This document shows positions 1 through 64,000 of a stretch of DNA of 64,000 nucleotides, one piece after another (the stretch's first letter is position 1; the number at the start of each line of letters is the position of its first letter). Below the pieces are notes generated by a model. It did no database searches and was not told the origin of the DNA. It was given only the letters and a program-made list of their open reading frames with translations. Origin of the DNA: Streptomyces sp. NBC_00775 (GTDB lineage: Bacteria; Actinomycetota; Actinomycetes; Streptomycetales; Streptomycetaceae); contig NZ_CP108938.1 of the NCBI RefSeq assembly GCF_036347135.1, positions 6,696,001 through 6,760,000 on the forward strand, read 5' to 3'. The translations under genes and the position numbers were made by a program.

Positions 1-896
1 CGGCCGGCACCACCACCGGGGATGAGCGCATAGACCTCGCCGTGGCGGCCGAGCGCTGGCTGTGGCAGAAGGCCACGCTCCAGGTGGGGACGGTTCCGCA
101 GTCCTTCGCCCTCGACGAGGTGAACAAGCGGCTGTACGTCCTGCAGATCGCGCCGGGCGGCAGGGCGGCGGGGAATCTGGTCCTGAGCAAGCTCGACTAC
201 GACGGCAACCGGCTGGGCCACATGCGGCTGCCGCGCTTCGGGCACGGGGTGAGCATGGGCGTCCAGAACGCCGCCGACGGCACGGTGTGGATCTGGACCG
301 AGGCCCAGGCGGTGAAGGGGTACGGCAAGGGCGTCACCCGCTTCCGCTTCGTCGACGGCGCCACCCGCACCCTCGACAAGGTCAACGTCCGCATGCCGAT
401 CCCGGGCTCCGTCAACAACCAGCCCTCCGTCTGCATGGCGAGCAAGCGCATCGCCGTACGCCACCGTGTCGGCGGCGCGGCGCGCTACCGCGTCTACGAC
501 CTCGACACGTTCATCGCCGGCGACTACTCCACCCACCTCGCCGACTTCCCGCAGACCGGCGCCCACCCGGACCCCGACGTTCCGTTCCAGGGCTACGCGC
601 TGCACGGCGACCACCTCTACCAGCTGGCGGGCACGGCGTACGACGACGCCACCAACCCGCCCTCAGGGCACGGCAACACCTACCTCTCCTGCCTCGACAT
701 CCGCACCGGCGACCTGCTCCAGCAGGAGCGGACCGAGGCCGGGCGCTCCCTCGGCTACCGCGAACCCGAGGGCCTCGCCATCCGCCGCAAGGCCGGCAAG
801 GGCGGCCCCCGACTGTGCATCGGGCTCGCCTCGGGCGCCGAGAACGCCCGCAAGTTCTCGATCTTCTACAAGCCGTTCACGCCCCCGCAGCAGTAG
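1..896 (+). CDS. TagC-like / phage-baseplate-type beta-propeller protein (5' end outside window)
   Basis: The reading frame is open from the left edge (first full codon at base 3) to a TAG at 894-896, so the true start lies upstream; an in-frame GTG at 42 is probably internal. The visible ~298 residues carry repeated blade-like segments (LALDEVNKRLYVLQ-type, DGTVWIWTEAQ, LYQLAGTAYDD, YREPEGLAI) typical of the P68 RBP/TagC-like beta-propeller family, often annotated in Streptomyces as teichoic acid biosynthesis protein C or phage baseplate protein. Role is probably extracytoplasmic binding; no catalytic residues are evident. A signal peptide, if present, is off-window. Confidence 0.6.
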   Translation, partial: AGTTTGDERIDLAVAAERWLWQKATLQVGTVPQSFALDEVNKRLYVLQIAPGGRAAGNLVLSKLDYDGNRLGHMRLPRFGHGVSMGVQNAADGTVWIWTEAQAVKGYGKGVTRFRFVDGATRTLDKVNVRMPIPGSVNNQPSVCMASKRIAVRHRVGGAARYRVYDLDTFIAGDYSTHLADFPQTGAHPDPDVPFQGYALHGDHLYQLAGTAYDDATNPPSGHGNTYLSCLDIRTGDLLQQERTEAGRSLGYREPEGLAIRRKAGKGGPRLCIGLASGAENARKFSIFYKPFTPPQQ

Positions 897-943
897 CCCG
901 AGCAGTAGTTCCCACTCGCAGCCGGGAGCCGTAATCTGGCCGC

Positions 944-1282
944 ATGGCCAAGATCAACGACGTGGGCGGCACGCAGGGGTTCGGTGCCATCGACACCACC
1001 GACGACACCGAACCCTTCCACGCGGACTGGGAGGCCCGCGTCGTCGGCCTCTTCAACGCCCTGCGCGGGCAAGGGCTGTTCAACACCAACGAGTTCCGGG
1101 ACGCGATCGAGTCGATGCCCGCCAAGGAGTACCTGGCGGCCTCGTACTACGAGCGCTGGTTCACCGCGATCTGCGCCCTGCTGGAGCGCAAGGGTGTCAT
1201 CGAGCCGGGCGAGCTGGACGGACCGGGCGAGCTGGACGGACCGGGCGAGCCGGCGGCGACCGGGGCCGGTTCCCATGGCTGA
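944..1282 (+). CDS. Nitrile hydratase / thiocyanate hydrolase beta subunit, N-terminal half
   Basis: This 112-residue protein begins MAKINDVGGTQGFGAI, the hallmark start of nitrile hydratase beta subunits, followed by the FHADWE helix and the YYERWFTAI segment of the helical N-terminal domain. It stops where a full beta subunit would enter its SH3-like C-terminal barrel; that barrel is encoded by the next gene. The split matches thiocyanate hydrolase, in which beta and alpha subunits correspond to the two halves of the nitrile hydratase beta chain. Its end overlaps the next start by 8 bp, suggesting translational coupling. The last residues contain an 18-bp tandem duplication (GELDGP twice). 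Confidence 0.82.
   Translation: MAKINDVGGTQGFGAIDTTDDTEPFHADWEARVVGLFNALRGQGLFNTNEFRDAIESMPAKEYLAASYYERWFTAICALLERKGVIEPGELDGPGELDGPGEPAATGAGSHG
1211..1246 (+). repeat. 18-bp tandem duplication inside the nitrile hydratase beta N-half
   Basis: GAGCTGGACGGACCGGGC occurs twice head to tail, encoding GELDGP repeated in a linker near the C terminus. It is in frame and does not disturb the gene. Confidence 0.9.
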
Positions 1283-1565
1283 GGACCGCTTCCCGCCCGG
1301 CACCCGCGTCCGCACCTTCGGCCACGACCCGGCGCACCACACCCGCCTGCCCCGCTACGCCCGCGGCAAGCGGGGCGTCGTGGTCGAGCCGGAGGGCCGC
1401 GCCGAACTCGCGGACGTCAGCGCCCAGGGCAGCCCGGACGCCCCGGTCGAGCAGGTGTACGCGGTCCGGTTCGCGGCCCGTGACCTGTGGGGCGAGGGCG
1501 ACCATCACGTCGTACTGGACTTGTGGGAAAGCTACTTGGAAGAGGACCGGCACAATGAGCGGTGA
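1275..1565 (+). CDS. Nitrile hydratase / thiocyanate hydrolase beta subunit, C-terminal SH3-like half
   Basis: The 96-residue product starts at ATG 1275, overlapping the upstream gene by 8 bp. It contains F.PGTRVRTFGHDPAHHTRLPRYARGKRG, the conserved opening of the beta-subunit SH3-like barrel that contacts the alpha subunit, and later VYAVRF and LDLWESYLE, the usual terminal strands. It therefore supplies the C-terminal half missing from the preceding protein. It overlaps the alpha-subunit start by 11 bp. Together the three genes form one tightly coupled operon. No dedicated P14K-type accessory protein is visible nearby, unless the upstream half-beta protein also performs that role. Confidence 0.82.
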   Translation: MAEDRFPPGTRVRTFGHDPAHHTRLPRYARGKRGVVVEPEGRAELADVSAQGSPDAPVEQVYAVRFAARDLWGEGDHHVVLDLWESYLEEDRHNER

Positions 1566-2139
1566 CCACCACGACGACGCGCTGATCTCCCGCAGGGTGC
1601 GGCGCCTGGAGACCCTGCTCGAAGAGAAGGGGGTGCTCTCGGGCGGGACGCTGGACGAGGCGATCGACGCGTTCCTGGCGCGGTCGTCCCCGGCGAACGG
1701 GGCGCGGGTGGTGGCGCGCGCCTGGACGGACGCGGACTACAAGTCCCGGCTGCTCACCGACGGCACGGCCGCCGTCCAGGAACTCGGCTTCATGGAGGGC
1801 TCGTACCAGCGTCTGCGCGTGGTCGAGAACACGGAGTCCCTGCACCACGTCATCGTCTGCACCCTCTGCTCCTGCTACCCGCTCCGCCTCCTCGGCCCCT
1901 CCCCGAGCTGGTACAAGTCCGAGGCCTACCGCTCCCGGGTAGTCCGCGAGCCCCGCGCGGTCCTCGCGGAGTTCGGCCTCACGCTCCCGGCCGGCACGGA
2001 GATCTCGGTGTGGGACTCCAGCGCGGAGACGCGGTACATGGTCCTCCCACGCCGCCCCGCCGGCACGGAGTCCCTCCCGGAGACGGAACTGGCGGCCCTC
2101 GTCACCCGCAACGCGCTGATCGGCACGGCGGCCGTCTGA
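1555..2139 (+). CDS. Cobalt-type nitrile hydratase alpha (thiocyanate hydrolase gamma) subunit
   Basis: 194 residues, normal family length. The metal-binding claw VCTLCSCYP is at residues 101-109 (Cys102, Cys105, Ser106, Cys107); threonine at the third position marks the cobalt/non-corrin class rather than the iron class (which has serine). In the family, the second and third cysteines are oxidised to sulfinic and sulfenic acids and the metal hydrates nitriles to amides or hydrolyses thiocyanate. The ATG at 1555 gives an 11-bp overlap with the preceding half-beta gene. Whether the substrate is nitrile or thiocyanate cannot be decided from sequence; the split beta favours a thiocyanate-hydrolase-like arrangement. 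Confidence 0.88.
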   Translation: MSGDHHDDALISRRVRRLETLLEEKGVLSGGTLDEAIDAFLARSSPANGARVVARAWTDADYKSRLLTDGTAAVQELGFMEGSYQRLRVVENTESLHHVIVCTLCSCYPLRLLGPSPSWYKSEAYRSRVVREPRAVLAEFGLTLPAGTEISVWDSSAETRYMVLPRRPAGTESLPETELAALVTRNALIGTAAV

Positions 2140-2174
2140 ACCCGGGGAACCCGGTGAACCCGGGGCGCTCGGCG

Positions 2175-3686
2175 TTACGCCGGGCGCCTCAGGGCGGGCG
2201 TCGTCGCGCGCTCCGGTGCGGCCGGCTCCTCGGTCTCCTCCGACGGATCGGGCGGACCCTCCTCGCTGGGTTCTCCCATCGCCGTCAGGGCCTCCTGGGC
2301 CGAGGGGGCGAAGAGCGGCGAGAAGTGCGGGTTGATCTGGAGGGCCTCGGCCAGGTGGCGGCGGGCCGGGCCGACGAGGTCCAGTTCGCGTTCGATCTGG
2401 CCCCGGTGGTACGCGTACAGCGCGCTGCGCACGCCGCCTCCGTGCTCCCTGTCCATGGCCTTCTTGGCGAACTTGAGCGCTTCCTTGTCGTCCCCGGCCC
2501 GGTGCAGCGCCCAGCCGAGCGCGTCCGCGACGGGAATACCGGGCTGCGCCTCCCACTCGGCGCGCAGCCGCCGCACCGCCGCCTGCGGGTCACCGTGGTC
2601 CGCCTCGAAGAGCCCGAGGACCAGCTCGTCGTCCACACCCCCGGCCTCGTCCTGCCGCACCCGGTCCCGCAGCAGGTCGTACTGCACGCGCGCGGCCCCC
2701 GTGAGCCCCAGCTTCTCGTACAGCTCGCCCAGCTCCAGCGCGTACCGCGGCGCGGGCTGCCTGGCGAGCGCCGTCTGGTACGAGCGCATCGCCTCCGACA
2801 TGCGCCCGAGCGCCGCCAGCGCGCGCCCCTGACCGGCGAGGGACCCGTGCTCGTCGGGGTCGCTCGCCAGCGCGGCCTTGTAGTAGCTCAGCGACTCCTT
2901 GACGTCACCGCGCTCCCAGGCCAGCTCACCGGCCTGCTGCAGATAGGCCGCCCGTTCGGCGGGTGTCGCCGCGCCCGCCGCCGCGTCGCTGATCGTGGCG
3001 GCCGCGTCCTCACGCCAGCCGAGGTTCCAGTAGACGCGCGAGGCCCGTGCCAGCACCCTCGGCCCCTTGTGCAGCTCCTGGAGCTTTTCGAGGGTCCTGC
3101 GGGCGGCCTTGTAGTCCCCGAGGCCGGTGTACGTGTCGATCAGCAGCGCGTACGTCGTCCACCGCTTCGGCGACTGCTCCACAGCCGTCTCGCCCCACTC
3201 CTTCGCCGCCAGGAAGTCGCCCCGCGCGTTGGCGAGCGCCGTGAGGCCGTCCATCGCCGCCTGGTTCTTCTCCGGCCTGGACCGCAGCGACGCACGCAGC
3301 GCCTTCTCGGCCTTCGGGTAGTACGCGGGCATCCCGGTCCGCCGCGCCTGCTCCGCATAAGCGTTGCCGAGCACCGCCCAGGCCTGCCCGTCGCGCGGAT
3401 GGGCCCGCAGATGGGCCTCGCGGTCCCCGATGACCGCCACCAGATCGGCCACCGCGACGGGCACCCCGGCCGTGACCGCCGTGTTCGCCCGGCCCGGCGG
3501 ACCCGCCGCGGGCCGCGGCGCCGCGGCCCGCGGTGTCGAGGGCAGCAGCACCAGCACACCGCCGAGGACGACGCTGCCCGCGACCACACCGATGAGCAAG
3601 CGCTTGGCGAGGTGGGAGCGGCGCGGCCCAGAGGGTTCCTGGGGCTGCAGCCCGGTGAGGACCGGCTGTCGCTCTTGGATCTCCAT
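2175..3686 (-). CDS. Membrane-anchored tetratricopeptide-repeat protein
   Basis: About 503 residues from ATG at 3686 (MEIQERQPVL). A hydrophobic segment near residues 30-50 (IGVVAGSVVLGGVLVLL) anchors the protein, and the rest is a series of TPR helices: AWAVLGNAYAEQ, TTYALLIDTYTGLGDY, ESLSYYKAALASDPDEHGS, AMRSYQTALARQPAPR, LGELYEKLGLTGAARV. TPR arrays mediate protein-protein contacts; no enzyme domain is visible. It is convergent with the nitrile hydratase operon and divergent from the FAD oxidase, with about 98 bp between the two starts. An upstream in-frame ATG at 3719 would add 11 unlikely residues. Confidence 0.75.
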   Translation of the reverse strand: MEIQERQPVLTGLQPQEPSGPRRSHLAKRLLIGVVAGSVVLGGVLVLLPSTPRAAAPRPAAGPPGRANTAVTAGVPVAVADLVAVIGDREAHLRAHPRDGQAWAVLGNAYAEQARRTGMPAYYPKAEKALRASLRSRPEKNQAAMDGLTALANARGDFLAAKEWGETAVEQSPKRWTTYALLIDTYTGLGDYKAARRTLEKLQELHKGPRVLARASRVYWNLGWREDAAATISDAAAGAATPAERAAYLQQAGELAWERGDVKESLSYYKAALASDPDEHGSLAGQGRALAALGRMSEAMRSYQTALARQPAPRYALELGELYEKLGLTGAARVQYDLLRDRVRQDEAGGVDDELVLGLFEADHGDPQAAVRRLRAEWEAQPGIPVADALGWALHRAGDDKEALKFAKKAMDREHGGGVRSALYAYHRGQIERELDLVGPARRHLAEALQINPHFSPLFAPSAQEALTAMGEPSEEGPPDPSEETEEPAAPERATTPALRRPA

Positions 3687-3784
3687 GCCGCTCACTGTGC
3701 GCCAGTACGAAGACCACACCCCGGCATCCCAAGCCCCGCGTGGATGGGGTTCACACCGATGGCCCTGAGTGCGAAGCTGTGATC

Positions 3785-5194
3785 ATGAGCCGTAGCGAAG
3801 CGCCGCACGACAAAGGCACGGCGGCGACCGGCAACCTCGTGGACCGTCTGCTGAGCGGCCTGCCGGCCGAAGCCGTTCTCATCGACCCGGACATCACGGT
3901 CTCGTACGCGAACGACATGGCGAGCTTCTGCGAGGCGGGCACTCCGGCCGTCGTCGTCCTGCCCCGCACCGTCGAGCAGGTCCAGCACGTCATGCGCACC
4001 GCGACCGAGCTGCGCGTCCCGGTCGTCCCGCAGGGCGCCCGCACGGGCCTGTCGGGCGCCGCCAACGCCTCCGACGGCTGCATCGTGCTGTCCCTGGTGA
4101 AGATGGACCGGATCCTGGAGATCAGCCCGGTCGACCGCATCGCCGTCGTCGAGCCGGGCGTCATCAACGCCACGCTCTCCCGCGCCGTCAACGAGCACGG
4201 CCTGTACTACCCGCCGGACCCCTCCAGCTGGGAGATGTGCACCATCGGCGGCAACATCGGCACGGCCTCCGGCGGCCTGTGCTGCGTGAAGTACGGGGTG
4301 ACGGCCGAGTACGTGCTGGGACTGGAGGTCGTGCTGGCCGACGGACGGCTCATGTCCACCGGCCGCCGCACCGCGAAAGGCGTCGCCGGGTACGACCTCA
4401 CCCGCCTCTTCGTCGGCTCGGAGGGCTCGCTCGGCATCGTCGTACGGGCGATCCTGGCGCTCAAGCCGCAGCCGCCCCAGCAGCTGGTGCTGGCCGCCGA
4501 GTTCGGGTCGGCGCGGGCCGCCTGCGACGCCGTGTGCCGGATCATGGAGGGCGGCCATGTGCCGTCCCTCCTCGAACTCATGGATCGCACGACGGTGAAG
4601 GCCGTCAACGACATGGCACACATGGGCCTCCCGGAGACCACCGAGGCACTCCTCCTCGCCGCCTTCGACACCCACGACCCGGCGGCCGACCTCGCGGCGG
4701 TCGGCGCCCTCTGCGAGGCCGCGGGCGCGACGCAGGTGGTCCCCGCGGAGGACGCGGCCGAGTCCGAACTCCTCCTTCAGGCACGGCGGTTGTCGCTCAC
4801 CGCGCTCGAAGCGGTCAAGGGCACGACGATGATCGACGACGTGTGCGTGCCGCGCTCGCGGCTCGGCGACATGCTCGAAGGGATCGAGCGCGTCGCCGAC
4901 AAGTACTCCCTGACGATCGGGGTCTGCGCGCACGCCGGAGACGGCAACACGCACCCCACCGTCTGCTTCGACGCCACCGACCCCGACGAGTCCCGGCGCG
5001 CCCGCGAGTCCTTCGACGAGATCATGGCCCTCGGCCTGGAACTCGGCGGCACGATCACCGGCGAGCACGGCGTGGGCGTTCTGAAGAAGGAGTGGCTGGC
5101 GCGCGAGATCGGCCCGGTGGGCGTGGAGATGCAGCGGGCGGTCAAGGCGACCTTCGACCCGCTGGGGCTCCTGAACCCGGGCAAGCTCTTCTGA
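3785..5194 (+). CDS. glcD: FAD-linked oxidase, GlcD (glycolate/lactate oxidase) family
   Basis: 469 residues from ATG 3785. The N-terminal half is a PCMH-type FAD-binding domain: VVVLPRTVEQVQHVMRTA, then VVPQGARTGLSGAANA (pyrophosphate loop) and TIGGNIGTASGGLCCVKYG. The C-terminal half has the FAD-oxidase cap with the characteristic HAGDGNTHPTVCFD and TGEHGVGVLKKEWL signatures. Such enzymes oxidise 2-hydroxy acids such as glycolate or D-lactate, passing electrons to the chain. It stands alone; the E and F partner subunits of E. coli glycolate oxidase are not adjacent, so a single-subunit D-2-hydroxyacid dehydrogenase role is more likely. Confidence 0.85.
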   Translation: MSRSEAPHDKGTAATGNLVDRLLSGLPAEAVLIDPDITVSYANDMASFCEAGTPAVVVLPRTVEQVQHVMRTATELRVPVVPQGARTGLSGAANASDGCIVLSLVKMDRILEISPVDRIAVVEPGVINATLSRAVNEHGLYYPPDPSSWEMCTIGGNIGTASGGLCCVKYGVTAEYVLGLEVVLADGRLMSTGRRTAKGVAGYDLTRLFVGSEGSLGIVVRAILALKPQPPQQLVLAAEFGSARAACDAVCRIMEGGHVPSLLELMDRTTVKAVNDMAHMGLPETTEALLLAAFDTHDPAADLAAVGALCEAAGATQVVPAEDAAESELLLQARRLSLTALEAVKGTTMIDDVCVPRSRLGDMLEGIERVADKYSLTIGVCAHAGDGNTHPTVCFDATDPDESRRARESFDEIMALGLELGGTITGEHGVGVLKKEWLAREIGPVGVEMQRAVKATFDPLGLLNPGKLF

Positions 5195-5236
5195 GGCCCG
5201 GGCGGGCTGTTCTGACACCAAAGGACCGGCCCAGGC

Positions 5237-5710
5237 CTACTCAGCGTCCTTGGACTCGTCCGACGGCCACGGATCGCGGAGCCACAGATCGTCGGCCGGT
5301 GTGGGCGCGAGCAGCTCGGCGAGGCCGTCGTCGATGCCGAGCCGCTCGGCCTCACAGCCCGGGGGGACCGCCCGCAGGGTGCGCTCCAGCCAGGCGGACA
5401 CCTGCGCGGTGGGCGCTTCGAGCAGCGCGTCGCCGTCCGGCGAACTCAGCGCCATCAGCACGACGCTGCGGCCCGCGACCTTGGTCGGCCAGATCCGCAC
5501 ATCGCCGTGCCCGCACGGCCGGAACACCCCCTCGACGAGCAGCTCGCGGGCGAACGTCCAGTTGACGGGATGGTCGGAGCCGATGTGGAAGGTGATGTGG
5601 ACGGCGTACGGATCGTCGGTGCGGTAGCTGAGCCGCGCCGGGACGGGGATGCTGCGCTCGGGCGACAGGACGAGTTTGAGTTCGAGTTCGCGTTCCACCA
5701 CGGTGTGCAT
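5237..5710 (-). CDS. ssgG: SsgA-like sporulation/cell-division regulator (SsgG-type)
   Basis: 157 residues from ATG 5710, with a C-terminal tail rich in acidic residues. The SALP signature is clear: RLSYRTDDPYAVHITFH, VNWTFARELLVEGVFRPCG.GDVRIWP and LMALSSPDGDALLEAPT. SsgA-like proteins occur only in morphologically complex actinomycetes and direct peptidoglycan and septum assembly during sporulation; SsgG is associated with correct septum placement in S. coelicolor. Assignment to SsgG rather than another SALP rests on the neighbouring FAD oxidase, RDD and M6 protease genes and is an inference. It is convergent with the FAD oxidase. Confidence 0.8.
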   Translation of the reverse strand: MHTVVERELELKLVLSPERSIPVPARLSYRTDDPYAVHITFHIGSDHPVNWTFARELLVEGVFRPCGHGDVRIWPTKVAGRSVVLMALSSPDGDALLEAPTAQVSAWLERTLRAVPPGCEAERLGIDDGLAELLAPTPADDLWLRDPWPSDESKDAE

Positions 5711-5979
5711 GTCGGTGCGCTTCCTTTCGTCGTACGGGGCCCTGTGGGTGGGCCCGTACGAGTGGAGAGCGCGTAGGCGCGGAACCATTACGCGGGTTCC
5801 GGGAAATTTTTTCGGACCGGCTCCGGGCACCGCGCGGACAGCTCCGGAAGCCCGCTCGCAAGACGTGGCGGAACCGCGCCCGAAAGGGGTGGGTACGGCG
5901 GGAGCTGCCCAGGGCCATGCGCCGGTCTGATAGATGTGGACCCTCAAAAAGACCCCCGAGCAGATACGGGACGACGGAC

Positions 5980-7563
5980 ATGAGCGCCCCAACCCCGGCC
6001 CCCGGTGACGACAGGCCCCGCGAAGGGTATTACCCGGACCCCTCCATTCCTGGATATGTCCGGTACTGGAACGGTGCCGCCTGGGTGCCGGGTACGAGCC
6101 GTCCGGCGCCCCTGGACGGCGAACCGCTCGCGCCGCCGCCCGGCGCACGCCCCGTGCATGTGCCCGCTCCGGCGCCGGCTCCGGCGGAGGAGACGGGTCC
6201 GCACTTCTTCGACGAGGATCCGCAGCCCCGTCCGGCGAGCCCCGCCGAGGCGCAGCACGGCAGCCGGCCCGAGTCCGCCGCCGCGTGGGGCGCCGACCGC
6301 TCCCAGCAGACCGGCTTCGGCGGCGAACAGGACCGCAGGGTGTCCTGGGGCGCGCCTCAGGGCGCCGACCCGCGGGTGCCCCGCGCGGCACAGCCGGTGG
6401 ACGCGGTCGTCCAGCCCGACGGGAAGTCCTCCCGCACGGACGGCACGGCGACGATCCCGCCCGCGGACTCCGCCGGCGGCCAGCAGCCGCCGGCGTCCGG
6501 CGGCACCGTGGTGTTCCGTCGTCCCACGGGACCGGTGCGGCCGGCGGGGACGGAGAGCCCGGCAGGCGCCGGCAGTACTGGGAACCCGGGTTCCGCCACC
6601 CCCGGCGCCCAGGACCCCCTTCCTTCCGACGGCACCATGGCCTTCCGTGCGCTCCCGCGCACGGACCGGCAGGGCGGGGCGCAGACCGGGAGCACGGGCG
6701 CGGCGGCGGGTGCGTCCCCTCAGTCCGCTCCGCCGGGCACGGCCGGTACGTCCGGTGGCGCCGGCGTTTCCGGTGGCGCCGGCGGTGGCTTCGGTGCCGG
6801 GCAGGCCGCCCAGGCCGCCGCCGCTGCCCGTAACACCCCCGCCACCCCTGCCGCTCCCGCGACGCCCGCCACTCCCGCCACTCCCGCCACCCCGTCCGTT
6901 CCCCAGCAGTCCGGCGGCTCCACCCCCATGACCAGCGGCGCCGGCGGCGGTCAGCCCTCCTGGGCCCAGCAGGTGCACCAGCTCGCGGGTGCCCCGGGTG
7001 AGGAGGGGCAGCCGGTCGCGCCGTGGAAGCCGCCGGTCGACGACATCTTCCAGGCGGCCGCGCGGCGGCACTCGGCGGCGCGGCCCGCGGGCCTGGGCAA
7101 GCGGCTGGCCGCACGGCTCGTGGACACCGTCGTGCTGGCCGGTGTCACCGCCGTGGCCGCCGTGCCGCTGGGCACCAAGGCGGTCGACCACATCAACGAG
7201 AAGGTCGACGCGGCCAAGCTCTCCGGCGAGAAGGTCACGGTCTGGCTGCTCGACGGCACGACCGCCGGCTACCTCGGCATCATCCTCGCCGTGCTGCTGC
7301 TCTCCGGCGTTCTCTACGACGCGCTGCCCACCGCCAAGTGGGGCCGCACCCTCGGCAAGAAGCTGTGCGGCATCGAGGTGCGCGACATCGAGGGCCACGA
7401 ACCCCCGTCCTTCGGCCGGGCCCTGCGCCGCTGGCTCGTCTACAGCGTTCCGGGCCTCCTGGCCGTCGGCGTCGTCGGCGTGCTGTGGTGTCTGTTCGAC
7501 AAGCCGTGGCGCCAGTGCTGGCACGACAAGGCGGCGCACACGTTCGTAGCCGCGTCGTCGTAG
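5980..7563 (+). CDS. DUF2510 + RDD family membrane protein
   Basis: 527 residues from ATG 5980. Residues about 14-38 (REGYYPDPSIPGYVRYWNG) form a DUF2510 module, a short aromatic-rich motif common in actinobacterial membrane proteins. A long Pro/Ala/Gly-rich low-complexity linker follows (residues ~45-345, including ATPAAPATPATPATPATP). The C-terminal ~160 residues are an RDD domain: PAGLGKRLAARLVDTVVLAG, two further hydrophobic segments, GRTLGKKLCGIEVRD and the terminal DKPWRQCWHDKAAHTFV. RDD proteins are multi-pass membrane proteins of uncertain function, some linked to sodium-dependent transport. It is followed by a second RDD gene in the same direction. Confidence 0.82.
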   Translation: MSAPTPAPGDDRPREGYYPDPSIPGYVRYWNGAAWVPGTSRPAPLDGEPLAPPPGARPVHVPAPAPAPAEETGPHFFDEDPQPRPASPAEAQHGSRPESAAAWGADRSQQTGFGGEQDRRVSWGAPQGADPRVPRAAQPVDAVVQPDGKSSRTDGTATIPPADSAGGQQPPASGGTVVFRRPTGPVRPAGTESPAGAGSTGNPGSATPGAQDPLPSDGTMAFRALPRTDRQGGAQTGSTGAAAGASPQSAPPGTAGTSGGAGVSGGAGGGFGAGQAAQAAAAARNTPATPAAPATPATPATPATPSVPQQSGGSTPMTSGAGGGQPSWAQQVHQLAGAPGEEGQPVAPWKPPVDDIFQAAARRHSAARPAGLGKRLAARLVDTVVLAGVTAVAAVPLGTKAVDHINEKVDAAKLSGEKVTVWLLDGTTAGYLGIILAVLLLSGVLYDALPTAKWGRTLGKKLCGIEVRDIEGHEPPSFGRALRRWLVYSVPGLLAVGVVGVLWCLFDKPWRQCWHDKAAHTFVAASS

Positions 7564-7654
7564 GAGTCCGCGGCCGTACGGACGGGGCGATCGGCGTCCC
7601 CCGGACGGCCGCTCGCCGGATGCGGAACCGGGGGGTTCGCGGTCGACTCGGGCC

Positions 7655-8359
7655 ATGAGCAGCGAACCGCCGCCCCCAGGCTCCGGCCGGCCACCGGACG
7701 AGGACCCGTTCAAGAAGCAGCCCCCGCCCGCCGAGGGCGGCGGTTCCCCGTACGACAGCCCCACGCCGCCGCCTGCGGGCGGCGGTTCCCCGTACGACTC
7801 CCCGCCCGGCGGTCAGCCGCCTCCGTACGGCGGCGGCCAGCCACCCCCTTATGGAGGAGGCGGCGGTCCCTACGGCGCGGGCGGTCCCTACGGCGGCGAT
7901 CCGCTCGCCGGGATGCCTCCGCTCGCCGACAGCGGCAAACGGGTGCTGGCGAGGATCATCGACATGATCCTCGTAGGCATCGTGGTGTGGCTGCTGTCCT
8001 GGGCGTTCGGGTTCCACCAGTACACAATGGACTCGGACAAGATCAAGTGGGGCGATTCCTTCGGGAAGGAAGTCCTCGCCGCCGTTCTCTACGTCGCCTA
8101 CGACACCGTGATGATGAGCAAGTCGGGCCAGACCCTGGGCAAGAGGGTGTTCAACCTGCGGGTGGCCAACCTCGACAACGGCGCCACGCCCTCCGCACAG
8201 ACCATGCTGGTGCGCTCGCTGGTCCTCTGGCTGCCGTTCGCGTTCTGCTGCTTGTGTATCTGGATCGCGATCGCGGGAGGCTGGAGCTTCTTCGACAAGC
8301 CCTACAAGCAGGGTCTGCACGACAAGGCGGCCAAGACGGTGGTGGTCAGCACCAGTTGA
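7655..8359 (+). CDS. RDD family membrane protein (second copy)
   Basis: 234 residues. The N-terminal ~85 residues are Pro/Gly/Tyr repeats (GGGSPYDSP twice, PPPYGGGQPPPYGGG), followed by an RDD domain with SGKRVLARIIDMILVGIVVW, KSGQTLGKRVFNLRV and FFDKPYKQGLHDKAAKTVVV. It is paralogous to the preceding gene over the RDD domain but lacks the DUF2510 module. It starts 91 bp after the preceding stop and is probably cotranscribed. A cytoplasmic disordered N terminus and three membrane helices are predicted by eye. Confidence 0.82.
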   Translation: MSSEPPPPGSGRPPDEDPFKKQPPPAEGGGSPYDSPTPPPAGGGSPYDSPPGGQPPPYGGGQPPPYGGGGGPYGAGGPYGGDPLAGMPPLADSGKRVLARIIDMILVGIVVWLLSWAFGFHQYTMDSDKIKWGDSFGKEVLAAVLYVAYDTVMMSKSGQTLGKRVFNLRVANLDNGATPSAQTMLVRSLVLWLPFAFCCLCIWIAIAGGWSFFDKPYKQGLHDKAAKTVVVSTS

Positions 8360-8445
8360 CGCCCGGCAGGGCGGCGGCAGCGCTCCGGCGAACGGCGGGT
8401 CCGTGGTTCACGGGCCCGCCGGTTCGCGTACGAGGACTTGGCGCG

Positions 8446-8736
8446 TCACGGTCCCGCCGGTTCGCGTACCGGCTCGGACGACGCGGCGACGGGTACCCGC
8501 TCCTCCCTGAGGGGTACGGGGACGGGCGCGGGCGTCGGCGTGGGCGCCGCGGCGGACGGTGCGGGCTTCGGCAGCGGGACCGTCACGGCCACGAGCAGCC
8601 CGAGTGCGAGCGCCGAGAGGGTGATCAGCGCGATCCCCAGGCCCGAACTCGTCTGAGACAGCAGCAGCATGGCGAGGGTGGAGAAGATCACGGTGCAGGA
8701 ACCGTAGGCGAGCTGTGCGGCGGTCGGACGAGGCAT
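8446..8736 (-). CDS. Small two-helix membrane protein, unknown function
   Basis: 96 residues from ATG 8736 (MPRPTAAQLAYGSC). Two adjoining hydrophobic stretches (VIFSTLAMLLLSQ and GLGIALITLSALALGLLVAVTV) are followed by a Pro/Ala tail (PAPSAAAPTPTPAPVPVP). It resembles conserved Streptomyces small membrane proteins; no functional domain was recognised. It is convergent with the second RDD gene. A longer frame exists upstream, but the extra residues are low quality. Confidence 0.6.
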   Translation of the reverse strand: MPRPTAAQLAYGSCTVIFSTLAMLLLSQTSSGLGIALITLSALALGLLVAVTVPLPKPAPSAAAPTPTPAPVPVPLREERVPVAASSEPVREPAGP

Positions 8737-9176
8737 GGCAATCGTGTCCTCGGGTGGGGGTTCTCCCCCCGGGTGCCTCTCGCGATGGGGGAGGGTGCGG
8801 ATAAGAATCGGGGGTGAGACAACGGTGTCGGCTTGGCTTTCCGCCGACTTCCGACGCTCCGCCAATCGACTCTATTCGCCTGCATGCCCGAGTGGAACGA
8901 CCGGTAAGCGTGACCTTACCCACGGTGCCGGAGCACAGGGGGCGCACGGAGTCATCACGTCCAGCAAGTGGACATGCGGGCGCGCCCGTTGGGGGCTTCG
9001 CGGGGCGTTCGGATAGCGAACATACGCTCCGCATAAGGCACTTGCCAGGTTCAAGTCAAGGTCTGTCTTTTCTTTGGTAACTCCGGTCAAATGTCGTCAC
9101 TTGAATCGCGTTACGCGCGTGGACCTCCGAGACCGGGATCCCCCTCCGCGTGAGCGGGCGCGGGGGAGGACATCAA
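8737..9176. other. 440-bp divergent intergenic region
   Basis: This gap separates the divergent small membrane gene and the M6 protease. It contains an AT-richer stretch around 9040-9110, where the protease promoter probably lies, and an imperfect CTTG...CAAG dyad at about 9041-9059. I found no convincing ORF, RNA gene or consensus promoter. Confidence 0.4.
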
Positions 9177-11528
9177 GTGACCAGCAGACCATGGACGTTC
9201 AGAGCGACCGCGGTGGGCGTCGCCCTCGCGGCGGCCACCGCCACGTTCTCGACGTTCGCCGTGGCGCAGGCCGCTGACGCACCGTCATCGGCCGCCGTAG
9301 ACCGCCACGACCCGCAGCCGGCCAAGACCGACGTCGACCACGACCTCGACGGCCCGCTCAGCAAGACCCAGGCCGCTCAGCGCCAAGAGGCCCTGAACCA
9401 GGTCATATCCGGCGACGCCAAGGTCCAGGACCGCAACGGCTCGCAGGTCGTCCAGCTGAAGAGCAAGAAGGGCGACAGCAAGTACGTCGAGCTCGGCCGC
9501 GAGAAGACCGACAAGATCTTCACGATCCTGGTCGAGTTCGGCGACAAGACCGACAGCACGGCCGGCGGCACGGCGGGCCCGCTGCACAACCAGATAGCCC
9601 AGCCCGACCGCACCAAGGACAACAGCACGGCCTGGCAGGCGGACTACAACCAGGCGCACTACAAGGACCTCTACTTCGGCACCGGCACCGCGTCGATGAA
9701 GACCTTCTACGAGAAGCAGTCCTCGGGCCGCTACTCGGTCGACGGCGAGGTCGCCGACTGGGTCAAGGTCCCCTACAACGAGGCCCGTTACGGCAACAAC
9801 GCCTGCGGCTCCACCAACTGCCCGAGCGTGTGGAACGTCGTCAGTGACGGCGTGACCGCCTGGGTCGCCCAGCAGAAGGCGGCCGGGGCGACCGACGCGG
9901 CCATCAAGGCGGACCTGGCCAACTTCGACCAGTGGGACCGCTACGACTTCGACGGCGACGGCAACTTCAACGAGCCCGACGGCTACATCGACCACTTCCA
10001 GATCGTGCACGCCGGTGAGGACGAGTCCGCGGGCGGCGGCGTCCAGGGCACCGACGCGATCTGGGCCCACCGCTGGTACGCGTTCGGCACCGACGCGGGC
10101 GCCACGGGCCCGTCCGACAACAAGCTCGGCGGCGCCCAGATCGGCGACACCGGCATCTGGGTCGGCGACTACACCATCCAGCCGGAGAACGGCGGACTCG
10201 GCGTCTTCGCCCACGAGTACGGCCACGACCTCGGTCTGCCGGACCACTACGACACCACCGGCGGCGGCGAGAACTCCACCGGCTTCTGGACCCTGATGTC
10301 CTCCGGTTCCTGGCTCGGCACCGGCAAGGAAGCCATCGGCGACCTCCCCGGCAACTTCAACGCCTGGGACAAGCTCCAGCTCGGCTGGCTCAACTACGAC
10401 ACCGCGAAGGCCGGGACGAAGTCCCAGCACAAGCTGGGTGTCGCCGAGTACAACACCAAGAACAAGCAGGCCCTCGTGGTCTCGCTGCCCGACAAGGAAG
10501 TCACCACCACGGTCGTCACCCCGGCCGAGGGCTCCACGCAGTGGTGGAGCGGCAGCGGTGACAACCTGAAGAACACGCTGACCCGTTCCGTGGACCTCAC
10601 GGGCAAGTCCTCGGCGACGCTGACCCTCGACGGCTACTACGACATCGAGGCGAACTACGACTACCTCTACACCGAGGTCTCGACCGACGGCGGCGCCAAC
10701 TGGACGGCGCTCGACGGCACGGTGGACGGCGCCGCCATCCCGCGTGACGCCAGCGACAAGCCCGCCCTCACCGGCACGGCCGACGGCTACAAGAAGCTGT
10801 CGTACTCGCTCGACGCCTACGCGGGCCAGAAGGTCGACGTCCGCTTCCGCTACCAGACGGACGGCGGCGTGGCCCAGAAGGGCTTCGCGGCCGACGAGAT
10901 CACCGTGACCGCGGACGGCACCGCCCTGTTCTCCGACAACGCGGAGAGCGCGGACGCGGCGTGGACGGCGAGCGGCTTCTCCCGCATCGGCGCGTCCTTC
11001 GCCAAGGACTACGCGCAGTACTACCTCGCGGAGAACCGCCAGTACGTCTCGTACGACAAGACCCTCAAGGTCGGCCCGTACAACTTCGGCTTCTCGACGA
11101 CCCGTCCGGACTGGGTGGAGCACTACCCGTACCAGAACGGCCTGTTGATCTGGAAGTGGGACACCTCGCAGGCGGACAACAACACCAGCGTCCACCCGGG
11201 CGTCGGTCTGGTCCTGCCGGTCGACTCGCACCCGGCGGCGCTGAAGTGGTCGAACGGCACGCTGATGCGCAGCCGTATCCAGGCGTACGACTCGCCGTTC
11301 AGCCTGTACCGCACGGACGGCATCACGCTGCACAACGCGGACGTCGCGACGAAGATCCCGTCGTCGAAGGGTGTGCCGGTCTTCAATGACCACACCAGCA
11401 CCTACTACGACGACAGCACTCCGCTGGCCGGTGTCAAGATCACTGACACCAACACCAAGATCAAGATCGTCAAGGAGGCCTTCGACGGCTCCACGATCTC
11501 GCTCCAGGTGGGCCCCGCGGTGAAGTAG
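9177..11528 (+). CDS. Secreted M6 (immune inhibitor A-like) metalloprotease
   Basis: 783 residues from GTG 9177, preceded by a strong GGGGAGGA site at 9163-9170. A Sec-type signal peptide runs through ATAVGVALAAATATFSTFAVAQAADA. The zinc site is HEYGHDLGLPDHYD with His346, Glu347 and His350. Upstream, DQWDRYDFDGDGNFNEPDGYIDHFQ is the usual M6 calcium/structural block. The C-terminal ~300 residues contain a MAM/jelly-roll-like module (LTLDGYYDIEANYDYLYTEVS). These proteases are exported and degrade extracellular protein. The gene is monocistronic and ends at a strong hairpin. Confidence 0.9.
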   Translation: MTSRPWTFRATAVGVALAAATATFSTFAVAQAADAPSSAAVDRHDPQPAKTDVDHDLDGPLSKTQAAQRQEALNQVISGDAKVQDRNGSQVVQLKSKKGDSKYVELGREKTDKIFTILVEFGDKTDSTAGGTAGPLHNQIAQPDRTKDNSTAWQADYNQAHYKDLYFGTGTASMKTFYEKQSSGRYSVDGEVADWVKVPYNEARYGNNACGSTNCPSVWNVVSDGVTAWVAQQKAAGATDAAIKADLANFDQWDRYDFDGDGNFNEPDGYIDHFQIVHAGEDESAGGGVQGTDAIWAHRWYAFGTDAGATGPSDNKLGGAQIGDTGIWVGDYTIQPENGGLGVFAHEYGHDLGLPDHYDTTGGGENSTGFWTLMSSGSWLGTGKEAIGDLPGNFNAWDKLQLGWLNYDTAKAGTKSQHKLGVAEYNTKNKQALVVSLPDKEVTTTVVTPAEGSTQWWSGSGDNLKNTLTRSVDLTGKSSATLTLDGYYDIEANYDYLYTEVSTDGGANWTALDGTVDGAAIPRDASDKPALTGTADGYKKLSYSLDAYAGQKVDVRFRYQTDGGVAQKGFAADEITVTADGTALFSDNAESADAAWTASGFSRIGASFAKDYAQYYLAENRQYVSYDKTLKVGPYNFGFSTTRPDWVEHYPYQNGLLIWKWDTSQADNNTSVHPGVGLVLPVDSHPAALKWSNGTLMRSRIQAYDSPFSLYRTDGITLHNADVATKIPSSKGVPVFNDHTSTYYDDSTPLAGVKITDTNTKIKIVKEAFDGSTISLQVGPAVK

Positions 11529-11554
11529 TCGGTATTTCCGCAGGTCAGAAGCGT

Positions 11555-11588
11555 ATCGGCGGCAACCCTCTGGCGGGTTGCCGCCGAT
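11555..11588 (+). terminator. Hairpin terminator after the M6 protease
   Basis: A perfect 14-bp stem (ATCGGCGGCAACCC with its complement) and 6-nt loop starts 26 bp after the protease stop. The following sequence (CGTGTTTAGG) has only a weak T tract, as is usual in Streptomyces. Confidence 0.75.
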
Positions 11589-11649
11589 CGTGTTTAGGTG
11601 CGTCCTGTGGTTCTCTTATTGACACTGACTCGCACGGGGGTGTGACCGC

Positions 11650-11985
11650 ATGGCCGCAGGAGGTTTCTGCAAGCTGCCCAACGGCAGCGTGGTGGTGGCG
11701 TTGAATCTGCCCAGCCCGCCGGGCTCGGGCGGCGGCAGCGTGCGCTTCCTGGTCCTCGCCCAGAACCGTGCCCGCGCCCTGACGCGGCTGCGCAATCTGG
11801 GCATGCGTGCGGTCTACCTCCGCGGCAACGCGGCGCCCCCCACTCCGGACGAGGTCACCGCGGTCCTGCACCACCCCGACGGCCTCATATGGCGCATGGC
11901 CCCTGACAACGGTGTCGCGGAGCTGTCGCAAGAGCTGTGGCACCCGATCAGAGCGCTCCTCAGACGCCCGGCGGCACCGGCGTAG
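11650..11985 (+). CDS. Conserved hypothetical protein
   Basis: 111 residues starting at ATG 11650. No recognised domain. Sequence features are a Gly/Ser-rich turn (LPSPPGSGGGSVRFLVLA), an Arg-rich helix (QNRARALTRLRNLGMRAVYLRG) and a Pro/Ala tail. It has the length and composition of a soluble cytoplasmic protein and appears conserved among Streptomyces beside the M6 protease. It converges on pncA with only 26 bp between stops. Confidence 0.6.
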   Translation: MAAGGFCKLPNGSVVVALNLPSPPGSGGGSVRFLVLAQNRARALTRLRNLGMRAVYLRGNAAPPTPDEVTAVLHHPDGLIWRMAPDNGVAELSQELWHPIRALLRRPAAPA

Positions 11986-12011
11986 GGCCCCGCGACAGGC
12001 CCTGACAGGCC

Positions 12012-12596
12012 CTAGACCACGGGCTTGCCCGTGAGCTCCACCCCGGCCGCCCGCAGCTCCTCCAGCGCCCGCTCCGTCGTTTCCTCGGCCACTCCTGCGG
12101 TGAGGTCGAGGAGCACCTGGGTGCGGAAGCCCGCGCGCGCCGAGTCGAGCGCGGTCGCGCGCACGCAGTGGTCCGTGGCGATGCCGACCACGTCCACCTC
12201 GTCGATCTGGCGGGCCCGCAGCCAGTCGCCCAGCGAGACCCCGTTCTCGTCGGCACCCTCGAAGCCGCTGTACGCCGCCGCGTAGGCACCCTTGTCGAAG
12301 ACGGCGTCGATCGCGCCGGAGGCGACGACCGGGGCGAAGTTCGGGTGGAAGCCCACCCCCTCCGTGCCGGCCACGCAGTGCGCGGGCCAGGAGTGGACGA
12401 AGTCGGGGTTGTCGGCGAAGTGGCCGCCGGGGGCGATGTGGAGGTCGCGGGTCGCGACGACATGGCGGTAGCCGGCGGGGGCCTGCCCGATCAGCTCCGT
12501 GATGGCGGCGGCCACATCGGCACCCCCGGCCACCGCGAGGCTGCCGCCCTCGCAGAAATCGTTCTGCACGTCTACGACGATCAAGGCGCGGCGCAT
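12012..12596 (-). CDS. pncA: Nicotinamidase (isochorismatase-fold)
   Basis: 194 residues. Catalytic triad residues typical of PncA are visible: Asp9 in IVVDVQNDF, Lys102 in DKGAY and Cys144 in IATDHCVRATA. The metal-binding segment ATRDLHIAPGGHF (Asp51, His53, His59) is also present. The enzyme hydrolyses nicotinamide to nicotinate, feeding the Preiss-Handler NAD salvage route. The next gene upstream on the same strand is nicotinate phosphoribosyltransferase, which uses the product, so the pair forms a functional unit even though 206 bp separate them. Confidence 0.9.
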   Translation of the reverse strand: MRRALIVVDVQNDFCEGGSLAVAGGADVAAAITELIGQAPAGYRHVVATRDLHIAPGGHFADNPDFVHSWPAHCVAGTEGVGFHPNFAPVVASGAIDAVFDKGAYAAAYSGFEGADENGVSLGDWLRARQIDEVDVVGIATDHCVRATALDSARAGFRTQVLLDLTAGVAEETTERALEELRAAGVELTGKPVV

Positions 12597-12802
12597 GGTC
12601 GGTGTCCTTCGGCTCGGCAGCGGTTCGGTGGGGAGGGGTGCGGGCCCGGCCGTATGTATGAACTACCGAGCCTAGAGACTTCACGTGCGCTGCGGGAGGG
12701 GGTATCCGGCTTCCGCGAGCCGTGCGGGCACGCTGCCGTTGCATTCCCGCTCACCGGAGGTTCATGCGCGGCGCCACACACGCCCCGCTCACCTCCGGCA
12801 AC

Positions 12803-14131
12803 TCAGATGTACTCCGTGGGAAGCACCGGCTCCCCGCGCGACAGCTGCGTCGCCGACAGCGGCAGATTGGCGCGGGCCGCCGCGTGCCGGTCCCGTACGA
12901 CGTCGAGGGGCTCGCGGGCGACGACCTGCCCGCCCTTGATCAGCTCGACCAGGAGCTGCCGGTCGGCCAGCTCACCCGGCACCGGCCCGGTGCCGATCAC
13001 CTCGGCCTCGGCGATGCCCTGCTCGTCCAGGCGCCGCGCGGCCCACTTGCGCCCGCCGATGGACGTCTTGCCGCCGGAGGACTTCTTCGCCACGGGCGCC
13101 AGCGGGGCCTTCGGGTCCGCCGACTCGGCGCGGGCGACCAGCTTGTAGACCATGGAGCAGGTGGGATGGCCGGATCCCGTCACCAGCTGGGTGCCGACGC
13201 CGTACGCGTCCACGGGCGCCGCCGCCAGCGAGGCGATGGCGTACTCGTCCAGGTCGGAGGTCACGATGATCTTCGTCCTGGCCGCGCCCAGCTCGTCCAG
13301 CTGCTGGCGCACCCGGTGCGCGACGAGCAGCAGGTCACCGGAGTCGATGCGCACCGCGCCCAGCTCGGTCCCCGCGACCTCGACGGCCATCTGTACCGCC
13401 TCGGCGACGTCGTACGTGTCCACGAGCAGCGTCGTGCCCCGGCCGAGCGAGTTCACCTGGGCCTGGAAGGCGTCCCGCTCGTGGTCGTGCAGCAGGGTGA
13501 AGGCGTGCGCGGAGGTGCCGACGGTGGGAATCCCGTACCGGAACCCGGCGGCCAGGTCGGAGGTCGTGGTGAACCCGCCGACGTAGGCGGCCCGCGAGGC
13601 GGCCACGGCGGCCAGCTCGTGCGTCCGCCGGGCGCCCATCTCGATCAGCGGCCGGTCACCGGCGGCGGAGGCCATCCGGGAGGCGGCCGCCGCGATGGCG
13701 GAATCGTGGTTGAGGATGGAGAGGATCACCGTCTCCAGGAGCACGCACTCCGCGAAGGAGCCCTCGACCCGCAGGATCGGCGAGCCCGGGAAGTACACCT
13801 CGCCCTCGGGATAGCCCCACACATCGCCGCTGAAGCGGTACGAGGCGAGCCACTCCAGGGTCGGCTCGTCCACGATCCTCCGCTCCCGCAGAAAGCCGAG
13901 GACGTCCGCGTCGAAACGGAAGTTCTCGACGGCGTCGAGCACGCGCCCGGTGCCCGCCACGACGCCGTACCTACGCCCGTCGGGCAGCCGCCGCGTGAAG
14001 ACCTCGAAGACCGAGCGCCGCTCGGCGGTCCCCGCGGCCAGCGCCGCCTGCAGCATCGTCAGCTCGTACTGGTCCGTGAAGAGCGCCGTCGAGGGAACAT
14101 CCACCGGCAGCCCGAGGTCCGCTGTGTTCAT
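12803..14131 (-). CDS. pncB: Nicotinate phosphoribosyltransferase
   Basis: 442 residues, full length. Recognisable segments are [14 protein letters not shown] at the N terminus, [54 protein letters not shown] and [17 protein letters not shown], the phosphate and nicotinate-binding parts of the NAPRTase barrel. The enzyme makes nicotinate mononucleotide from nicotinate and PRPP with ATP. It is divergent from clpS, with a 112-bp shared upstream region, and lies upstream of pncA. Confidence 0.92.
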
Positions 14132-14243
14132 GACGGGATCGTACCCCCCATCTCGTCACCTTGACGATTTGTGGGTCCGGTTTCCGGAGACCGTACGGTT
14201 TTCGGGGGGTCCATTTGTGCGGGTGCCCCCCTCTGGTGGCAGC

Positions 14244-14561
14244 ATGGGCGGTGTGACGGCTCCCGCACCCCTAGAGATCGAGAAGACCGAGTCGGCGGAG
14301 GAGGTCTTCGCCGTACCCGAGCCCGACGTTCCCTGGGTGACGATCGTTCACAACGACCCGGTCAACCTCATGAGCTACGTGACGTATGTCTTCCAGACGT
14401 ACTTCGGCTACACCAAGGACAAGGCCACCAAGCTCATGATGGACGTCCACCACAAGGGCCGGGCGGTCGTCTCCAGTGGCTCGCGCGAGGAGATGGAGCG
14501 CGACGTACAGGCCATGCACGGCTACGGTCTGTGGGCCACCCTCCAGCAGGACCGGAAATAG
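14244..14561 (+). CDS. clpS: ATP-dependent Clp protease adaptor ClpS
   Basis: About 105 residues. The core [20 protein letters not shown] contains the Asn-Asp pair that binds N-end-rule substrates, and [12 protein letters not shown] is the second signature. ClpS delivers N-degron proteins to ClpA/ClpC. The start could be ATG 14244 or GTG 14253 ([10 protein letters not shown]), which other Streptomyces annotations favour; neither has a strong ribosome site. It is immediately followed by a DUF2017 gene, an order conserved in mycobacteria. Confidence 0.92.
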
Positions 14562-14629
14562 CCCGCACCGTCCGTACAGTCCGCCCAGCCCGTACAGCCC
14601 GCACGCTCAGGCGCAGGACCGGAAGTAGC
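14546..14629 (+). repeat. Duplicated clpS 3' end (67-bp spacing)
   Basis: GCAGGACCGGAAATAGC at 14546-14562, covering the clpS stop codon, recurs as GCAGGACCGGAAGTAGC at 14613-14629 between clpS and the DUF2017 gene. The spacer is built of CCGTACAG-like units, suggesting local duplication. Confidence 0.8.
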
Positions 14630-14641
14630 GAACTCACTCCC

Positions 14642-15247
14642 ATGCCAGGACACTTCGAACCGATCCCCGGTGGCGGCGCGGCCGTCGCGCTCGACGAGGT
14701 CGAGATCTCCATCATCCGCTCCCTCGCCGTCCAGCTCCTGGAGCTCATCGGTCCCGGCCCCGCGGAGAACGCCCCCGACGATCCGCTCGCCGAGCTGTTC
14801 GCGGAGGGCCCCAGCGAGCCGCCCACCGACCCCGTGCTCAAGCGCCTGTTCCCCGACGCGTACAGCGGCCCCGACGTCGAGGCCACCTCGGCCGAGCAGG
14901 TCGAGGAGCAGCGCGCGCACTCCGCGGAGTTCCGCCGCTTCACCGAGAACGACCTGCGCGCGGCCAAGCGCGGATACGCCCTCACGGTGATCCGCTCCCT
15001 CGACGCGCTCACCACGGGGGGTGACGGCGGCGCCGTCCTCAAGCTCTCCGCCGAGGAGTCCGAGCAGTGGCTGCGCGCCCTGAACGACCTGCGCCTGGCG
15101 ATCGGCTCCCGGCTCGACGTCGTCGACGAGGAGGACACCGACCTCCTCTACCGGCTTCCGGACGAGGACCCGCGCAAGCCGATGGTGATGGCGTATCTGT
15201 GGCTGGGCGGGCTCCAGGAGACCCTCGTCGAAACCCTTATGTTCTGA
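14642..15247 (+). CDS. DUF2017 domain protein
   Basis: 201 residues from ATG 14642. Features match DUF2017: an N-terminal LDEVEISIIRSLAVQLLELIG helix, an acidic middle (DPLAELF), an Arg-rich helix (FTENDLRAAKRGYALTVIRSLD) and a C-terminal AYLWLGGLQETLVE. Function is unknown. The family is almost always next to clpS in actinobacteria (Rv1331-Rv1332 in M. tuberculosis), implying a link to Clp proteolysis or the cysteine pathway. It lies 80 bp from clpS, probably in one transcript. Confidence 0.8.
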   Translation: MPGHFEPIPGGGAAVALDEVEISIIRSLAVQLLELIGPGPAENAPDDPLAELFAEGPSEPPTDPVLKRLFPDAYSGPDVEATSAEQVEEQRAHSAEFRRFTENDLRAAKRGYALTVIRSLDALTTGGDGGAVLKLSAEESEQWLRALNDLRLAIGSRLDVVDEEDTDLLYRLPDEDPRKPMVMAYLWLGGLQETLVETLMF

Positions 15248-15567
15248 CTCGTCCCGATCAGGTGTTCGCTCAGCGGACGCTCAAATCCGGATAACGATCC
15301 TGTCACCACTGCGGCCTGTTGTGCGCGCCTAGGCAGTCGTTTGTCCGGTTCTTCCTGTGGTGTGCCTTACATCGGCCACCGCCGTGCCCGGTCGCGGCCG
15401 TGATAGATCTTCACGACCGCCCGACCGACACCACCCATGTCCGGTCGGGTGCGCCACCGAGCCGGCGGATCGCCGGCCAGGCACAGCTCCACCTATCCGG
15501 GGGGATCGGAAACCGATCCGAAGCCAAGGGACTGGCTCGGATCGGCATGGAGAAAGGCGCACCACAC
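15248..15567 (+). other. 320-bp leader/intergenic region upstream of the amino-acid permease
   Basis: Between the DUF2017 gene and the permease. It contains an 8-bp hairpin at 15420-15449 (CCCGACCG and complement) and a set of mutually exclusive dyads at 15503-15545, listed separately. No credible ORF was seen. Confidence 0.5.
15503..15557 (+). promoter_or_regulatory. Putative RNA switch in the permease leader
   Basis: Three segments can pair in two ways. GGATCGG (15503-15509) pairs with CCGATCC (15513-15519) around an AAA loop, or the longer CCGATCCGAAGCCA (15513-15526) pairs with TGGCTCGGATCGG (15533-15545) through 13 bp with one bulged A. The second form ends four bases before the ribosome site GGAGAAAGG (15549-15557). 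This arrangement suggests leader control of the permease; the ligand or trigger is unknown. Confidence 0.4.
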
Positions 15568-17046
15568 ATGACCTCGTCGCAGGTCGGTAAGCACGATCAG
15601 GGCCGTGCCGGCAGTGAGGCCGTGAACGGCGACGCCCCCGAAGAGGGGTACGAGCGCGGGCTCGGCAGCCGTCAGGTCCAGATGATCGCGATCGGCGGCG
15701 CCATCGGCGTGGGCCTCTTCCTGAACGCCGGGGCGAACATCGCCAAGGCGGGACCGAGCCTCATCCTGATGTACGCCCTCGCAGGCGTGATCATCTTCTT
15801 CATCATGCGGGCGCTCGGCGAGCTCCTGCTCTACCGCCCGGTCTCGGGCTCCTTCGCGGAGTACTCCCGCGAGTTCCTCGGCCCGTTCTTCGGCTACTTC
15901 ACCGGCTGGACGTACTGGCTGATGTGGGTGGTCACCGGCATGGCGGAACTGACCGCCGCCGCGATCTACGTCCACTACTGGTTCCCGGCGATCCCGCAGT
16001 GGGTGTCGGCCCTGGTCTTCCTGGTCGTTCTCTTCGTCGCCAACCTGATCTCGGTGAAGGTGTTCGGCGAGATCGAGTTCTGGGCCTCGATGATCAAGGT
16101 CACCGCCCTCATCGGCATGATCGTGATCGGCCTGGGCGTGCTCACCTTCGGCTTCAGCTCGGCCGGCGACACCGCCGCGGTCTCCAACCTCTGGGAGTTC
16201 GACGGCTTCTTCCCCAAGGGCATCGGCTCCTCCCTGATGACCCTGCAGGGCGTGATGTTCGCGTACCTGGCCGTCGAGCTGGTCGGTGTCACGGCGGGCG
16301 AGTCGGAGAACCCCGAGAAGACCCTCCCCAAGGCGATCAACACCCTGCCCTGGCGCATCGCGCTGTTCTACGTCGGTGCCCTCACGGTCATCCTCTGCGT
16401 CGTGAAGTGGACCGAGTTCGCGCCGGGCGTGAGCCCGTTCGTGAAGGCCTTCGCGATGATCGGCATCCCGGCGGGCGCGGGCATCGTCAACTTCGTCGTC
16501 CTCACCGCCGCCCTGTCCTCCTGCAACTCGGGCATGTACTCCACGGGCCGCATGCTGCGCAACCTCGCCGAGAGCGGCGAGGCCCCGCGCGCCTTCAGCA
16601 AGCTGTCGGCCAGCAAGACCCCGGCGCTCGGCATCACCGTCTCGGTCCTCTTCATGGGCATCGGCGTGGTCCTGAACTACATCGTCCCGGAGAAGGCCTT
16701 CGGCTACGTCACCTCGGTGGCCACCGCGGCCGGTATCTGGACCTGGCTGATGATCCTGGTCAGCCACATCCTGTACCGCCGCGCGGTCGACGCGGGCCAG
16801 CTGCCCGCGTCCTCCTTCCCGGCCCCGGGCGGCGCGAAGTGCAGCTGGATCGCCGTGGTGTTCCTGCTCTTCGTCACCGGCCTCATCGCGTACGACCCCG
16901 ACTCCCGCGTCTGTCTCTACGTGATGGCCGTCTGGGCCGCCGCCCTGGCCATCGGCTGGGCGATCCTGAAGGCCCGGAACCCGCAGGTCACCGAGGGCCG
17001 TGAAGGTCGCGAGGGCCGCGAGCCGGAGTTCGAGAAGGTCGGCTGA
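15568..17046 (+). CDS. Amino-acid permease (APC superfamily, AAT family)
   Basis: 492 residues from ATG 15568, which sits 10 nt after GGAGAAAGG; ATG 15547 is an alternative. About 12 hydrophobic segments are present. The first helix carries the AAT signature VQMIAIGGAIGVGLFLNAG, and TLPKAINTLPWRIALFYVG, SSCNSGMYSTGRMLRNLAESG and PALGITVSVLFMG are further family blocks. Members import amino acids such as asparagine, GABA, proline or aromatic residues by proton symport; the substrate cannot be fixed here. It interrupts the otherwise conserved DUF2017-mec order and has its own leader and terminator. Confidence 0.88.
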   Translation: MTSSQVGKHDQGRAGSEAVNGDAPEEGYERGLGSRQVQMIAIGGAIGVGLFLNAGANIAKAGPSLILMYALAGVIIFFIMRALGELLLYRPVSGSFAEYSREFLGPFFGYFTGWTYWLMWVVTGMAELTAAAIYVHYWFPAIPQWVSALVFLVVLFVANLISVKVFGEIEFWASMIKVTALIGMIVIGLGVLTFGFSSAGDTAAVSNLWEFDGFFPKGIGSSLMTLQGVMFAYLAVELVGVTAGESENPEKTLPKAINTLPWRIALFYVGALTVILCVVKWTEFAPGVSPFVKAFAMIGIPAGAGIVNFVVLTAALSSCNSGMYSTGRMLRNLAESGEAPRAFSKLSASKTPALGITVSVLFMGIGVVLNYIVPEKAFGYVTSVATAAGIWTWLMILVSHILYRRAVDAGQLPASSFPAPGGAKCSWIAVVFLLFVTGLIAYDPDSRVCLYVMAVWAAALAIGWAILKARNPQVTEGREGREGREPEFEKVG

Positions 17047-17092
17047 GCATCCGGTGAGCATCCGGGCTCTTTGAGCGGCTCACCATGCGGGC

Positions 17093-17130
17093 TGCCCCGT
17101 ACCACCCTTCGGTACGGGGCAGGCCTTTTG
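17093..17130 (+). terminator. Hairpin terminator after the amino-acid permease
   Basis: TGCCCCGTACC (17093-17103) pairs perfectly with 17111-17121 around a 7-nt loop, followed by GGCCTTTTG. It separates the permease transcript from mec. Confidence 0.8.
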
Positions 17131-17145
17131 CTTATCCTGACGAAC

Positions 17146-17568
17146 ATGCTGACCATCACCCAGGCCCTCTTCGACCAGATCGTCGCGCACGCGCGCCAGG
17201 ACCACCCCGACGAGGCGTGCGGCGTCGTCGCGGGCCCGGTGGGCACCGGCCGCCCCGAGCGGTTCATCCCGATGCTCAACGCCGCCCGCTCGCCCACGTT
17301 CTACGAGTTCGACTCCGGCGACCTGCTGAAGCTTTACCGCGAGATGGACGACCGCGACGAGGAGCCGGTGATCATCTACCACTCCCACACGGCGACCGAG
17401 GCGTACCCGTCCCGCACGGACCTCTCGTACGCCAACGAGCCGGGCGCGCACTACGTCCTCGTCTCCACGGCGGACACGGACGACGCGGGCCCGTTCCAGT
17501 TCCGCTCCTACCGGATCGTGGAGGGCGACGTGACGGAGGAGGAGATCAAGGTCGTGGAGACGTACTGA
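17146..17568 (+). CDS. mec: CysO-cysteine peptidase, JAMM/M67 family
   Basis: 140 residues. The JAMM zinc motif is complete: His79-Ser-His81, seven residues, Ser89, two residues, Asp92 (HSHTATEAYPSRTD), with Glu24 in the conserved DEACGVV segment. Mec releases cysteine from the CysO-cysteine adduct made by CysM, completing the thiocarboxylate-dependent cysteine pathway. Here CysO carries two extra residues after its diglycine, so Mec may also be the protease that exposes the diglycine. A TTATCCT box 8-14 nt before the ATG and no ribosome site hint at a leaderless start. Confidence 0.9.
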   Translation: MLTITQALFDQIVAHARQDHPDEACGVVAGPVGTGRPERFIPMLNAARSPTFYEFDSGDLLKLYREMDDRDEEPVIIYHSHTATEAYPSRTDLSYANEPGAHYVLVSTADTDDAGPFQFRSYRIVEGDVTEEEIKVVETY

Positions 17569-17620
17569 GCCGCGGGCACGCGTACTGAGCCGCAGACACG
17601 CGTACTGAGCCGCTCACCCG
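17561..17620 (+). repeat. 20-bp tandem repeat (three copies) spanning the mec stop codon
   Basis: Three consecutive 20-bp units each begin CGTACTGAGCCGC; the first contains the mec stop TGA (17566-17568). It looks like a tandem duplication of the gene end. Confidence 0.85.
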
Positions 17621-17686
17621 CCTGCCGATCTCACCCACCGGTTGAAAAGTGTCCGGTATGCGAGATCACACTCCGGGACCCGGACC

Positions 17687-17713
17687 GGGAATCGATACGA
17701 TGAGCCCATGGTT
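17687..17713 (+). promoter_or_regulatory. Putative SigR (oxidative/thiol stress) promoter for the leader-cysO-cysM operon
   Basis: GGGAAT at 17687-17692 is followed after exactly 18 nt by GTT at 17711-17713, matching the Streptomyces SigR consensus GGGAAT-N18-GTT. Transcription would begin near 17720, close to an in-frame GTG (17723) of the leader peptide. Control of cysteine synthesis by the thiol-stress sigma factor fits the known SigR regulon; the site itself is read by eye. Confidence 0.55.
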
Positions 17714-17809
17714 TCCCACGACGTGAGCGACAAGACGCCGGGCATGCTGCTCGTGGCGCGGCTGCACGTCGACCTGTGCAGGCTGCAGAGCGCCATCTGT
17801 ACGCGCTGA
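17708..17809 (+). CDS. Putative leader peptide upstream of cysO-cysM
   Basis: A 33-codon frame (ATG 17708, TGA 17807-17809) ends LHVDLCRLQSAICTR, with two cysteine codons near its end and the RLHVDLCR motif typical of actinobacterial putative leader peptides found before sulfur-assimilation genes. Alternative starts are GTG 17723, which could be leaderless from the SigR promoter, and ATG 17744. In mycobacteria, short cysteine-containing ORFs act as cysteine-responsive attenuators, so this peptide probably couples cysteine supply to expression of cysO and cysM. Confidence 0.6.
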   Translation: MVSHDVSDKTPGMLLVARLHVDLCRLQSAICTR

Positions 17810-17930
17810 CTGCCGCCGCCGTACGGCCGTGAGCCGCGGCTACGCACCCGGCGTACCCCTTGCTTTCCCGCTCCACCGCGCTGCCGCGCGCCCACCGACC
17901 TGACTTTCCTCCCGACAGGAGCCCGCAACC

Positions 17931-18209
17931 ATGGCCATCGAGGTCCGCATCCCCACCATCCTCCGCACCTACACCGGTGGCGAGAAGGCCGTCGAGGGCG
18001 GCGGCGCGACCCTCGCCGAGCTCTTCGCCGACCTCGAGACCCGGCACGCGGGCATCCAGGCCCGCATCGTGGACAACGGCGAGCTGCGCCGCTTCGTCAA
18101 CGTCTACCTGAACGACGAGGACGTCCGCTTCCTCGACGGCATCAACACCAAGCTGACCGACGGCGACAGCGTCACGATCCTGCCGGCCGTCGCCGGCGGC
18201 ATGTTCTGA
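17931..18209 (+). CDS. cysO: Sulfur-carrier protein CysO (MoaD/ThiS family)
   Basis: 92 residues, ubiquitin-like fold. The sequence IPTILRTYTGGEKAVEG and FVNVYLNDEDVRFLDG closely follows M. tuberculosis CysO. The usual C-terminal diglycine (Gly89-Gly90 in AVAGG) is followed by Met91-Phe92, so the protein must be trimmed before the C-terminal glycine can be activated as a thiocarboxylate. The ribosome site AGGAG lies just before ATG 17931. CysO carries sulfide to CysM for cysteine synthesis; mec upstream and cysM 17 bp downstream complete the pathway. Confidence 0.93.
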   Translation: MAIEVRIPTILRTYTGGEKAVEGGGATLAELFADLETRHAGIQARIVDNGELRRFVNVYLNDEDVRFLDGINTKLTDGDSVTILPAVAGGMF

Positions 18210-18220
18210 TCGGCTGCTGA

Positions 18221-19177
<957 letters not shown>

Positions 19178-19242
19178 GGGCTCCAGCGGCCTTTCCTTCG
19201 CGTTCGGTTGTGTGTCGGGTGCGGGTGGGTGGGGGCTGGTGC

Positions 19243-19301
19243 AAAAGATTGCGCAGTTCCCCGCGCCCCTAAAAGGGGCGCGGGGAACTGCGCAATCTTT
19301 T
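19243..19301. terminator. Very long perfect hairpin (28-bp stem) between cysM and the PemK gene
   Basis: Bases 19243-19270 pair perfectly with 19274-19301 around an AAA loop. The core CCCCGCGCCCCT and its complement belong to the intergenic family found many times in Streptomyces chromosomes. AAAA at one end and TTTT at the other make it a bidirectional terminator for the convergent cysM and PemK-domain genes. Confidence 0.85.
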
Positions 19302-19318
19302 AGCGGGGGTCTGGGGGC

Positions 19319-19777
19319 TCAGCCCGCCAGGTAGCGGACCTGGTCCCACAGCACCGGGTCCACCACGCCCACCCTCCGCCGGAAGTCCCACACGGGCATC
19401 ACCCGCAGTTCGTCCGTCTCAAGGAAGCTGGCCCGCCCGTGGGCATCCCCCACGGCACCCGGCGGCAGCGGAATCACCCCGGCCCGCTCATCGTGGTACT
19501 TGCTGGTGATCTTCGCGACGGTCACCCGATCCCCCCGCACCGCGAGCACCAGACACGGCCGGTCCTTACCCCCGGGCCCGTCCTCGTAGGGCACGTTCGC
19601 CCACCAGATCTCCGCGGGGCGAGGCCGCGGCGCCCCCCGCCGACGCCCACCCGCCCGCCCCGGCGGACGCGTACGCCCAGCCGGCCGGCGCCCACGGCGC
19701 CCCCAGCCGTCCACCAGCGTCGCGACCAGCGCGAGCAGCACCACCGCCGCGAGCGCGAGCCACCAGGACGTGTCCAT
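19319..19777 (-). CDS. Membrane-anchored PemK/MazF-like domain protein
   Basis: 152 residues from ATG 19777. An N-terminal helix (SWWLALAAVVLLALVATLVDG) is followed by a basic Arg/Pro/Gly linker and a PemK-like domain: PAEIWWANVPYEDGPGGKDRPCLVLA, VAKITSKYHDERAGVIPLP and LETDELRVMPVWDFRRRVG. PemK/MazF toxins are mRNA endoribonucleases, normally soluble and paired with an antitoxin. Here the domain is tethered to the membrane and no antitoxin gene is adjacent, so toxin activity is doubtful. Confidence 0.7.
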   Translation of the reverse strand: MDTSWWLALAAVVLLALVATLVDGWGRRGRRPAGRTRPPGRAGGRRRGAPRPRPAEIWWANVPYEDGPGGKDRPCLVLAVRGDRVTVAKITSKYHDERAGVIPLPPGAVGDAHGRASFLETDELRVMPVWDFRRRVGVVDPVLWDQVRYLAG

Positions 19778-20037
19778 ACCGAAGAAGGTACCGGCGCGTA
19801 TCCCCGCTCGCCCCCCGCCCCGAAGGACCCGCGCGGGTCCGGCCCACCTCATGTCCATCCGAACCGGTGACAGCACAGGTGAGTTCGCCCACAACGGCCC
19901 CTGGCGGAGGAGCGACCGGCCCTTTTGCGCCTTACGCTCGACGGACCGCACGACCCCCGTTCCCGTATCTGCATCCGAGTATCTGCACCCCGCATCTACT
20001 CTCTGCACTTCCTGCCAGCGCGGAGGTTCCAGCTCAT

Positions 20038-20790
20038 ATGAAGCTCACCGTCGTCGGCTGCTCGGGGTCGTTCCCGTCCGCGGAATCGGCCTGTTCGAGC
20101 TACCTCGTAGAGGCCGACGGCTTCCGGCTGCTTCTCGACATGGGCAACGGTGCCCTTGGCGAGCTGCAGCGCCACTGCGGTCTCTACGACCTCGACGCGA
20201 TCTTCCTCAGCCATCTGCACGCCGACCACTGCATCGACATGTGCGCGTACTTCGTCGCGCGCTACTACCGCCATGACGGCGGCCGCTGCGCCCCCATCCC
20301 GGTCTACGGCCCCGAGGGCACCGAACAGCGCCTGACCACCGCGTACGCCGACACGCCGTCCGCCTCCTCGATGAGCGAGGTCTTCGACTTTCACACCGTC
20401 AAGCCGGGCACGTTCGACATCGGCCCGTTCACCGTGCACACGGAGCGGGTGCGCCACCCCGTGGAGGCGTACGGCATCCGAGTGGAGCACGAGGGCAGGT
20501 CCCTCACGTACTCCGGGGACACGGGCGTGACCGAGGCCCTGGACGAACTCGCCCGCGACACGGACCTGTTCCTGTGCGAGGCGGCGTTCACCCATGGCAA
20601 GGAGAACATCCCCGACCTCCACCTCAACGGCCGCGAGGCAGGCGAGACCGCCACCCGCGCCGGCGCCCGCCGCCTCCTGCTCACCCACATCCCGCCGTGG
20701 ACGGACCCCCAGATCAACCTGGAGGACGCGCGTGCGGTGTACGCGGGTCCGGCGGAACTGGCGATGCCCCGGCTGTCGTACGAGATCTAG
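20038..20790 (+). CDS. MBL-fold hydrolase, Rv1339-like (probable cyclic-nucleotide phosphodiesterase)
   Basis: 250 residues, GGAGG at 20023-20027 before ATG 20038. The metal motif is HLHADH at residues 59-64, with later RHPVEAYGIRVEH, LTYSGDTG and LLTHIPPW ligands. The family includes RNase Z and class II phosphodiesterases. Synteny (between cysM and rph/rdgB) makes it the counterpart of M. tuberculosis Rv1339, an atypical class II cAMP phosphodiesterase. It ends at a terminator shared with the convergent glycocin-like operon. Confidence 0.82.
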   Translation: MKLTVVGCSGSFPSAESACSSYLVEADGFRLLLDMGNGALGELQRHCGLYDLDAIFLSHLHADHCIDMCAYFVARYYRHDGGRCAPIPVYGPEGTEQRLTTAYADTPSASSMSEVFDFHTVKPGTFDIGPFTVHTERVRHPVEAYGIRVEHEGRSLTYSGDTGVTEALDELARDTDLFLCEAAFTHGKENIPDLHLNGREAGETATRAGARRLLLTHIPPWTDPQINLEDARAVYAGPAELAMPRLSYEI

Positions 20791-20806
20791 AGCCCGTACG
20801 CAGGAC

Positions 20807-20840
20807 AAGGCCCCCGGAACCCATCGGTTCCGGGGGCCTT
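20807..20840. terminator. Bidirectional terminator between the MBL gene and the glycosyltransferase
   Basis: AAGGCCCCCGGAAC (20807-20820) pairs perfectly with 20827-20840 across a 6-nt loop. It serves the MBL gene on the plus strand and the glycocin-like operon on the minus strand. Confidence 0.8.
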
Positions 20841-20856
20841 CGCGCCGCCGGGGCCC

Positions 20857-22158
20857 CTATCGGGCGCTGTCCCGTACGCCGGGCAGTACACGCGCCAGCA
20901 TCTCGAAGTCCTCGGTCACGCTCTCCCCGGCACCGCGGGCGACGGCCTTGCGGTAGGCGGGTGCGACCGTCTCGTATCTGCCGCTGGCGAGGGCGAGCGT
21001 CGACTGGAGTTCGAACAGCCTGGCCATGAGATGGCTGTTGCCCGGCTCCTCGTCCGGCTCGACCGCGGCGACCGCGTCGACGAGTGCGGAGAGACGGCCG
21101 AGGAGCCGGCTGGACTCCATGACGGTGCGGTAGTACGTGGCTTCCACCGTCCGTCCGGCCTCGGCGAGCCGGGCGGCGTACCGCACGATGTGGTCCGCCC
21201 CGCCGAAGCGGAGGGCCAGCTCGCACAGCAGGATCCACGCGTCGACGATGCGCTCCGCCCGGTAGTCGGGTGCCCCGGCCACCGGCTCGGCGACGGTCGC
21301 CTCCACCCGGGCGAAGGAAGTCATCAGCTCCTCCCCGGACGCCGTCCGGTAGTCCACGGTGTCGCGCACCTCGTAGTAGACCCACTTCGGGTTGTCCGGC
21401 TCCTCGTCGCGGCACAGCCGGCTCAACCTGCCGTACAGATCCCGCTTTCCGCGCTTCTCGATCACCTCCGGCAGGTATCCCGAATGGTCGAGGCGGGCGT
21501 CGATCTGGACGCGGGCCGGGGCGTTGCCCGCGTCGTCGTAGGGATGTTCGTGAACCCGCCCCCGGAAGCGGAAGGGGCCACCGGCCCGAAGGACGCGTTG
21601 GGTGTTGGTGTACGTCGGCCCCTCGACGTCGACGATGGCGGGGGACACGACGAAGTCGGCGGCCGGCAGGAGGAAGTCGAGGAGGCCGAGGGCACGCCTG
21701 AATCTGCCCGCGTGCTCCGGCCGGAGGACCTCGTCCGCGTCCACGTAGACGATCCAGCCCTCCGTGATGTGCTGAAGGGCGAGATTCCGGTGGTGGGAGA
21801 AGTCGTCGACCCACGGCGCGGACAGCACCCGCACGTCACCGAGGGCCGCGCGGGCCCGCTCCACCGTGGCGTCGGTGGACCCGGAGTCGATCAGCAGGCA
21901 GTGGTCGATGTCCTGGGCGAGTGCCGTGAGGCAGCGCGCGATGCCGTCCTCCTCGTCACGGGTGAGGACCGCGGCGGTGACCGGTGCGGGGCGGTGGCGT
22001 TCATAGCGCGCCGCCAGTTCGACCGGGTCCGGCGAAGGGAGCCGCGCCGCCGCCAGGTCCATCGACACGGTGGTGACCAGGGCCAGATCGGACGCGAGCC
22101 GGGACGGGGGGAGGCCGTCGGGTGTGCGGGCGAGATCCAGCAGTTCCGCGAACTTCAT
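20857..22158 (-). CDS. SunS-like family 2 glycosyltransferase (candidate peptide S-glycosyltransferase)
   Basis: 433 residues. Residues ~58-230 form a GT-A domain: AAVLTRDEEDGIARCL, LLIDSGSTDATVE (91-96 DSGSTD), WVDDFSHHRNLAL (116-128) and the metal site DADE at 140-143. The C-terminal ~200 residues are helical and TPR-like (ILLCELALRFGG, LFELQSTLALASGRYETV). This layout is that of SunS, the sublancin S-glycosyltransferase, and related GT2 enzymes. An S/O-HexNAc transferase of this kind has been reported from S. venezuelae. It is the last gene of a three-gene operon whose first gene encodes a small Cys-containing precursor, so peptide glycosylation is the likely role. Confidence 0.78.
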   Translation of the reverse strand: MKFAELLDLARTPDGLPPSRLASDLALVTTVSMDLAAARLPSPDPVELAARYERHRPAPVTAAVLTRDEEDGIARCLTALAQDIDHCLLIDSGSTDATVERARAALGDVRVLSAPWVDDFSHHRNLALQHITEGWIVYVDADEVLRPEHAGRFRRALGLLDFLLPAADFVVSPAIVDVEGPTYTNTQRVLRAGGPFRFRGRVHEHPYDDAGNAPARVQIDARLDHSGYLPEVIEKRGKRDLYGRLSRLCRDEEPDNPKWVYYEVRDTVDYRTASGEELMTSFARVEATVAEPVAGAPDYRAERIVDAWILLCELALRFGGADHIVRYAARLAEAGRTVEATYYRTVMESSRLLGRLSALVDAVAAVEPDEEPGNSHLMARLFELQSTLALASGRYETVAPAYRKAVARGAGESVTEDFEMLARVLPGVRDSAR

Positions 22159-22246
22159 CGTGTGGCGAGGTCTTTCTGGTCGAGTTCGGTCGGTGCGTGC
22201 TCGGATCGGTTCGTACTCGGGCGATGCGTGCTCAGTTGGTGCGTGC

Positions 22247-24334
22247 TCAGTCGATGGAGTGGCTCAGGTCGAACGTGACGTCCTGGACATGGCCGTGCGA
22301 GACCACGATCTTGGTCCCCTTCACGGTTCGGAGGTGACCCCAGACGCGGGTGAAGGTCTCGCGGTCGATGCCGCTGAACGACTCGTCGAAGAGATAGACC
22401 TGCGGGGCGTGCAGCACGGCGCGGGCTATCGAGAGCCGTTGGATCTGCCCCCGCGACAGGCCCGCACCCGTGTCCCGTACGGGTTCGTCGAGCCCTTCGG
22501 GGAGGGTTTCGAGGACTTCCAGGAAACAGGCGACGCGGCAGGCCTCGATGATGTCGGCCTCGTCGTGGGGGACGCCGAGTGTCAGGTTCTCGCGCAGGGA
22601 CGCGGTCAGCAGTACCGGGTTCTCCGGTACGTAGAGGACGCGGCGGCGCAGCTCGGACTCGCGGATCCGGCTGACTTCGGCGCCGCCCAGGGTGATGTTC
22701 CCGCGATAGCCGGAGTGCGTCCCGGCCAGGAGGGCGAGCAGGGTGCTCTTCCCCGATCCGTTCGCGCCCCGCAGCAGCACGCTCGTGCCGTGGGGGACAT
22801 CGAGGTCGCAGTCCGCGAGCGCGTCGCGCCCGGAGCCCTCGTAGGAGAAACGCAGCGATCTGACGGAGAGGTCGGCCGGTTCGAGCGGTGTCTGCGCTTC
22901 CGACTCCGGCAGTTCCTGACGGGCGTCGTCCCGCTGGAGGACCACGTCCCGATAGCGGCCGAGGGCGGCCGAGGTGCGCTGGACGGTGACCTGGAGGGAG
23001 GCGACGGAGTCCATGGAGCCGAGAAAGTAGCCGGACATGGTCAGAAAGCCGAAGACCTGACCGACGGTGAGTGAGCCGGAGAGCATTTGTGTCAGCCCCG
23101 CCCAGGCGACCACGATCGTGAAAACGCCCTGGTTGCCCGCCTTGATAACGGAGTTGAGATTCTCCAGGCGCCCCAAGCGTGTCTCCGATGCGACCCTGCG
23201 CCGCAGTGCCCGCGCCATCCGGTCGAAGGCGAATTCACGTTTTCCGTAACCGATCAGTTCGCTGTGCCCCTGCAGAATGGTGAGGGTCTCCGACTTCAGG
23301 GTGGCGTCGCGCTGAAGTGCTTCCTCCGCGGCATTCCGGATGTGCGGATAAAGGAGGAACGAGCTGAGCAGGTTGATCGCTGCGGGAGGCAGGAGGACCA
23401 GGAAAAGGATCGGGCTCGCCGCGAGAAGATAGATCCCGATGGACAGGACGACACCGATGTCGATGGCCGCTCGGACCGCGGCCGCGGTGACCAGTCCCTG
23501 GATTTCCTGCACATCGTCGAGCCGGCTCACCAGATCGCCGGCCCGTCGGCTCTTGAAATACGGGGCGGGAAGCCGGAGGAGTTTGTGCAGATAGCTTTCC
23601 GACAGTCGTCGTTGCAGCGACTGGCTCAGCGCGACGACGGCGCGGCCCCGCAGATACTGGACCGCTGCGGCCGACAGCGCCACGGCGATGAACTCGCCGG
23701 ACATGAGAGCGAGTTCGCGTCCGGAGCCGTCCCGCATGACGCGGTCCACCGCCATCTGCACGAACAGGCTGTTCAGCAGGGCCACCCCGGCGACGATCGC
23801 GGTCGTCGTGAGGATCAGGGCCAGATGTCCCCAGTGCTCACGCACCGTCTGCCGGAGGAACTGCTGCGCACGCGGCCGACGGATGCGTGCGGCCGGCGTC
23901 CGTCGCGCGGCCGGCCGGTCGGTGACCAGGGCCTCGCCGTGGAACACCGCGGCCAGCGTCTCGGCGGCGATGCGCATCGGACGGTGCAGCAAGGGGTCGC
24001 TGACGACGAAGTCACCGCCTTCGGTGACCTCGTGCACGACGACGAAGTGCCGAGAGCCCCCGTCTTCGTCCAGCAGGACGATCGCCGGCCCCGCCACGCG
24101 CAGGGCCTGCCCCAACTGGTCGGCGTCCAGTCGCAGAAGCGCGCTGTCGACGCCGTAGCCGGCCAGGACGTCGCGGAGCCGGAGGAGGTTCGAGCCGCGT
24201 TCGCCCAGTCCGACGGACTCACGCAGGATCGCCGCGTCGACCCGAGCCCCGTGCCGCAGCAGCACCGTGCGGACGGATGCGGGACCGCAGTCGGTGTCCC
24301 CCGACTGATGGGTGTGGAATCTCTGCCACTTCAA
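22247..24334 (-). CDS. Peptidase-containing ABC transporter (C39 protease-permease-ATPase)
   Basis: 695 residues from a TTG start at 24334, chosen because GGGGGAGA lies 8 nt upstream; longer frames run into the precursor gene. The N-terminal C39 cysteine protease has Gln10, Cys16 (SGDTDCGPAS), His96 (GGSRHFVVVHE) and Asp113. A six-helix membrane domain follows (for example LALILTTTAIVAGVALLNSLF), then the ATPase with Walker A GANGSGKST at ~523-531, signature LSRGQ and Walker B VYLFDESF. Such transporters cleave the leader of bacteriocin or RiPP precursors after a Gly-Gly-like site and export the mature peptide. Confidence 0.9.
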   Translation of the reverse strand: MKWQRFHTHQSGDTDCGPASVRTVLLRHGARVDAAILRESVGLGERGSNLLRLRDVLAGYGVDSALLRLDADQLGQALRVAGPAIVLLDEDGGSRHFVVVHEVTEGGDFVVSDPLLHRPMRIAAETLAAVFHGEALVTDRPAARRTPAARIRRPRAQQFLRQTVREHWGHLALILTTTAIVAGVALLNSLFVQMAVDRVMRDGSGRELALMSGEFIAVALSAAAVQYLRGRAVVALSQSLQRRLSESYLHKLLRLPAPYFKSRRAGDLVSRLDDVQEIQGLVTAAAVRAAIDIGVVLSIGIYLLAASPILFLVLLPPAAINLLSSFLLYPHIRNAAEEALQRDATLKSETLTILQGHSELIGYGKREFAFDRMARALRRRVASETRLGRLENLNSVIKAGNQGVFTIVVAWAGLTQMLSGSLTVGQVFGFLTMSGYFLGSMDSVASLQVTVQRTSAALGRYRDVVLQRDDARQELPESEAQTPLEPADLSVRSLRFSYEGSGRDALADCDLDVPHGTSVLLRGANGSGKSTLLALLAGTHSGYRGNITLGGAEVSRIRESELRRRVLYVPENPVLLTASLRENLTLGVPHDEADIIEACRVACFLEVLETLPEGLDEPVRDTGAGLSRGQIQRLSIARAVLHAPQVYLFDESFSGIDRETFTRVWGHLRTVKGTKIVVSHGHVQDVTFDLSHSID

Positions 24335-24364
24335 CGAAGGTCTCCCCCGACCGAGCGAAAGAAA

Positions 24365-24390
24365 GCGCCCGCCCCGGGAGGGGCGGGCGC
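24365..24390 (-). terminator. Attenuating hairpin between precursor and transporter genes
   Basis: GCGCCCGCCCC (24365-24375) pairs with 24380-24390 around a 4-nt loop. Read on the minus strand it is followed by CTTTCTTTC. Partial termination here would yield more precursor mRNA than transporter mRNA, a common bacteriocin-operon design. Confidence 0.65.
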
Positions 24391-24399
24391 CGATACCTA

Positions 24400-24591
24400 C
24401 TACAGCTTGTCGCAGCCCAGCGACTTCCAGAGCTTGTAGTAGTCCCCGTAGCTGCAGGAAAGCGGATTGCCGATCTGGGCGAAAATCCACTCGCACTGCG
24501 CGCGGCTCGGCTTGCCCTCACCGGAGGCGGCAGCCGCCTCCTCGTCGGTGAGAGCGGTGAACTGCATGTCACGAAGAGTCTGAAGGCTCAT
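24400..24591 (-). CDS. Glycocin-like precursor peptide
   Basis: 63 residues; ATG 24591 follows GGGGAAA, stop at 24400-24402. The N-terminal part (MSLQTLRDMQFTALTDEEAA) is an acidic leader ending AAASGEG, a small-residue site suitable for C39 cleavage. The core begins KPSRAQCEW and has exactly three cysteines: Cys33, Cys46 and Cys60. Two helices with aromatic residues (EWIFAQIGN and DYYKLWKSLG) flank the loop NPLSCSYG. The order resembles sublancin (mature start GLGKAQC), where helix cysteines are disulfide-bonded and a loop cysteine is glycosylated. By analogy Cys33-Cys60 may pair and Cys46 carry the sugar. First gene of the operon. Confidence 0.75.
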   Translation of the reverse strand: MSLQTLRDMQFTALTDEEAAAASGEGKPSRAQCEWIFAQIGNPLSCSYGDYYKLWKSLGCDKL

Positions 24592-24630
24592 CGAATTTCC
24601 CCACTGTGTTGGTCGTGGCCGTTTCCGGCT

Positions 24631-24646
24631 GTGGTCTAGACCGTAT
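24631..24646 (-). promoter_or_regulatory. DasR dre-like site upstream of the precursor gene
   Basis: GTGGTCTAGACCGTAT contains the perfect palindromic core GGTCTAGACC (24633-24642) of DasR-responsive elements (consensus close to ACTGGTCTAGACCAGT), but the flanking triplets match poorly (11 of 16 overall). It lies about 40 bp upstream of the precursor start, in a promoter-proximal position. Confidence 0.45.
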
Positions 24647-24784
24647 GAGGTGGGGAGAGGGGTGATCAAGGTCAACCGGTGGGTGATCATCCTCACCGTC
24701 AAGACCTCGAAAATTCTGGAACCCCGGGAGAGGTTTTGGACTGCGCTTCGGGCGGCGCGAGTTCTTTCGTCTCAGGTACGCCGA

Positions 24785-24815
24785 ATTCCCCGGACCGTCA
24801 TACGGTCCGGGGAAT
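24785..24815 (-). terminator. Hairpin downstream of nagE2
   Basis: ATTCCCCGGACCGT (24785-24798) pairs perfectly with 24802-24815 around a CAT loop. It lies about 65 bp beyond the nagE2 stop and insulates the PTS gene from the glycocin-like operon downstream on the same strand. Confidence 0.75.
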
Positions 24816-24825
24816 GTCTCGTCGC

Positions 24826-24861
24826 GTCGAGTGGTGAGTCGAGCGGTGAGTCGAGTGGTGA
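24826..24861 (+). repeat. 12-bp tandem repeat, three copies
   Basis: GTCGAGTGGTGA, GTCGAGCGGTGA and GTCGAGTGGTGA lie head to tail between the nagE2 stop and its terminator. Confidence 0.85.
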
Positions 24862-24879
24862 AGTGTCTTTCCCTGCGGC

Positions 24880-26148
<1,269 letters not shown>

Positions 26149-26233
26149 AACTTCCTCCAGGGGATCCCCCCGGCCGGAGGCTGGGGGAGGGCAAGGCGCC
26201 GCCCCCAGGGGGACAGGGGGGTTTGGGGGACGG

Positions 26234-26249
26234 CGTGGTCTACACCACT
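26234..26249 (-). promoter_or_regulatory. DasR binding site dre 1 of nagE2
   Basis: CGTGGTCTACACCACT is a near-palindrome matching the dre consensus, about 85 bp upstream of the nagE2 start. DasR represses PTS genes until glucosamine-6-phosphate accumulates. Confidence 0.8.
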
Positions 26250-26250
26250 C

Positions 26251-26266
26251 AGTGGTGTAGACCTGT
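26251..26266 (-). promoter_or_regulatory. DasR binding site dre 2 of nagE2
   Basis: AGTGGTGTAGACCTGT lies one base from dre 1, giving a tandem pair, as described for nagE2 in S. coelicolor. Confidence 0.78.
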
Positions 26267-26357
26267 TGTAGCACGGTGAAGGTGGGATAAGGAACCCGCG
26301 AATTCTGTGGGCTCGGCCATAGCCGGAAGAAGAGGACGGAAGTGGTTGCAGTCGTGA

Positions 26358-26395
26358 CGAAGGGCCCCCGGACCGGATGGTCCGAGGGCCCTTCG
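26358..26395 (-). terminator. Hairpin terminator after nagE1
   Basis: A 17-bp stem with one mismatch (26358-26374 with 26379-26395) lies 22 bp beyond the nagE1 stop on the minus strand, separating the two EIIC genes into independent transcripts. Confidence 0.75.
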
Positions 26396-26416
26396 TGAAG
26401 ACGGGAGCCGCAGGGC

Positions 26417-27706
26417 TTACGCCTTGGTGATGTCCTCCACCTCGTCCTCCGGCTCCCGCCCCGGAGTCTTGAGGTCGAACTTGGTGATCGCGAAGCGGAA
26501 GATCACGTAGTACACGACCGCGAAGCACAACCCGATCGGGATGATCGCCCAGGGCTTGGTCGCCAGGTTCCAGTTGATGACGTAGTCGATCAGACCCGCC
26601 GAGAAACTGAAGCCGTCATGCACACCGAGCCCCCAAGTCACCGCCATGGAAACGCCGGTGAGGACCGCGTGGATCACGTACAGCACCGGCGCGATGAACA
26701 GGAAGGAGTACTCGATCGGTTCGGTGATGCCCGTGACGAACGAGGTCAGTGCGACGGAGAGCATCATGCCGCCCACCTCCTTGCGGCGATGGGGCTTCGC
26801 ACAGTGCGCCATCGCCAGCGCGGCGGCCGGCAGCGCGAACATCATGATGGGGAAGAACCCGGAGGTGAACTGCCCCGCGTTCGGGTCACCCGCCAGGAAC
26901 ATGTTGATGTCACCGTGCACGACCTGACCGTCCGGCTTGGTGAAGCTGCCGAACTGGAACCAGATGGGCACGTTCAGGAACTGGTGCAGGCCGATCACCA
27001 GCAACGCCCGGTTGGCCACCCCGAAGACACCCGCACCCCACGAGCCCAGACTCACCAGCCAGTCGCTGAAGGTCTCCAGACCGTCACCGATCGGCGGCCA
27101 GACCCACAGACACAGCACGGCGAACACGATGGCCACGAACGACATGATGATCGGCACCAGCCGGCGCCCATTGAAGAAGCCGAGCCAGTCCACCAGCTTC
27201 GTACGGTGGAAGCGCTGCCAGAAGTACGCGGTCAGCAGCCCCATGATGATGCCGCCGAAGACACCCGGGTTCTGGTACGTGAACCCCACCACGGACTGGT
27301 CGGGCGCCTGGCAGCCGATGTTCTGGATGACCTTCGCCTGCTGCGCGCACTTCTCCGGGAACTGGTGCAGCACGCCGAGGTAGACGAGGAACCCCGCGAC
27401 CGCCGCGAGCGCCGTCGACCCGTCCGCCTTCTTCGCCATGCCGATGGACACACCCACGCAGAACAGCAGCGGCAGCCCGAGCTCGCCGTCCAGCAGGGCG
27501 CCGCCGGCCCCCTTCATCACCTTGGAGAGGCTGTCCCAGCCGAGCCCGTCCGGCCCGAACACATCCGGCTGGCCGAGCCGGTTGAGGATGCCCGCCGCCG
27601 GCAGCACCGCGATGGGGAGCTGAAGGCTGCGCCCCATCTTCTGCAGGCCCTGGAACAGGTTGTTCCAGCGGACCCTCGCGGGCGCGGCGGCGCTGTCGGC
27701 ACTCAT
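26417..27706 (-). CDS. nagE1: PTS sugar permease EIIC component (NagE1-type paralogue)
   Basis: 429 residues from ATG 27706 (MSADSAAAPARVRWNN), GGAGG upstream. It is about as long as NagE2 and shares its blocks: LPIAVLPAAGILNRLG, LLFCVGVSIGMAKKADGSTALAAVAG, FLNVPIWFQFGSF and VTGITEPIEYSFLFIAPVLY. It differs by an extra loop with three cysteines or more (EKCAQQAKVIQNIGCQAPDQ). In S. coelicolor this paralogue is dispensable for GlcNAc uptake, so its substrate is uncertain. It is divergent from nagF, sharing the dre site at 27747. Confidence 0.85.
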   Translation of the reverse strand: MSADSAAAPARVRWNNLFQGLQKMGRSLQLPIAVLPAAGILNRLGQPDVFGPDGLGWDSLSKVMKGAGGALLDGELGLPLLFCVGVSIGMAKKADGSTALAAVAGFLVYLGVLHQFPEKCAQQAKVIQNIGCQAPDQSVVGFTYQNPGVFGGIIMGLLTAYFWQRFHRTKLVDWLGFFNGRRLVPIIMSFVAIVFAVLCLWVWPPIGDGLETFSDWLVSLGSWGAGVFGVANRALLVIGLHQFLNVPIWFQFGSFTKPDGQVVHGDINMFLAGDPNAGQFTSGFFPIMMFALPAAALAMAHCAKPHRRKEVGGMMLSVALTSFVTGITEPIEYSFLFIAPVLYVIHAVLTGVSMAVTWGLGVHDGFSFSAGLIDYVINWNLATKPWAIIPIGLCFAVVYYVIFRFAITKFDLKTPGREPEDEVEDITKA

Positions 27707-27746
27707 GGGCGTCCTCCGGGCGGGCCGGTTTGGCGACGGCCCGCCA

Positions 27747-27762
27747 ACTGGTGTAGACCAGT
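27747..27762. promoter_or_regulatory. DasR dre site in the nagE1-nagF divergent promoter
   Basis: ACTGGTGTAGACCAGT is a textbook dre palindrome; the dyad extends to 13 bp per arm with flanking CGCCA/TGGCG (27742-27767). It lies 41 bp upstream of nagE1 and 118 bp upstream of nagF and could control both. Confidence 0.85.
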
Positions 27763-27879
27763 TGGCGACCGGTCGTCCTGTCGTGATCGCCATCATTCGG
27801 CACGTACGACATGACCGCTCGCAAAGATGGGCCAACTGTGGGTTACTGCGACAAAGCGGTTCGGATCAGGGAGTAGGAC

Positions 27880-28113
27880 ATGGCCACCAAGGCTGAGAAG
27901 ATCGTCGCCGGGCTCGGCGGCATCGACAACATCGAAGAGGTCGAGGGCTGCATCACCCGCCTCCGCACCGAGGTCCACGACGCCAGCAAGGTCGACGAGG
28001 CCGCCCTGAAGGCCGCCGGCGCCCACGGCGTCGTCAAGATGGGCACCGCGATCCAGGTCGTCATCGGCACCGACGCGGACCCGATCGCGGGCGAGATCGA
28101 AGACATGATGTGA
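27880..28113 (+). CDS. nagF: PTS EIIB component for GlcNAc
   Basis: 77 residues. The phosphocysteine is Cys24 in EEVEGCITRLRTEV, the standard glucose-family EIIB motif, and the C-terminal half is GVVKMGTAIQVVIGTDAD. It transfers phosphate from EIIA to the sugar bound by the EIIC permease; here EIIB is a separate polypeptide. AGGGAG precedes ATG 27880. A small hairpin at 28118-28137 follows the stop. Confidence 0.9.
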   Translation: MATKAEKIVAGLGGIDNIEEVEGCITRLRTEVHDASKVDEAALKAAGAHGVVKMGTAIQVVIGTDADPIAGEIEDMM

Positions 28114-28207
28114 GCGCCAGGGCTCCGCAGAGCCCTGCCTCACCCCTGAGGGGCTGCTTCCGTAACCGGCGGCAGCCCTTCACCCGTATACGGCTAGGCT
28201 CATCGCC

Positions 28208-28942
28208 ATGTCTCGAATCGACGGCCGCACCCCCGAACAGCTGCGCCCCATCACCATCCAGCGTGGCTGGAGCAAGCACGCCGAGGGCTCCGTCCTCGTC
28301 TCCTTCGGCGACACCAAGGTCTTCTGCACCGCCTCCGTCACCGAAGGCGTCCCGCGCTGGCGCAAGGGCAGCGGCGAGGGCTGGGTCACCGCCGAGTACT
28401 CCATGCTTCCCCGCGCCACCAACACCCGCGGAGACCGTGAGTCGGTCCGCGGCAAGATCGGCGGCCGCACGCACGAGATCAGCCGCCTCATTGGCCGCTC
28501 GCTGCGCGCCGTCATCGACTACAAGGCGCTCGGCGAGAACACCATCGTCCTCGACTGCGACGTCCTCCAGGCCGACGGCGGTACGCGCACGGCCGCGATC
28601 ACCGGCGCGTACGTCGCGCTCGCCGACGCCGTCACCTGGGCCCAGGGCAAGAAGCTGGTGAAGGCGGGCCGGCAGCCGCTGACCGGCACGGTGAGCGCCG
28701 TCTCCGTAGGAATCGTCGGCGGAGTCCCGCTCCTGGACCTCTGCTACGAGGAGGACGTGAAGGCCGACACCGACATGAACGTCGTCTGCACCGGCGACGG
28801 CCGCTTCGTCGAGGTCCAGGGCACGGCGGAGGCGGAGCCCTTCGACCGCAAGGAGCTCAACGCACTCCTCGACCTCGCCGTCACCGGCTGCGACGAACTC
28901 GCGGCCATCCAGCGCGCGGCCCTTGAGGCAACCGCCGGTTAA
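28208..28942 (+). CDS. rph: Ribonuclease PH
   Basis: 244 residues with full RNase PH features: [58 protein letters not shown] and [17 protein letters not shown]. It trims tRNA 3' ends phosphorolytically. It precedes a lipoprotein gene and rdgB on the same strand, as rph-rdgB does in many actinobacteria. Confidence 0.95.
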
Positions 28943-29084
28943 CCCTTCGCGTTCTATAGGGGTACGGGCGTACGGTCCAGCCGTGCGCCCGCCGACCACG
29001 TCACGGGCCGAGCCGACCGCACCACGGGTCGAGCCGCCCGTGCCACGGGTCGGCCACACCATGTCCACGGGGAGGGACCGTTCC

Positions 29085-29483
29085 ATGGCCGCGCGCCACC
29101 GCCATCGTCGCCGTACCGCCGCAATCGCCGTCGTCACCGCACTCGTCGCCCTGCCGGCGGCCGTCGGCTGCGACGCGGTCAACAAGGCGCTCGACTGCGT
29201 CCAGACCGCCGACTCGATCGCCGACAGCGTCACCGACCTCCAGCAGGCCGTCGAGAACGCGGCGAACGACCCGACGCAGACCGACGAGTCCCTCAACGCG
29301 ATAGAGAAGAACCTCGACAAGATCGGCGACAAGACCGACAACGCCGACGTCAACACGGCGGTCGACGACCTCAACAAGGCCGTCGGAAACGTCCGTACGG
29401 CCGTCAAGAACGGCGACAGCACCCCCGACATCAGCCCGGTGACGGACGCGGCGGGAGAGCTGACGAAGGTCTGCACGCCGTAG
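29085..29483 (+). CDS. Putative small lipoprotein or secreted protein
   Basis: 132 residues from ATG 29085, chosen for the GGGGAGGG site 8 nt upstream. An Arg/His-rich n-region (AARHRHRRR) and hydrophobic core (TAAIAVVTALVALPAAVGCD) lead to a Cys that could be lipidated, although AVGC is a weak lipobox. The mature part is helical and polar with an internal DLQQAVENAANDP and DDLNKAVGNVRTAVKNGD repeat. Function unknown. It sits between rph and rdgB. Confidence 0.65.
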   Translation: MAARHRHRRRTAAIAVVTALVALPAAVGCDAVNKALDCVQTADSIADSVTDLQQAVENAANDPTQTDESLNAIEKNLDKIGDKTDNADVNTAVDDLNKAVGNVRTAVKNGDSTPDISPVTDAAGELTKVCTP

Positions 29484-29529
29484 GAGCCGCCCGGCGGCTC
29501 GGGGATACCGGCTTGGGATACTGAGGACC

Positions 29530-30132
29530 ATGACCCGCCTGATCCTCGCCACCCGCAACGCCGGAAAGATCACCGAGCTGAAGGCGATCCTCGCCGACGC
29601 AGGTCTCACCCACGACCTCGTCGGCGCGGACGCCTACCCCGACATCCCCGACGTCAAGGAAACCGGCGTCACCTTCGCCGAGAACGCCTTGTTGAAGGCC
29701 CACGCCCTGGCTCAGGCCACGGGCCTCCCGGCCGTCGCCGACGACTCCGGCCTCTGCGTCGACGTCCTGAGCGGCGCCCCCGGCATCTTCTCCGCCCGCT
29801 GGGCGGGACGCCACGGGGACGACCGCGCGAACCTGGAACTGCTCCTGGCCCAGCTCTCCGACATCGACGACACACACCGGGGCGCCCACTTCGCATGCGC
29901 CGCCGCCCTGGCCCTGCCGGACGGCACGGAACGGGTGGTCGAGGGCCAGCTGAGGGGCGTACTGCGCCACACTCCCGTCGGCACGAACGGGTTCGGGTAC
30001 GACCCGATCCTGCAGCCGGAGGGGGAGACGCGGACCTGCGCGGAGCTGTCCGCCGAGGAGAAGAACGCGATCAGTCACCGGGGGAAGGCGTTCAGGGCGT
30101 TGGTGCCGGTGGTGCGGGAGTTGTTGGGCTGA
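29530..30132 (+). CDS. rdgB: XTP/dITP diphosphatase (RdgB/HAM1)
   Basis: 200 residues. Signature segments are LATRNAGKITELKAIL at the N terminus, FAENALLKAHALAQATGLPAVADDSGLCVD with the metal-binding Asp, SARWAG and TNGFGYDPILQPEG, SHRGKAFRAL. It hydrolyses non-canonical purine triphosphates, keeping them out of DNA. It is 46 bp after the lipoprotein gene and ends before a bidirectional terminator facing the tRNA. Confidence 0.95.
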   Translation: MTRLILATRNAGKITELKAILADAGLTHDLVGADAYPDIPDVKETGVTFAENALLKAHALAQATGLPAVADDSGLCVDVLSGAPGIFSARWAGRHGDDRANLELLLAQLSDIDDTHRGAHFACAAALALPDGTERVVEGQLRGVLRHTPVGTNGFGYDPILQPEGETRTCAELSAEEKNAISHRGKAFRALVPVVRELLG

Positions 30133-30139
30133 GATATGG

Positions 30140-30169
30140 AGAGGGGCCGCCTCACCGGACGGCCCCTCT
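30140..30169. terminator. Terminator between rdgB and tRNA-Leu
   Basis: AGAGGGGCCG (30140-30149) pairs with 30160-30169 across a 10-nt loop. It ends rdgB on the plus strand and the tRNA transcript on the minus strand. Confidence 0.7.
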
Positions 30170-30176
30170 GCGTGTG

Positions 30177-30261
30177 TGCGGCCGGTGGGATTCGAACCCA
30201 CACGGGCTTTCGCCCACGGGCTCCTAAGGCCCGCGCGTACTGCCTATTTCGCCACGGCCGC
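30177..30261 (-). tRNA. tRNA-Leu (anticodon UAG)
   Basis: The minus strand folds as a class II tRNA. The acceptor stem is GCGGCCG/CGGCCGC with discriminator A, the anticodon stem is CGGGC/GCCCG with loop CTTAGGA (anticodon TAG), a long variable arm has GGGC/GCCC, and the T arm is GTGGG TTCGAAT CCCAC. CCA is not encoded. It decodes the rare CUA codon. Confidence 0.93.
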
Positions 30262-30296
30262 GTACGCCGCCATGGTACCGGTCAAGTGGCGATTGC

Positions 30297-30959
30297 CTAG
30301 GCGGAGCGTCGGCGACCTCCTCGGCACCAGGTGTCGGTGGTCGCGTGGCAGTTGGGGCACAGCAATCGCAGGTTCTCGCGCCGATCGTCGCTCCAGTCTC
30401 CGTTGATGTGGTCGACCTCCAACGTCATGGGTTTTCCGAGCCACACGGGTCCAGTGCCGCACTCGGCACATTGCTCGGGTATGCCGATTTCGCGGAGTGC
30501 TCGGCGCAACTGCGCAGTCTTCGTCCGGTGCATCCCGCTGTGTTGGATCAGAATGTCCTCCGGCCGCTTGACGGGCGTCGTACCCGGCCTTCCCCGCTGA
30601 TGCGCCTGACCCAGGAAGTGCGTGGTTGTGAGGCATTCTTCGGTGATCCACTGGCGCAACATCGCGCGCTGGCTGCCGTTGTCCGGGCGGCCGAGGTGGC
30701 GAAGCACCTCGGCAATGGAGAATGACGCTGTCACCGCCACCCGCAGTTCGCCGGACGTGGGCCGGGTCTCCTTGGTGTGGCTGCCGCAGTGGCGGAAGTG
30801 CGAGATGTCGATCCCGAAGTGAGCGAAGCGCCTCGTGAGGTAGCGGCGGAGGTAGCCGTATGCCCGGGTGCCGAAGAAGGTGATGACCTCGTCGATGTCG
30901 GAACACTGTTTGGCGGCTTGCATCATCCGCTCGCGGGTGTACTGCACACCGCTGCTCAT
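30297..30959 (-). CDS. HNH endonuclease with two DNA-binding-like repeats (copy 2)
   Basis: 220 residues from ATG 30959, overlapping the end of the preceding HNH gene by 4 bp. The HNH domain has Cys164-x2-Cys167, EVDHINGD (His184) and CPNCH (Cys201, Cys204, His205). The N-terminal part holds two ~50-residue modules: YTRERMMQAA...GIDISHF and GELRVAVTASFSIAEVLRHLG...TTTHF. It is paralogous to the upstream gene but more diverged. Its end lies 36 bp from tRNA-Leu. It may be a free-standing homing-type nuclease or part of a small tRNA-associated element; biological role unknown. Confidence 0.8.
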   Translation of the reverse strand: MSSGVQYTRERMMQAAKQCSDIDEVITFFGTRAYGYLRRYLTRRFAHFGIDISHFRHCGSHTKETRPTSGELRVAVTASFSIAEVLRHLGRPDNGSQRAMLRQWITEECLTTTHFLGQAHQRGRPGTTPVKRPEDILIQHSGMHRTKTAQLRRALREIGIPEQCAECGTGPVWLGKPMTLEVDHINGDWSDDRRENLRLLCPNCHATTDTWCRGGRRRSA

Positions 30960-31609
30960 GAGGCGCCGCCCCTGGCGCGTCCCTTGGCGCGACCTCGGTA
31001 ACTGTCCGTCGTTGAGTGGCAGTTGGGGCAGAGGAACCGCAGGTTCTCGATGCGGTTGTCCCGCCAGTTGCCGTCGATGTGGTCGACCTCCAGGGGCAGT
31101 GGGTTTCCACGCCAGACCGGTTCCGTACCGCAGCGCGCGCAACGCTCAGGCACTTCCAGGGCTGTCAATGCCCATTTGAGGCGGTCGCTCGGGATGCGCC
31201 GGGCGGGAGTGGCCGTCTGTACGGCGAGCAAGGCCTCCGGGGTCCGCGGGCGTCTGGTCTCGCCTCGCCGGGACGGTGCCTGGAAGTGCGAGGTGTCGAT
31301 GCCGTACGCCTTGATCCGGCGGCTGATGTGCGTGTGGTGGCCGCCGACCACCTCAAGTCCGAGTCGACGGAGCACCTCGCACATGTTCGTCGAGGCCGTA
31401 ACCGCCGCCTCAAGAACCTCTCTCGTCCACCGCACGCCTTCGCGCTCGAAGTGTGAGATGTCGACCCCCAGCTTCTTCATGCGCTCGTGCACGTATCGCC
31501 GCGTCGAACTCTTCGGATCCACCCCCAGTCTCCTCAACGCCTCCGACAACGTCAGCGACGAACTGGCCGCCTCCTCCAGGCGCTCCCTGGTGTACGGACT
31601 GACCCCCAT
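30956..31609 (-). CDS. HNH endonuclease with two DNA-binding-like repeats (copy 1)
   Basis: 217 residues from ATG 31609 with GGAGGGG upstream. Two N-terminal modules (YTRERLEEAASSSLTLSEALRRLG...GVDISHF and TREVLEAAVTAS...GIDTSHF) look like helical DNA-recognition repeats. The C-terminal HNH has Cys157-x2-Cys160, LEVDHIDG (Asp176-His177) and CPNCH (194-198). It is translationally coupled (ATGA overlap) to the paralogue downstream, indicating a tandem duplication followed by divergence. Confidence 0.8.
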   Translation of the reverse strand: MGVSPYTRERLEEAASSSLTLSEALRRLGVDPKSSTRRYVHERMKKLGVDISHFEREGVRWTREVLEAAVTASTNMCEVLRRLGLEVVGGHHTHISRRIKAYGIDTSHFQAPSRRGETRRPRTPEALLAVQTATPARRIPSDRLKWALTALEVPERCARCGTEPVWRGNPLPLEVDHIDGNWRDNRIENLRFLCPNCHSTTDSYRGRAKGRARGGAS

Positions 31610-31701
31610 CGTTCCCCTCCGTTCCGGCCACACATTCGTGGCTCGTACGGAGTAACGAACCGCTTATCTGATGGTCACGTCCGGTATCCGGGAGTTGGTA
31701 T

Positions 31702-31715
31702 TCTGCTGATCAGCA
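31702..31715. repeat. Palindrome CTGCTGATCAGCAG
   Basis: A perfect 14-bp palindrome immediately before an intrinsic terminator in the gap between the divergent HNH and GNAT genes. It could be an operator or part of a small RNA. Confidence 0.5.
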
Positions 31716-31720
31716 GTCAG

Positions 31721-31762
31721 GCCTCCCGGCCCGGACACGACGTCCGCTCGGGAGGCTTTTTT
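31721..31762 (+). terminator. Intrinsic terminator with T6 tract, no obvious upstream gene
   Basis: GCCTCCCG (31721-31728) pairs with CGGGAGGC (31749-31756), followed directly by TTTTTT. On the plus strand nothing upstream is a gene: the HNH gene starts divergently at 31609. It may end a short untranslated RNA or act as an attenuator of the GNAT gene that begins at 31790. Confidence 0.6.
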
Positions 31763-31789
31763 CATGCCCGGAAACCCTGGAGGAGGACC

Positions 31790-32275
31790 ATGCCCGACAT
31801 CACCGTGCGCCGCGCGGATGCCGTCGACCGTCCCGTGCTGGAGCGGCTCTGGCTGATGTTCCAGCACGACATGTCCGAGTTCCGGGGGCTGTTGCCCCGG
31901 CCGGACGGGACGTTTCGTAGTGAGCGGTTGGAGGCCGTGTTCAGTGACGGCGACCGGGTGCCCTACCTGGTGATCAGCGGGGAGCATCCCGTCGGGTTCG
32001 CCTTTGTTCGCGGTCTGAGCGGTCCGGTCCGTGTGCTCGGCAGTTTCTTCGTCGTGCGCGGGGCGCGGCGGGCCGGGATCGGACTGCGCGCTGTCCGGGA
32101 CGTCGTCGGGCGGCACCCCGGTACCTGGGAGGTCGCCTTTCAGGACAACAATCCGGCCGCTGTGCGGTTCTGGCGTCATGTCGCCGCCGAGATCGCCGGT
32201 GACGGCTGGACGGAGGAGCGCAGGCCGGTGCCGGGGCGACCGGACCTGGCTCCCGATGTGTGGATCTCGTTCTAA
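31790..32275 (+). CDS. GNAT family N-acetyltransferase
   Basis: 161 residues; GGAGGA directly precedes ATG 31790. The GNAT core shows LWLMFQHDMSEFRG, YLVISGEHPVGFAFVRG, FFVVRGARRAGIGLRAVRDVV (acetyl-CoA loop R/QxxGxG/A equivalent RRAGIG) and FQDNNPAAVRFWRHVA. Substrate unknown. It is preceded by an intrinsic terminator 28 bp upstream and converges on bcp. Confidence 0.82.
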   Translation: MPDITVRRADAVDRPVLERLWLMFQHDMSEFRGLLPRPDGTFRSERLEAVFSDGDRVPYLVISGEHPVGFAFVRGLSGPVRVLGSFFVVRGARRAGIGLRAVRDVVGRHPGTWEVAFQDNNPAAVRFWRHVAAEIAGDGWTEERRPVPGRPDLAPDVWISF

Positions 32276-32294
32276 CCCGGCTGGGCTGAATGTC

Positions 32295-32762
32295 TTAGAT
32301 GCCCAGATCCTTGATGATCTTCGCCACGTGCCCCGTCGCCTTCACGTTGTACAGCGCCCGCTCGACCTTGCCCTCCTCGTCCACGATCACCGTGGAGCGG
32401 ATGACGCCGACGTACGTCTTGCCGTAGTTCATCTTCTCGCCGAAGGCGCCGTACGCCTGCAGGACCGTCTTGTCGGGGTCGCCGACGAGCGTGACCTTCA
32501 GGTTCTCCTTCTCGCGGAACTTGGCGAGCTTCTCGGGCTTGTCGGGGGAGACGCCGATGACGTCGTAGCCGGCGGTGGCGAGGACGTCGAGGTTGTCCGT
32601 GAAGTCGCAGGCCTGCTTCGTGCAGCCGGGGGTCAGGGCGGCCGGGTAGAAGTAGACGATGACCTTGCGGCCCTTGTGGTCGGCGAGGGAGACCTCGTTG
32701 CCGTCGGCGTCGGGCAGGGTGAAGGCGGGGGCGGTGTCGCCGGGCTGGAGTCGCTCGCTCAT
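32295..32762 (-). CDS. bcp: Thioredoxin-dependent thiol peroxidase (Bcp/PrxQ)
   Basis: 155 residues. LPDADGNEVSLADHKGRKVIVYFYPAALTPGCTKQACDF contains the peroxidatic Cys (PGCTKQAC) and the resolving Cys five residues later, the atypical 2-Cys PrxQ arrangement. It reduces peroxides using thioredoxin. Monocistronic; ATG 32762. Confidence 0.93.
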   Translation of the reverse strand: MSERLQPGDTAPAFTLPDADGNEVSLADHKGRKVIVYFYPAALTPGCTKQACDFTDNLDVLATAGYDVIGVSPDKPEKLAKFREKENLKVTLVGDPDKTVLQAYGAFGEKMNYGKTYVGVIRSTVIVDEEGKVERALYNVKATGHVAKIIKDLGI

Positions 32763-32894
32763 CGGTACCTCACGTGGCCGGGGGATGGGATGGATACGGA
32801 ACGAGCGTAATGGGGGGTGCCGGGGGGTGCGGCGCGGTCCGAGCTGACAGACTGTCGAGGGCACAGAGTCAGAACACGACCACGGAGGCAGCGG

Positions 32895-33233
32895 GTGTCG
32901 GATACGTCGAGCACGCCGGATACCAGGACTCCGGCGCAGATCGAGGCGGAGATCAAGCGCCGCCGCGAAACCCTCGCCGAGACTCTCGACGAGATCGGCG
33001 TGCGGGTGCACCCGAAGACGATCGTCGGCGATGCCAAGGCCAAGGTCGCCTCGAACATCGACCACACGCTCGGCCGCGCCTACGTCGGCGTCAACAGGGT
33101 CGTCGGCGATGTGAAGGGCCAGTTCGTCACCGAGGAGGGCGCGCCGCGGCTCGAACGCATTGTGTCGGTGGCGTTGGCCGTGGTGGGGATCGTCGGCCTG
33201 TTCGTCGTGGGCTCGCGGCGACGCAAGGGCTGA
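32895..33233 (+). CDS. DUF3618 family membrane protein
   Basis: 112 residues from GTG 32895 with GGAGG at 32884-32888. TPAQIEAEIKRRRETLAETLDEIGVRVHPKT is the DUF3618 core, followed by an amphipathic region and one C-terminal membrane helix (VSVALAVVGIVGLFVVGS). Function unknown; the family is common in actinobacteria near bcp. It is 43 bp before the GroES-like gene. Confidence 0.82.
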   Translation: MSDTSSTPDTRTPAQIEAEIKRRRETLAETLDEIGVRVHPKTIVGDAKAKVASNIDHTLGRAYVGVNRVVGDVKGQFVTEEGAPRLERIVSVALAVVGIVGLFVVGSRRRKG

Positions 33234-33276
33234 CCCGCAGGCGTACGAAAGCGACCGGGGCAGGTAGGTTCGGGGC

Positions 33277-33633
33277 GTGAGCGCCAATCGCGATAAGCAC
33301 AGCACCCAGCACGACAAGTTGCCCATCCGCATGCTGCACGACCGTGTGCTGGTGCGGCAGGACGCCGCCGAGGGCGAGCGGCGTTCCGGCGGCGGCATCC
33401 TGATCCCGGCGACGGCGGCCGTCGGCCGGCGCCTCGCCTGGGCCGATGTCGTCGCGGTCGGGCAGAACGTCCGGACGGTGGAGCCGGGCGACCGCGTCCT
33501 GTACGACCCGGAGGACCGTGCCGAGGTCGAGGTGCGCGGGATCGCGTACGTGCTGATGCGCGAGCGGGATCTGCACGCCGTGGCCGCGGACCGGTTCGAG
33601 GGGTCCGAGGACTCGACGGGCCTGTACTTGTAG
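33277..33633 (+). CDS. GroES-like (Cpn10 fold) protein
   Basis: 118 residues from GTG 33277. LPIRMLHDRVLVRQDAAEGERRSGGGILIPATA is the Cpn10 beginning with mobile-loop-like glycine stretch, and VVAVGQNVRTVEPGDRVLYDPEDRAEVEV completes the barrel. It is a diverged paralogue of GroES with N- and C-terminal extensions; no groEL is adjacent, so a housekeeping chaperonin role is unlikely. It ends at a strong terminator. Confidence 0.8.
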   Translation: MSANRDKHSTQHDKLPIRMLHDRVLVRQDAAEGERRSGGGILIPATAAVGRRLAWADVVAVGQNVRTVEPGDRVLYDPEDRAEVEVRGIAYVLMRERDLHAVAADRFEGSEDSTGLYL

Positions 33634-33683
33634 GACGCTGCCGCCGTAAGGCGCCTTCTGTTTGTGGGCGTACGGCGGTCTAA

Positions 33684-33715
33684 GGGGCTGGTGACCATGG
33701 TCACCAGCCCCTTTT
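33684..33715 (+). terminator. Terminator after the GroES-like gene
   Basis: Bases 33684-33711 form a perfect 28-base palindrome (GGGGCTGGTGACCA and complement) followed by TTTT. It precedes the guanidine riboswitch by about 25 bp. Confidence 0.85.
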
Positions 33716-33740
33716 GCCATTCTTTGCTACCTTGGAAGGA

Positions 33741-33786
33741 CCCCGACGAGACGCGCCGTACCGGGACGTACGCAAAGACGACGCAC
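33741..33786 (+). promoter_or_regulatory. Guanidine-III (ykkC-III) riboswitch
   Basis: CCCGACGAGACGCGCCGTA then CCGGG closely matches the Thermobifida fusca guanidine-III aptamer: P1 CCCG/CGGG, the invariant ACGAG, GCGCCGT and a downstream CAAAGACGACGC that forms the pseudoknot (GCG-C-CGT with ACG-A-CGC, one C-A mismatch). It lies 34 bp upstream of the SMR exporter and its GGAGG at 33807-33811. Guanidine binding should raise translation of the exporter. Confidence 0.75.
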
Positions 33787-33819
33787 CACCGTCAAGCCCG
33801 TCTCTCGGAGGTGCCTCTC

Positions 33820-34140
33820 ATGGCCTGGGTTCTGCTGCTCGTCGCCGGTCTGCTCGAAGTCGGCTGGTCGATCGGGATGAAGTACACGGACGGCTTCACG
33901 CGACTGGTCCCGAGCGTGCTCACGGGCGCGGGCATCGTCGCGAGCATGGTCCTGCTGTCGTACGCCGCCAAGTCGCTGCCCATCGGCACCGCCTACGGCG
34001 TGTGGGTCGGGATCGGCGCGGCCGGCGCGGCGGTCCTCGGCATGGTCGTGCTGGGTGAGCCTGCTACCGCCGCGCGGATCTTCTTCGTGTGTCTGCTGCT
34101 GGTGGCCGTGGTGGGGCTGAAGGTCACCTCCGGTCACTGA
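33820..34140 (+). CDS. Small multidrug resistance family guanidinium exporter (Gdx/SugE type)
   Basis: 106 residues, four membrane helices: MAWVLLLVAGLLEVGWSIGMKY with the essential Glu14, then LTGAGIVASMVLLSYAAKSLPIGTAYGVWVGIGAAGAAVLGMVVLGE. The GWSIGMKYTDGFTRL motif is the SugE/Gdx type rather than the EmrE type. The guanidine-III aptamer upstream supports guanidinium/proton antiport as the physiological role instead of general drug efflux. Ribosome site GGAGG at 33807-33811. Confidence 0.88.
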   Translation: MAWVLLLVAGLLEVGWSIGMKYTDGFTRLVPSVLTGAGIVASMVLLSYAAKSLPIGTAYGVWVGIGAAGAAVLGMVVLGEPATAARIFFVCLLLVAVVGLKVTSGH

Positions 34141-34159
34141 CGTCGGTCCCTTTCCCACT

Positions 34160-34203
34160 GACCTCAGTGTTTTCGTGTTCTCACCGACCTCAGTGTTTTC
34201 GTG
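34160..34203 (+). repeat. 18-bp direct repeat over the PBP stop codon (26-bp period)
   Basis: GACCTCAGTGTTTTCGTG occurs at 34160-34177 and 34186-34203. The second copy encodes the last codons (RKH) and stop of the penicillin-binding protein; the first is an untranslated duplicate. Confidence 0.85.
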
Positions 34204-36640
34204 AGGTGAACCCGCTCAGCGGCCCCGCGGTCGTCCCCGTCGTCGTTCCGTCGCTGGTGGTGCCGTCCGTCGTGCCGCCCGTGTCGGTGCCACCGTCTGT
34301 CGTGGTGCCGGTGGTGGTGCCCCCGTCTGTGGTGGTGCCGTCCGTGGTCGTGCCGCCGGTTGCCTGGCCTTGGTTCTGCCCTTGGCTCTGGCCCTGGTTC
34401 TGGCCCTGCGTCTGGCCTTGGTTCTGCCCCTGGGTCTGACCTTGGTTCTGGCCCTGCGTCTGCCCCTGGTCCTGGCCCTGGATGTCCTGGCTGGGCGTGG
34501 TGGCGCCGCCGGTGGTCGGGGTGGTCGGGATGGTGGGCGGTTCGACCGGGGGAGGTGTCGTCTGCTCGGCGCCCGGCTGGAGCTGGAGGTCGAACTCCGT
34601 CGCGGTGGTGCCCTTGAGGGCGGCCTTGGTGAACTGGGCCCAGATCTGCGCCGGGTAGCCGCCGCCGTTGATACGGGGCTGGCCGAGGGCGCCGTACAGG
34701 GACTTGTGGGCGCCCGTCTCGGGGTCCTGGCCCATGACGGAGACGACGGTGGCGAGGTCGGGGGTGTAGCCCGCGAACCAGGCGGCCTGGTCCTCCTCGG
34801 CGGTGCCGGTCTTGCCCGCGGCGGGGCGGTCGGCGGCCAGTGCGGCGGTGCCGGTGCCGCCCTCGACGACGCTCTGCAGCATGGACGTGGTCGTGTCGGC
34901 GGCCTCGCGGCTCACCGCCTTCTTGCTGTTCTGGGCGGGCAGCTGCACATCCGGCGCGCCTTGGTTCGAGATCTTCTCGACGAGGGTGTACGTGCCGTGC
35001 TCGCCGTGGTGGGCGAGCGTGGCGTACGCCGACGCCATGTCGAGGACGCTGGCGGTGGCGGGGCCGAGCGCGATGGAGGGGGTGGCGGTCAGGTCGGGGG
35101 TGTTGGAGGGGATGCCGAGGTCCATGGCCGTCTGCTTGACCTTGTCGGGGCCGACGTCGACGGCCATCTGCGCGTACACCGAGTTGACGGACTTGTCGGT
35201 GGCGGTGCGCACGGTGATGTTGCCGTACGAGACGCCGTCCTCGTTCTCGGGCGCGTAGTAGCCGCCGTTCCAGCCTTGTACGGGGCGCTTGTTGGTGCCG
35301 TCGTAGATGGTGTTCGGGGTGATCATCCGGCCGTCCTGGGTCTGCGAGAAGTTCTGCGCGGCCGAGGTGAAGACGAACGGCTTGAAGGTGGAGCCGACTT
35401 GGTAGTCGCGGCGGGTCGCGTTGTTGACGTACTGCTTGGTGTAGTCGATGCCGCCGTACATCGCGACGACCTTGCCGTTGGACGGGTCGATGGCGACGCC
35501 GCCCGCGCGGACGTAGTTGTCGACCTTGCGGTTCTTCTTGTCGAGCTTGTCCATCACCTGGTCGTTGACGGCCTTCACGAAGGCGTCCTGCTTGGGCTTC
35601 TCCAGCGTGGTGGTGATGCGGTAGCCGCCGGTCGCGAGGGTGTCCTCGTCGATGATCTTGTTCGACGTCAGATAGTCCTTGACGGCCTGCACCAGGTAGC
35701 CGCGCTGGCCGGACATGCCCGCGGAGCCCTTGGCCTGCTTCGGCATCTGGAACTTGACGTTGTTCCGGTCCGACTGGCTCAGCCACTTCTTCTTGACCAT
35801 GCCGTCGAGGACGTAGTTCCAGCGGGCGACGGCCGCGGACTTGTTCTCGGGGTGCGCGATCACGTCGTACTCGCTGGGCGCGTTGAGGAGTGCCGCGAGG
35901 TAGGCGCCCTGGGCGACCGTCAGGTCGTTGGCGTCGACGCCGTAGTAGGCCTGGGCGGCGGCCTGGATGCCGTACGCGTTGCGGCCGTAGTAGCTGGTGT
36001 TGAGGTAGCCCTCGAGGATGGCGTCCTTGCTCTTCTCGCGGTCGAGCTTGATGGAGATGAAGAACTCTTTGATCTTCCGCGTGGCGGTCTGTTCCTGGCC
36101 CAGGTAGTAGTTCTTCACGTACTGCTGGGTGATCGTCGAGCCGGACTGCTTGCCCTTGCCGGTGGCCGTGTTCCAGCCGGCGCGGAGCATCGCCTTCGGG
36201 TCGATGGCCGACTCGGAGTAGAAGTCCCGGTCCTCGGCCGCGAGGGTCGCGTGCTGGGCGGCCTTGGAGATCTGCGCGAGCGTCACGTTCTCGCGGTTGA
36301 CCTCGCCGTCGCGGGCGAGCTGGCTGCCGTCGGCGTACAGGTAGACGTTGCTCTGCTTGGTCGCGGCGGCGTTCGCCGGCGGGATCTTGACCAGGTAGTA
36401 GCCGAGCGCGAAGAGGCCGATCAGGAGCAGTATCACGACGAGGAACGTGCCGAGCACGATCCGCCAGGTCGGGATGAGCCGACGCCAGCCGGTGCGCTGC
36501 CGCTTCTGCTTCTTGCCGGGTTCGCCGGGCCGGCCCGGTGCTCCCTGCGGTCCCGGTCCCGGTTCCGAACCTGGTCCCGGTTCCGGGTTCCTCGGTGCCC
36601 AGCCCTGGCTGTTCTGCTGCGGCTGCGGCTTGTCGCTCAT
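34190..36640 (-). CDS. Bifunctional class A penicillin-binding protein with Gln/Gly/Thr repeat tail
   Basis: 816 residues from ATG 36640. A Pro/Gly-rich cytoplasmic N terminus precedes one membrane helix (VLGTFLVVILLLIGLFALGYYLV). The glycosyltransferase domain (GT51) has AAEDRDFYSESAIDPKAMLRA, GSTITQQYVKNYYL and EGYLNTSYYG. The transpeptidase has the SxxK motif STFK, then SVN and KTGT. The ~110-residue C-terminal tail is built of GQNQGQTQ-type repeats followed by GTTTDGTTT repeats and is outside the membrane. It polymerises and crosslinks peptidoglycan. Confidence 0.92.
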   Translation of the reverse strand: MSDKPQPQQNSQGWAPRNPEPGPGSEPGPGPQGAPGRPGEPGKKQKRQRTGWRRLIPTWRIVLGTFLVVILLLIGLFALGYYLVKIPPANAAATKQSNVYLYADGSQLARDGEVNRENVTLAQISKAAQHATLAAEDRDFYSESAIDPKAMLRAGWNTATGKGKQSGSTITQQYVKNYYLGQEQTATRKIKEFFISIKLDREKSKDAILEGYLNTSYYGRNAYGIQAAAQAYYGVDANDLTVAQGAYLAALLNAPSEYDVIAHPENKSAAVARWNYVLDGMVKKKWLSQSDRNNVKFQMPKQAKGSAGMSGQRGYLVQAVKDYLTSNKIIDEDTLATGGYRITTTLEKPKQDAFVKAVNDQVMDKLDKKNRKVDNYVRAGGVAIDPSNGKVVAMYGGIDYTKQYVNNATRRDYQVGSTFKPFVFTSAAQNFSQTQDGRMITPNTIYDGTNKRPVQGWNGGYYAPENEDGVSYGNITVRTATDKSVNSVYAQMAVDVGPDKVKQTAMDLGIPSNTPDLTATPSIALGPATASVLDMASAYATLAHHGEHGTYTLVEKISNQGAPDVQLPAQNSKKAVSREAADTTTSMLQSVVEGGTGTAALAADRPAAGKTGTAEEDQAAWFAGYTPDLATVVSVMGQDPETGAHKSLYGALGQPRINGGGYPAQIWAQFTKAALKGTTATEFDLQLQPGAEQTTPPPVEPPTIPTTPTTGGATTPSQDIQGQDQGQTQGQNQGQTQGQNQGQTQGQNQGQSQGQNQGQATGGTTTDGTTTDGGTTTGTTTDGGTDTGGTTDGTTSDGTTTGTTAGPLSGFTSRKH

Positions 36641-36842
36641 GTGTCGCCGGACTCCTGTTTCGCGTGCATACGTTCCCGTACGCCCTCGTACGCCTTGTGC
36701 GCCCCCTCTTGAAGACTGTCGCACCAAGCGTTCCGTTCCCTGAGCCCGGCACGCGTCGCGCCCGGAAAATGCCTGGCAGGCGAGGACGTCGGCGGACTAG
36801 GCTCTTGCGCTTTGGCTCAACGCGGCGGAGGGGGAAGGTGTT

Positions 36843-37643
36843 GTGGGTGCAGGGCGGTTGTACGCGGCCGTCGCGAGACGCGGGTTCCGGCGGTACGCCA
36901 CCTATCGGTCGGCGACGGCGGCGGGGGTGTTCACCAACACCGTCTTCGGGCTGATCCTGGCGTACACCTTCATCGCGCTGTGGGACGCCAAGCCGCACCT
37001 CGGCGGCTACGACCAGGCGCAGGCGCTCACCTATGTGTGGCTCGGGCAGGCGCTGCTGGCGGTGATGGCGGTGATGGGCGGCGGCTTCGAGGAGGAGCTG
37101 ATCGAGAGAATCCGTACGGGTGACATCGCGATCGACCTGTACCGGCCCGCCGATCTACAGCTGTGGTCGCTGGCCCAGGACGCGGGACGGGCGCTGTTCC
37201 ATCTGCTGGGACGAGGGGTGGTTCCGCTGGCGTTCGGCGCGGTCTTCTTCGACCTGGCGCTGCCCGCCGACCCGCTGACCTGGATCGCGTTCATCGTCGC
37301 GGTCGTTCTCGGGGTGCTCGTCAGCTTCTCGATCCGCTATCTGGTGGCGCTGTCGGCGTTCTGGCTTCTGGACGGGGCGGGCATGACGCAACTGGCCCTG
37401 ATCGCCGGGATCTTCTGTTCGGGGATGATGCTGCCGCTGAACGTGTTCCCGGGCGCGCTGGGCGAGGTCGTACGGGCGCTGCCCTGGTCGTCCCTGGTCC
37501 AGGCGCCGGTGGACGTCCTGCTCGGCACGGCGGATCCCCTGCCCACGTACGCCTTCCAGGCGGCCTGGGCGCTCGGGCTGCTCGCGCTCGGGCGGCTGTT
37601 GCAGTCGGCGGCGACGCGGAGGGTGGTCGTACAGGGTGGCTAG
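36843..37643 (+). CDS. ABC-2 type exporter permease (first subunit)
   Basis: 266 residues from GTG 36843, preceded by GGAGGGGGAAGG. Six hydrophobic segments, with the cytoplasmic block GFEEELIERIRTGDIAIDLYRPADLQLW characteristic of the ABC2_membrane_6 family. It overlaps the next permease by 8 bp, and an ATPase follows, so the three genes make one heterodimeric exporter. Substrate unknown. Confidence 0.82.
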   Translation: MGAGRLYAAVARRGFRRYATYRSATAAGVFTNTVFGLILAYTFIALWDAKPHLGGYDQAQALTYVWLGQALLAVMAVMGGGFEEELIERIRTGDIAIDLYRPADLQLWSLAQDAGRALFHLLGRGVVPLAFGAVFFDLALPADPLTWIAFIVAVVLGVLVSFSIRYLVALSAFWLLDGAGMTQLALIAGIFCSGMMLPLNVFPGALGEVVRALPWSSLVQAPVDVLLGTADPLPTYAFQAAWALGLLALGRLLQSAATRRVVVQGG

Positions 37644-38514
37644 CCTGGTGAAGGAGAAAGAGCGAACGGTGGCCTCCTGGCCGCCCGAGCGGCAGGGGCC
37701 GTACGCCCGCGTGCGCGACGGTCTGCGCGCGTACCGCATGATCGCCGCCATGTGGATCCGCTCTACGATGGCCTACCGCGCCTCTTTCGCGCTGGCCGTC
37801 ACGGGCAACCTGGTGGTGAGCGGCCTGGACTTCGTCGCGATCCTGCTGATGTTCTCGCAGGTCGACCGGCTCGGCGGCTACAGCCTGCCCGAGGTCGCCT
37901 TCCTGTACGGCTCCTCGGCCGCCGCCTTCGGGCTCGCGCAGCTGGCGTTCGGTTCGCTGGACCGGCTGGGGAGCCGGGTGCGCGACGGCACGCTCGACAC
38001 GCTCCTCGTGCGTCCGGTGCCCGTGCTCGCGCAGGTCGCCGCGGACCGCTTCGCGCTGCGCCGCCTCGGCCGGATCACGCAGGGGCTGCTGATCCTCGGG
38101 TACGCGACCGCCGCCCTCGACATCTCCTGGACGCCGCTCAAGATGCTGATGCTCCCGCTGATGCTGCTCAGCGGTGGTGTGATCTTCTCGGCGGTGTTCG
38201 TGGCGGGCGCGGCCTTCCAGTTCGTCGCGCAGGACGCCTCCGAGGTGCAGAACTCCTTCACGTACGGCGGCAGTACGCTCCTTCAGTATCCGCCGACCGT
38301 CTTCGCCAAGGATCTGGTGCGCGGGGTGACGTTCGTTCTCCCGCTGGCCTTCGTCAACTGGCTGCCCGCGCTGTATGTGCTGGGGCGCCCTTATCCGCTC
38401 GACCTGCCGACGTGGGTCGCTTTCGCACCGCCGCTGGTGGCGGCGGGCTGCTGTGCGCTGGCGGGGATCGCCTGGCGTGCGGGACTTCGTTCGTATCGCA
38501 GTACGGGGAGTTGA
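37636..38514 (+). CDS. ABC-2 type exporter permease (second subunit)
   Basis: 292 residues if GTG 37636 is used; GTG 37648 or 37669 are alternatives. Six hydrophobic segments and the block SLDRLGSRVRDGTLDTLLVRPVPVLAQV, which parallels the LIERIRTGDIAIDLYRPADL motif in its partner, place it in the same permease family. PLDLPTWVAFAPPLVAAGCCALAG is the last helix. Translationally coupled to both neighbours. Confidence 0.82.
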   Translation: MASLVKEKERTVASWPPERQGPYARVRDGLRAYRMIAAMWIRSTMAYRASFALAVTGNLVVSGLDFVAILLMFSQVDRLGGYSLPEVAFLYGSSAAAFGLAQLAFGSLDRLGSRVRDGTLDTLLVRPVPVLAQVAADRFALRRLGRITQGLLILGYATAALDISWTPLKMLMLPLMLLSGGVIFSAVFVAGAAFQFVAQDASEVQNSFTYGGSTLLQYPPTVFAKDLVRGVTFVLPLAFVNWLPALYVLGRPYPLDLPTWVAFAPPLVAAGCCALAGIAWRAGLRSYRSTGS

Positions 38515-38521
38515 ACTCGGC

Positions 38522-39526
38522 GTGGAAACAGATCTGTTGGCCAAGGACCCGGTGGACGCCTTCATCGAGCTCGACGGTGTCGAGAAGGTCTTCGACGTAC
38601 GCAAGAAGACCGGCTTCCTGCGCAGTGAACGGCGGCAGGTGCGGGCGGTGGACTCCCTCTCCTTCACCGTGCCGCGCGGCGAGATGGTCGGCTACATCGG
38701 CCCGAACGGTGCGGGCAAGTCGACCACCATCAAGATGCTGACCGGCATCCTCACGCCGAGCGGCGGCCGGCTGCGGGTCGCGGGCATCGACCCGTCGCGC
38801 GAGCGCACCCGTCTCGCGCGGCGCATCGGGGTCGTGTTCGGGCAACGTACGACCCTGTGGTGGGACCTCCCGCTGATCGACTCGTACCGGCTGATGCACC
38901 GCATGTACCGCATCCCGGACGGGCGTTACCGCGACAACCTCGACCGCTGCGTCGAACTCCTCGAACTCGGCGCCCTGTTGGACGTTCCCGTCCGCCAGCT
39001 CTCCCTGGGGCAGCGGATGCGCGGAGACATCGCGGCCGCGCTGCTGCACGACCCGGAGGTGCTCTACCTCGACGAGCCGACGATCGGGCTCGACGTGATC
39101 AGCAAGGCGCGGGTCCGGGAGTTCCTGCGGGACCTGAACGCCGAGCGCGGCACGACGGTGCTGCTCACCACGCACGACCTCACCGACATCGAGCAGTTGT
39201 GCCGGCGGGTGATGGTCATCGACCACGGGCGGCTGATGTACGACGGTCCGCTGACCGGGCTGCACGAGGTGGGGGAGAGCGAGCGGACGCTGGTGGTGGA
39301 CCTGGAACGGGAGCTTCCGCCGATCGAGGTGGAGGCGGCGCGGGTGGTGAGGGTGGAGGGACCGCGGCAGTGGCTCGCCTTCCCGGCGGACCAGTCGGCG
39401 GCTCCGCTGGTGGCGCGGATCGCGGCGGAGTATCCACTCGTCGACCTCTCCGTGCGCGAGCCCGACATCGAGGCCGTCATCGCGAAGATGTACGCACAGG
39501 ACGGTGCGGAGAAAGCGGTGTCGTAG
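38522..39526 (+). CDS. ABC transporter ATPase of the ABC-2 exporter
   Basis: 334 residues from GTG 38522 (VETDLLAKDPVDAFIEL), 7 bp after the permease stop. Walker A GYIGPNGAGKSTTIKML, signature LSLGQRMRGDIAAALLHDP, Walker B VLYLDEPTIGLD and H-loop LLTTHDLTD are complete. The stretch FGQRTTLWWDLPLIDSY in the Q-loop region is typical of ATPases paired with ABC2_membrane_6 permeases. A ~90-residue C-terminal domain probably regulates the complex. Confidence 0.9.
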   Translation: METDLLAKDPVDAFIELDGVEKVFDVRKKTGFLRSERRQVRAVDSLSFTVPRGEMVGYIGPNGAGKSTTIKMLTGILTPSGGRLRVAGIDPSRERTRLARRIGVVFGQRTTLWWDLPLIDSYRLMHRMYRIPDGRYRDNLDRCVELLELGALLDVPVRQLSLGQRMRGDIAAALLHDPEVLYLDEPTIGLDVISKARVREFLRDLNAERGTTVLLTTHDLTDIEQLCRRVMVIDHGRLMYDGPLTGLHEVGESERTLVVDLERELPPIEVEAARVVRVEGPRQWLAFPADQSAAPLVARIAAEYPLVDLSVREPDIEAVIAKMYAQDGAEKAVS

Positions 39527-39590
39527 CGAGCCCCGCACGGAATGGCGGGCCGCATAGCCCGTGCGGCGGGGAACTCGTAGGCTGCTGTAC

Positions 39591-40451
39591 ATGACCGACG
39601 ACGAACTCCCGGAGCTGCGAGCCTCCGACGCCGATCGTGAACGAGTTTCCGAACAGCTGAGGGACGCCCTCGCCGAGGGCCGCCTCGACATGGAGGAGTT
39701 CGAGGAGCGGCTGGAGGCGACGTACAAGGCACGCACCTACGGGGAGTTGGCGCCGATCACCCGCGATCTGCCGGGCCCGGCCGCCGTGGCGCCACCCGTC
39801 TCCATGATCAAGCAGCCTGTGGAGAGCGGTAGTTGGGCGGGCCGGATCGTCGGCGGTGAGGGCTCGTCGGCATGGGCCGTCGCGATCATGTCGGGCTTCG
39901 AGCGCAAGGGCCGCTGGACCGTACCCCGGCGTTTCAACTCCTTCGCCTTCTGGGGCGGCGGCGAGATCGACCTGCGCGAGGCGAACTTCGCGGACCGCGA
40001 GGTCGTGATCAACTGCGTCGCCATCATGGGCGGCATGAACGTCGTCGTACCGCCCGGCGTCGAGGTCGTCGTCCGTGGCATCGGCATCATGGGCGGCTTC
40101 GACCACCGCGAGGAGGGGCAGCCCGGCGAGCCCGGCGCCCCGCGCGTCATCGTCACCGGCTTCGCCTTCTGGGGCGGCGTCGGCGTCGAACGCAAACTGA
40201 CCCGCGCCGAACGCCTCCGCATCAAGGAGGAGCGCCGCCAGGAGAAGCTCGAACGCAGGGCGGCCCGCAAGGAGTTGCAGGGCTCGGGCTCGGACAGCAA
40301 CGGCCTGGGCGAGATGTTCGACGCGCTGGACGAGGCCCGCGACCTGATCCGGGAGCGCCACGAGGACCGCAGGGAGCGCCACGAGGAGCGCCGGGAGCGC
40401 CACAGGGAACGCCGGGAGGCGAGGGACAGGCGCCGCCACGGCGAGTACTGA
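39591..40451 (+). CDS. DUF1707 and LiaF-like (DUF2154) domain protein
   Basis: 286 residues from ATG 39591. The N terminus ELRASDADRERVSEQLRDAL...RLDMEEFEERLEATYKARTYGEL is a textbook DUF1707. The middle (ISGFERKGRW-like SGFERKGRWTVPRRFNSFAFWGG and VVINCVAIMGGMNVVVPPGVEV) is the LiaF-like beta-solenoid. The C-terminal ~70 residues are a charged coiled-coil with RRERHEERRERHRERREARD repeats. No membrane helix was seen. Function unknown, possibly envelope-stress related. Confidence 0.8.
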   Translation: MTDDELPELRASDADRERVSEQLRDALAEGRLDMEEFEERLEATYKARTYGELAPITRDLPGPAAVAPPVSMIKQPVESGSWAGRIVGGEGSSAWAVAIMSGFERKGRWTVPRRFNSFAFWGGGEIDLREANFADREVVINCVAIMGGMNVVVPPGVEVVVRGIGIMGGFDHREEGQPGEPGAPRVIVTGFAFWGGVGVERKLTRAERLRIKEERRQEKLERRAARKELQGSGSDSNGLGEMFDALDEARDLIRERHEDRRERHEERRERHRERREARDRRRHGEY

Positions 40452-40487
40452 AGTGGGGCGGCGACTTGTGAGTCCCGGCCGACTGGA

Positions 40488-40575
40488 GCGCCCCTATTAG
40501 GGGCGCGGGGCTGTGACATGGTGCGGCTCCGCCGCGTGGGCGCGACCAGCCACGACGAACCCGCGCCCGACGAAC
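40488..40575. repeat. Streptomyces intergenic repeat with GCGCCCCT hairpin
   Basis: GCGCCCCT (40488-40495) pairs with 40499-40506 around ATT, and the downstream GGGGCGCGGGGCTGTGACAT, CGCCGCGTGGGCGCGACC, AGCCACGACGAACCCGCGCC sequence is a family dispersed through many Streptomyces chromosomes. It lies between the convergent DUF1707 and SGNH hydrolase genes and can act as a terminator. Confidence 0.75.
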
Positions 40576-40584
40576 GACCGGCAG

Positions 40585-41919
40585 CTACAGTTCGGCCGAC
40601 ACGGAGCCCTTCAAGTCACCCAGGTCGAAGACCTCCGCCATCCGCTTGTACCCCTTGTCACTGGGGTGCAAGTGATCCCCGGAGTCATAGTCGCTCCGCA
40701 ACCGCCGAGGGTTGTACGGATCCCGCAAGACCTGGTCGAAGTCGACCACCGCGTCGTACACCTTCCCGGCCCGGATCTCCGCGTTGACGGCCTGCCGTAC
40801 GGCCTCCCGCCCGCTGGTGTACCCGCGATGCCCCTGAAACGGCATCAAGGTCGCCCCGACCACCCGCAACCCCCGCGCATGCGCCTGCTGCACCAGCTTG
40901 CGCAGCCCATCCGTGACTGTCGCGGGATCGACCTGACTCGGGTTCCGCAGAATGTCGTTGATCCCGAGATCGATGACGACGGCCTTGACGTTCGTACGGT
41001 CGAGCACGTCCCGCCCGAACCGCGACAGAGCACTCGGATTGTCGGCCGGACGGCCAAGTCCCGCAGTCAGTACCTGATTCCCGCTGATCCCTTGGTTGAC
41101 GACGCTGTACCGCGGCGCGGAGCCGGAGCCCGCCGCCGCGCGCAGCCGCTCCGAAAGGATGTCGGTCCAACGGTGGTTGGCCCCGACGGTGGAGGTGATG
41201 CCGTCGGTGAGCGAGTCGCCCAGTACGACGACGGTGCCCGCGGAGTCGTCGCTCAGCACGTCGAGGGCGGTCAAGTACCGCCAGTACTCGGTCTGTTCGG
41301 TGTACGCGGTGCCGCTCACGTCCTCCGTGAGGTCGCCCTCGGCGACGTACGACGTCTGGCGCGCGTGCGGGTGGTAGGTGACCGGGCCGGATGCGGTGGG
41401 GGAGTACGTCGTCACGAGGACGTCCGAGCCGTACGGGATCCGCACTCGTACGGCGTCGCTCAGCACCTGCGCTCCGGCCGGGACGACGACCGAGGTGCTG
41501 CCGCCGAAGGTGAGGCGGCGCATGGTGTCGGTCGTGGCGGCGGCGGTGTTCGTGGTCGCGGCGACGGCGATGGTGGCGTGCGTGATGGTGAGCGGCTGCT
41601 GCCCGTAGAGGTTGGACAGCGTGACGCGGGCACTCGTACCGCCCGCGCTCGCGTGCACGACGTTGCGCACGGAGTGGCCCGCCATGCCGGTCGTCTCGGT
41701 GCCGGGCTCGGCTCCGACGGGGGAGGCGGACCAGGCGCCGACCCAGGTGCCGGTGGAGGCGGGGGCGGCCGAGTTGCCCGGGGTGCGGTCGCGGGCGACG
41801 TGGTTCTGGGTGCTGCCGCTGCCGTCGTCGGCTGCGACACCGGCATATATGGCGGCGGAAAGGGTCACGATCACGGCGATGATCGCGGCGAGCAGGGCAT
41901 AACCATGACGCTTGGTCAT
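40585..41919 (-). CDS. SGNH/GDSL hydrolase, membrane-anchored or secreted
   Basis: 444 residues from ATG 41919. An N-terminal helix (GYALLAAIIAVIVTLSAAIYAGVA) acts as signal or anchor. About 200 residues of beta-rich sequence (WVGAWSASPVG, RVTLSNLYGQQPL) precede the SGNH domain: block I VVVLGDSLTDGI (nucleophile Ser), block II SVVNQGISGNQVL, block III VKAVVIDLGINDIL, block V SGDHLHPSDKGY with catalytic Asp-His. Such enzymes are esterases or lipases; substrate unknown. Confidence 0.88.
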   Translation of the reverse strand: MTKRHGYALLAAIIAVIVTLSAAIYAGVAADDGSGSTQNHVARDRTPGNSAAPASTGTWVGAWSASPVGAEPGTETTGMAGHSVRNVVHASAGGTSARVTLSNLYGQQPLTITHATIAVAATTNTAAATTDTMRRLTFGGSTSVVVPAGAQVLSDAVRVRIPYGSDVLVTTYSPTASGPVTYHPHARQTSYVAEGDLTEDVSGTAYTEQTEYWRYLTALDVLSDDSAGTVVVLGDSLTDGITSTVGANHRWTDILSERLRAAAGSGSAPRYSVVNQGISGNQVLTAGLGRPADNPSALSRFGRDVLDRTNVKAVVIDLGINDILRNPSQVDPATVTDGLRKLVQQAHARGLRVVGATLMPFQGHRGYTSGREAVRQAVNAEIRAGKVYDAVVDFDQVLRDPYNPRRLRSDYDSGDHLHPSDKGYKRMAEVFDLGDLKGSVSAEL

Positions 41920-42200
41920 GCGGTGCGATTCTCCTCGGGCGATGGGAGCCCGAGGCTCCGATGTGATCACCCCATGATGCGTCATGGGGTGGAAGAACAT
42001 GGACGGCGCCCCTTAAGGGACCCCTGAGATTCCCCTGGGACCTCCTGGGACCCGCTGGGACCCGGTGGGGATCCTCTGGTCTGTCCCCCTGGTCGATCCC
42101 TAGTGCTCCCCGTCCGAACAGACGCCGGGAACTCCTGATCCGTTCCAGGAGTCGGTCAGGTAGGGACAATGTGCATGAGGTCACCGAACGGGTGGAGCGG

Positions 42201-43568
42201 ATGGAACGCACGAAACCGGAAGAAGTGGGCGCCGAGGGGCAGCATGCCCGCCCGGGCGCCGCCGTGAACCCGGCGACGACCGCCCCCGGGCCGCCGGGCC
42301 GGGCCATGACGTCCTTCAGCCCCGCCGACGAGGAGAAACGCCGCGGTGTCCGCCGTATGAAGGCGACGGCGACCGGACTGCTGCTCTTCGTCGCACTGGT
42401 GTACGTCCTCGCCAAGTGGGCGTCGAACGAGGGCGCGGGCGCCTGGGCCGGATATGTCGCCGCGGCGGCCGAGGCGGGCATGGTCGGTGCGATGGCCGAC
42501 TGGTTCGCGGTCACGGCGCTCTTCCGCCACCCGCTCGGCATTCCCATCCCGCACACCGCGATCATCCCCACCAAGAAGGACCAGCTGGGTGTGTCGCTGG
42601 GTGAGTTCGTCGGCGAGAACTTCCTCTCCGAGGAAGTCGTACGACAGCGGCTGCGCGCCGTCGGCATCGGCAGCCGGCTGGGCGCCTGGCTCGCCGAACC
42701 GGACCACGCCGACCGGGTCACGGCGGAGCTGGCGACCGCGCTCAGGGGAGCGCTGACCGTCCTGCGGGACTCCGACGTCCAGGCGATCGTCGGCGAGGCC
42801 ATCACCCGCCGCGCCGACGCCCAGGAGATCGCACCCGGCATAGGGAAGATGCTGGAGAAGATCGTCGCGGACGGTGGCCACAAGCGGGTCGTCGACCTGG
42901 TCTGCGTACGCGCCCACGACTGGCTGGTGCTGCACGACGAGCAGGTCATGGACGCGGTGCAGGGCGGCGCGCCCGGCTGGACCCCCCGCTTCGTCGACAA
43001 GAAGGTCGGCGAGCGTGTCTACAAGGAACTGCTCCGCTTCGTCACCGAGATGCGCGACTCCCCCTCCCACCCGGCTCGCGGCGCCCTCGACCGTTTCCTC
43101 ACCGACTTCGCCTCCGACCTCCAGTCCGACACCGACACCCGTGCGCGCGTGGAGCGGTTGAAGGGCGAGGTGCTGGGCCGCGGCGAGGTCCAGGACCTGA
43201 TCGCCTCCGCCTGGACGGCCGTACGGTCCATGATCGTGTCCGCCGCCGAGGACGAGCGCAGCGAGCTGCGGCTGCGGGTGCGCGCCTCCCTGCTGTCGCT
43301 GGGCGCCCGCATGGCCACCGAGCCCAAGCTCCAGGCCAAGGTCGACAGCTGGGTGGAGGGCGCGGCGGTGTACGTCGTGACGACGTACCGCAAGGAGATC
43401 ACCTCGCTGATCACGGACACGGTGGCGGGCTGGGACGCCGAGCACACCACCAAGAAGATCGAGGCCCACATCGGCCGCGACCTGCAGTTCATCCGGATCA
43501 ACGGCACGGTGGTGGGTTCGCTGGTGGGCCTGCTGATCTACGTGGTGTCGAGAGCGGTGGGGGCGTAA
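42201..43568 (+). CDS. DUF445 family membrane protein
   Basis: About 455 residues from ATG 42201; ATG 42306 (MTSFSPADEEKRR) is an alternative with better family fit. Hydrophobic segments at both ends (ATGLLLFVALVYVLAKW and VGSLVGLLIYVVSRAVG) enclose a long helical region; GMVGAMADWFAVTALFRHPLGIPIPHTAIIP and QLGVSLGEFVGENFLSEEVV are the DUF445 signatures. Function unknown; related proteins are inner-membrane. It ends before a 12-bp hairpin. Confidence 0.82.
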   Translation: MERTKPEEVGAEGQHARPGAAVNPATTAPGPPGRAMTSFSPADEEKRRGVRRMKATATGLLLFVALVYVLAKWASNEGAGAWAGYVAAAAEAGMVGAMADWFAVTALFRHPLGIPIPHTAIIPTKKDQLGVSLGEFVGENFLSEEVVRQRLRAVGIGSRLGAWLAEPDHADRVTAELATALRGALTVLRDSDVQAIVGEAITRRADAQEIAPGIGKMLEKIVADGGHKRVVDLVCVRAHDWLVLHDEQVMDAVQGGAPGWTPRFVDKKVGERVYKELLRFVTEMRDSPSHPARGALDRFLTDFASDLQSDTDTRARVERLKGEVLGRGEVQDLIASAWTAVRSMIVSAAEDERSELRLRVRASLLSLGARMATEPKLQAKVDSWVEGAAVYVVTTYRKEITSLITDTVAGWDAEHTTKKIEAHIGRDLQFIRINGTVVGSLVGLLIYVVSRAVGA

Positions 43569-43596
43569 GGAGCCATGCCCGGCGGTACTCATGCGA

Positions 43597-43626
43597 GACG
43601 CCCGTGAGTTGAAGCTCACGGGCGTC
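43597..43626 (+). terminator. Hairpin terminator after the DUF445 gene
   Basis: GACGCCCGTGAG (43597-43608) pairs perfectly with 43615-43626 around a 6-nt loop, 29 bp after the stop. Confidence 0.75.
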
Positions 43627-43796
43627 GGACGGAGGGACGGGCGGGCGGTCACGCCGGCCTTCGGCCGACGGGGCTCGGCCAGGGTCCCTGCGGTGGGGCT
43701 ACTCGCCGGCCGCCCGGAAGTCCGCGCGCCGGCGTCGGGCGGACATCGCCCAGGTCGCAGGGGGGCAGGCTGCGGGCGAGGATGGGCGCGGGTCTG

Positions 43797-43822
43797 AGTA
43801 CCGGGTACTGAGTACGCGTACT
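43797..43822. promoter_or_regulatory. Paired AGTAC/GTACT dyads upstream of a small membrane protein
   Basis: AGTAC-CGG-GTACT (43797-43809) is followed by AGTACGCGTACT (43811-43822), two palindromes side by side ~40 bp before the start at 43860. They look like operators for a dimeric repressor such as a TetR family member; no such regulator is in this window. A 9-bp hairpin (43825-43846) follows. Confidence 0.5.
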
Positions 43823-43859
43823 CTGTCGCCCGGCCGCCCGGGCGACAACCCTCGTACGC

Positions 43860-44324
43860 ATGACCGAGAAGCTGCTCCGCCCTCTGCGAACGCGCCCCTG
43901 GCCGGAACGCTGGCTGACGCGCGTGCTCGGCGCCGCCCTCTCCTGCGCGGCGTACTTCCTCTGCCTCCCGTGGGATCTGAGCAACCGCCCCGAGGCGGAG
44001 AACTCGACCCTGGAGACGACCCCGGTGACCGGCCTGGGCGTCGTGTTCCTCGCCCTCGCCCTGCTGCTCCTGGCCGCCTACTTCGGCCACCGGGACGCGC
44101 TGGCCTGGCCATTGCTGCTGGTGGCGGTGCCGCCGGCGACGCTGCTGTACGTGTCGCTGCGCACGCACCCCGGGCCGCCGGACGGGTTCGCGAACGCGTG
44201 GCTGTTGTCGTGGGCGTTCTTCACACAGCTGATCGCGGCCGAAGTGTTCGTCGCGGCCGTGGTGGCACGGCAGTTCAGGCCACACTTGGCGGACGAGGAC
44301 CTCATTCTGACCCACCGTCTGTGA
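43860..44324 (+). CDS. Four-helix membrane protein, unknown function
   Basis: 154 residues. Hydrophobic segments include LGAALSCAAYFLCLPWDL, GLGVVFLALALLLLAAYFG, ALAWPLLLVAVPPATLLYVSL and WLLSWAFFTQLIAAEVFVAAVVA. No recognised domain. The upstream paired AGTAC dyads suggest repressor control. It is followed 55 bp later by a VOC protein gene. Confidence 0.65.
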   Translation: MTEKLLRPLRTRPWPERWLTRVLGAALSCAAYFLCLPWDLSNRPEAENSTLETTPVTGLGVVFLALALLLLAAYFGHRDALAWPLLLVAVPPATLLYVSLRTHPGPPDGFANAWLLSWAFFTQLIAAEVFVAAVVARQFRPHLADEDLILTHRL

Positions 44325-44379
44325 TGCGCGAGGACCTCGCCCCGGCCCACCGTTTCCGACGCGCGAGGAGACATCGACC

Positions 44380-44739
44380 ATGACCGTTCGCAGGATCGTC
44401 CCGGACATCCAGGTCGAGTCCGAGCAGGCCATGACGGTCAGCCGGGACTTCTACGGCCTGCTCGGCTTCGAGGAAGTCATGCACCAGGGCTGGGTCATGA
44501 CCCTCGCGTCCCCCGCCAACCCCACGGCCCAGATCAGCTTCCTCACCGAGGAGCGCACCGCCCCGGTCGTCCCCGACCTGAGCGTGGAGGTCGAGGACGT
44601 CGACGCGGTGTACGCGGAGGTGGTCGCGTCGGGCGCGGAGGTCGTACGGGAGCTGCGGGACGAGGAGTGGGGCGTACGGCGCTTCTTCGTACGGGATCCG
44701 AATGGGCGCGTGGTGAATGTGCTGGGGCATCGGGGGTGA
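44380..44739 (+). CDS. VOC/glyoxalase family protein
   Basis: 119 residues, single beta-alpha-beta-beta-beta pair: IVPDIQVESEQAMTVSRDFY GLLGFEEVM in the first half and LSVEVEDVDAVYAEVVASGAEVVRELRDEEWGVRRFFVRDPNGRVVNVL in the second. The family includes glyoxalase I, ring-cleavage dioxygenases and antibiotic-binding proteins; the metal ligands are not obvious, so a binding or resistance-type role cannot be excluded. Confidence 0.8.
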   Translation: MTVRRIVPDIQVESEQAMTVSRDFYGLLGFEEVMHQGWVMTLASPANPTAQISFLTEERTAPVVPDLSVEVEDVDAVYAEVVASGAEVVRELRDEEWGVRRFFVRDPNGRVVNVLGHRG

Positions 44740-44788
44740 GCCGCTGCCCGGCGGAGAGGTCCGGCCACTGCCCGCCGTGGAAGTCCGG

Positions 44789-45310
44789 TCACTGCCCGCC
44801 GTAGAAGTACCGCGTGCCCTTCTCGATGAAGTAGTTGGCGTAGACGCGGCCGAGGGCCGGCTTGCCGCGGTACATCCCCACGTACTGGCGTGCGCTGTCG
44901 ACGACGACGGGCCGGGTCATACAGGCGAACTTGATGCGCTGCTGCTCCTCCGCCCACCGTACGGCGGCCGGATCGACCCGGTCGCTGACCAGCAGGGGGA
45001 AGGCGCCGACCCCGTTCTGCATGCCGACGGGAAGGCCGCCCTTGGTGTCCTTGGCGTACTTCATCACCTGGTCGGTGAAGTCGGAGATGGCGGGCACGGT
45101 TATCTCCGGGACGGCCGCGGCCACCGTGAACAGGTGCAGCTTCGTGGCCATCCAGCGCATCCGGAAGTCGCCCCGCCGCCCGATGAGCACGGGCACCCCG
45201 GCCCAGTCCTCCCACCGTGTGGCACATCCGTCGGCTGTCAGCCGGCCCTCCACCGAGGCGAGGTAGGCCCGCGGTGCCGCTTGCTCTTGCTGTCCTTGCT
45301 GTCCGTACAT
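44789..45310 (-). CDS. Conserved hypothetical protein
   Basis: 173 residues from ATG 45310 (MYGQQGQQEQAAPRAYLAS). Soluble, mixed alpha/beta, with aromatic-rich C terminus (ANYFIEKGTRYFYGGQ) and no recognised domain. It appears to be a Streptomyces-specific protein. It lies between the convergent VOC gene and a membrane protein gene on the same strand. Confidence 0.6.
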   Translation of the reverse strand: MYGQQGQQEQAAPRAYLASVEGRLTADGCATRWEDWAGVPVLIGRRGDFRMRWMATKLHLFTVAAAVPEITVPAISDFTDQVMKYAKDTKGGLPVGMQNGVGAFPLLVSDRVDPAAVRWAEEQQRIKFACMTRPVVVDSARQYVGMYRGKPALGRVYANYFIEKGTRYFYGGQ

Positions 45311-45366
45311 GAGACGGGATACTAAGCCCCCGCCGGCCATCTCCTGATCCCGCGTGCGCAAGCCTT

Positions 45367-45816
45367 CTAGGCCCCCGTCGTGGACCCCGGGCGCACGATC
45401 ATCAGGACGGTGACGGCGGCCCAGAGCAGGTTGAAAATCCCGGTGAACATCGCCAGCTGAACGGTCGCCGCGCGGTCCCCGGCCCCCTCCAGGATCGCGC
45501 TCTGCCGGGGCAGCACCAGCGCGGCGAGGACGACGGCCGCGAGGGCGGTCAGCGCGATCGAGACGATCAGCCAGGTGTCGCCGAGCACGCCCATGTTGCT
45601 CGCCGTAGCGAACCCGAAGACGGGGACGACGACGCCGACAGCGGCGTACACCTGGCAGATGCGGTACAGCAGCCGGGTGGTCGCGAGGGCGTCCACGTCG
45701 TCCGGTGCGGCGAGGGCCTTGCGCGCGATGGGCGGGAACATGCTCGCGGCGACCGCGACGGGCCCGACGGCGACGATCGCGGCGAGGACGTGAACGGCGA
45801 GGAGGAACTTGGTCAC
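45367..45816 (-). CDS. DUF2269-like four-helix membrane protein
   Basis: 149 residues from GTG 45816 (VTKFLLAVHVLAAIVAVGP); ATG 45900 would add 28 residues. Four hydrophobic segments: FLLAVHVLAAIVAVGPVAVAAS, VYAAVGVVVPVFGFATA, WLIVSIALTALAAVVLAALV and FTGIFNLLWAAVTVLMIV. This is the DUF2269 layout. Function unknown. It is divergent from the GlxA-type regulator. Confidence 0.65.
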   Translation of the reverse strand: MTKFLLAVHVLAAIVAVGPVAVAASMFPPIARKALAAPDDVDALATTRLLYRICQVYAAVGVVVPVFGFATASNMGVLGDTWLIVSIALTALAAVVLAALVLPRQSAILEGAGDRAATVQLAMFTGIFNLLWAAVTVLMIVRPGSTTGA

Positions 45817-45977
45817 GGGGTGACGGTAGGGGCGGGGCGGATCTTGGGGAAGTGGCGGTTTTGCCAGGAGCCAACGGATTCTCGCCACGAGGCTGGACAT
45901 GGCCGCTGCTGCCTTTGTGGCCTTCCAGCGCCTTTAGCAGTGCTGACTGGAACCCGTCGTACACCTACCCTCTAGCC

Positions 45978-46958
45978 ATGCACACCGTGGCCGTACTGGC
46001 GCTCGACCAGGTCATCCCGTTCGACCTCTCCGCCCCGATCGACACCTTCGGCTGGGCCCGGCTGCCGGACGGCCGGGCGGCGTACCGGGTCCGGGTCTGT
46101 TCGGCTTCGGCGGGCGAGGAGGTGAGCGCGGGCCCGTTCGCGCTGCGCGCCCCGTACGGCCTGGAGGCGCTGGCCGAAGCGGACACGATCATCCTGCCCG
46201 GCGTCGCCGACCCGACCGCCCCGCTCCCGCCGGGCGTGGCGGAGGCGGTGCGCGCGGCGGCCGCGAACGGCACGCGGATCGCGTCGATCTGCGTCGGCGC
46301 CTTCGTCTTCGCCGCCACCGGCCTGCTGGACGGGCTGCGCGCGACCACCCACTGGGTCGCGGCCCAGGACCTGGCGGCCAGGTACCCGAAGGTGACCGTC
46401 GACCCGAATGTGCTGTACGTCGACAACGGCCAGTTCCTCACCTCGGCGGGCGCCGCCGCGGCCCTCGACATGTGCCTGCACATGATCCGCAAGGACCACG
46501 GTTCCGCCGTCGCCGCGCATGCCGCCCGGATGTCCGTCATGCCGCTCGAACGGGAGGGCGGCCAGGCCCAGTTCATCGTCCACGACCAGCCGCCGGTACC
46601 GGCCGGCACCGCCATGGAGCCCCTCCTCGCCTGGCTGGAGGAGAACGCGGGCGACGACCTGACCCTGGAGGACATCGCCGCCCACGCCGGCATGAGTACC
46701 CGTACGCTCAACCGCCGGTTCCGCGAACAGACCGGCACGACGCCCCTCCAGTGGCTGCACCGGGCGCGGGTGCGGCGCGCGCAGTACCTCCTGGAGACGA
46801 CCACGTATCCGGTCGAACGCATCGCGGCCCAGGCGGGGTTCGGCTCGCCGACGGCGTTCCGGGAGCGGTTCAAGCGGGTGGTGGGGACGAGTCCGTACGC
46901 GTATCGCAGGGCGTTTCAGGGGGTGGGAGCCTCGGGGTCGGCCGCCGCGGCCTCGTAG
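45978..46958 (+). CDS. GlxA-family transcriptional regulator (DJ-1/PfpI + AraC HTH)
   Basis: 326 residues. The N-terminal ~175 residues are a DJ-1/PfpI-like domain with the nucleophile-elbow ASICVGAFVFAATGLLDG and THWVAAQDLAARYP. The C-terminal AraC domain has LTLEDIAAHAGMSTRTLNRRFREQTGTTPLQWLHRARVRRAQYLLE and the second helix-turn-helix VERIAAQAGFGSPTAFRERFKRVVGTSP. Ligand unknown. The 3' end overlaps the convergent MarR gene by 43 bp. TACCCT just before the ATG hints at leaderless transcription. Confidence 0.87.
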   Translation: MHTVAVLALDQVIPFDLSAPIDTFGWARLPDGRAAYRVRVCSASAGEEVSAGPFALRAPYGLEALAEADTIILPGVADPTAPLPPGVAEAVRAAAANGTRIASICVGAFVFAATGLLDGLRATTHWVAAQDLAARYPKVTVDPNVLYVDNGQFLTSAGAAAALDMCLHMIRKDHGSAVAAHAARMSVMPLEREGGQAQFIVHDQPPVPAGTAMEPLLAWLEENAGDDLTLEDIAAHAGMSTRTLNRRFREQTGTTPLQWLHRARVRRAQYLLETTTYPVERIAAQAGFGSPTAFRERFKRVVGTSPYAYRRAFQGVGASGSAAAAS

Positions 46959-47374
46959 GCGCGCAAGGTGTCGATGACCAACTGCCGCTGATCCGGGGTC
47001 AGCGGTTCCAGCGCGCGGCGCCAGGCGGTGGCTCCGCGCGACAACCACGCGGAGATGGACGGCCGTTGGGCATCGGTGATGCTGACGATGCGCCGCCGCC
47101 GGTCGGCCGGGTCCTCCCGCCGCTCCAGGATCCCCTTCCCGCTCAGCTCGCCGACCATGAGGCTGACGGTCGTCGGCGCGACCTCCAGGCGGGTGGCCAG
47201 GTCGTTGACGGTCAGGGGTCCGTCGAAGAGCAGGTACGACAGCAGGGAGAGGTGCCGGGGGGCTAGCGCGAGCGACTGGAGCTCCTCGGGTACGGGGATG
47301 CGCTTGGCCCGGCCGACCATGCGGGGCATGAGGAGGAGCAGCGCTCTGACGGCGTCGTCGACGCTCGTTGACAT
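46916..47374 (-). CDS. MarR family transcriptional regulator
   Basis: 152 residues. The winged helix has LSYLLFDGPLTVNDLATRLEVAPTTVSLMVGELSGKGILERREDPADRRRRIVSITD, the classic MarR fold. It is divergent from a tautomerase gene, and the 140-bp region between them holds three 14-bp palindromes at a 17-bp spacing, an obvious operator array. It probably represses both itself and the tautomerase; the inducer is unknown. Confidence 0.9.
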   Translation of the reverse strand: MSTSVDDAVRALLLLMPRMVGRAKRIPVPEELQSLALAPRHLSLLSYLLFDGPLTVNDLATRLEVAPTTVSLMVGELSGKGILERREDPADRRRRIVSITDAQRPSISAWLSRGATAWRRALEPLTPDQRQLVIDTLRAYEAAAADPEAPTP

Positions 47375-47393
47375 CGTCCATCCCTGGAATTAG

Positions 47394-47441
47394 CTTTGAG
47401 TGCAAAGAGACTTTGTCTTCAAAGATGCTTTGCCTTCAAAG
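47394..47441. promoter_or_regulatory. Operator array: three CTTTGN4CAAAG palindromes at 17-bp spacing
   Basis: CTTTGAGTGCAAAG (47394-47407), CTTTGTCTTCAAAG (47411-47424) and CTTTGCCTTCAAAG (47428-47441) start exactly 17 bp apart. They begin 20 bp upstream of the MarR start and end 73 bp before the tautomerase start. The regular spacing suggests cooperative binding of MarR dimers. Confidence 0.75.
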
Positions 47442-47460
47442 GGAACCTGCCGTCATGTTA

Positions 47461-47502
47461 GCGATGCGCGTGAAGCGATGCGCGTGAAGCGATACGCGGG
47501 AA
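47461..47502 (+). repeat. 14-bp tandem repeat in the tautomerase leader
   Basis: GCGATGCGCGTGAA occurs twice exactly and once as GCGATACGCGGGAA, immediately upstream of the tautomerase ribosome site (47461-47502). Confidence 0.85.
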
Positions 47503-47514
47503 CGGAGAACGGTC

Positions 47515-47898
47515 ATGCCGCACCTCACTGTGCAGATCCGCGAAGAGGCGCTCGACGGATCGGTCGAGCCGAAGCTCATCCGGGCGCTGACCGAAGCGGT
47601 GGCCGCCGTGGTCGGGGAGTGGGCGCGCCCGGTCGCCGTGGTGGAACTCCTCGGTGTCCCGGAGCACCGCTGGGGCACCGGCGGCATACCCGGCCGGGCG
47701 CCCGCGCCGGTCGTCACGCTGAACATGCGCGAGGGCGGACTGACACACCCCCGGATCCCCGACGCGCCCGCGCGGCTGATCGGCTCGCTCACGGAAGCGG
47801 TGGTCACGGTCTTCGGCGAGGCCGTACGGGGGGATGTGACCGTGCTGATCGTGGGGGTGCCGGCGGGGCGGTCGGGGGTCGGCGGCGAGGTGGTGTGA
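47515..47898 (+). CDS. Fused (duplicated) 4-oxalocrotonate-tautomerase-like protein
   Basis: 127 residues, double the usual ~62-residue 4-OT subunit. Pro2, which becomes the N-terminal catalytic proline after Met removal, is present (MPHLTVQI). Both halves repeat the same pattern: IRALTEAVAAVVGEWARPVAV, ELLGVPEHRWGTGG, and IGSLTEAVVTVFGEAVRGDVTV, LIVGVPAGRSGVGG. The second half has its own internal Pro (APVVTLNM) in the equivalent position. Substrate unknown; control by the divergent MarR regulator suggests a role in degrading a small aromatic or enol compound. Confidence 0.82.
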   Translation: MPHLTVQIREEALDGSVEPKLIRALTEAVAAVVGEWARPVAVVELLGVPEHRWGTGGIPGRAPAPVVTLNMREGGLTHPRIPDAPARLIGSLTEAVVTVFGEAVRGDVTVLIVGVPAGRSGVGGEVV

Positions 47899-47966
47899 CG
47901 CCGGCTGGGCCGACCGGGCTGACCGGGCTGACCGGGCCGAGTGGGCTGACCGGGCCGGGTGGCCGC

Positions 47967-48269
47967 TCAGGACCGGCGGTCGGCCACGGCCCACGAGGCG
48001 AGGGCGACGGCTCCGGCGACACCGAAGACGGCGGGCCAGGCGCCCACCTTCTTGGCGAGCGGGTGGGACCCGGCGAAGGCGGCGACGTACGCGACGGTCA
48101 GCGCCCCGGCGGCCTTCCCGCCGGCCTGCCGCCGCCACTGCTGCGCGGCCGTGGCCCCGGCGGCGGCGAGCACGACCCCGCCCAGCTGCCGCTTCTTGGT
48201 CCAGCGGGCCACGCCGTACCCACCGATGAGCCCACTCGCGGCCACCGCCGCGGCCGGTACCTTCGCCAT
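47967..48269 (-). CDS. Small Ala/Gly-rich membrane protein
   Basis: 100 residues from ATG 48269. Two or three short hydrophobic stretches (GALTVAYVAAFAGSHPL, AVFGVAGAVALASWAVA) and a basic middle (ARWTKKRQLGG). No recognised domain. A 39-bp segment of this gene (48065-48103) is duplicated in inverted orientation at 49353-49391. Confidence 0.6.
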   Translation of the reverse strand: MAKVPAAAVAASGLIGGYGVARWTKKRQLGGVVLAAAGATAAQQWRRQAGGKAAGALTVAYVAAFAGSHPLAKKVGAWPAVFGVAGAVALASWAVADRRS

Positions 48270-48445
48270 TACTGCCTCCCGCTGCTGCGCGTCAGTCGAA
48301 CGAATCGAGGCTAACGCGCCCGCGATCGCCGACGGACGGCCACCCTCTCGTGCTCTCGTGTGCGCGGACTTGAGCCGAGGCCTGTCAATTTCTCTCCCGG
48401 GTCTTTCGAGGGCGGCCGGAGGAAGGTTGCCCCTAACCTGACGTC

Positions 48446-49342
<897 letters not shown>

Positions 49343-49352
49343 CCTCTATCGC

Positions 49353-49557
49353 TGACCGTGGCGTACGTCGCCGCCTTCGCCGGGTCCCTCCCCGGGGCAC
49401 CCGCGGTCGCCGCGGGCTTCTCCGTACCGGCCGTCCGCCTGCAAGGCGGCACCTTCGCCATAGGCGGCGCCGACACCCTCGCCTACCCCGAGCGCCTGGC
49501 TGGGGCTGGAACTGACGGCGGCGAAGGGCGAGGGGTGCGGTCCAAGGCGAAGGGCTG
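49353..49557 (+). pseudogene. Inverted, decayed fragment of the small membrane protein gene
   Basis: Bases 49353-49391 match the reverse complement of 48065-48103 at 38 of 39 positions and encode the same LTVAYVAAFAGS segment. After that the reading frame diverges and continues without homology to a stop. No start codon or ribosome site fits, so this is a duplicated gene fragment rather than a functional gene. Confidence 0.6.
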
Positions 49558-49609
49558 ATGGAGCGGGGTTGGCTGGCCGAGACGGCGAGGGGTGTTCATG
49601 CCTCAGCGG

Positions 49610-50644
49610 TCAGCTGGTTGACCTGTCGGCCGGCTGCTCGTCAGGGCTCGCCATCGGAGGCATCGCGGGATCGGCTGCCCGGAGCTGGCGCCAGTGCGTG
49701 CGGTACAGCACGAAGTAGACGGAAACGGCCAGGGCGCACACCTGCATGCCGACGCCAAGCGTCAAGAAGGATCGCTCGCCCGACAAGAGGTTGCTCAGGT
49801 AGCCGAAGTTCATGCCGAAGAAGCCAGTCAGGAACGTCAGCGGCAAGAAGATCACCGAGGCGATGGCGAGTTTGTTGATCACGAGGTTCTGCTCGTCAGC
49901 GACGAGAGAGGCGTAGGTGTCGGCGGCCCGCCGGGTTTCGTTCTGCAGAGACTCGATGTCCAGCATCACCAGCTGCACGGCGCGCTCGTGCATGCGGTTC
50001 AGCGCTCGCCGCTCCTCCGAGAGGTCGCGATTCGCCATCCTGCGACGCATGAGGAACTCCTGTGCGACCGCGGCGTAGGGAAGGAACGCACGGTGCAGCT
50101 GGGCTGCGCGCCGTCGCAGATGGGCGAGACGATGGACTTGCTGCGGCTCCCGTCGCTCGAACATCGCCTCCTCGATGTCCTCTACCTCCAGGAGCGCTTG
50201 GGCGGTGGCCAGGCGAAATGCCTCCAGCACACCCTGCAGAAACAGGAACACCGTGGTCGCCGCGCCGGCTGGCATTTCCTGTGGCAACCGCTCGATGAAG
50301 GTGTCGATCAGTCCGACGGGTCCGTGGTGAACCATGACGAGGTGGCACTCGCTGGCGAGAACGTGGACATAGATGATGTGGTTACCGTCGATCACGGGCA
50401 CGACGCATCCGGCAGCGCCCTCGTGGTACTCGGCCCGTACAGGTTCATGTTGTCTGCCGAGCCACTCCCAGGCCTTGTCATCCAGCCCGAGTCGACGGGA
50501 GAGCGGCTGCTCGTCGGGCGGGGGCTCTTCGCCCTGGTCGATGTCCACGATCACGAAACCGGGGGCTGCGAGTTGCTCCCGGGCCTGGGACAACGCTGTG
50601 CGAGCGACGACGCCCTCCGGCATCGACACCACCGATACGATCAT
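49610..50644 (-). CDS. CorA family divalent metal ion transporter
   Basis: 344 residues from ATG 50644. A long cytoplasmic helical domain (RLAHLRRRAAQLHRAFLPYAAVAQEFLMRR, LMLDIESLQNETRRAADTYASLVADEQN) ends in two C-terminal helices (IASVIFLPLTFLTGFFGMNFGYL and GVGMQVCALAVSVYFVLY). GMN at the mouth of the pore is the CorA signature. It transports Mg2+ and possibly Co2+ or Ni2+ as a pentamer. It opens the accessory stretch running to 56134. Confidence 0.9.
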   Translation of the reverse strand: MIVSVVSMPEGVVARTALSQAREQLAAPGFVIVDIDQGEEPPPDEQPLSRRLGLDDKAWEWLGRQHEPVRAEYHEGAAGCVVPVIDGNHIIYVHVLASECHLVMVHHGPVGLIDTFIERLPQEMPAGAATTVFLFLQGVLEAFRLATAQALLEVEDIEEAMFERREPQQVHRLAHLRRRAAQLHRAFLPYAAVAQEFLMRRRMANRDLSEERRALNRMHERAVQLVMLDIESLQNETRRAADTYASLVADEQNLVINKLAIASVIFLPLTFLTGFFGMNFGYLSNLLSGERSFLTLGVGMQVCALAVSVYFVLYRTHWRQLRAADPAMPPMASPDEQPADRSTS

Positions 50645-50995
50645 GTCCCTCACCGAGGATGACGATGTGCTGCCAGAAAGACGGGTACACCCGACTCCCC
50701 GCTTACTCTTCCCGACCGCGCTCCGCGAGCAACGCAAGCGCCTCAGCCCCTGGAAGTCCAGCGCCCACCGGCACGCTACCGCTCGAGGCCGCGCGGGCAA
50801 CGGTCCTGGCCGCCAGGCTCGCGGACACACGGGCGACATCACCCGGTTCCCCCATCTCCGGTGCGTTTCCCACCCACTCGGAACCCACCACTACCCATCC
50901 CCGCTGTGACTACGTTGGACACAAGGTGCCTCAGCGCAATGCCGTGACTCTGTTGGCGATCTTGTGAGTCCGTTCGGCATCTCCGGACAGCAGAC
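50645..50995. other. 351-bp gap between the CorA and lipoprotein genes
   Basis: Both neighbours are on the minus strand, so this holds the CorA promoter and the lipoprotein gene's 3' flank. Short minus-strand frames here (around 50703-50891) have an Ala-rich sequence but no start signal, partner or family match. I see no RNA gene or repeat. Confidence 0.4.
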
Positions 50996-51886
50996 CTAGG
51001 GCTGTGGAGTCGTCGCGGTGGAACCCGCACCGGCGGTCGGAGAGGCGGATGCCGGAGGGTAACTCGGGTGCAGCGAGGCGGAGAGCGGAGCCAGCGAGGC
51101 ACACAACGAGGTGGGGAAAGCGGGCTCTTTGCGCTGCACGGCCTGGCAGCCTCCGGCCGCGCCTTCGGCGATCGGCACCCAGCCGGACTTCTCCGCCCGG
51201 AAGAACCACCGGTCACCCAGCCGGGATGAGCAGCCGGGTTCTGCCGGGTCGTCGCAGGCCGGTCCCGTGCGCCACGAGAAGTCCAGCACCAGCCACTTCC
51301 CGTCGCAGTGCTCCGAGTCCCGGTATGTGTGATTTGGCGCATCGACCGCGATCAATGCCTGCTCGTAGGAGCCGGTGGTGCAGCCGGTGGCCGGCGGCTG
51401 ACAGCCCAGTTGCCCGCACAGCCGCAGCGCGGGGAGCTTCGCGCCGTCGGCGGTGAACTGCGTGTAATTGTCGACGACCACTTCCTGATCGCCCAACGGC
51501 TGGGGCAGCTTGACCCGCGCCGTGGCCGTGCTCTCCTTCGTGCACCCGGAGCGCCTGTCCGACGACGGCGAGGAGAAGGTGATCTGAACCCGCACGAGAT
51601 CCGACACGGGGTCGGTGAGCACCGCCTTGAGGTCCCGCACACATGGGTGTTCGCCACTGGGCACCTGCGCGTCGAGCATCAGCGTGCGACGGTCGTCGGA
51701 GAGACGGGCTCCGGTGACCATGGAGGGCTGCATCGTGCCCCAGGGCAACGCCCCGGTCGCCGACTGCGACGCTGACGACTCTCCTGTTTGACCGGCTACC
51801 TGTGTTCCGCACCCGCCGAGAAACAGCACGGTGATGGCGCAGAGCAGAGCGGTTACGCCTGCTCCACGCGCTCTATGTGACCGCAA
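50996..51886 (-). CDS. Cysteine-rich putative lipoprotein
   Basis: 296 residues from ATG 51886. Lipobox LGGC follows the hydrophobic core TALLCAITVLFLGGCG. The mature part has about ten cysteines spread through CTKESTATARV, LCGQLGCQPPATGCTTG, EHCDGKW and ACDDPAEPGCSSR, suggesting a disulfide-stabilised extracytoplasmic domain. No family recognised. Ser/Ala/Thr-rich C-terminal tail. It looks like an acquired gene with slightly relaxed codon use. Confidence 0.7.
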   Translation of the reverse strand: MRSHRARGAGVTALLCAITVLFLGGCGTQVAGQTGESSASQSATGALPWGTMQPSMVTGARLSDDRRTLMLDAQVPSGEHPCVRDLKAVLTDPVSDLVRVQITFSSPSSDRRSGCTKESTATARVKLPQPLGDQEVVVDNYTQFTADGAKLPALRLCGQLGCQPPATGCTTGSYEQALIAVDAPNHTYRDSEHCDGKWLVLDFSWRTGPACDDPAEPGCSSRLGDRWFFRAEKSGWVPIAEGAAGGCQAVQRKEPAFPTSLCASLAPLSASLHPSYPPASASPTAGAGSTATTPQP

Positions 51887-52045
51887 GAGTGCTCAATCCC
51901 CCCGCACTGGACCGAAGTTGCGCCACGCCAATATAGAACTGTGGCCGTGACACGTCCCGCGAGCCCCGCCACTTCCGGCACCCGGCGACGCGGAGACCCC
52001 CACTCCCACCCCCGCTTTCGAGCGGGGCCTCCGCTGCTACTGAGG

Positions 52046-52549
52046 TCACAACTCCACTGACTGAAGCAGCCGTTGTCGACCAAGCTCAATCAAGGCGGCC
52101 GCAGCCTCTGCCGTGCACAGATCACCGGCGTACCGCGGCGCCGCCACCCAGTACGTCCCAGGCGGCGTACGGCGGTCAATGCGCGGCACACCCAAGTAGA
52201 TGCCCCGTCCCAGGCGCGGAGCGACCTCTTCGTGGGCCCAGGCGAGGTCAGAGTTCCACTGGACCAGGGCGTAGTACGTCGCACCCGCGACCCGGCGGTC
52301 GTAGACGATGGGACCGTCAAGTAACTCCACCAGAACTTCCGCCACTTGGTCTGCGCTGCCGGATCCGACGGCAGCGTGAACAACATCCATGGTCATCCGT
52401 ACCGCGGCGAATCGCTTCCCTAGCGGCAGCAACGCGACACCGTGCGTGGCCCACTCCGTCCACACCTGGTGCGGTGCCGGGTGCTCTCTGGTGAGCCACT
52501 CGGCGATCGCCCTCTCGCTTGCCTGCTGCGCGTCGTCCACGGCGTGCAC
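52046..52549 (-). CDS. Hypothetical protein
   Basis: 167 residues; GTG 52549 with AGAGGTG just upstream (a second in-frame GTG lies at 52540). Predicted soluble, with AIAEWLTREHPAPHQVWTEWATHGVALLPLGKRFAAVRM in the first half and DRRTPPGTYWVAAPRYAGDLCTAEAAAALIELG in the second. I recognise no domain. It is divergent from the HTH-TPR regulator (183 bp between starts), which may control it. Confidence 0.6.
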   Translation of the reverse strand: MHAVDDAQQASERAIAEWLTREHPAPHQVWTEWATHGVALLPLGKRFAAVRMTMDVVHAAVGSGSADQVAEVLVELLDGPIVYDRRVAGATYYALVQWNSDLAWAHEEVAPRLGRGIYLGVPRIDRRTPPGTYWVAAPRYAGDLCTAEAAAALIELGRQRLLQSVEL

Positions 52550-52732
52550 CTCTCGTCAACAGCGGTCGGCTGGTGAGACTCAGCCTGTACGCACGGATGG
52601 TTCGATTCGAGGACTTCAAAGGGTCATCAAGAGGACATCCGCAGGGCGTTGTTGGCACCTACGGGTGATGGAGGGCCGTATACCGGACTTACTGTGGGCA
52701 GGCACTGCAGTCTCTTCGAGGAGGTGCTGCTC

Positions 52733-54010
52733 ATGCCCCGTCCCACCGGCAATGTCCGCTTGAAGGCCGCTCGCGTGGCCGCAGGCTTCAACTCGCAACA
52801 AGGTCTGGCCGATGCCTTGTCCCATGCGGCCAATCAGATCGGCATTCGCGGGTTGTCCATCGGCGTACGACAGGTCCGGCGCTGGGAGTCGGACAGTCCT
52901 CCGTGGCCGCAACCGGATTGCCAGCGGGTGTTGGCCCACCTGCTGGGCCAGAGCTTGGAGTCACTCGGCTTCACTCCTCCTTGGGGCCCCGACGGCACGC
53001 AGCCCGACCGCGTCCGTCGGGCCCTCGTGGCGGGCGGCGCGGCCGCTGTCGGGCTCGCGGCCGTACCCGAGCAAGCAGTCGCCCTGACGCAACAACCATC
53101 CACCGCCGGTGCGGACTTCGAGGCTGTGACACGGTCGCACCGTCGGCTCTACTGGTCCGTCGCTCCGGCCAAGCTGCACCCGGCCGTATTGGCCCACGCG
53201 ACACTTGGATGCGCGCTGCTCCCGGAGACAGCGGGCTCCACTCGTCGCACCGTCGCAACCGCTCTTGCCGAGTCCTATCTCCTCGCGGGACGAATCGACT
53301 TCTTCGATCGCCGCGAACCCAGCAGCGCGAGCGACACACTCCTGCTGGCTCTCCAGGCTGCGGGCGAAGCGGACAACCCACTGCTCGGATCGGGGATCCT
53401 CGCGCACATGGCGTTCATCCCGGGGTGGGCGGGCGATCGCGACGCGGCACTGGAGCGGATGACGGCGGCACGTACGTATGCCCGCCGTGCGCCCGCCTCC
53501 GCCGAGTTTCTCGCCTGGCTCGACGCCGTGGAGGCCGAGTGCGAGACGCGGTGCGGCAACACGCGCACCGCGCTGCACCTGATCGGGCACGCCGAGGATG
53601 TCCTCGCCACCGGCAACGTGCACCCCTCACCAGAGTGGATGGACTGGTTCTCCCCGGCCCGACTGGCGGCATTCAAGGGCAACACGCAGCTGATCGCCGG
53701 ACATCTCCCTCAGGCGCGCGAGACCTTGCTTGGCGTCCTGGAGGACATGCCGGCGAGCGAAGACAAGCAGCGCAGCGTCGTATTCGGAGATCTGGCTGCT
53801 GTGGAGGCCGCATCAAGGAACCCGGAGCAGGCGTGTGAGTACGCCGGGCGCGCTCTCGATCAGTTGGCCCTCACGTGGTACGCCACTGGCATGGATCGTG
53901 TGCGCGAAGTACGACGCGCGCTCGCGCCGCACCAGCACGAACGCTGCGTGCGAGATCTCGACGACCGGCTCTACGGTTGGTCGACGACGGTCAGCGCGCT
54001 GAGCCGTTGA
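52733..54010 (+). CDS. HTH (XRE-like) transcriptional regulator with TPR domain
   Basis: 425 residues from ATG 52733, GAGGAGG upstream. Residues 1-75 (VRLKAARVAAGFNSQQGLADALSH...GVRQVRRWESDSPPWP) form an XRE-type helix-turn-helix. A hydrophobic patch (VAGGAAAVGLAAVPEQA) links to ~300 residues of TPR-like helices (LLLALQAAGEADNPLLGSG, ALERMTAARTYARRAPASAEFLAW, QACEYAGRALDQLAL). Such Streptomyces regulators often act with a small partner or peptide. It is divergent from a hypothetical gene and overlaps the convergent HAD gene by 20 bp. Confidence 0.8.
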   Translation: MPRPTGNVRLKAARVAAGFNSQQGLADALSHAANQIGIRGLSIGVRQVRRWESDSPPWPQPDCQRVLAHLLGQSLESLGFTPPWGPDGTQPDRVRRALVAGGAAAVGLAAVPEQAVALTQQPSTAGADFEAVTRSHRRLYWSVAPAKLHPAVLAHATLGCALLPETAGSTRRTVATALAESYLLAGRIDFFDRREPSSASDTLLLALQAAGEADNPLLGSGILAHMAFIPGWAGDRDAALERMTAARTYARRAPASAEFLAWLDAVEAECETRCGNTRTALHLIGHAEDVLATGNVHPSPEWMDWFSPARLAAFKGNTQLIAGHLPQARETLLGVLEDMPASEDKQRSVVFGDLAAVEAASRNPEQACEYAGRALDQLALTWYATGMDRVREVRRALAPHQHERCVRDLDDRLYGWSTTVSALSR

Positions 54011-54653
54011 AGTCGATGATGAGACCGGACAGTTCGAGGAGGCTGTCGACACGAAACGTCGGCAGCTCCCGAGCTTCGTGGGTGTTCCACTGAATCGTGC
54101 CCCAGGGGCCGCGGCGCACGAGCGCGGTATGCATCCCCGCCTCGACCGCAGGCCGGATGTCGTTGTCGCAACGGTCCCCGACGTAGAGGATCTCGTCGCT
54201 CTCGAAGGGCACCACCGCGGCTACTCGCTTGAAGAACTCCGGATCGGGCTTGCTGGCACCCCAGTCGTCCGACGTGCCGATCAGATCGACGTCATTGGAG
54301 AACAGCGACCGAAGGATGCGTCCAGCCCTGACGGTCTGGTTGCCCGCGATACCAAGCCACAGCCCATCGGCCCGAAGCTCGGTCAGAGCCGACCGGACGT
54401 CCCCATACAGGTCGTCCTCCCCAAACGTCTCGGCCTGCCCTGCGGCAGCCCGCTCCTCCCTCTCCTCATAGAGATCGAAGCCCGGCCGGAACTCCTGAAA
54501 CGTCTCGCGGTAGTCCCGGCCTTGGGCGATGACAGCGCCGAACATCGCGTGAAACGTGTGCCGAGGCACCCCCAGCCAGTCGGCCCATGTCCCGTACTCA
54601 CGGGTCTCGTCCACGAGACACTCACCGACGTCGAACACGACTGCGCGAATCAT
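53991..54653 (-). CDS. HAD-superfamily hydrolase
   Basis: 220 residues. Motif I AVVFDVGECLVDET has Asp8 but a Gly-Glu where many HAD phosphatases have a second Asp, so the catalytic acid is not standard. Motif II GIAGNQTV, motif III and IV GASKPDPEFFKRV and ILYVGDRCDNDIRPAVEAGM are intact. It has a helical cap of ~60 residues. The altered motif I may indicate changed catalysis. It converges with the regulator by 20 bp. Confidence 0.82.
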   Translation of the reverse strand: MIRAVVFDVGECLVDETREYGTWADWLGVPRHTFHAMFGAVIAQGRDYRETFQEFRPGFDLYEEREERAAAGQAETFGEDDLYGDVRSALTELRADGLWLGIAGNQTVRAGRILRSLFSNDVDLIGTSDDWGASKPDPEFFKRVAAVVPFESDEILYVGDRCDNDIRPAVEAGMHTALVRRGPWGTIQWNTHEARELPTFRVDSLLELSGLIIDFNGSAR

Positions 54654-54751
54654 GGGGGCAGGGTATCGGCGGTGCAGCCGCGCTCGGAAGCAACCCTCTA
54701 ACTATGCACCGGTGCCATTTGAACGTGACGCGTCTAACGAGGACTGAGCTC

Positions 54752-56134
54752 CTACCATGCGTGATGATTTCGATGGTAAGAAAGGTATTCTTCGCTGAGC
54801 TTATGCTCTGGATGAGTTCTTAGAGTGGTTTGAGCCCCTGTTGTTCGGTCCATGACCGTCAAATTCGGAGCTATCGTCAACATTCCAAAATCGAATGCTA
54901 CGTGGTGGTTTGGGCAAAGGCATAGAACATTGTCGGACTCGTCTGGTCCATCATGAGGGCGGCCAAGCGGGCGAATGTGTGCGGCCTCGGCATAGGATCC
55001 CGTCGGGGTCTTAATGCATAGACCGCAGACTTGGCAGGTGTGTTGATGTATTCCTTTGACCCAGTCGGCGATCTTCGTGCTTCGGATTGTGCGCTGAACT
55101 TGGGTGCTTCTGCGGCCGGGTTGAGAGTTACCGGTTGGCGGGGGTGAGGTGAGAGTAGGTGGGGATAGCCGGAGTGGGGGGTTGGTGGCTTCTTTGAGCG
55201 AATCTATAGCTCGAAGCCTGTAGCGCCATATGAGGAAGTTGGATATGCCTGGCTGGGACCAGTAGTCTTCCACGCGATAGAGGCCATCATAACGAAGGCC
55301 GGATTCCGGTGCGTGAACGGAGTGCTTCCCGGCCCCGCGTATCACACGGACCGGCCTCCCGGAAGCCATGCTGTTTACCAGCGATGCGTTGCCGCGGGTC
55401 AGGTCTTGGTTATGGGTGTGACGACCCTCGGTCTGGCCGCCTTGCCCCGTATAGATAATGATGTCGCCGAGGTCCTCGTCGTCGGGATAACCCCCCGACA
55501 CGACGATCGATTTCGCTTCCTCTTTTTGCTTCCCCCAGATCCCGCCCTGTATGGGGCGATGAAGATTGGCGGAGGCGAGTTCCCTGCGATCCTGGAATGT
55601 CGTGCCCAAGGGAATATAGGGAGGGTGCCCAAACCCATCAAATGCCTCCTTCTGGAGGCCAACATCTATGAGGATGTTTTGCCACTCGTCGTGCGGAAAA
55701 TACTGCTGTAGTAGTACGTAAACAGCGCTTTCGCGAAACGTTTCGTCATCCGCCAGTAGATCGTAAAGATGCGACTCTAGACCCCCCTGCGGGTTCTGCT
55801 CGTCAAGCCACGATTGCAGGGCTGAGCCTCGGGCCTGAGGTATCTCGCCCTGGACTCCCTCAAGCTTCCATACATCTGATCGATGTAGAGCCACGAATGG
55901 GTACTGTGGATCGGGCGTTGAACCGGGGCGACCGTGCCGTTGCAGAAGTTTGCGTAGAGTTCGCTGAGAATCGCGCCAGGGTGTGAGCCGACCCTTGCGC
56001 TGGTATGCCCTCCCCATGGCCCAAAGCAGCAGTATGGGCTGATGGAGAGCTGGTTCACCTGACGATCTATCGACGCGTAGTGACTGTAAAGCGTTCAAGT
56101 AACCTATGGTGCTGGAAGTGGGGCCGTCAGGCAC
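54752..56134 (-). CDS. Type IV modification-dependent restriction endonuclease (SBD-SRA/YDG-HNH)
   Basis: 460 residues from GTG 56134 with GCGGAGGAC upstream. Domain order: residues ~10-160 resemble the sulfur-binding domain of ScoMcrA (LRVDRSSGEPALHQPILLLWAMGRA); ~172-312 an SRA/YDG fold (IYTGQGGQTEG, GRPVRVIRG, RYDGLYRVEDYW); ~350-440 an HNH nuclease (Cys367-x2-Cys370, EAAHIRPL, CPNHH). Such enzymes cut DNA carrying 5-methylcytosine and/or phosphorothioate. The region is visibly poorer in GC than its surroundings, fitting horizontal acquisition. Confidence 0.83.
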   Translation of the reverse strand: MPDGPTSSTIGYLNALQSLRVDRSSGEPALHQPILLLWAMGRAYQRKGRLTPWRDSQRTLRKLLQRHGRPGSTPDPQYPFVALHRSDVWKLEGVQGEIPQARGSALQSWLDEQNPQGGLESHLYDLLADDETFRESAVYVLLQQYFPHDEWQNILIDVGLQKEAFDGFGHPPYIPLGTTFQDRRELASANLHRPIQGGIWGKQKEEAKSIVVSGGYPDDEDLGDIIIYTGQGGQTEGRHTHNQDLTRGNASLVNSMASGRPVRVIRGAGKHSVHAPESGLRYDGLYRVEDYWSQPGISNFLIWRYRLRAIDSLKEATNPPLRLSPPTLTSPPPTGNSQPGRRSTQVQRTIRSTKIADWVKGIHQHTCQVCGLCIKTPTGSYAEAAHIRPLGRPHDGPDESDNVLCLCPNHHVAFDFGMLTIAPNLTVMDRTTGAQTTLRTHPEHKLSEEYLSYHRNHHAW

Positions 56135-56184
56135 GGTGAGTGTCCTCCGCGGGGGATAAATAGCGAACTGTTGATGCCATCTGA

Positions 56185-57198
56185 CTAAGCGGTTCCGTGA
56201 CACTCCCCATAAACCCGCCCAGACCCACACCAACAAGCCACCCCCCGCTGCGGCGGCCAAGCCACAGCCCGCCCCCGCGCCGCCAGCGTCGTCGCATACT
56301 GCGGCAGCAGCGTCGCGTCGGCCGGGGAGGACGCCTCCGAGGCGGCGAAGGCCTCGTACGACGGCACAGTCCCCGTCACGATCCCCAGATTCGGTGTGCC
56401 GGAAGCCGCCAGCTCCCTCAGCGACGCCTCTATGGTCGCGAGGTGTTCCTCGTGGGTCGGGTACTCCGAGGACAGGGGCGGGTACGCCGTCAGCAGTTCT
56501 GTCAGTTCGTTCGTCGGCCAGTGCAGGACCGCCACCGGGAACGGGCGGGACAGGGCCTCCCGGAACGTGCCCAGCTCCGCGCGCAGGCGGCTGATCTCTG
56601 CCTGGAGTTCCGCCGGGTTGTCCGAGCCCAGGGACCAGACGCGCTTCGGGTCGTGGAGTTCGTCCAGGGGGATCGGGGAGGAGTGGAGGGTGTCCGCCAG
56701 GGTGTCCCAGTCGTCGTGGGGGACGCCCAGCATGCGGCGGACGCGGTGGCGGCCGAAGAGGAGAGGGTGGGTGGAGTAGGGGGGTTCCGAGACGTCTGCG
56801 AGGAGGAGCGTCGCCGCCTGCGTAAAGGTGTCCTGCGCCGCTTCCAGCTCGTCGTGGGATTCCAGCGCCTCCGCCACGATCACCCAGGGGGCCGGGTCGC
56901 GGGGAGCGGAGGTGCGGACTCCCTCGATGATCGCCCTCGCCTCCGCCTCGTGGCCGTACTCCCAGAGGTTCGACGCCTTCAGGGCTCGTACCAGGTGGGG
57001 GTGGTCCAGGGGAGCCGAGGACGACAGCAGACGGTCGTAGAGCGCGGTCGCGCCTGGGCGGTCTCCGGCCAGTTCGAGGTGGGCCGCGGCCTGCAGGAGC
57101 AGGTGTTCGGCGTCCTCGGGGTAGAGGCCGGCAGTCCGCTCCAGGCGTGCTGCTTCGGCGTTGTGGTCGACGTGCTCGGCAGACGTGTCGGGGCGCAT
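56185..57198 (-). CDS. TPR protein with C-terminal SEC-C zinc motif
   Basis: 337 residues from ATG 57198. TPR-like helices cover EAARLERTAGLYPEDAEHLLLQAAAHLELAGDRPGATALYDRLL and AIIEGVRTSAPRDPAPWVIVAEALESHDELEAAQDTF. A middle segment (ELQAEISRLRAELGTFREALSRPFPVAVLHWP) may coil. The last residues GVACWCGSGRVYGECHG are a SEC-C zinc-binding motif, as in SecA tails. Function unknown. It is upstream of the restriction enzyme on the same strand (51 bp gap), but its codon use is typical of Streptomyces. Confidence 0.8.
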   Translation of the reverse strand: MRPDTSAEHVDHNAEAARLERTAGLYPEDAEHLLLQAAAHLELAGDRPGATALYDRLLSSSAPLDHPHLVRALKASNLWEYGHEAEARAIIEGVRTSAPRDPAPWVIVAEALESHDELEAAQDTFTQAATLLLADVSEPPYSTHPLLFGRHRVRRMLGVPHDDWDTLADTLHSSPIPLDELHDPKRVWSLGSDNPAELQAEISRLRAELGTFREALSRPFPVAVLHWPTNELTELLTAYPPLSSEYPTHEEHLATIEASLRELAASGTPNLGIVTGTVPSYEAFAASEASSPADATLLPQYATTLAARGRAVAWPPQRGVACWCGSGRVYGECHGTA

Positions 57199-57313
57199 GG
57201 GTGACACCGTACTGCCGTTGACCGTCAAAGAAGAGAGATGCGCAGGCCACAGGGGGCGGGAGTCCCCGGGGGCATATTCCGCCCGGTTGCCCCGCCCCGC
57301 TCACGCGCTCCCC

Positions 57314-57404
57314 GGACCATCGTTCACGCCCTCCTAGGACCAGCGTTCACGTCCACCTAGGACCGGCGTTCACGTCTACCTAGGACCAGCGTTTACGTCC
57401 TCCC
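57314..57404 (+). repeat. 23-bp tandem repeat, about four copies
   Basis: Units starting GGACCATCG, GGACCAGCG, GGACCGGCG and GGACCAGCG each run 23 bp (57314, 57337, 57360, 57383), with a partial fifth at 57405. CTAGG occurs at each junction. They occupy the spacer between the GH30 stop and the SEC-C gene start. Confidence 0.85.
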
Positions 57405-57422
57405 GGACCACCGCACCGTCCC

Positions 57423-58898
57423 CTAGACCACCACGCCGTCGATCTGCAGCGTCTGCACCGCCCCCGCCGCGAACGGCACGGCGACCGACTTCCCGCTCAG
57501 ATACGAGTCCGAGTGCGCCGCGTACAGGTCACCCGTGCCCGCGGTGACCGTGTTCCAGCGGGGGACCAGGCCGCTCGTGCCGCCGGCCACCGTGGTGAAG
57601 CGGGAGAGGTCGAAGGTCAGGGTCTGGGAGGAGGTGGACTTGTTGGCTGCCACGATCACCAGACGTTTCGCCGTCGCGTCGTAGGCCGCCGCCGCGTAGT
57701 CCACTCCCGTGTCGACGATCGTCATGCCGGGGCGGATGTGGCGGCTGAACTGGGCCAGTACGTAGAGCTTCGTCTCGACCGCCCCGGCCGTCAGGGTGCT
57801 CGCGTCGTACTTGATCACTCCCCAGCCCGCGGTCGGGTCCATCACCTGCCAGTAGACCCAGGCGGTCGGGTGCAGCCAGCGGAAGTCGAGGAGGAGGTTG
57901 CTCGCCATGGTGAGGCCGGTGCCGTCGCCGTCGCCGTACTCGGAGTTCCACAGGCTCTTGCCGGACGTGGTCACGGCGTCCGTGTAGAGGAGGTCGCGGC
58001 GGCCGCCCGAACCCTGGTAGCCGTGTACGTTGACGCGGTTCACGTAGCCCTTCGTCGTCGAGCTGAAGGAACTCCACGTCGTACGGGCCAGGTCGTAGCT
58101 CGTCTCGTCCGACGCCGAGATCTTCGTCGCCGTCAGGCCGCGCTTGTCCAGCTCGCTGCGCAGGTACGGGAGGACCGCCGACTGCACCGAGGCGTCCATG
58201 TGGCAGCCCTCCTGGGTGCCCGTCGCCGTCCACCAGCTGGAGCTCGGCTCGTTGAAGGCCTCCACCGTGGAGAAGCTCACGCCCCAGTTGTTCTTCGCGT
58301 ACAGCGCCACCGCGGCCAGGTGCGAGGCGTGCTGGCGGTAGTTCCAGGACTGGAGGTTGTTGCCGCCGCCGGACGCGCCCGACGGGTTGTGGTTCAGGCA
58401 CATCCACCACATCGGGGAGTTGGCGAACAGCTCGCTCGTCGCGCCCCGTGCCGTCGCCTTGGTGAGGGCGGCCCGCTGGGTGGCGTCGGCCGTCCACTTC
58501 CAGGCCGAGGAGGTGGGGTCCTCGTTGTTCCAGTCCTGCCAGTAGCCCTCGATCTGCTTGAAGGAGGGGATGTTGGCGGAGGCGACCATCGATTCGCCGC
58601 TCACGCTGTTCGAGCTGCACGCGCCGAGGTTGTAGCGGGCGATGTTCAGGCCCAGGCCGGGGAGCGAAGTGCCGTTGTACGTCGTCGACTTGGTGGTGAA
58701 GAAGAGGTCGGCGAAGTCGTCCCGGGCGCCGAACACGTTGGCCCACCACGCCAGCGACGTGCCCCAGCCCTCCCATTTCCCGTACGTCGTGGCCGGGTTG
58801 ACGGCGATGGTCGCGTCCGCGCGTGCGGTGCCCGTCGCCAGGGCGCTGCCGAGGAGCGTACCGCCCGCGGCCGCCAGCAGTGATCTGCGTCGGATCAT
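57423..58898 (-). CDS. Secreted GH30-type glycoside hydrolase (endo-beta-1,6-galactanase-like)
   Basis: 491 residues from ATG 58898, GGAGAAG upstream. A twin-arginine signal is evident (MIRRRSLLAAAGGTLLGSA). The mature enzyme begins with EGWGTSLAWWANVFG, and the two catalytic acids fit Glu217 in EAFNEPSSSWW and Glu320 in SLWNSEYGDG. A C-terminal beta-domain follows. GH30 enzymes of this shape hydrolyse beta-1,6-galactan or related polymers. Exported, folded, by the Tat route. A terminator-like spacer and tandem repeats follow. Confidence 0.86.
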   Translation of the reverse strand: MIRRRSLLAAAGGTLLGSALATGTARADATIAVNPATTYGKWEGWGTSLAWWANVFGARDDFADLFFTTKSTTYNGTSLPGLGLNIARYNLGACSSNSVSGESMVASANIPSFKQIEGYWQDWNNEDPTSSAWKWTADATQRAALTKATARGATSELFANSPMWWMCLNHNPSGASGGGNNLQSWNYRQHASHLAAVALYAKNNWGVSFSTVEAFNEPSSSWWTATGTQEGCHMDASVQSAVLPYLRSELDKRGLTATKISASDETSYDLARTTWSSFSSTTKGYVNRVNVHGYQGSGGRRDLLYTDAVTTSGKSLWNSEYGDGDGTGLTMASNLLLDFRWLHPTAWVYWQVMDPTAGWGVIKYDASTLTAGAVETKLYVLAQFSRHIRPGMTIVDTGVDYAAAAYDATAKRLVIVAANKSTSSQTLTFDLSRFTTVAGGTSGLVPRWNTVTAGTGDLYAAHSDSYLSGKSVAVPFAAGAVQTLQIDGVVV

Positions 58899-59210
58899 GG
58901 CTTCTCCGTCCCGCCCAACTTCCGGTCGTCCCACCGGAGTTGGGTCGTCAACTCAACGCCGGTCGTCCCGCCGGCGGTGGCCTGTCCAGCTGATGCCATC
59001 AGGAAGCATCGGGTGTGACGTGTGAGGTTGTCGAGGGTTCTGACAGCCCTTTCTAAAACCGGTGTATGAAGCCTCCCCGAAGGATCACCGATGGATCGCC
59101 GAACGATCCTCGAAGGTTCCCCGGCATGTGGCCCGTGGCAGGAGGCTTACGGGGCTGGTGAGTTGAAGAGGCAGCCCTTATCGTGCGGGCCCGGCGAAGG
59201 AGGCGTACGC
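58899..59210. promoter_or_regulatory. 312-bp divergent promoter region with imperfect inverted repeats
   Basis: Between the GH30 and sortase genes. CAACTTCCGGT (58917-58927) pairs imperfectly with ACCGGAGTTG (58934-58943), and CCGGTCGTCCC recurs at 58961-58971. Either could be an operator of the GH30 gene. Further short repeats (GATCnCCGA) lie at 59082-59116 near the sortase side. Confidence 0.45.
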
Positions 59211-60020
59211 ATGCGGGTTTCCGTCGTGCAGCACAGCACCCGGCGGTGGCGGGCCCGGCGGCGGCGTGCGCTGTGGACCGGGGGTGAGGTCCTCGTCACC
59301 GTCGGGGTCGTCCTCATGCTGCTCGTCGTCCACCAGCTGTGGTGGACCAACCGGGAGGCCAAGCGGGGCGCCGAGCGGAAGGTCCAGGCGCTGGAGCGGG
59401 AGTGGGGGACGGGAGCCGATGGGGATGGCGGGGGTGTTTCCGCTGGCTCAGGTACGTCCGAGACGCCGTCCCCGTCCCCGTCGGCGGAGGCCCCCGGCGG
59501 CAGCAGCGGGAGTAGCGGCAGCGGTCGGCGGCAGCGGTCCGCCACCACTCGTGCGTCCCAGCCCAGCTGGTCCCAGGCCTACGCCATCCTCACCATCCCC
59601 CGCCTCTCCCTGCGCGTCCCCGTCGCCGAGGGCGTCAGCAAGCAGAACGTCCTCAACAAGGGGTACGTCGGCCACTACAAGGGAACCCAACAGCCGGGCC
59701 AGGCAGGGAACTTCGCGCTCGCGGGGCACCGGAACACGCACGGCGAGCCGTTCCGGTACATCAACAGGCTGAAGCGTGGGGACACGGTCGAGGTCGAGAC
59801 CAAGGCCGCCGTGTACACGTACGTCGTCGACAAGACCCTTCCGCAGACCTCGGCGCGGGACAGCGGGGTCATCCGCAGGGTGCCCCGGAGTACGGTCCGG
59901 CCGTCGTACGGGTACAGCGCGCCCGGGTTCTACATCACCCTCACGACCTGCACCCCCGAGTACACCTCCAAGTACAGGCTCGCGGTGTGGGGGAAGCTGC
60001 GGTCCATGAGGCCTCACTAG
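59211..60020 (+). CDS. Class E sortase
   Basis: 269 residues from ATG 59211 after GGCGAAGGAGG. Basic N terminus, one membrane helix (VLVTVGVVLMLLVVHQLWW), a Ser/Pro/Gly linker (residues ~70-118), then the sortase barrel. His173 (LAGHRNTHG), Cys247 (LTTCTPEY) and Arg256 (KYRLAVWG) form the catalytic set; TLTTC is the class E signature. Class E sortases anchor LAxTG proteins in high-GC actinobacteria, for example chaplins. No sortase substrate gene is adjacent. Confidence 0.92.
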   Translation: MRVSVVQHSTRRWRARRRRALWTGGEVLVTVGVVLMLLVVHQLWWTNREAKRGAERKVQALEREWGTGADGDGGGVSAGSGTSETPSPSPSAEAPGGSSGSSGSGRRQRSATTRASQPSWSQAYAILTIPRLSLRVPVAEGVSKQNVLNKGYVGHYKGTQQPGQAGNFALAGHRNTHGEPFRYINRLKRGDTVEVETKAAVYTYVVDKTLPQTSARDSGVIRRVPRSTVRPSYGYSAPGFYITLTTCTPEYTSKYRLAVWGKLRSMRPH

Positions 60021-60037
60021 AGCCGGCCGGCCGATGC

Positions 60038-60655
60038 CTAATGGCCGGGCGGGCGCGGCGTCCTCACCGCCGGCCCCTTCCCTTGCGCGTGCAGCAGCGC
60101 CGCGAGTTCGTGCTGGGCCACCGCGTCGCCCGCTTCGGCGCGCTCGCGGTACAGCGCTTCCGCCTCGGCGTAGCGGCCCAGCGTCACCAGGCACCCGCCT
60201 AGATCCCGCCAGGAGAAGCGGTGCCCGAGGTCGATCGCGAGGCGGTACCACTCCACGGCGGTCACCAGGTCGCCGTCCCGCCGTTTCCAGAAGCCCAGTT
60301 GACCGGCGGCCCGTGCGCTGCCCGCCCGCGCCATGCCGGCCACCAGGTCCTCGGCCTCGGCCACCCGTCCCGATGCCCAGCAGCGCATTTCCTGGGCCAT
60401 GGTGACCAGCCAGTCGGGGTCCTGCCTGACCTGCGCCTCGCGGCGGAGCCAGTGCTCGGCCTCCGCCTCGTAGCGAGCGTCCGTGTGCGCGAGCCTGCTG
60501 GCGGTCCAGGCCAGCTCGCGCACCGCGTCCAGGTGACCGGCCTCGGCCAGCGGCACGAGCCGGCGCTTCGCTTCCTCGCGGCGGCCCTGCCGCAACAGGT
60601 CGCTGCCGAGCCGGAATTGAGCGGAGGCGTCGCCGTCCGCTGCCGATGTCGCCAT
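60038..60655 (-). CDS. Sel1/TPR-like repeat protein
   Basis: 205 residues from ATG 60655; a GTG at 60664 is the alternative. Repeated helical units SAQFRLGSDLLRQGRREEAKRRLVPLAEAGHLDAVRELAW, SARAAGQLGFWKRRDGDLVTAVEWYRLAIDLGH and AVAQHELAALLHAQGKGP follow the Sel1-like pattern. Scaffold protein without visible catalytic residues. Convergent with the sortase gene. Confidence 0.78.
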   Translation of the reverse strand: MATSAADGDASAQFRLGSDLLRQGRREEAKRRLVPLAEAGHLDAVRELAWTASRLAHTDARYEAEAEHWLRREAQVRQDPDWLVTMAQEMRCWASGRVAEAEDLVAGMARAGSARAAGQLGFWKRRDGDLVTAVEWYRLAIDLGHRFSWRDLGGCLVTLGRYAEAEALYRERAEAGDAVAQHELAALLHAQGKGPAVRTPRPPGH

Positions 60656-60804
60656 GGGCGGCACCCTATGGCTGAGGGGGCGCCCCTCGGCGATGGCCCC
60701 CGGCGATGCTCCCCGTGACGCCCCCGGGTGATGCCCCCCCGGGTGACGCTCCCGTTGCGGCTGTCCCCGTCAGGCCGGTCAGGCCGGTAAGGCCCGTCCG
60801 CCCG

Positions 60805-62223
60805 TCAGCCCCGCTCCCGAAGCACCAGCACACTCACCGCCGCCAGCATCGCGAGCCCGGCGGAGACACCGATCGCGATGTCCGCGCCGTGTGCGAGCCC
60901 ACCCGTGGAGGTCACCAGCGCGATCGTGAGGGCGACGCCCGCGCAGGAACCGATGTAGCGGAACGTCTGCTGAGCCCCCGACCCCATCGCGGCCCGCTGT
61001 ACCGGCACGGACTCGACCGCGAGCAGCGGCAGCGCGGCGTTCAGGAGGCCGCTGCCCACGCCCGCGATGACCAGGCCGGGGAGCAGCCGGAGCCAGGAAC
61101 CCGCGTCCACGGCACCCAGCATCGCCAGGACCCCGACCGCGTGGAGGGTGAAGCCGAGGGTCAGTTGGTGGCGCGGTGAGACCCGGCCCGCGAGGCGCCG
61201 GGCCTGGAGGGCGACCGTGAAGGAGAGGCCGGACCAGAGCAGGAACAGCCACGCCGTGTCCATCGCGGACAGCCCGAGCGTCCGCTGGAGCAGTGCCGGC
61301 AGGAAGCTGAACAGGCCGATCACCGCGAGGCCCGTGAAGAGTCCGCCCGCGGACGAGGCGAGGAAGCGGCGGTGCCGGAGCAGGCCGAGGTCGATCATGG
61401 GCGTACGGCTGCGGCGCTCGACGACGACGAACGCGGACGTCAGCACGAGGAACGCCAGCACCAGGAGCCCCACCGGTGCGCGCAGCCAGCCGTCGCGGCC
61501 CAGCGTCAGTGCCGCGACCAGGGACACCAGCGCGAGGCCGAACGTCAGCGCCCCCGCCAGGTCGGGACGGCCGCCCCGTGGCGCGCGGGACTCGGTGAGT
61601 GCCCGGGCGCTGAGCAGAGCGACGATCAGCGCGGCGGCGCCCAGCACCGCGTACGCCGCCCGCCAGTCCCACCCCGCTATCGCGCCCGCGATCAGCGGGC
61701 CCACCGCGATGCCGCCGCTGACGAAGGCGCCCCAGACGCCGGTCGCGTGCAGGCGTCCGCGGGGGGTCGGGAAGGCGTGCACGATCAGCCCCAGGCTGCT
61801 GGCGAGGATCGCCGCGCTCGCCGCGCCCTGCGCGATACGGGTGAGGGTGAACAGGAGGGTTGAGTTCGCGAGCGCGCCCAGTGCCGTGGTGATGCCGAGC
61901 GCGACCGTGCCGGCCAGGAAGATCCGGCGGCGGCCGTAGTCGTCCGCGAGGCTGCCGGCGACCAGGAGCAGCGCGGCCAGGCCCAGCGGGGTGCCGTTGA
62001 GCAGCCAGGCCTGGGCGGAGACCGAGGTGTGCAGGGTGGCGACGGTGTCGGGGAGCGTGACCATCGGCGCCGTGTAGGTCATGAGGGCCACGGCGGTGGC
62101 GGCGCTGGTCAGGGCGAGGGTGGGGGCCGCGCGCGGGGTGTCCGCGGCCGAGGGTGCGGAGGCGGAGGGCGCGTCGGAGGAAGTCGGGTGCGTGGTGGTG
62201 GCGGTCCGGTCGAGCCCGGTCAT
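60805..62223 (-). CDS. MFS transporter (DHA2-type drug efflux)
   Basis: 472 residues from ATG 62223, preceded by GGGCAGG; ATG 62289 would add 22 residues and place the start inside the operator. About 13-14 helices. Motif A equivalent LLVAGSLADDYGRRRIFLAGT and the motif C-like GGIAVGPLIAGAIAGWDWRAAYAVLG place it in the drug:H+ antiporter family. Divergent from an HxlR regulator; the operators at 62279 and 62324 flank both starts. Substrate unknown. Confidence 0.87.
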   Translation of the reverse strand: MTGLDRTATTTHPTSSDAPSASAPSAADTPRAAPTLALTSAATAVALMTYTAPMVTLPDTVATLHTSVSAQAWLLNGTPLGLAALLLVAGSLADDYGRRRIFLAGTVALGITTALGALANSTLLFTLTRIAQGAASAAILASSLGLIVHAFPTPRGRLHATGVWGAFVSGGIAVGPLIAGAIAGWDWRAAYAVLGAAALIVALLSARALTESRAPRGGRPDLAGALTFGLALVSLVAALTLGRDGWLRAPVGLLVLAFLVLTSAFVVVERRSRTPMIDLGLLRHRRFLASSAGGLFTGLAVIGLFSFLPALLQRTLGLSAMDTAWLFLLWSGLSFTVALQARRLAGRVSPRHQLTLGFTLHAVGVLAMLGAVDAGSWLRLLPGLVIAGVGSGLLNAALPLLAVESVPVQRAAMGSGAQQTFRYIGSCAGVALTIALVTSTGGLAHGADIAIGVSAGLAMLAAVSVLVLRERG

Positions 62224-62278
62224 GGCCTGCCCTTTCGGAACGGGTGGAACGGGTGGAGGGAGAGATGGACGCGCGGTG

Positions 62279-62295
62279 GGTTCGGTCATTGAACC
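62279..62295. promoter_or_regulatory. Operator copy 1: GGTTCGGTCATTGAACC
   Basis: A 17-bp dyad (GGTTC-N7-GAACC) upstream of the MFS gene, matching a second copy 45 bp away. Confidence 0.65.
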
Positions 62296-62323
62296 CACTC
62301 ACTGGCTCGACCGTAACACCCTA

Positions 62324-62340
62324 GGTTCGTTCACTGAACC
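62324..62340. promoter_or_regulatory. Operator copy 2: GGTTCGTTCACTGAACC
   Basis: The same GGTTC-N7-GAACC dyad 31 bp upstream of the HxlR start. The pair fits autoregulation and repression of the MFS gene by HxlR. Confidence 0.65.
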
Positions 62341-62370
62341 AAGAAGTCGAAAAGTGGCTACAGTGGGGGC

Positions 62371-62928
62371 ATGGCTCTGGGCAAGGACTACGCGACGCAG
62401 GAGTGCTCGATCGCCCGCGCGCTCGAAGTTGTCGGCGAGCGCTGGACGCTCCTCGTCATCCGCGACGCGCTCTACGGCGTACGGCGCTACAACGACTTCC
62501 TGGGCCACCTCGGCATCCCGCGCGCCGTCCTGGCGGCCCGTCTCCAGACGCTCACCGCCGAGGGCATCCTCGAAAAGCGCCGCTACCAGGAGTCGCCGCC
62601 GCGCGACGAGTACGTCATCACCGATCGGGGCATCGCGCTCTGGCCCACCCTGCGCTCGCTCGGCCTGTGGGGCCGCGAGCACTTCAGCGAGACCCAGCTG
62701 CGCGTCTTCCGCCACGCGACCTGCGGCACGGAGCTCGGCCCGTACGGAGAATGCTCCGTCTGCGGAACCGTCGTACCCGTTCCGGACGTCGAAATGGTGC
62801 CGGGCCCCGGGCTCGATCCGGACCCGGCGGATCCGATCAGCCGGGCACTGCTCAAGCCGAAGCGGTTGCTCGAACCGATCGCGATCGAGACGGATTCGGC
62901 GAAGCTGGTCGCGGCGGATCCTGTATAA
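62371..62928 (+). CDS. HxlR family transcriptional regulator
   Basis: 185 residues. CSIARALEVVGERWTLLVIRDALYGVRRYNDFLGHLGIPRAVLAARLQTLTAEGILEKRRYQESPPRDEYVITDRG is the full HxlR winged helix. A C-terminal extension of ~65 residues contains a possible zinc knuckle (Cys-x15ish-Cys-x2-Cys in ATCGTELGPYGECSVCG). It should bind the GGTTC-N7-GAACC dyads and control the divergent MFS gene. Confidence 0.87.
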   Translation: MALGKDYATQECSIARALEVVGERWTLLVIRDALYGVRRYNDFLGHLGIPRAVLAARLQTLTAEGILEKRRYQESPPRDEYVITDRGIALWPTLRSLGLWGREHFSETQLRVFRHATCGTELGPYGECSVCGTVVPVPDVEMVPGPGLDPDPADPISRALLKPKRLLEPIAIETDSAKLVAADPV

Positions 62929-62986
62929 CGGCAGGACGTGCGGAGACGAATGCACGTGCGAGACACGAGAGGCGAGAGGAGCAGCG

Positions 62987-63304
62987 ATGATCCGTAGCTG
63001 GGCGAACATGCGTCCCGCCGCCGTGCTGCTGCTTCTGCTCCTTGAGGTCGCCCTGCTCGACACCGGCAGCCTCTCCGCCGCCGTCGCCGTGGCGTTCACC
63101 GCGACCGCCGCGGCCGGTTCCGCGCTCGCCGTCTGCGCCCTCATCGGCTCGCGCTGCGCGCCCGCCGTCCCCCGTACGCGGGTACGGACGGCCCTCCGCG
63201 ACCGTGAGCACCGTACGGCGTTCCTGCCCCAACGCGATCCCGACGCATCGGGGCGTACGCGCCCCCGAGCCCCCGGGCGTGCCCTCCTGACGGCCGCCGC
63301 GTAG
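62987..63304 (+). CDS. DUF6412-type small membrane protein
   Basis: 105 residues from ATG 62987, GAGAGGAG directly upstream. Two hydrophobic stretches (AAVLLLLLLEVALLDTGSLSAAV and TATAAAGSALAVCALIG) followed by a basic tail rich in Arg. In Streptomyces this small protein regularly precedes a YidC/Oxa1 gene, as here. Function unknown. Confidence 0.65.
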   Translation: MIRSWANMRPAAVLLLLLLEVALLDTGSLSAAVAVAFTATAAAGSALAVCALIGSRCAPAVPRTRVRTALRDREHRTAFLPQRDPDASGRTRPRAPGRALLTAAA

Positions 63305-63307
63305 GGA

Positions 63308-63339
63308 CTCTCCGGATCTCCGGATCTCCGGATCTCGGG
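63308..63339 (+). repeat. 8-bp tandem repeat TCTCCGGA, about four copies
   Basis: TCTCCGGA three times then TCTCGGGA, just after the DUF6412-type stop. Confidence 0.85.
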
Positions 63340-63429
63340 ATCTCCGTAATTCCGTAGCTGGACCCCTGCGTGGGGCCGTCATGCCGCATTCCGTAACCCG
63401 GCACGACGAGACCCCCGGAGGGTTCACCC

Positions 63430-64000
63430 ATGTCCACGTTCATGTCCGCTTTCGCGAGCCTGGTCGAGCAGCTCGCCGATCTGCTCCAGCCCTTGTTCCA
63501 CGCCTCGGCGGCGGCTGCCGCGATCGTCCTGTTCACCGCGCTCGTACGGCTGCTCGTGCATCCCCTGTCGCGGGCCTCGGCGCGCGGACAGCGTGCCCGT
63601 GCGGCGCTCCAGCCGCAGATCGCGGAGCTGCGCAAGAAGCACGGCAAGGACCGTGAGAAGTTCCAGAAGGCGCTGATGGAGCTGCACGCACAGGAGAAGG
63701 TGTCGCCGCTGTCCGGATGTCTGCCCAGTCTGTTCCAGATGCCGGCCTTCTTTCTCCTCTACCACCTGTTCTCCAGCTCGACGATCGGCGGCGAGGCCAA
63801 CGCCCTGCTCGGGCACAAGCTGTTTGCCGCACCGCTCGGCGGCCGGTGGGCGGACGCGCTCGGCGACGGCGGGGTCTTCGGGGCGCAGGGCCTCGTCTAC
63901 CTCGCCCTCTTCGCTGTCGTCGCGGCCGTCGCCGCCTTCAACTACCGGCGTACGAAGCGGATGATGGCGACGAGCGCTCCGGTGGCCGTGGCCGATGGTG
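63430..64000 (+). CDS. yidC: YidC/Oxa1 membrane protein insertase (3' end outside window)
   Basis: ATG 63430 follows GGAGG; the frame is open to the right edge (190 codons visible). The Oxa1 core is clear: SAAAAAIVLFTALVRLLVHPLSRAS, the charged QPQIAELRKKHGKDREKFQKALMEL, then VSPLSGCLPSLFQMPAFFLLYHLFS and AQGLVYLALFAVVAAVAAFNYRR. It is the shorter, actinobacterial second-copy type of YidC without a large extracytoplasmic domain. It inserts membrane proteins independently of, or with, Sec. Confidence 0.88.
   Translation, partial: MSTFMSAFASLVEQLADLLQPLFHASAAAAAIVLFTALVRLLVHPLSRASARGQRARAALQPQIAELRKKHGKDREKFQKALMELHAQEKVSPLSGCLPSLFQMPAFFLLYHLFSSSTIGGEANALLGHKLFAAPLGGRWADALGDGGVFGAQGLVYLALFAVVAAVAAFNYRRTKRMMATSAPVAVADG

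What the first reader, a model, noticed from the sequence alone, without database searches (positions are those of the whole stretch)
20857..24591. Compact glycocin-like (S-glycosylated peptide) biosynthetic cassette
Three codirectional minus-strand genes encode a 63-residue Cys-containing precursor, a C39 protease-ABC exporter and a SunS-like family 2 glycosyltransferase, with hairpins at both ends. This is the minimal glycocin gene set. It sits inside a block otherwise conserved between Streptomyces and Mycobacterium (MBL gene on one side, nag PTS and rph/rdgB on the other), so it looks like an inserted cassette. Established: SunS-type enzymes glycosylate cysteine, and an S/O-HexNAc transferase has been reported from S. 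venezuelae. Inference: this cluster makes an exported glycopeptide that is new in sequence.
Basis: partly seen in the sequence, partly recalled or inferred. Interest (0 to 1): 0.92.

Follow-up and report, generated by a model that had tools for sequence, protein, structure and literature searches.

The report
Glycopeptide gene cassette beside sugar importer
A Streptomyces chromosome carries a small set of genes that probably makes, sugar-tags and exports a peptide antibiotic, and in most relatives found this set sits next to the gene for the kind of sugar importer that such peptides are thought to attack, which suggests what it targets and how its maker might protect itself.

Summary
A 63-aa precursor, a C39-ABC exporter and a SunS-type glycosyltransferase lie codirectionally at 24591-20857, bounded by hairpins. 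The enzyme scores 164 bits on TIGR04195 (next model 18; equivalog cut-off 350); its nearest solved relatives are 7msk and SunS. Related precursors align with sublancin at weak E-values: the outer Cys pair and a loop Cys match, the inner pair is missing, so this looks like a one-disulfide glycocin.

New here: (1) in 17 of 21 carriers found, the cassette lies at the GlcNAc-PTS permease locus (nagE1-nagE2), in three arrangements; 28 of 35 such loci without it have a 58-163 bp nagE2-MBL gap. (2) 12 of 16 scored precursor promoters carry a DasR-operator-like site, against 0 of 191 control upstreams. (3) NagE2 has two deep classes (12 switches by parsimony on a flank tree); own-type cassettes sit with class A in 10 of 10 loci, and their presence follows the NagE2 tree better than the flank tree. 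No SunI-like immunity gene was found. Best reading: a GlcNAc-regulated S-glycopeptide aimed at NagE2. Glycocin clusters in actinobacteria are already in print; the permease linkage was not seen in the searches made. No experiment was done.

The parts
24400..24591 (-). Precursor gene, 63 aa: predicted 26-aa leader ending GEG, predicted 37-aa core with Cys33, Cys46, Cys60
   Evidence: homologs; alignments; helix-loop-helix core predicted at low confidence
24454..24456 (-). Codon of Cys46, predicted S-glycosylation site (aligned with sublancin's loop Cys in GCGG)
   Evidence: lies in the predicted loop 41-47; inference, not shown
24630..24645 (-). DasR-operator (dre)-like palindrome TACGGTCTAGACCACA, starting 54 bp upstream of the precursor start
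   Evidence: TGGTCTAGACCR at only 3 places in the 11.1-Mb genome
24365..24390 (-). Hairpin between precursor and exporter (attenuator-like), 11-bp perfect stem
22247..24334 (-). C39 peptidase-ABC exporter (leader removal and export), 695 aa, TTG start
20857..22158 (-). SunS-type family 2 glycosyltransferase, 433 aa
20807..20840 (.). Perfect 15-bp inverted repeat between GT and the convergent MBL gene
24785..24815 (.). Perfect 14-bp inverted repeat after nagE2, before the cassette promoter
24880..26160 (-). nagE2, GlcNAc-type PTS EIIC permease, class A; proposed receptor and partner of the cassette
   Evidence: trees
26417..27706 (-). nagE1, second PTS EIIC gene
26234..26266 (-). Two dre sites (14/16 each) upstream of nagE2
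27747..27762 (-). dre site (15/16) upstream of nagE1
20038..20790 (+). MBL-fold gene on the other side of the insertion (flank, not part of the module)
   Evidence: empty site in loci without the cassette

Best explanation
The cassette makes a glycocin-type peptide. The GT links a sugar to Cys46 of the precursor in the cytoplasm; the C39 domain removes the leader after GEG; the ABC part exports the core; Cys33 and Cys60 then form one disulfide closing a helix-loop-helix with the sugar on the loop. In the nag-locus members the sugar is probably GlcNAc, and the peptide acts on the GlcNAc PTS permease NagE2 of competing streptomycetes, as the GlcNAc-bearing glycocin F is thought to act on a GlcNAc PTS and as sublancin activity is affected by a sugar PTS. 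DasR, the GlcNAc-responsive repressor, probably controls the promoter, so peptide and permease are induced together. With no recognised immunity gene, the linked NagE2 allele probably helps the producer tolerate its own peptide. Shown by sequence: gene set, family assignments, Cys correspondence, locus linkage, dre-like sites, NagE2 association. Inferred: sugar identity, disulfide, target, regulation, immunity.
For: SunS family and PDB hits. A relative's precursor hits only sublancin 2MIJ in the PDB (E 0.2); the 14-row profile ranks it first of 5 (E 0.014); all 8 homologs listed for the window precursor have E <= 2e-16. The precursor is conserved more than its enzymes (window vs L022: precursor 94%, GT 71%), which points to a selected product. 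Nag-locus placement in 17 of 21 carriers, three arrangements. dre matrix: 12 of 16 precursor upstreams above the 99% shuffle point, 0 of 191 control upstreams. Type I cassette with NagE2 class A in 10 of 10 loci (L004/L008 near-copies and the remnant L099 included), against 14 A and 19 B without cassette at that locus (Fisher p 0.001, not corrected for relatedness). Type I presence: 9 changes on the flank tree (163 of 300 shuffles as low), 5 on the NagE2 tree (0 of 300). In type I carriers GT tracks NagE2 (rho 0.84) but not MBL (0.22). Supported sister contrasts: window (A, carrier) with L060 (B, none); L004+L008 (A, carriers) with L075 (B, none). SunI, BdbA/B and three ASM1-plasmid accessory proteins find no match at E <= 1 in 21 stretches (20 relative loci and window 18000-30000). 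Glycocin F: a GlcNAc-specific PTS transporter is called the likely target, PMC5890784 (passages); a PTS affects glycocin F and sublancin activity, PMC6405829 (passages).
Against: No experiment. TIGR04195 score is below the equivalog cut-off; GT tree deep nodes unresolved. The sublancin match is weak; the precursor model is low confidence (pLDDT 69) and its PDB fold search gave no match at E <= 0.001. Four of 21 carriers are not at the nag locus. Type II cassettes occur with both NagE2 classes (4 B, 2 A). The dissociation of NagE2 from flanks rests mainly on L004/L008; among the 8 type I carriers with nagE1, GT also tracks NagE1 (0.83), and over all 10 the MoaD-like gene (0.77). The tree-corrected pair test of cassette against class is inconclusive (4 pairs, median p 0.5). 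Only one NagE2 position passed a carrier-specificity filter, in 7 of 8 carriers, so no clear immunity residue. dre-like sites are absent in L022, L025, L026 and L031; L007 was not scored there; all precursor sites score below the nagE1/nagE2 median of 25.4 (best 17.8, window 9.5); the L033 site lies in a region shared with divergent nagE2. The dre core motif is not enriched genome-wide (4 strand hits, reversed control 7).
Confidence: 0.58

Rival explanations
1. It is an ordinary glycocin whose nag-locus position is only a neutral insertion hot spot or an inherited old insertion; the target is unrelated to NagE2 and immunity is elsewhere.
For: Four of 21 carriers lie elsewhere; the nagE2-MBL gap also holds other ORFs in L065; GT correlates with other neighbours too. 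nagE2-MBL is a convergent gap, a tolerant place for insertions. NagE2 of class B loci is loosely tied to its flanks even without a cassette.
Against: One arrangement (L033) lies between nagE1 and nagE2, not in the gap, and L032/L102 are inverted; dre-like sites in 12 of 16 precursor upstreams; known glycocins are affected by sugar PTS.
Confidence: 0.28
2. The product is a self-acting or signalling glycopeptide: it modulates the producer's own GlcNAc uptake through NagE2 and so its development and antibiotic switch, rather than killing rivals.
For: dre-like promoter, permease linkage, no recognised immunity gene, strong conservation of the core in type I. NagE2 import is the first step of the GlcNAc signalling cascade in S. 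coelicolor (PMC4398421 passages).
Against: Patchy presence (13 of 392 genomes; 9 changes on the flank tree) is more like a bacteriocin; the nearest characterised relatives are antibacterial.
Confidence: 0.12
3. The glycosyltransferase modifies Ser/Thr rather than Cys, or glycosylates something else, and all three Cys serve other purposes.
For: In L033 the residue at the place of its near relative L032's loop Cys is Ser; an S/O-HexNAc transferase of an actinobacterium is in print (title only).
Against: A loop Cys is present in the other 13 of 14 rows and aligns with sublancin's loop Cys in most of them (shifted by one or two columns in L032).
Confidence: 0.12

Closest known systems
Sublancin 168 and SunA/SunT/SunS (phage SPbeta, NC_001884)
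   Same: Precursor, C39-ABC exporter, SunS-type GT; KAQC..W, loop GCGG and terminal Cys motifs in relatives' cores; hairpin after the precursor gene
   Different: No inner Cys pair; no match to SunI, BdbA or BdbB in the window stretch or relative loci; dre-like promoter and permease linkage; chromosomal, not in SPbeta
Glycocin F / ASM1 (plasmid pA1_ASM1, NZ_KU896918)
   Same: GT, ABC exporter, small Cys precursor; glycocin F thought to target a GlcNAc PTS
   Different: GT 25% identical; two thioredoxins and a LytTR regulator there, none matched here (thioredoxins; LytTR not searched); two nested disulfides and two sugars there
S/O-HexNAc transferase of an actinobacterium (Sharma et al. 2021, S. 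venezuelae SvGT from memory) and glycocin clusters beyond Firmicutes (Singh and Rao 2021)
   Same: Actinobacterial SunS-like enzymes and clusters; may include this family
7msk glycosyltransferase (thurandacin enzyme ThuS, named from memory)
   Same: Best PDB match of the GT (2e-43)
   Different: Its gene set and precursor were not compared here

Membership tests
Glycocin biosynthetic cluster | SunS-type peptide glycosyltransferase next to the precursor | tested here: met
   TIGR04195 4e-48, next model 0.0013; 7msk/7msn best in PDB
Glycocin biosynthetic cluster | C39 peptidase-ABC exporter | tested here: met
   PF03412, PF00664, PF00005 over cut-off
Glycocin biosynthetic cluster | Double-Gly-type leader | tested here: inconclusive
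   Leader ends GEG here, GG, GAG, AEG or similar in relatives; cleavage site is inferred
Glycocin biosynthetic cluster | Small core with disulfide-closed helix-loop-helix | tested here: inconclusive
   Cys pattern and low-confidence models fit; no PDB fold match
Glycocin biosynthetic cluster | Two nested disulfides (sublancin, glycocin F; a common, not a defining trait) | tested here: not met
   Only 3 Cys in the precursor
Glycocin biosynthetic cluster | Sugar on Cys/Ser/Thr of an antibacterial peptide | not testable with these tools
   needs MS and bioassay
SunS equivalog (TIGR04195) | Score over the curated cut-off (350 bits) | tested here: not met
   164.3 bits; 0 of 396 actinobacterial genomes searched reach it
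DasR regulon | dre operator at the promoter | tested here: inconclusive
   12/16 match, matrix score 9.5, above every control upstream (max -3.8) but below nagE1/nagE2 sites (14-15/16, median 25.4)
DasR regulon | Binding by DasR and response to GlcNAc | not testable with these tools
   needs EMSA/ChIP and RT-qPCR

The most novel reading that the evidence does not exclude
nagE2 and the cassette form one transferable weapon-and-target module: the peptide attacks NagE2 alleles of rivals, the linked allele protects the producer, and this arms race helps maintain the deep two-class NagE2 dimorphism that switches about 12 times across the Streptomyces loci sampled.
Probability: 0.22. Interest if true: 0.88.

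Novelty: new variant of a known kind. Interest (0 to 1): 0.68.

Why it matters
How glycocins act is unsettled: a PTS is involved, but the understanding of the mechanism is called far from complete (PMC6405829, passage). A family that mostly sits beside, and may travel with, the GlcNAc permease in genetically tractable Streptomyces gives a direct test of receptor and immunity. It would also tie bacteriocin-type warfare to the DasR/GlcNAc switch that controls Streptomyces antibiotics, give a simpler one-disulfide scaffold, and offer a reason for the NagE2 dimorphism seen here.

Tried and rejected
Rejected or unproductive: GT as cell-wall/LPS enzyme (SunS model far ahead). Compositional proof of insertion: cassette GC 68.3% vs window 69.2%, not informative; insertion rests on comparative loci. 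Carrier-specific NagE2 residues: one position passed the filter. Deep GT phylogeny unresolved, partly because two of my outgroup frames (L087, L089) were wrong or too distant and gave very long branches, and L080 had no match and fell out. PDB fold search of the precursor gave no match at E <= 0.001. Off-locus cassettes: no NagE-like gene within the fetched stretch; transposase genes near L101, and a borderline Tn3 match near L030. Phage and plasmid collections hold only relatives under 60% identity. A first tblastn run was cluttered by a wrong nagE1 frame and was redone. The viral-contig scans were not used. Another 356-genome search gave no new carrier.

Choices that bear on counts: comparison loci (40 stretches) were picked by me from 81 genomes, some for class A and some for class B, so class frequencies there are not a random sample. 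L052 and L071 are counted as 'none' at the nag locus although their genomes carry a cassette elsewhere. L005/L006 were dropped as duplicates of L023/L025, and L098 as a duplicate of L003, by equal contig length. L054, L055, L058, L059 are extra permease copies off the nag locus and fall out of flank trees. L004/L008, L027-L029 and L032/L102 are near-copies, so 12 of 16 dre-like sites are about 8 of 12 lineages. The dre shuffles were of single letters; 5000 random stretches of the same loci have a 95% point of -4.7 but a 99% point of 25.1, presumably because they include the nagE sites themselves. The 12 NagE2 switches are a parsimony count on a two-protein tree with 13 of 46 inner branches unsupported, and 8 of 300 label shuffles need as few.

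Full report
What is there. On the minus strand, 24591-20857, lie a 63-aa precursor gene, a C39-ABC exporter and a family 2 glycosyltransferase. The GT matches TIGR04195 (SunS) at 164 bits; the next model scores 18. The equivalog cut-off is 350 bits, so it is SunS-type, not a SunS equivalog. In the PDB the best matches are 7msk and SunS 7msn/7msp. Perfect inverted repeats lie at 24785-24815, 24365-24390 and 20807-20840. Flanks: nagE1/nagE2-type PTS EIIC, rph and rdgB on one side, an MBL gene on the other.

Precursor. The 8 homologs listed are Streptomyces proteins or come from unnamed sources. Aligned with diverged nag-locus and off-locus precursors (14 rows), the invariant residues are M1 S2 L3 L6 R7 of the leader and the first and last Cys of the core. 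A loop Cys is in 13 of 14 rows (in L032 shifted by one or two columns); in L033 it is Ser where near relative L032 has Cys. The precursor of L027 hits only sublancin in the PDB (E 0.2), and the 14-row profile puts sublancin first (E 0.014). In the alignment the outer Cys pair and the loop Cys match; sublancin's inner Cys pair has no counterpart. That the loop Cys is the glycosylated one and the others are disulfides in sublancin is recalled knowledge. AlphaFold2 models (pLDDT 64 and 69) give helices 30-40 and 48-57 with Cys46 in the loop; this is weak support, and the PDB fold search had no match at E <= 0.001.

Spread. 13 of 392 Streptomyces genomes, the window's own included, carry the GT at E <= 1e-15, 10 of 394 in a family-wide draw at E <= 1e-30 (overlapping sets, two from another genus), 8 of 356 near relatives, none new, and 6 named loci came from genome contigs. 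Without duplicates this is 21 carriers. In 17 the cassette is at the nag locus: nagE1-nagE2-cassette-MBL in own-type cassettes and in L027-L029 (no nagE1 match in L004 and L008); inverted in L032 and L102; between nagE1 and nagE2 in L033. L007's contig ends before nagE2, but its MBL side is the same; L099 keeps only the GT. Off-locus: G012, G036, G914, G924. In 28 of 35 nag loci without a cassette the nagE2-MBL gap is 58-163 bp; the other 7 have 207-2413 bp.

No companion genes. SunI, BdbA and BdbB of SPbeta and two thioredoxins and a hypothetical protein of pA1_ASM1 find no match at E <= 1 in window 18000-30000 and 20 relative loci. Between nagE2 and the precursor the minus-strand ORFs of 20 aa or more are a longer frame of the precursor itself and one that runs in from inside nagE2. 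An unrelated immunity gene elsewhere cannot be excluded.

Regulation. The DasR operator consensus A(G/C)TGGTCTAGACCA(G/C)T and the sites at S. coelicolor nagE1/nagE2 come from PMC4398421 (passages). A matrix from 100 nagE1/nagE2 upstream sites of these loci was applied to 130 bp upstream of precursors: 12 of 16 exceed the 99% point of shuffled upstreams (2.8), against 0 of 191 upstreams of MBL, CysM, MoaD-like, ABC and GT genes. The four below are L022, L025, L026 and the off-locus L031. The sites are weaker than those of nagE1/nagE2 (best 17.8 against a median of 25.4), and the L033 site lies in a stretch shared with divergent nagE2. The window site (24630-24645) scores 12/16; TGGTCTAGACCR is at only 3 places in the 11.1-Mb genome (4 strand hits), but the reversed control pattern has 7 hits, so the motif is not enriched genome-wide.

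NagE2. Both neighbours are PTS EIIC proteins closest to the GlcNAc model TIGR01998 (469 and 442 bits; cut-off 553 for the IIBC form). The permease beside MBL falls into two deep clades, which need 12 switches by parsimony on a CysM+MBL tree (8 of 300 shuffles as few). Own-type cassettes sit with class A in 10 of 10 loci (remnant L099 included), against 14 A and 19 B without a cassette there; type II: 4 B, 2 A. Type I presence needs 9 changes on the flank tree (163 of 300 shuffles as few) but 5 on the NagE2 tree (0 of 300); within class A alone, 7 (81 of 300) and 5 (5 of 300). In type I carriers GT distance tracks NagE2 (rho 0.84), not MBL (0.22) or CysM (0.37); in class A loci without cassette NagE2 tracks MBL (0.78), in carriers it does not (0.25). 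Against a simple reading: this contrast comes mainly from L004/L008; GT also tracks NagE1 (0.83, 8 rows without L004/L008) and the MoaD-like gene (0.77); and a tree-corrected pair test is inconclusive. NagE2 in class B loci is loosely tied to its flanks even without a cassette (0.23 and -0.11), so NagE2 recombines for reasons beyond the cassette.

Mechanism. [quoted passage not shown] The matching sugar logic, the placement beside the GlcNAc permease, the dre-like promoter and the lack of a recognised immunity gene make NagE2 the leading candidate for target and perhaps immunity. None of this is shown by experiment.

Novelty. Reference lists name Singh and Rao 2021 (glycocin clusters beyond Firmicutes) and, Sharma et al. 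2021 (S/O-HexNAc transferase in actinobacteria); neither paper is held. Searches with glycocin, bacteriocin or sublancin together with permease, nagE or DasR terms (2 of 2 listed; 15 of 68; 15 of 71; listings only) showed no title or abstract start that links the two. So: a new variant of a known kind, with a linkage that is unreported as far as these listings show.

Noticed in passing
nag loci L045-L049 and L062: NagE1 also has a divergent form (65-67% to the window's) that forms its own clade.
   Followed up: no
L033:6218-6430: Precursor with Ser where near relative L032 has the loop Cys; possible natural switch from S- to O-glycosylation.
   Followed up: partly
L099:9380-10609: Cassette remnant: only the GT was found beside class A nagE2, no precursor or exporter.
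   Followed up: partly
L065:4586-6588: Other ORFs (a permease-like and a stress-protein-like one, named by eye) occupy the nagE2-MBL gap in a genome without the cassette there.
   Followed up: no
G000:C1:672852-673250 (L001): A second, stronger C39 peptidase gene in the same genome, far from the window.
   Followed up: no
L107:2463-6176: SunS-like GT beside HlyD and C39 genes on a Photobacterium plasmid; glycocin-like set in a Gram-negative.
   Followed up: no
L080-L097: Weaker SunS-model matches in other actinobacterial families, many inside long open frames.
   Followed up: no
L100:12200-12388 and L030:6236-6424: Off-locus cassettes with a distinct core type (CGGTPxNY) in Streptomyces and in a genome of a second genus of the family.
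   Followed up: partly
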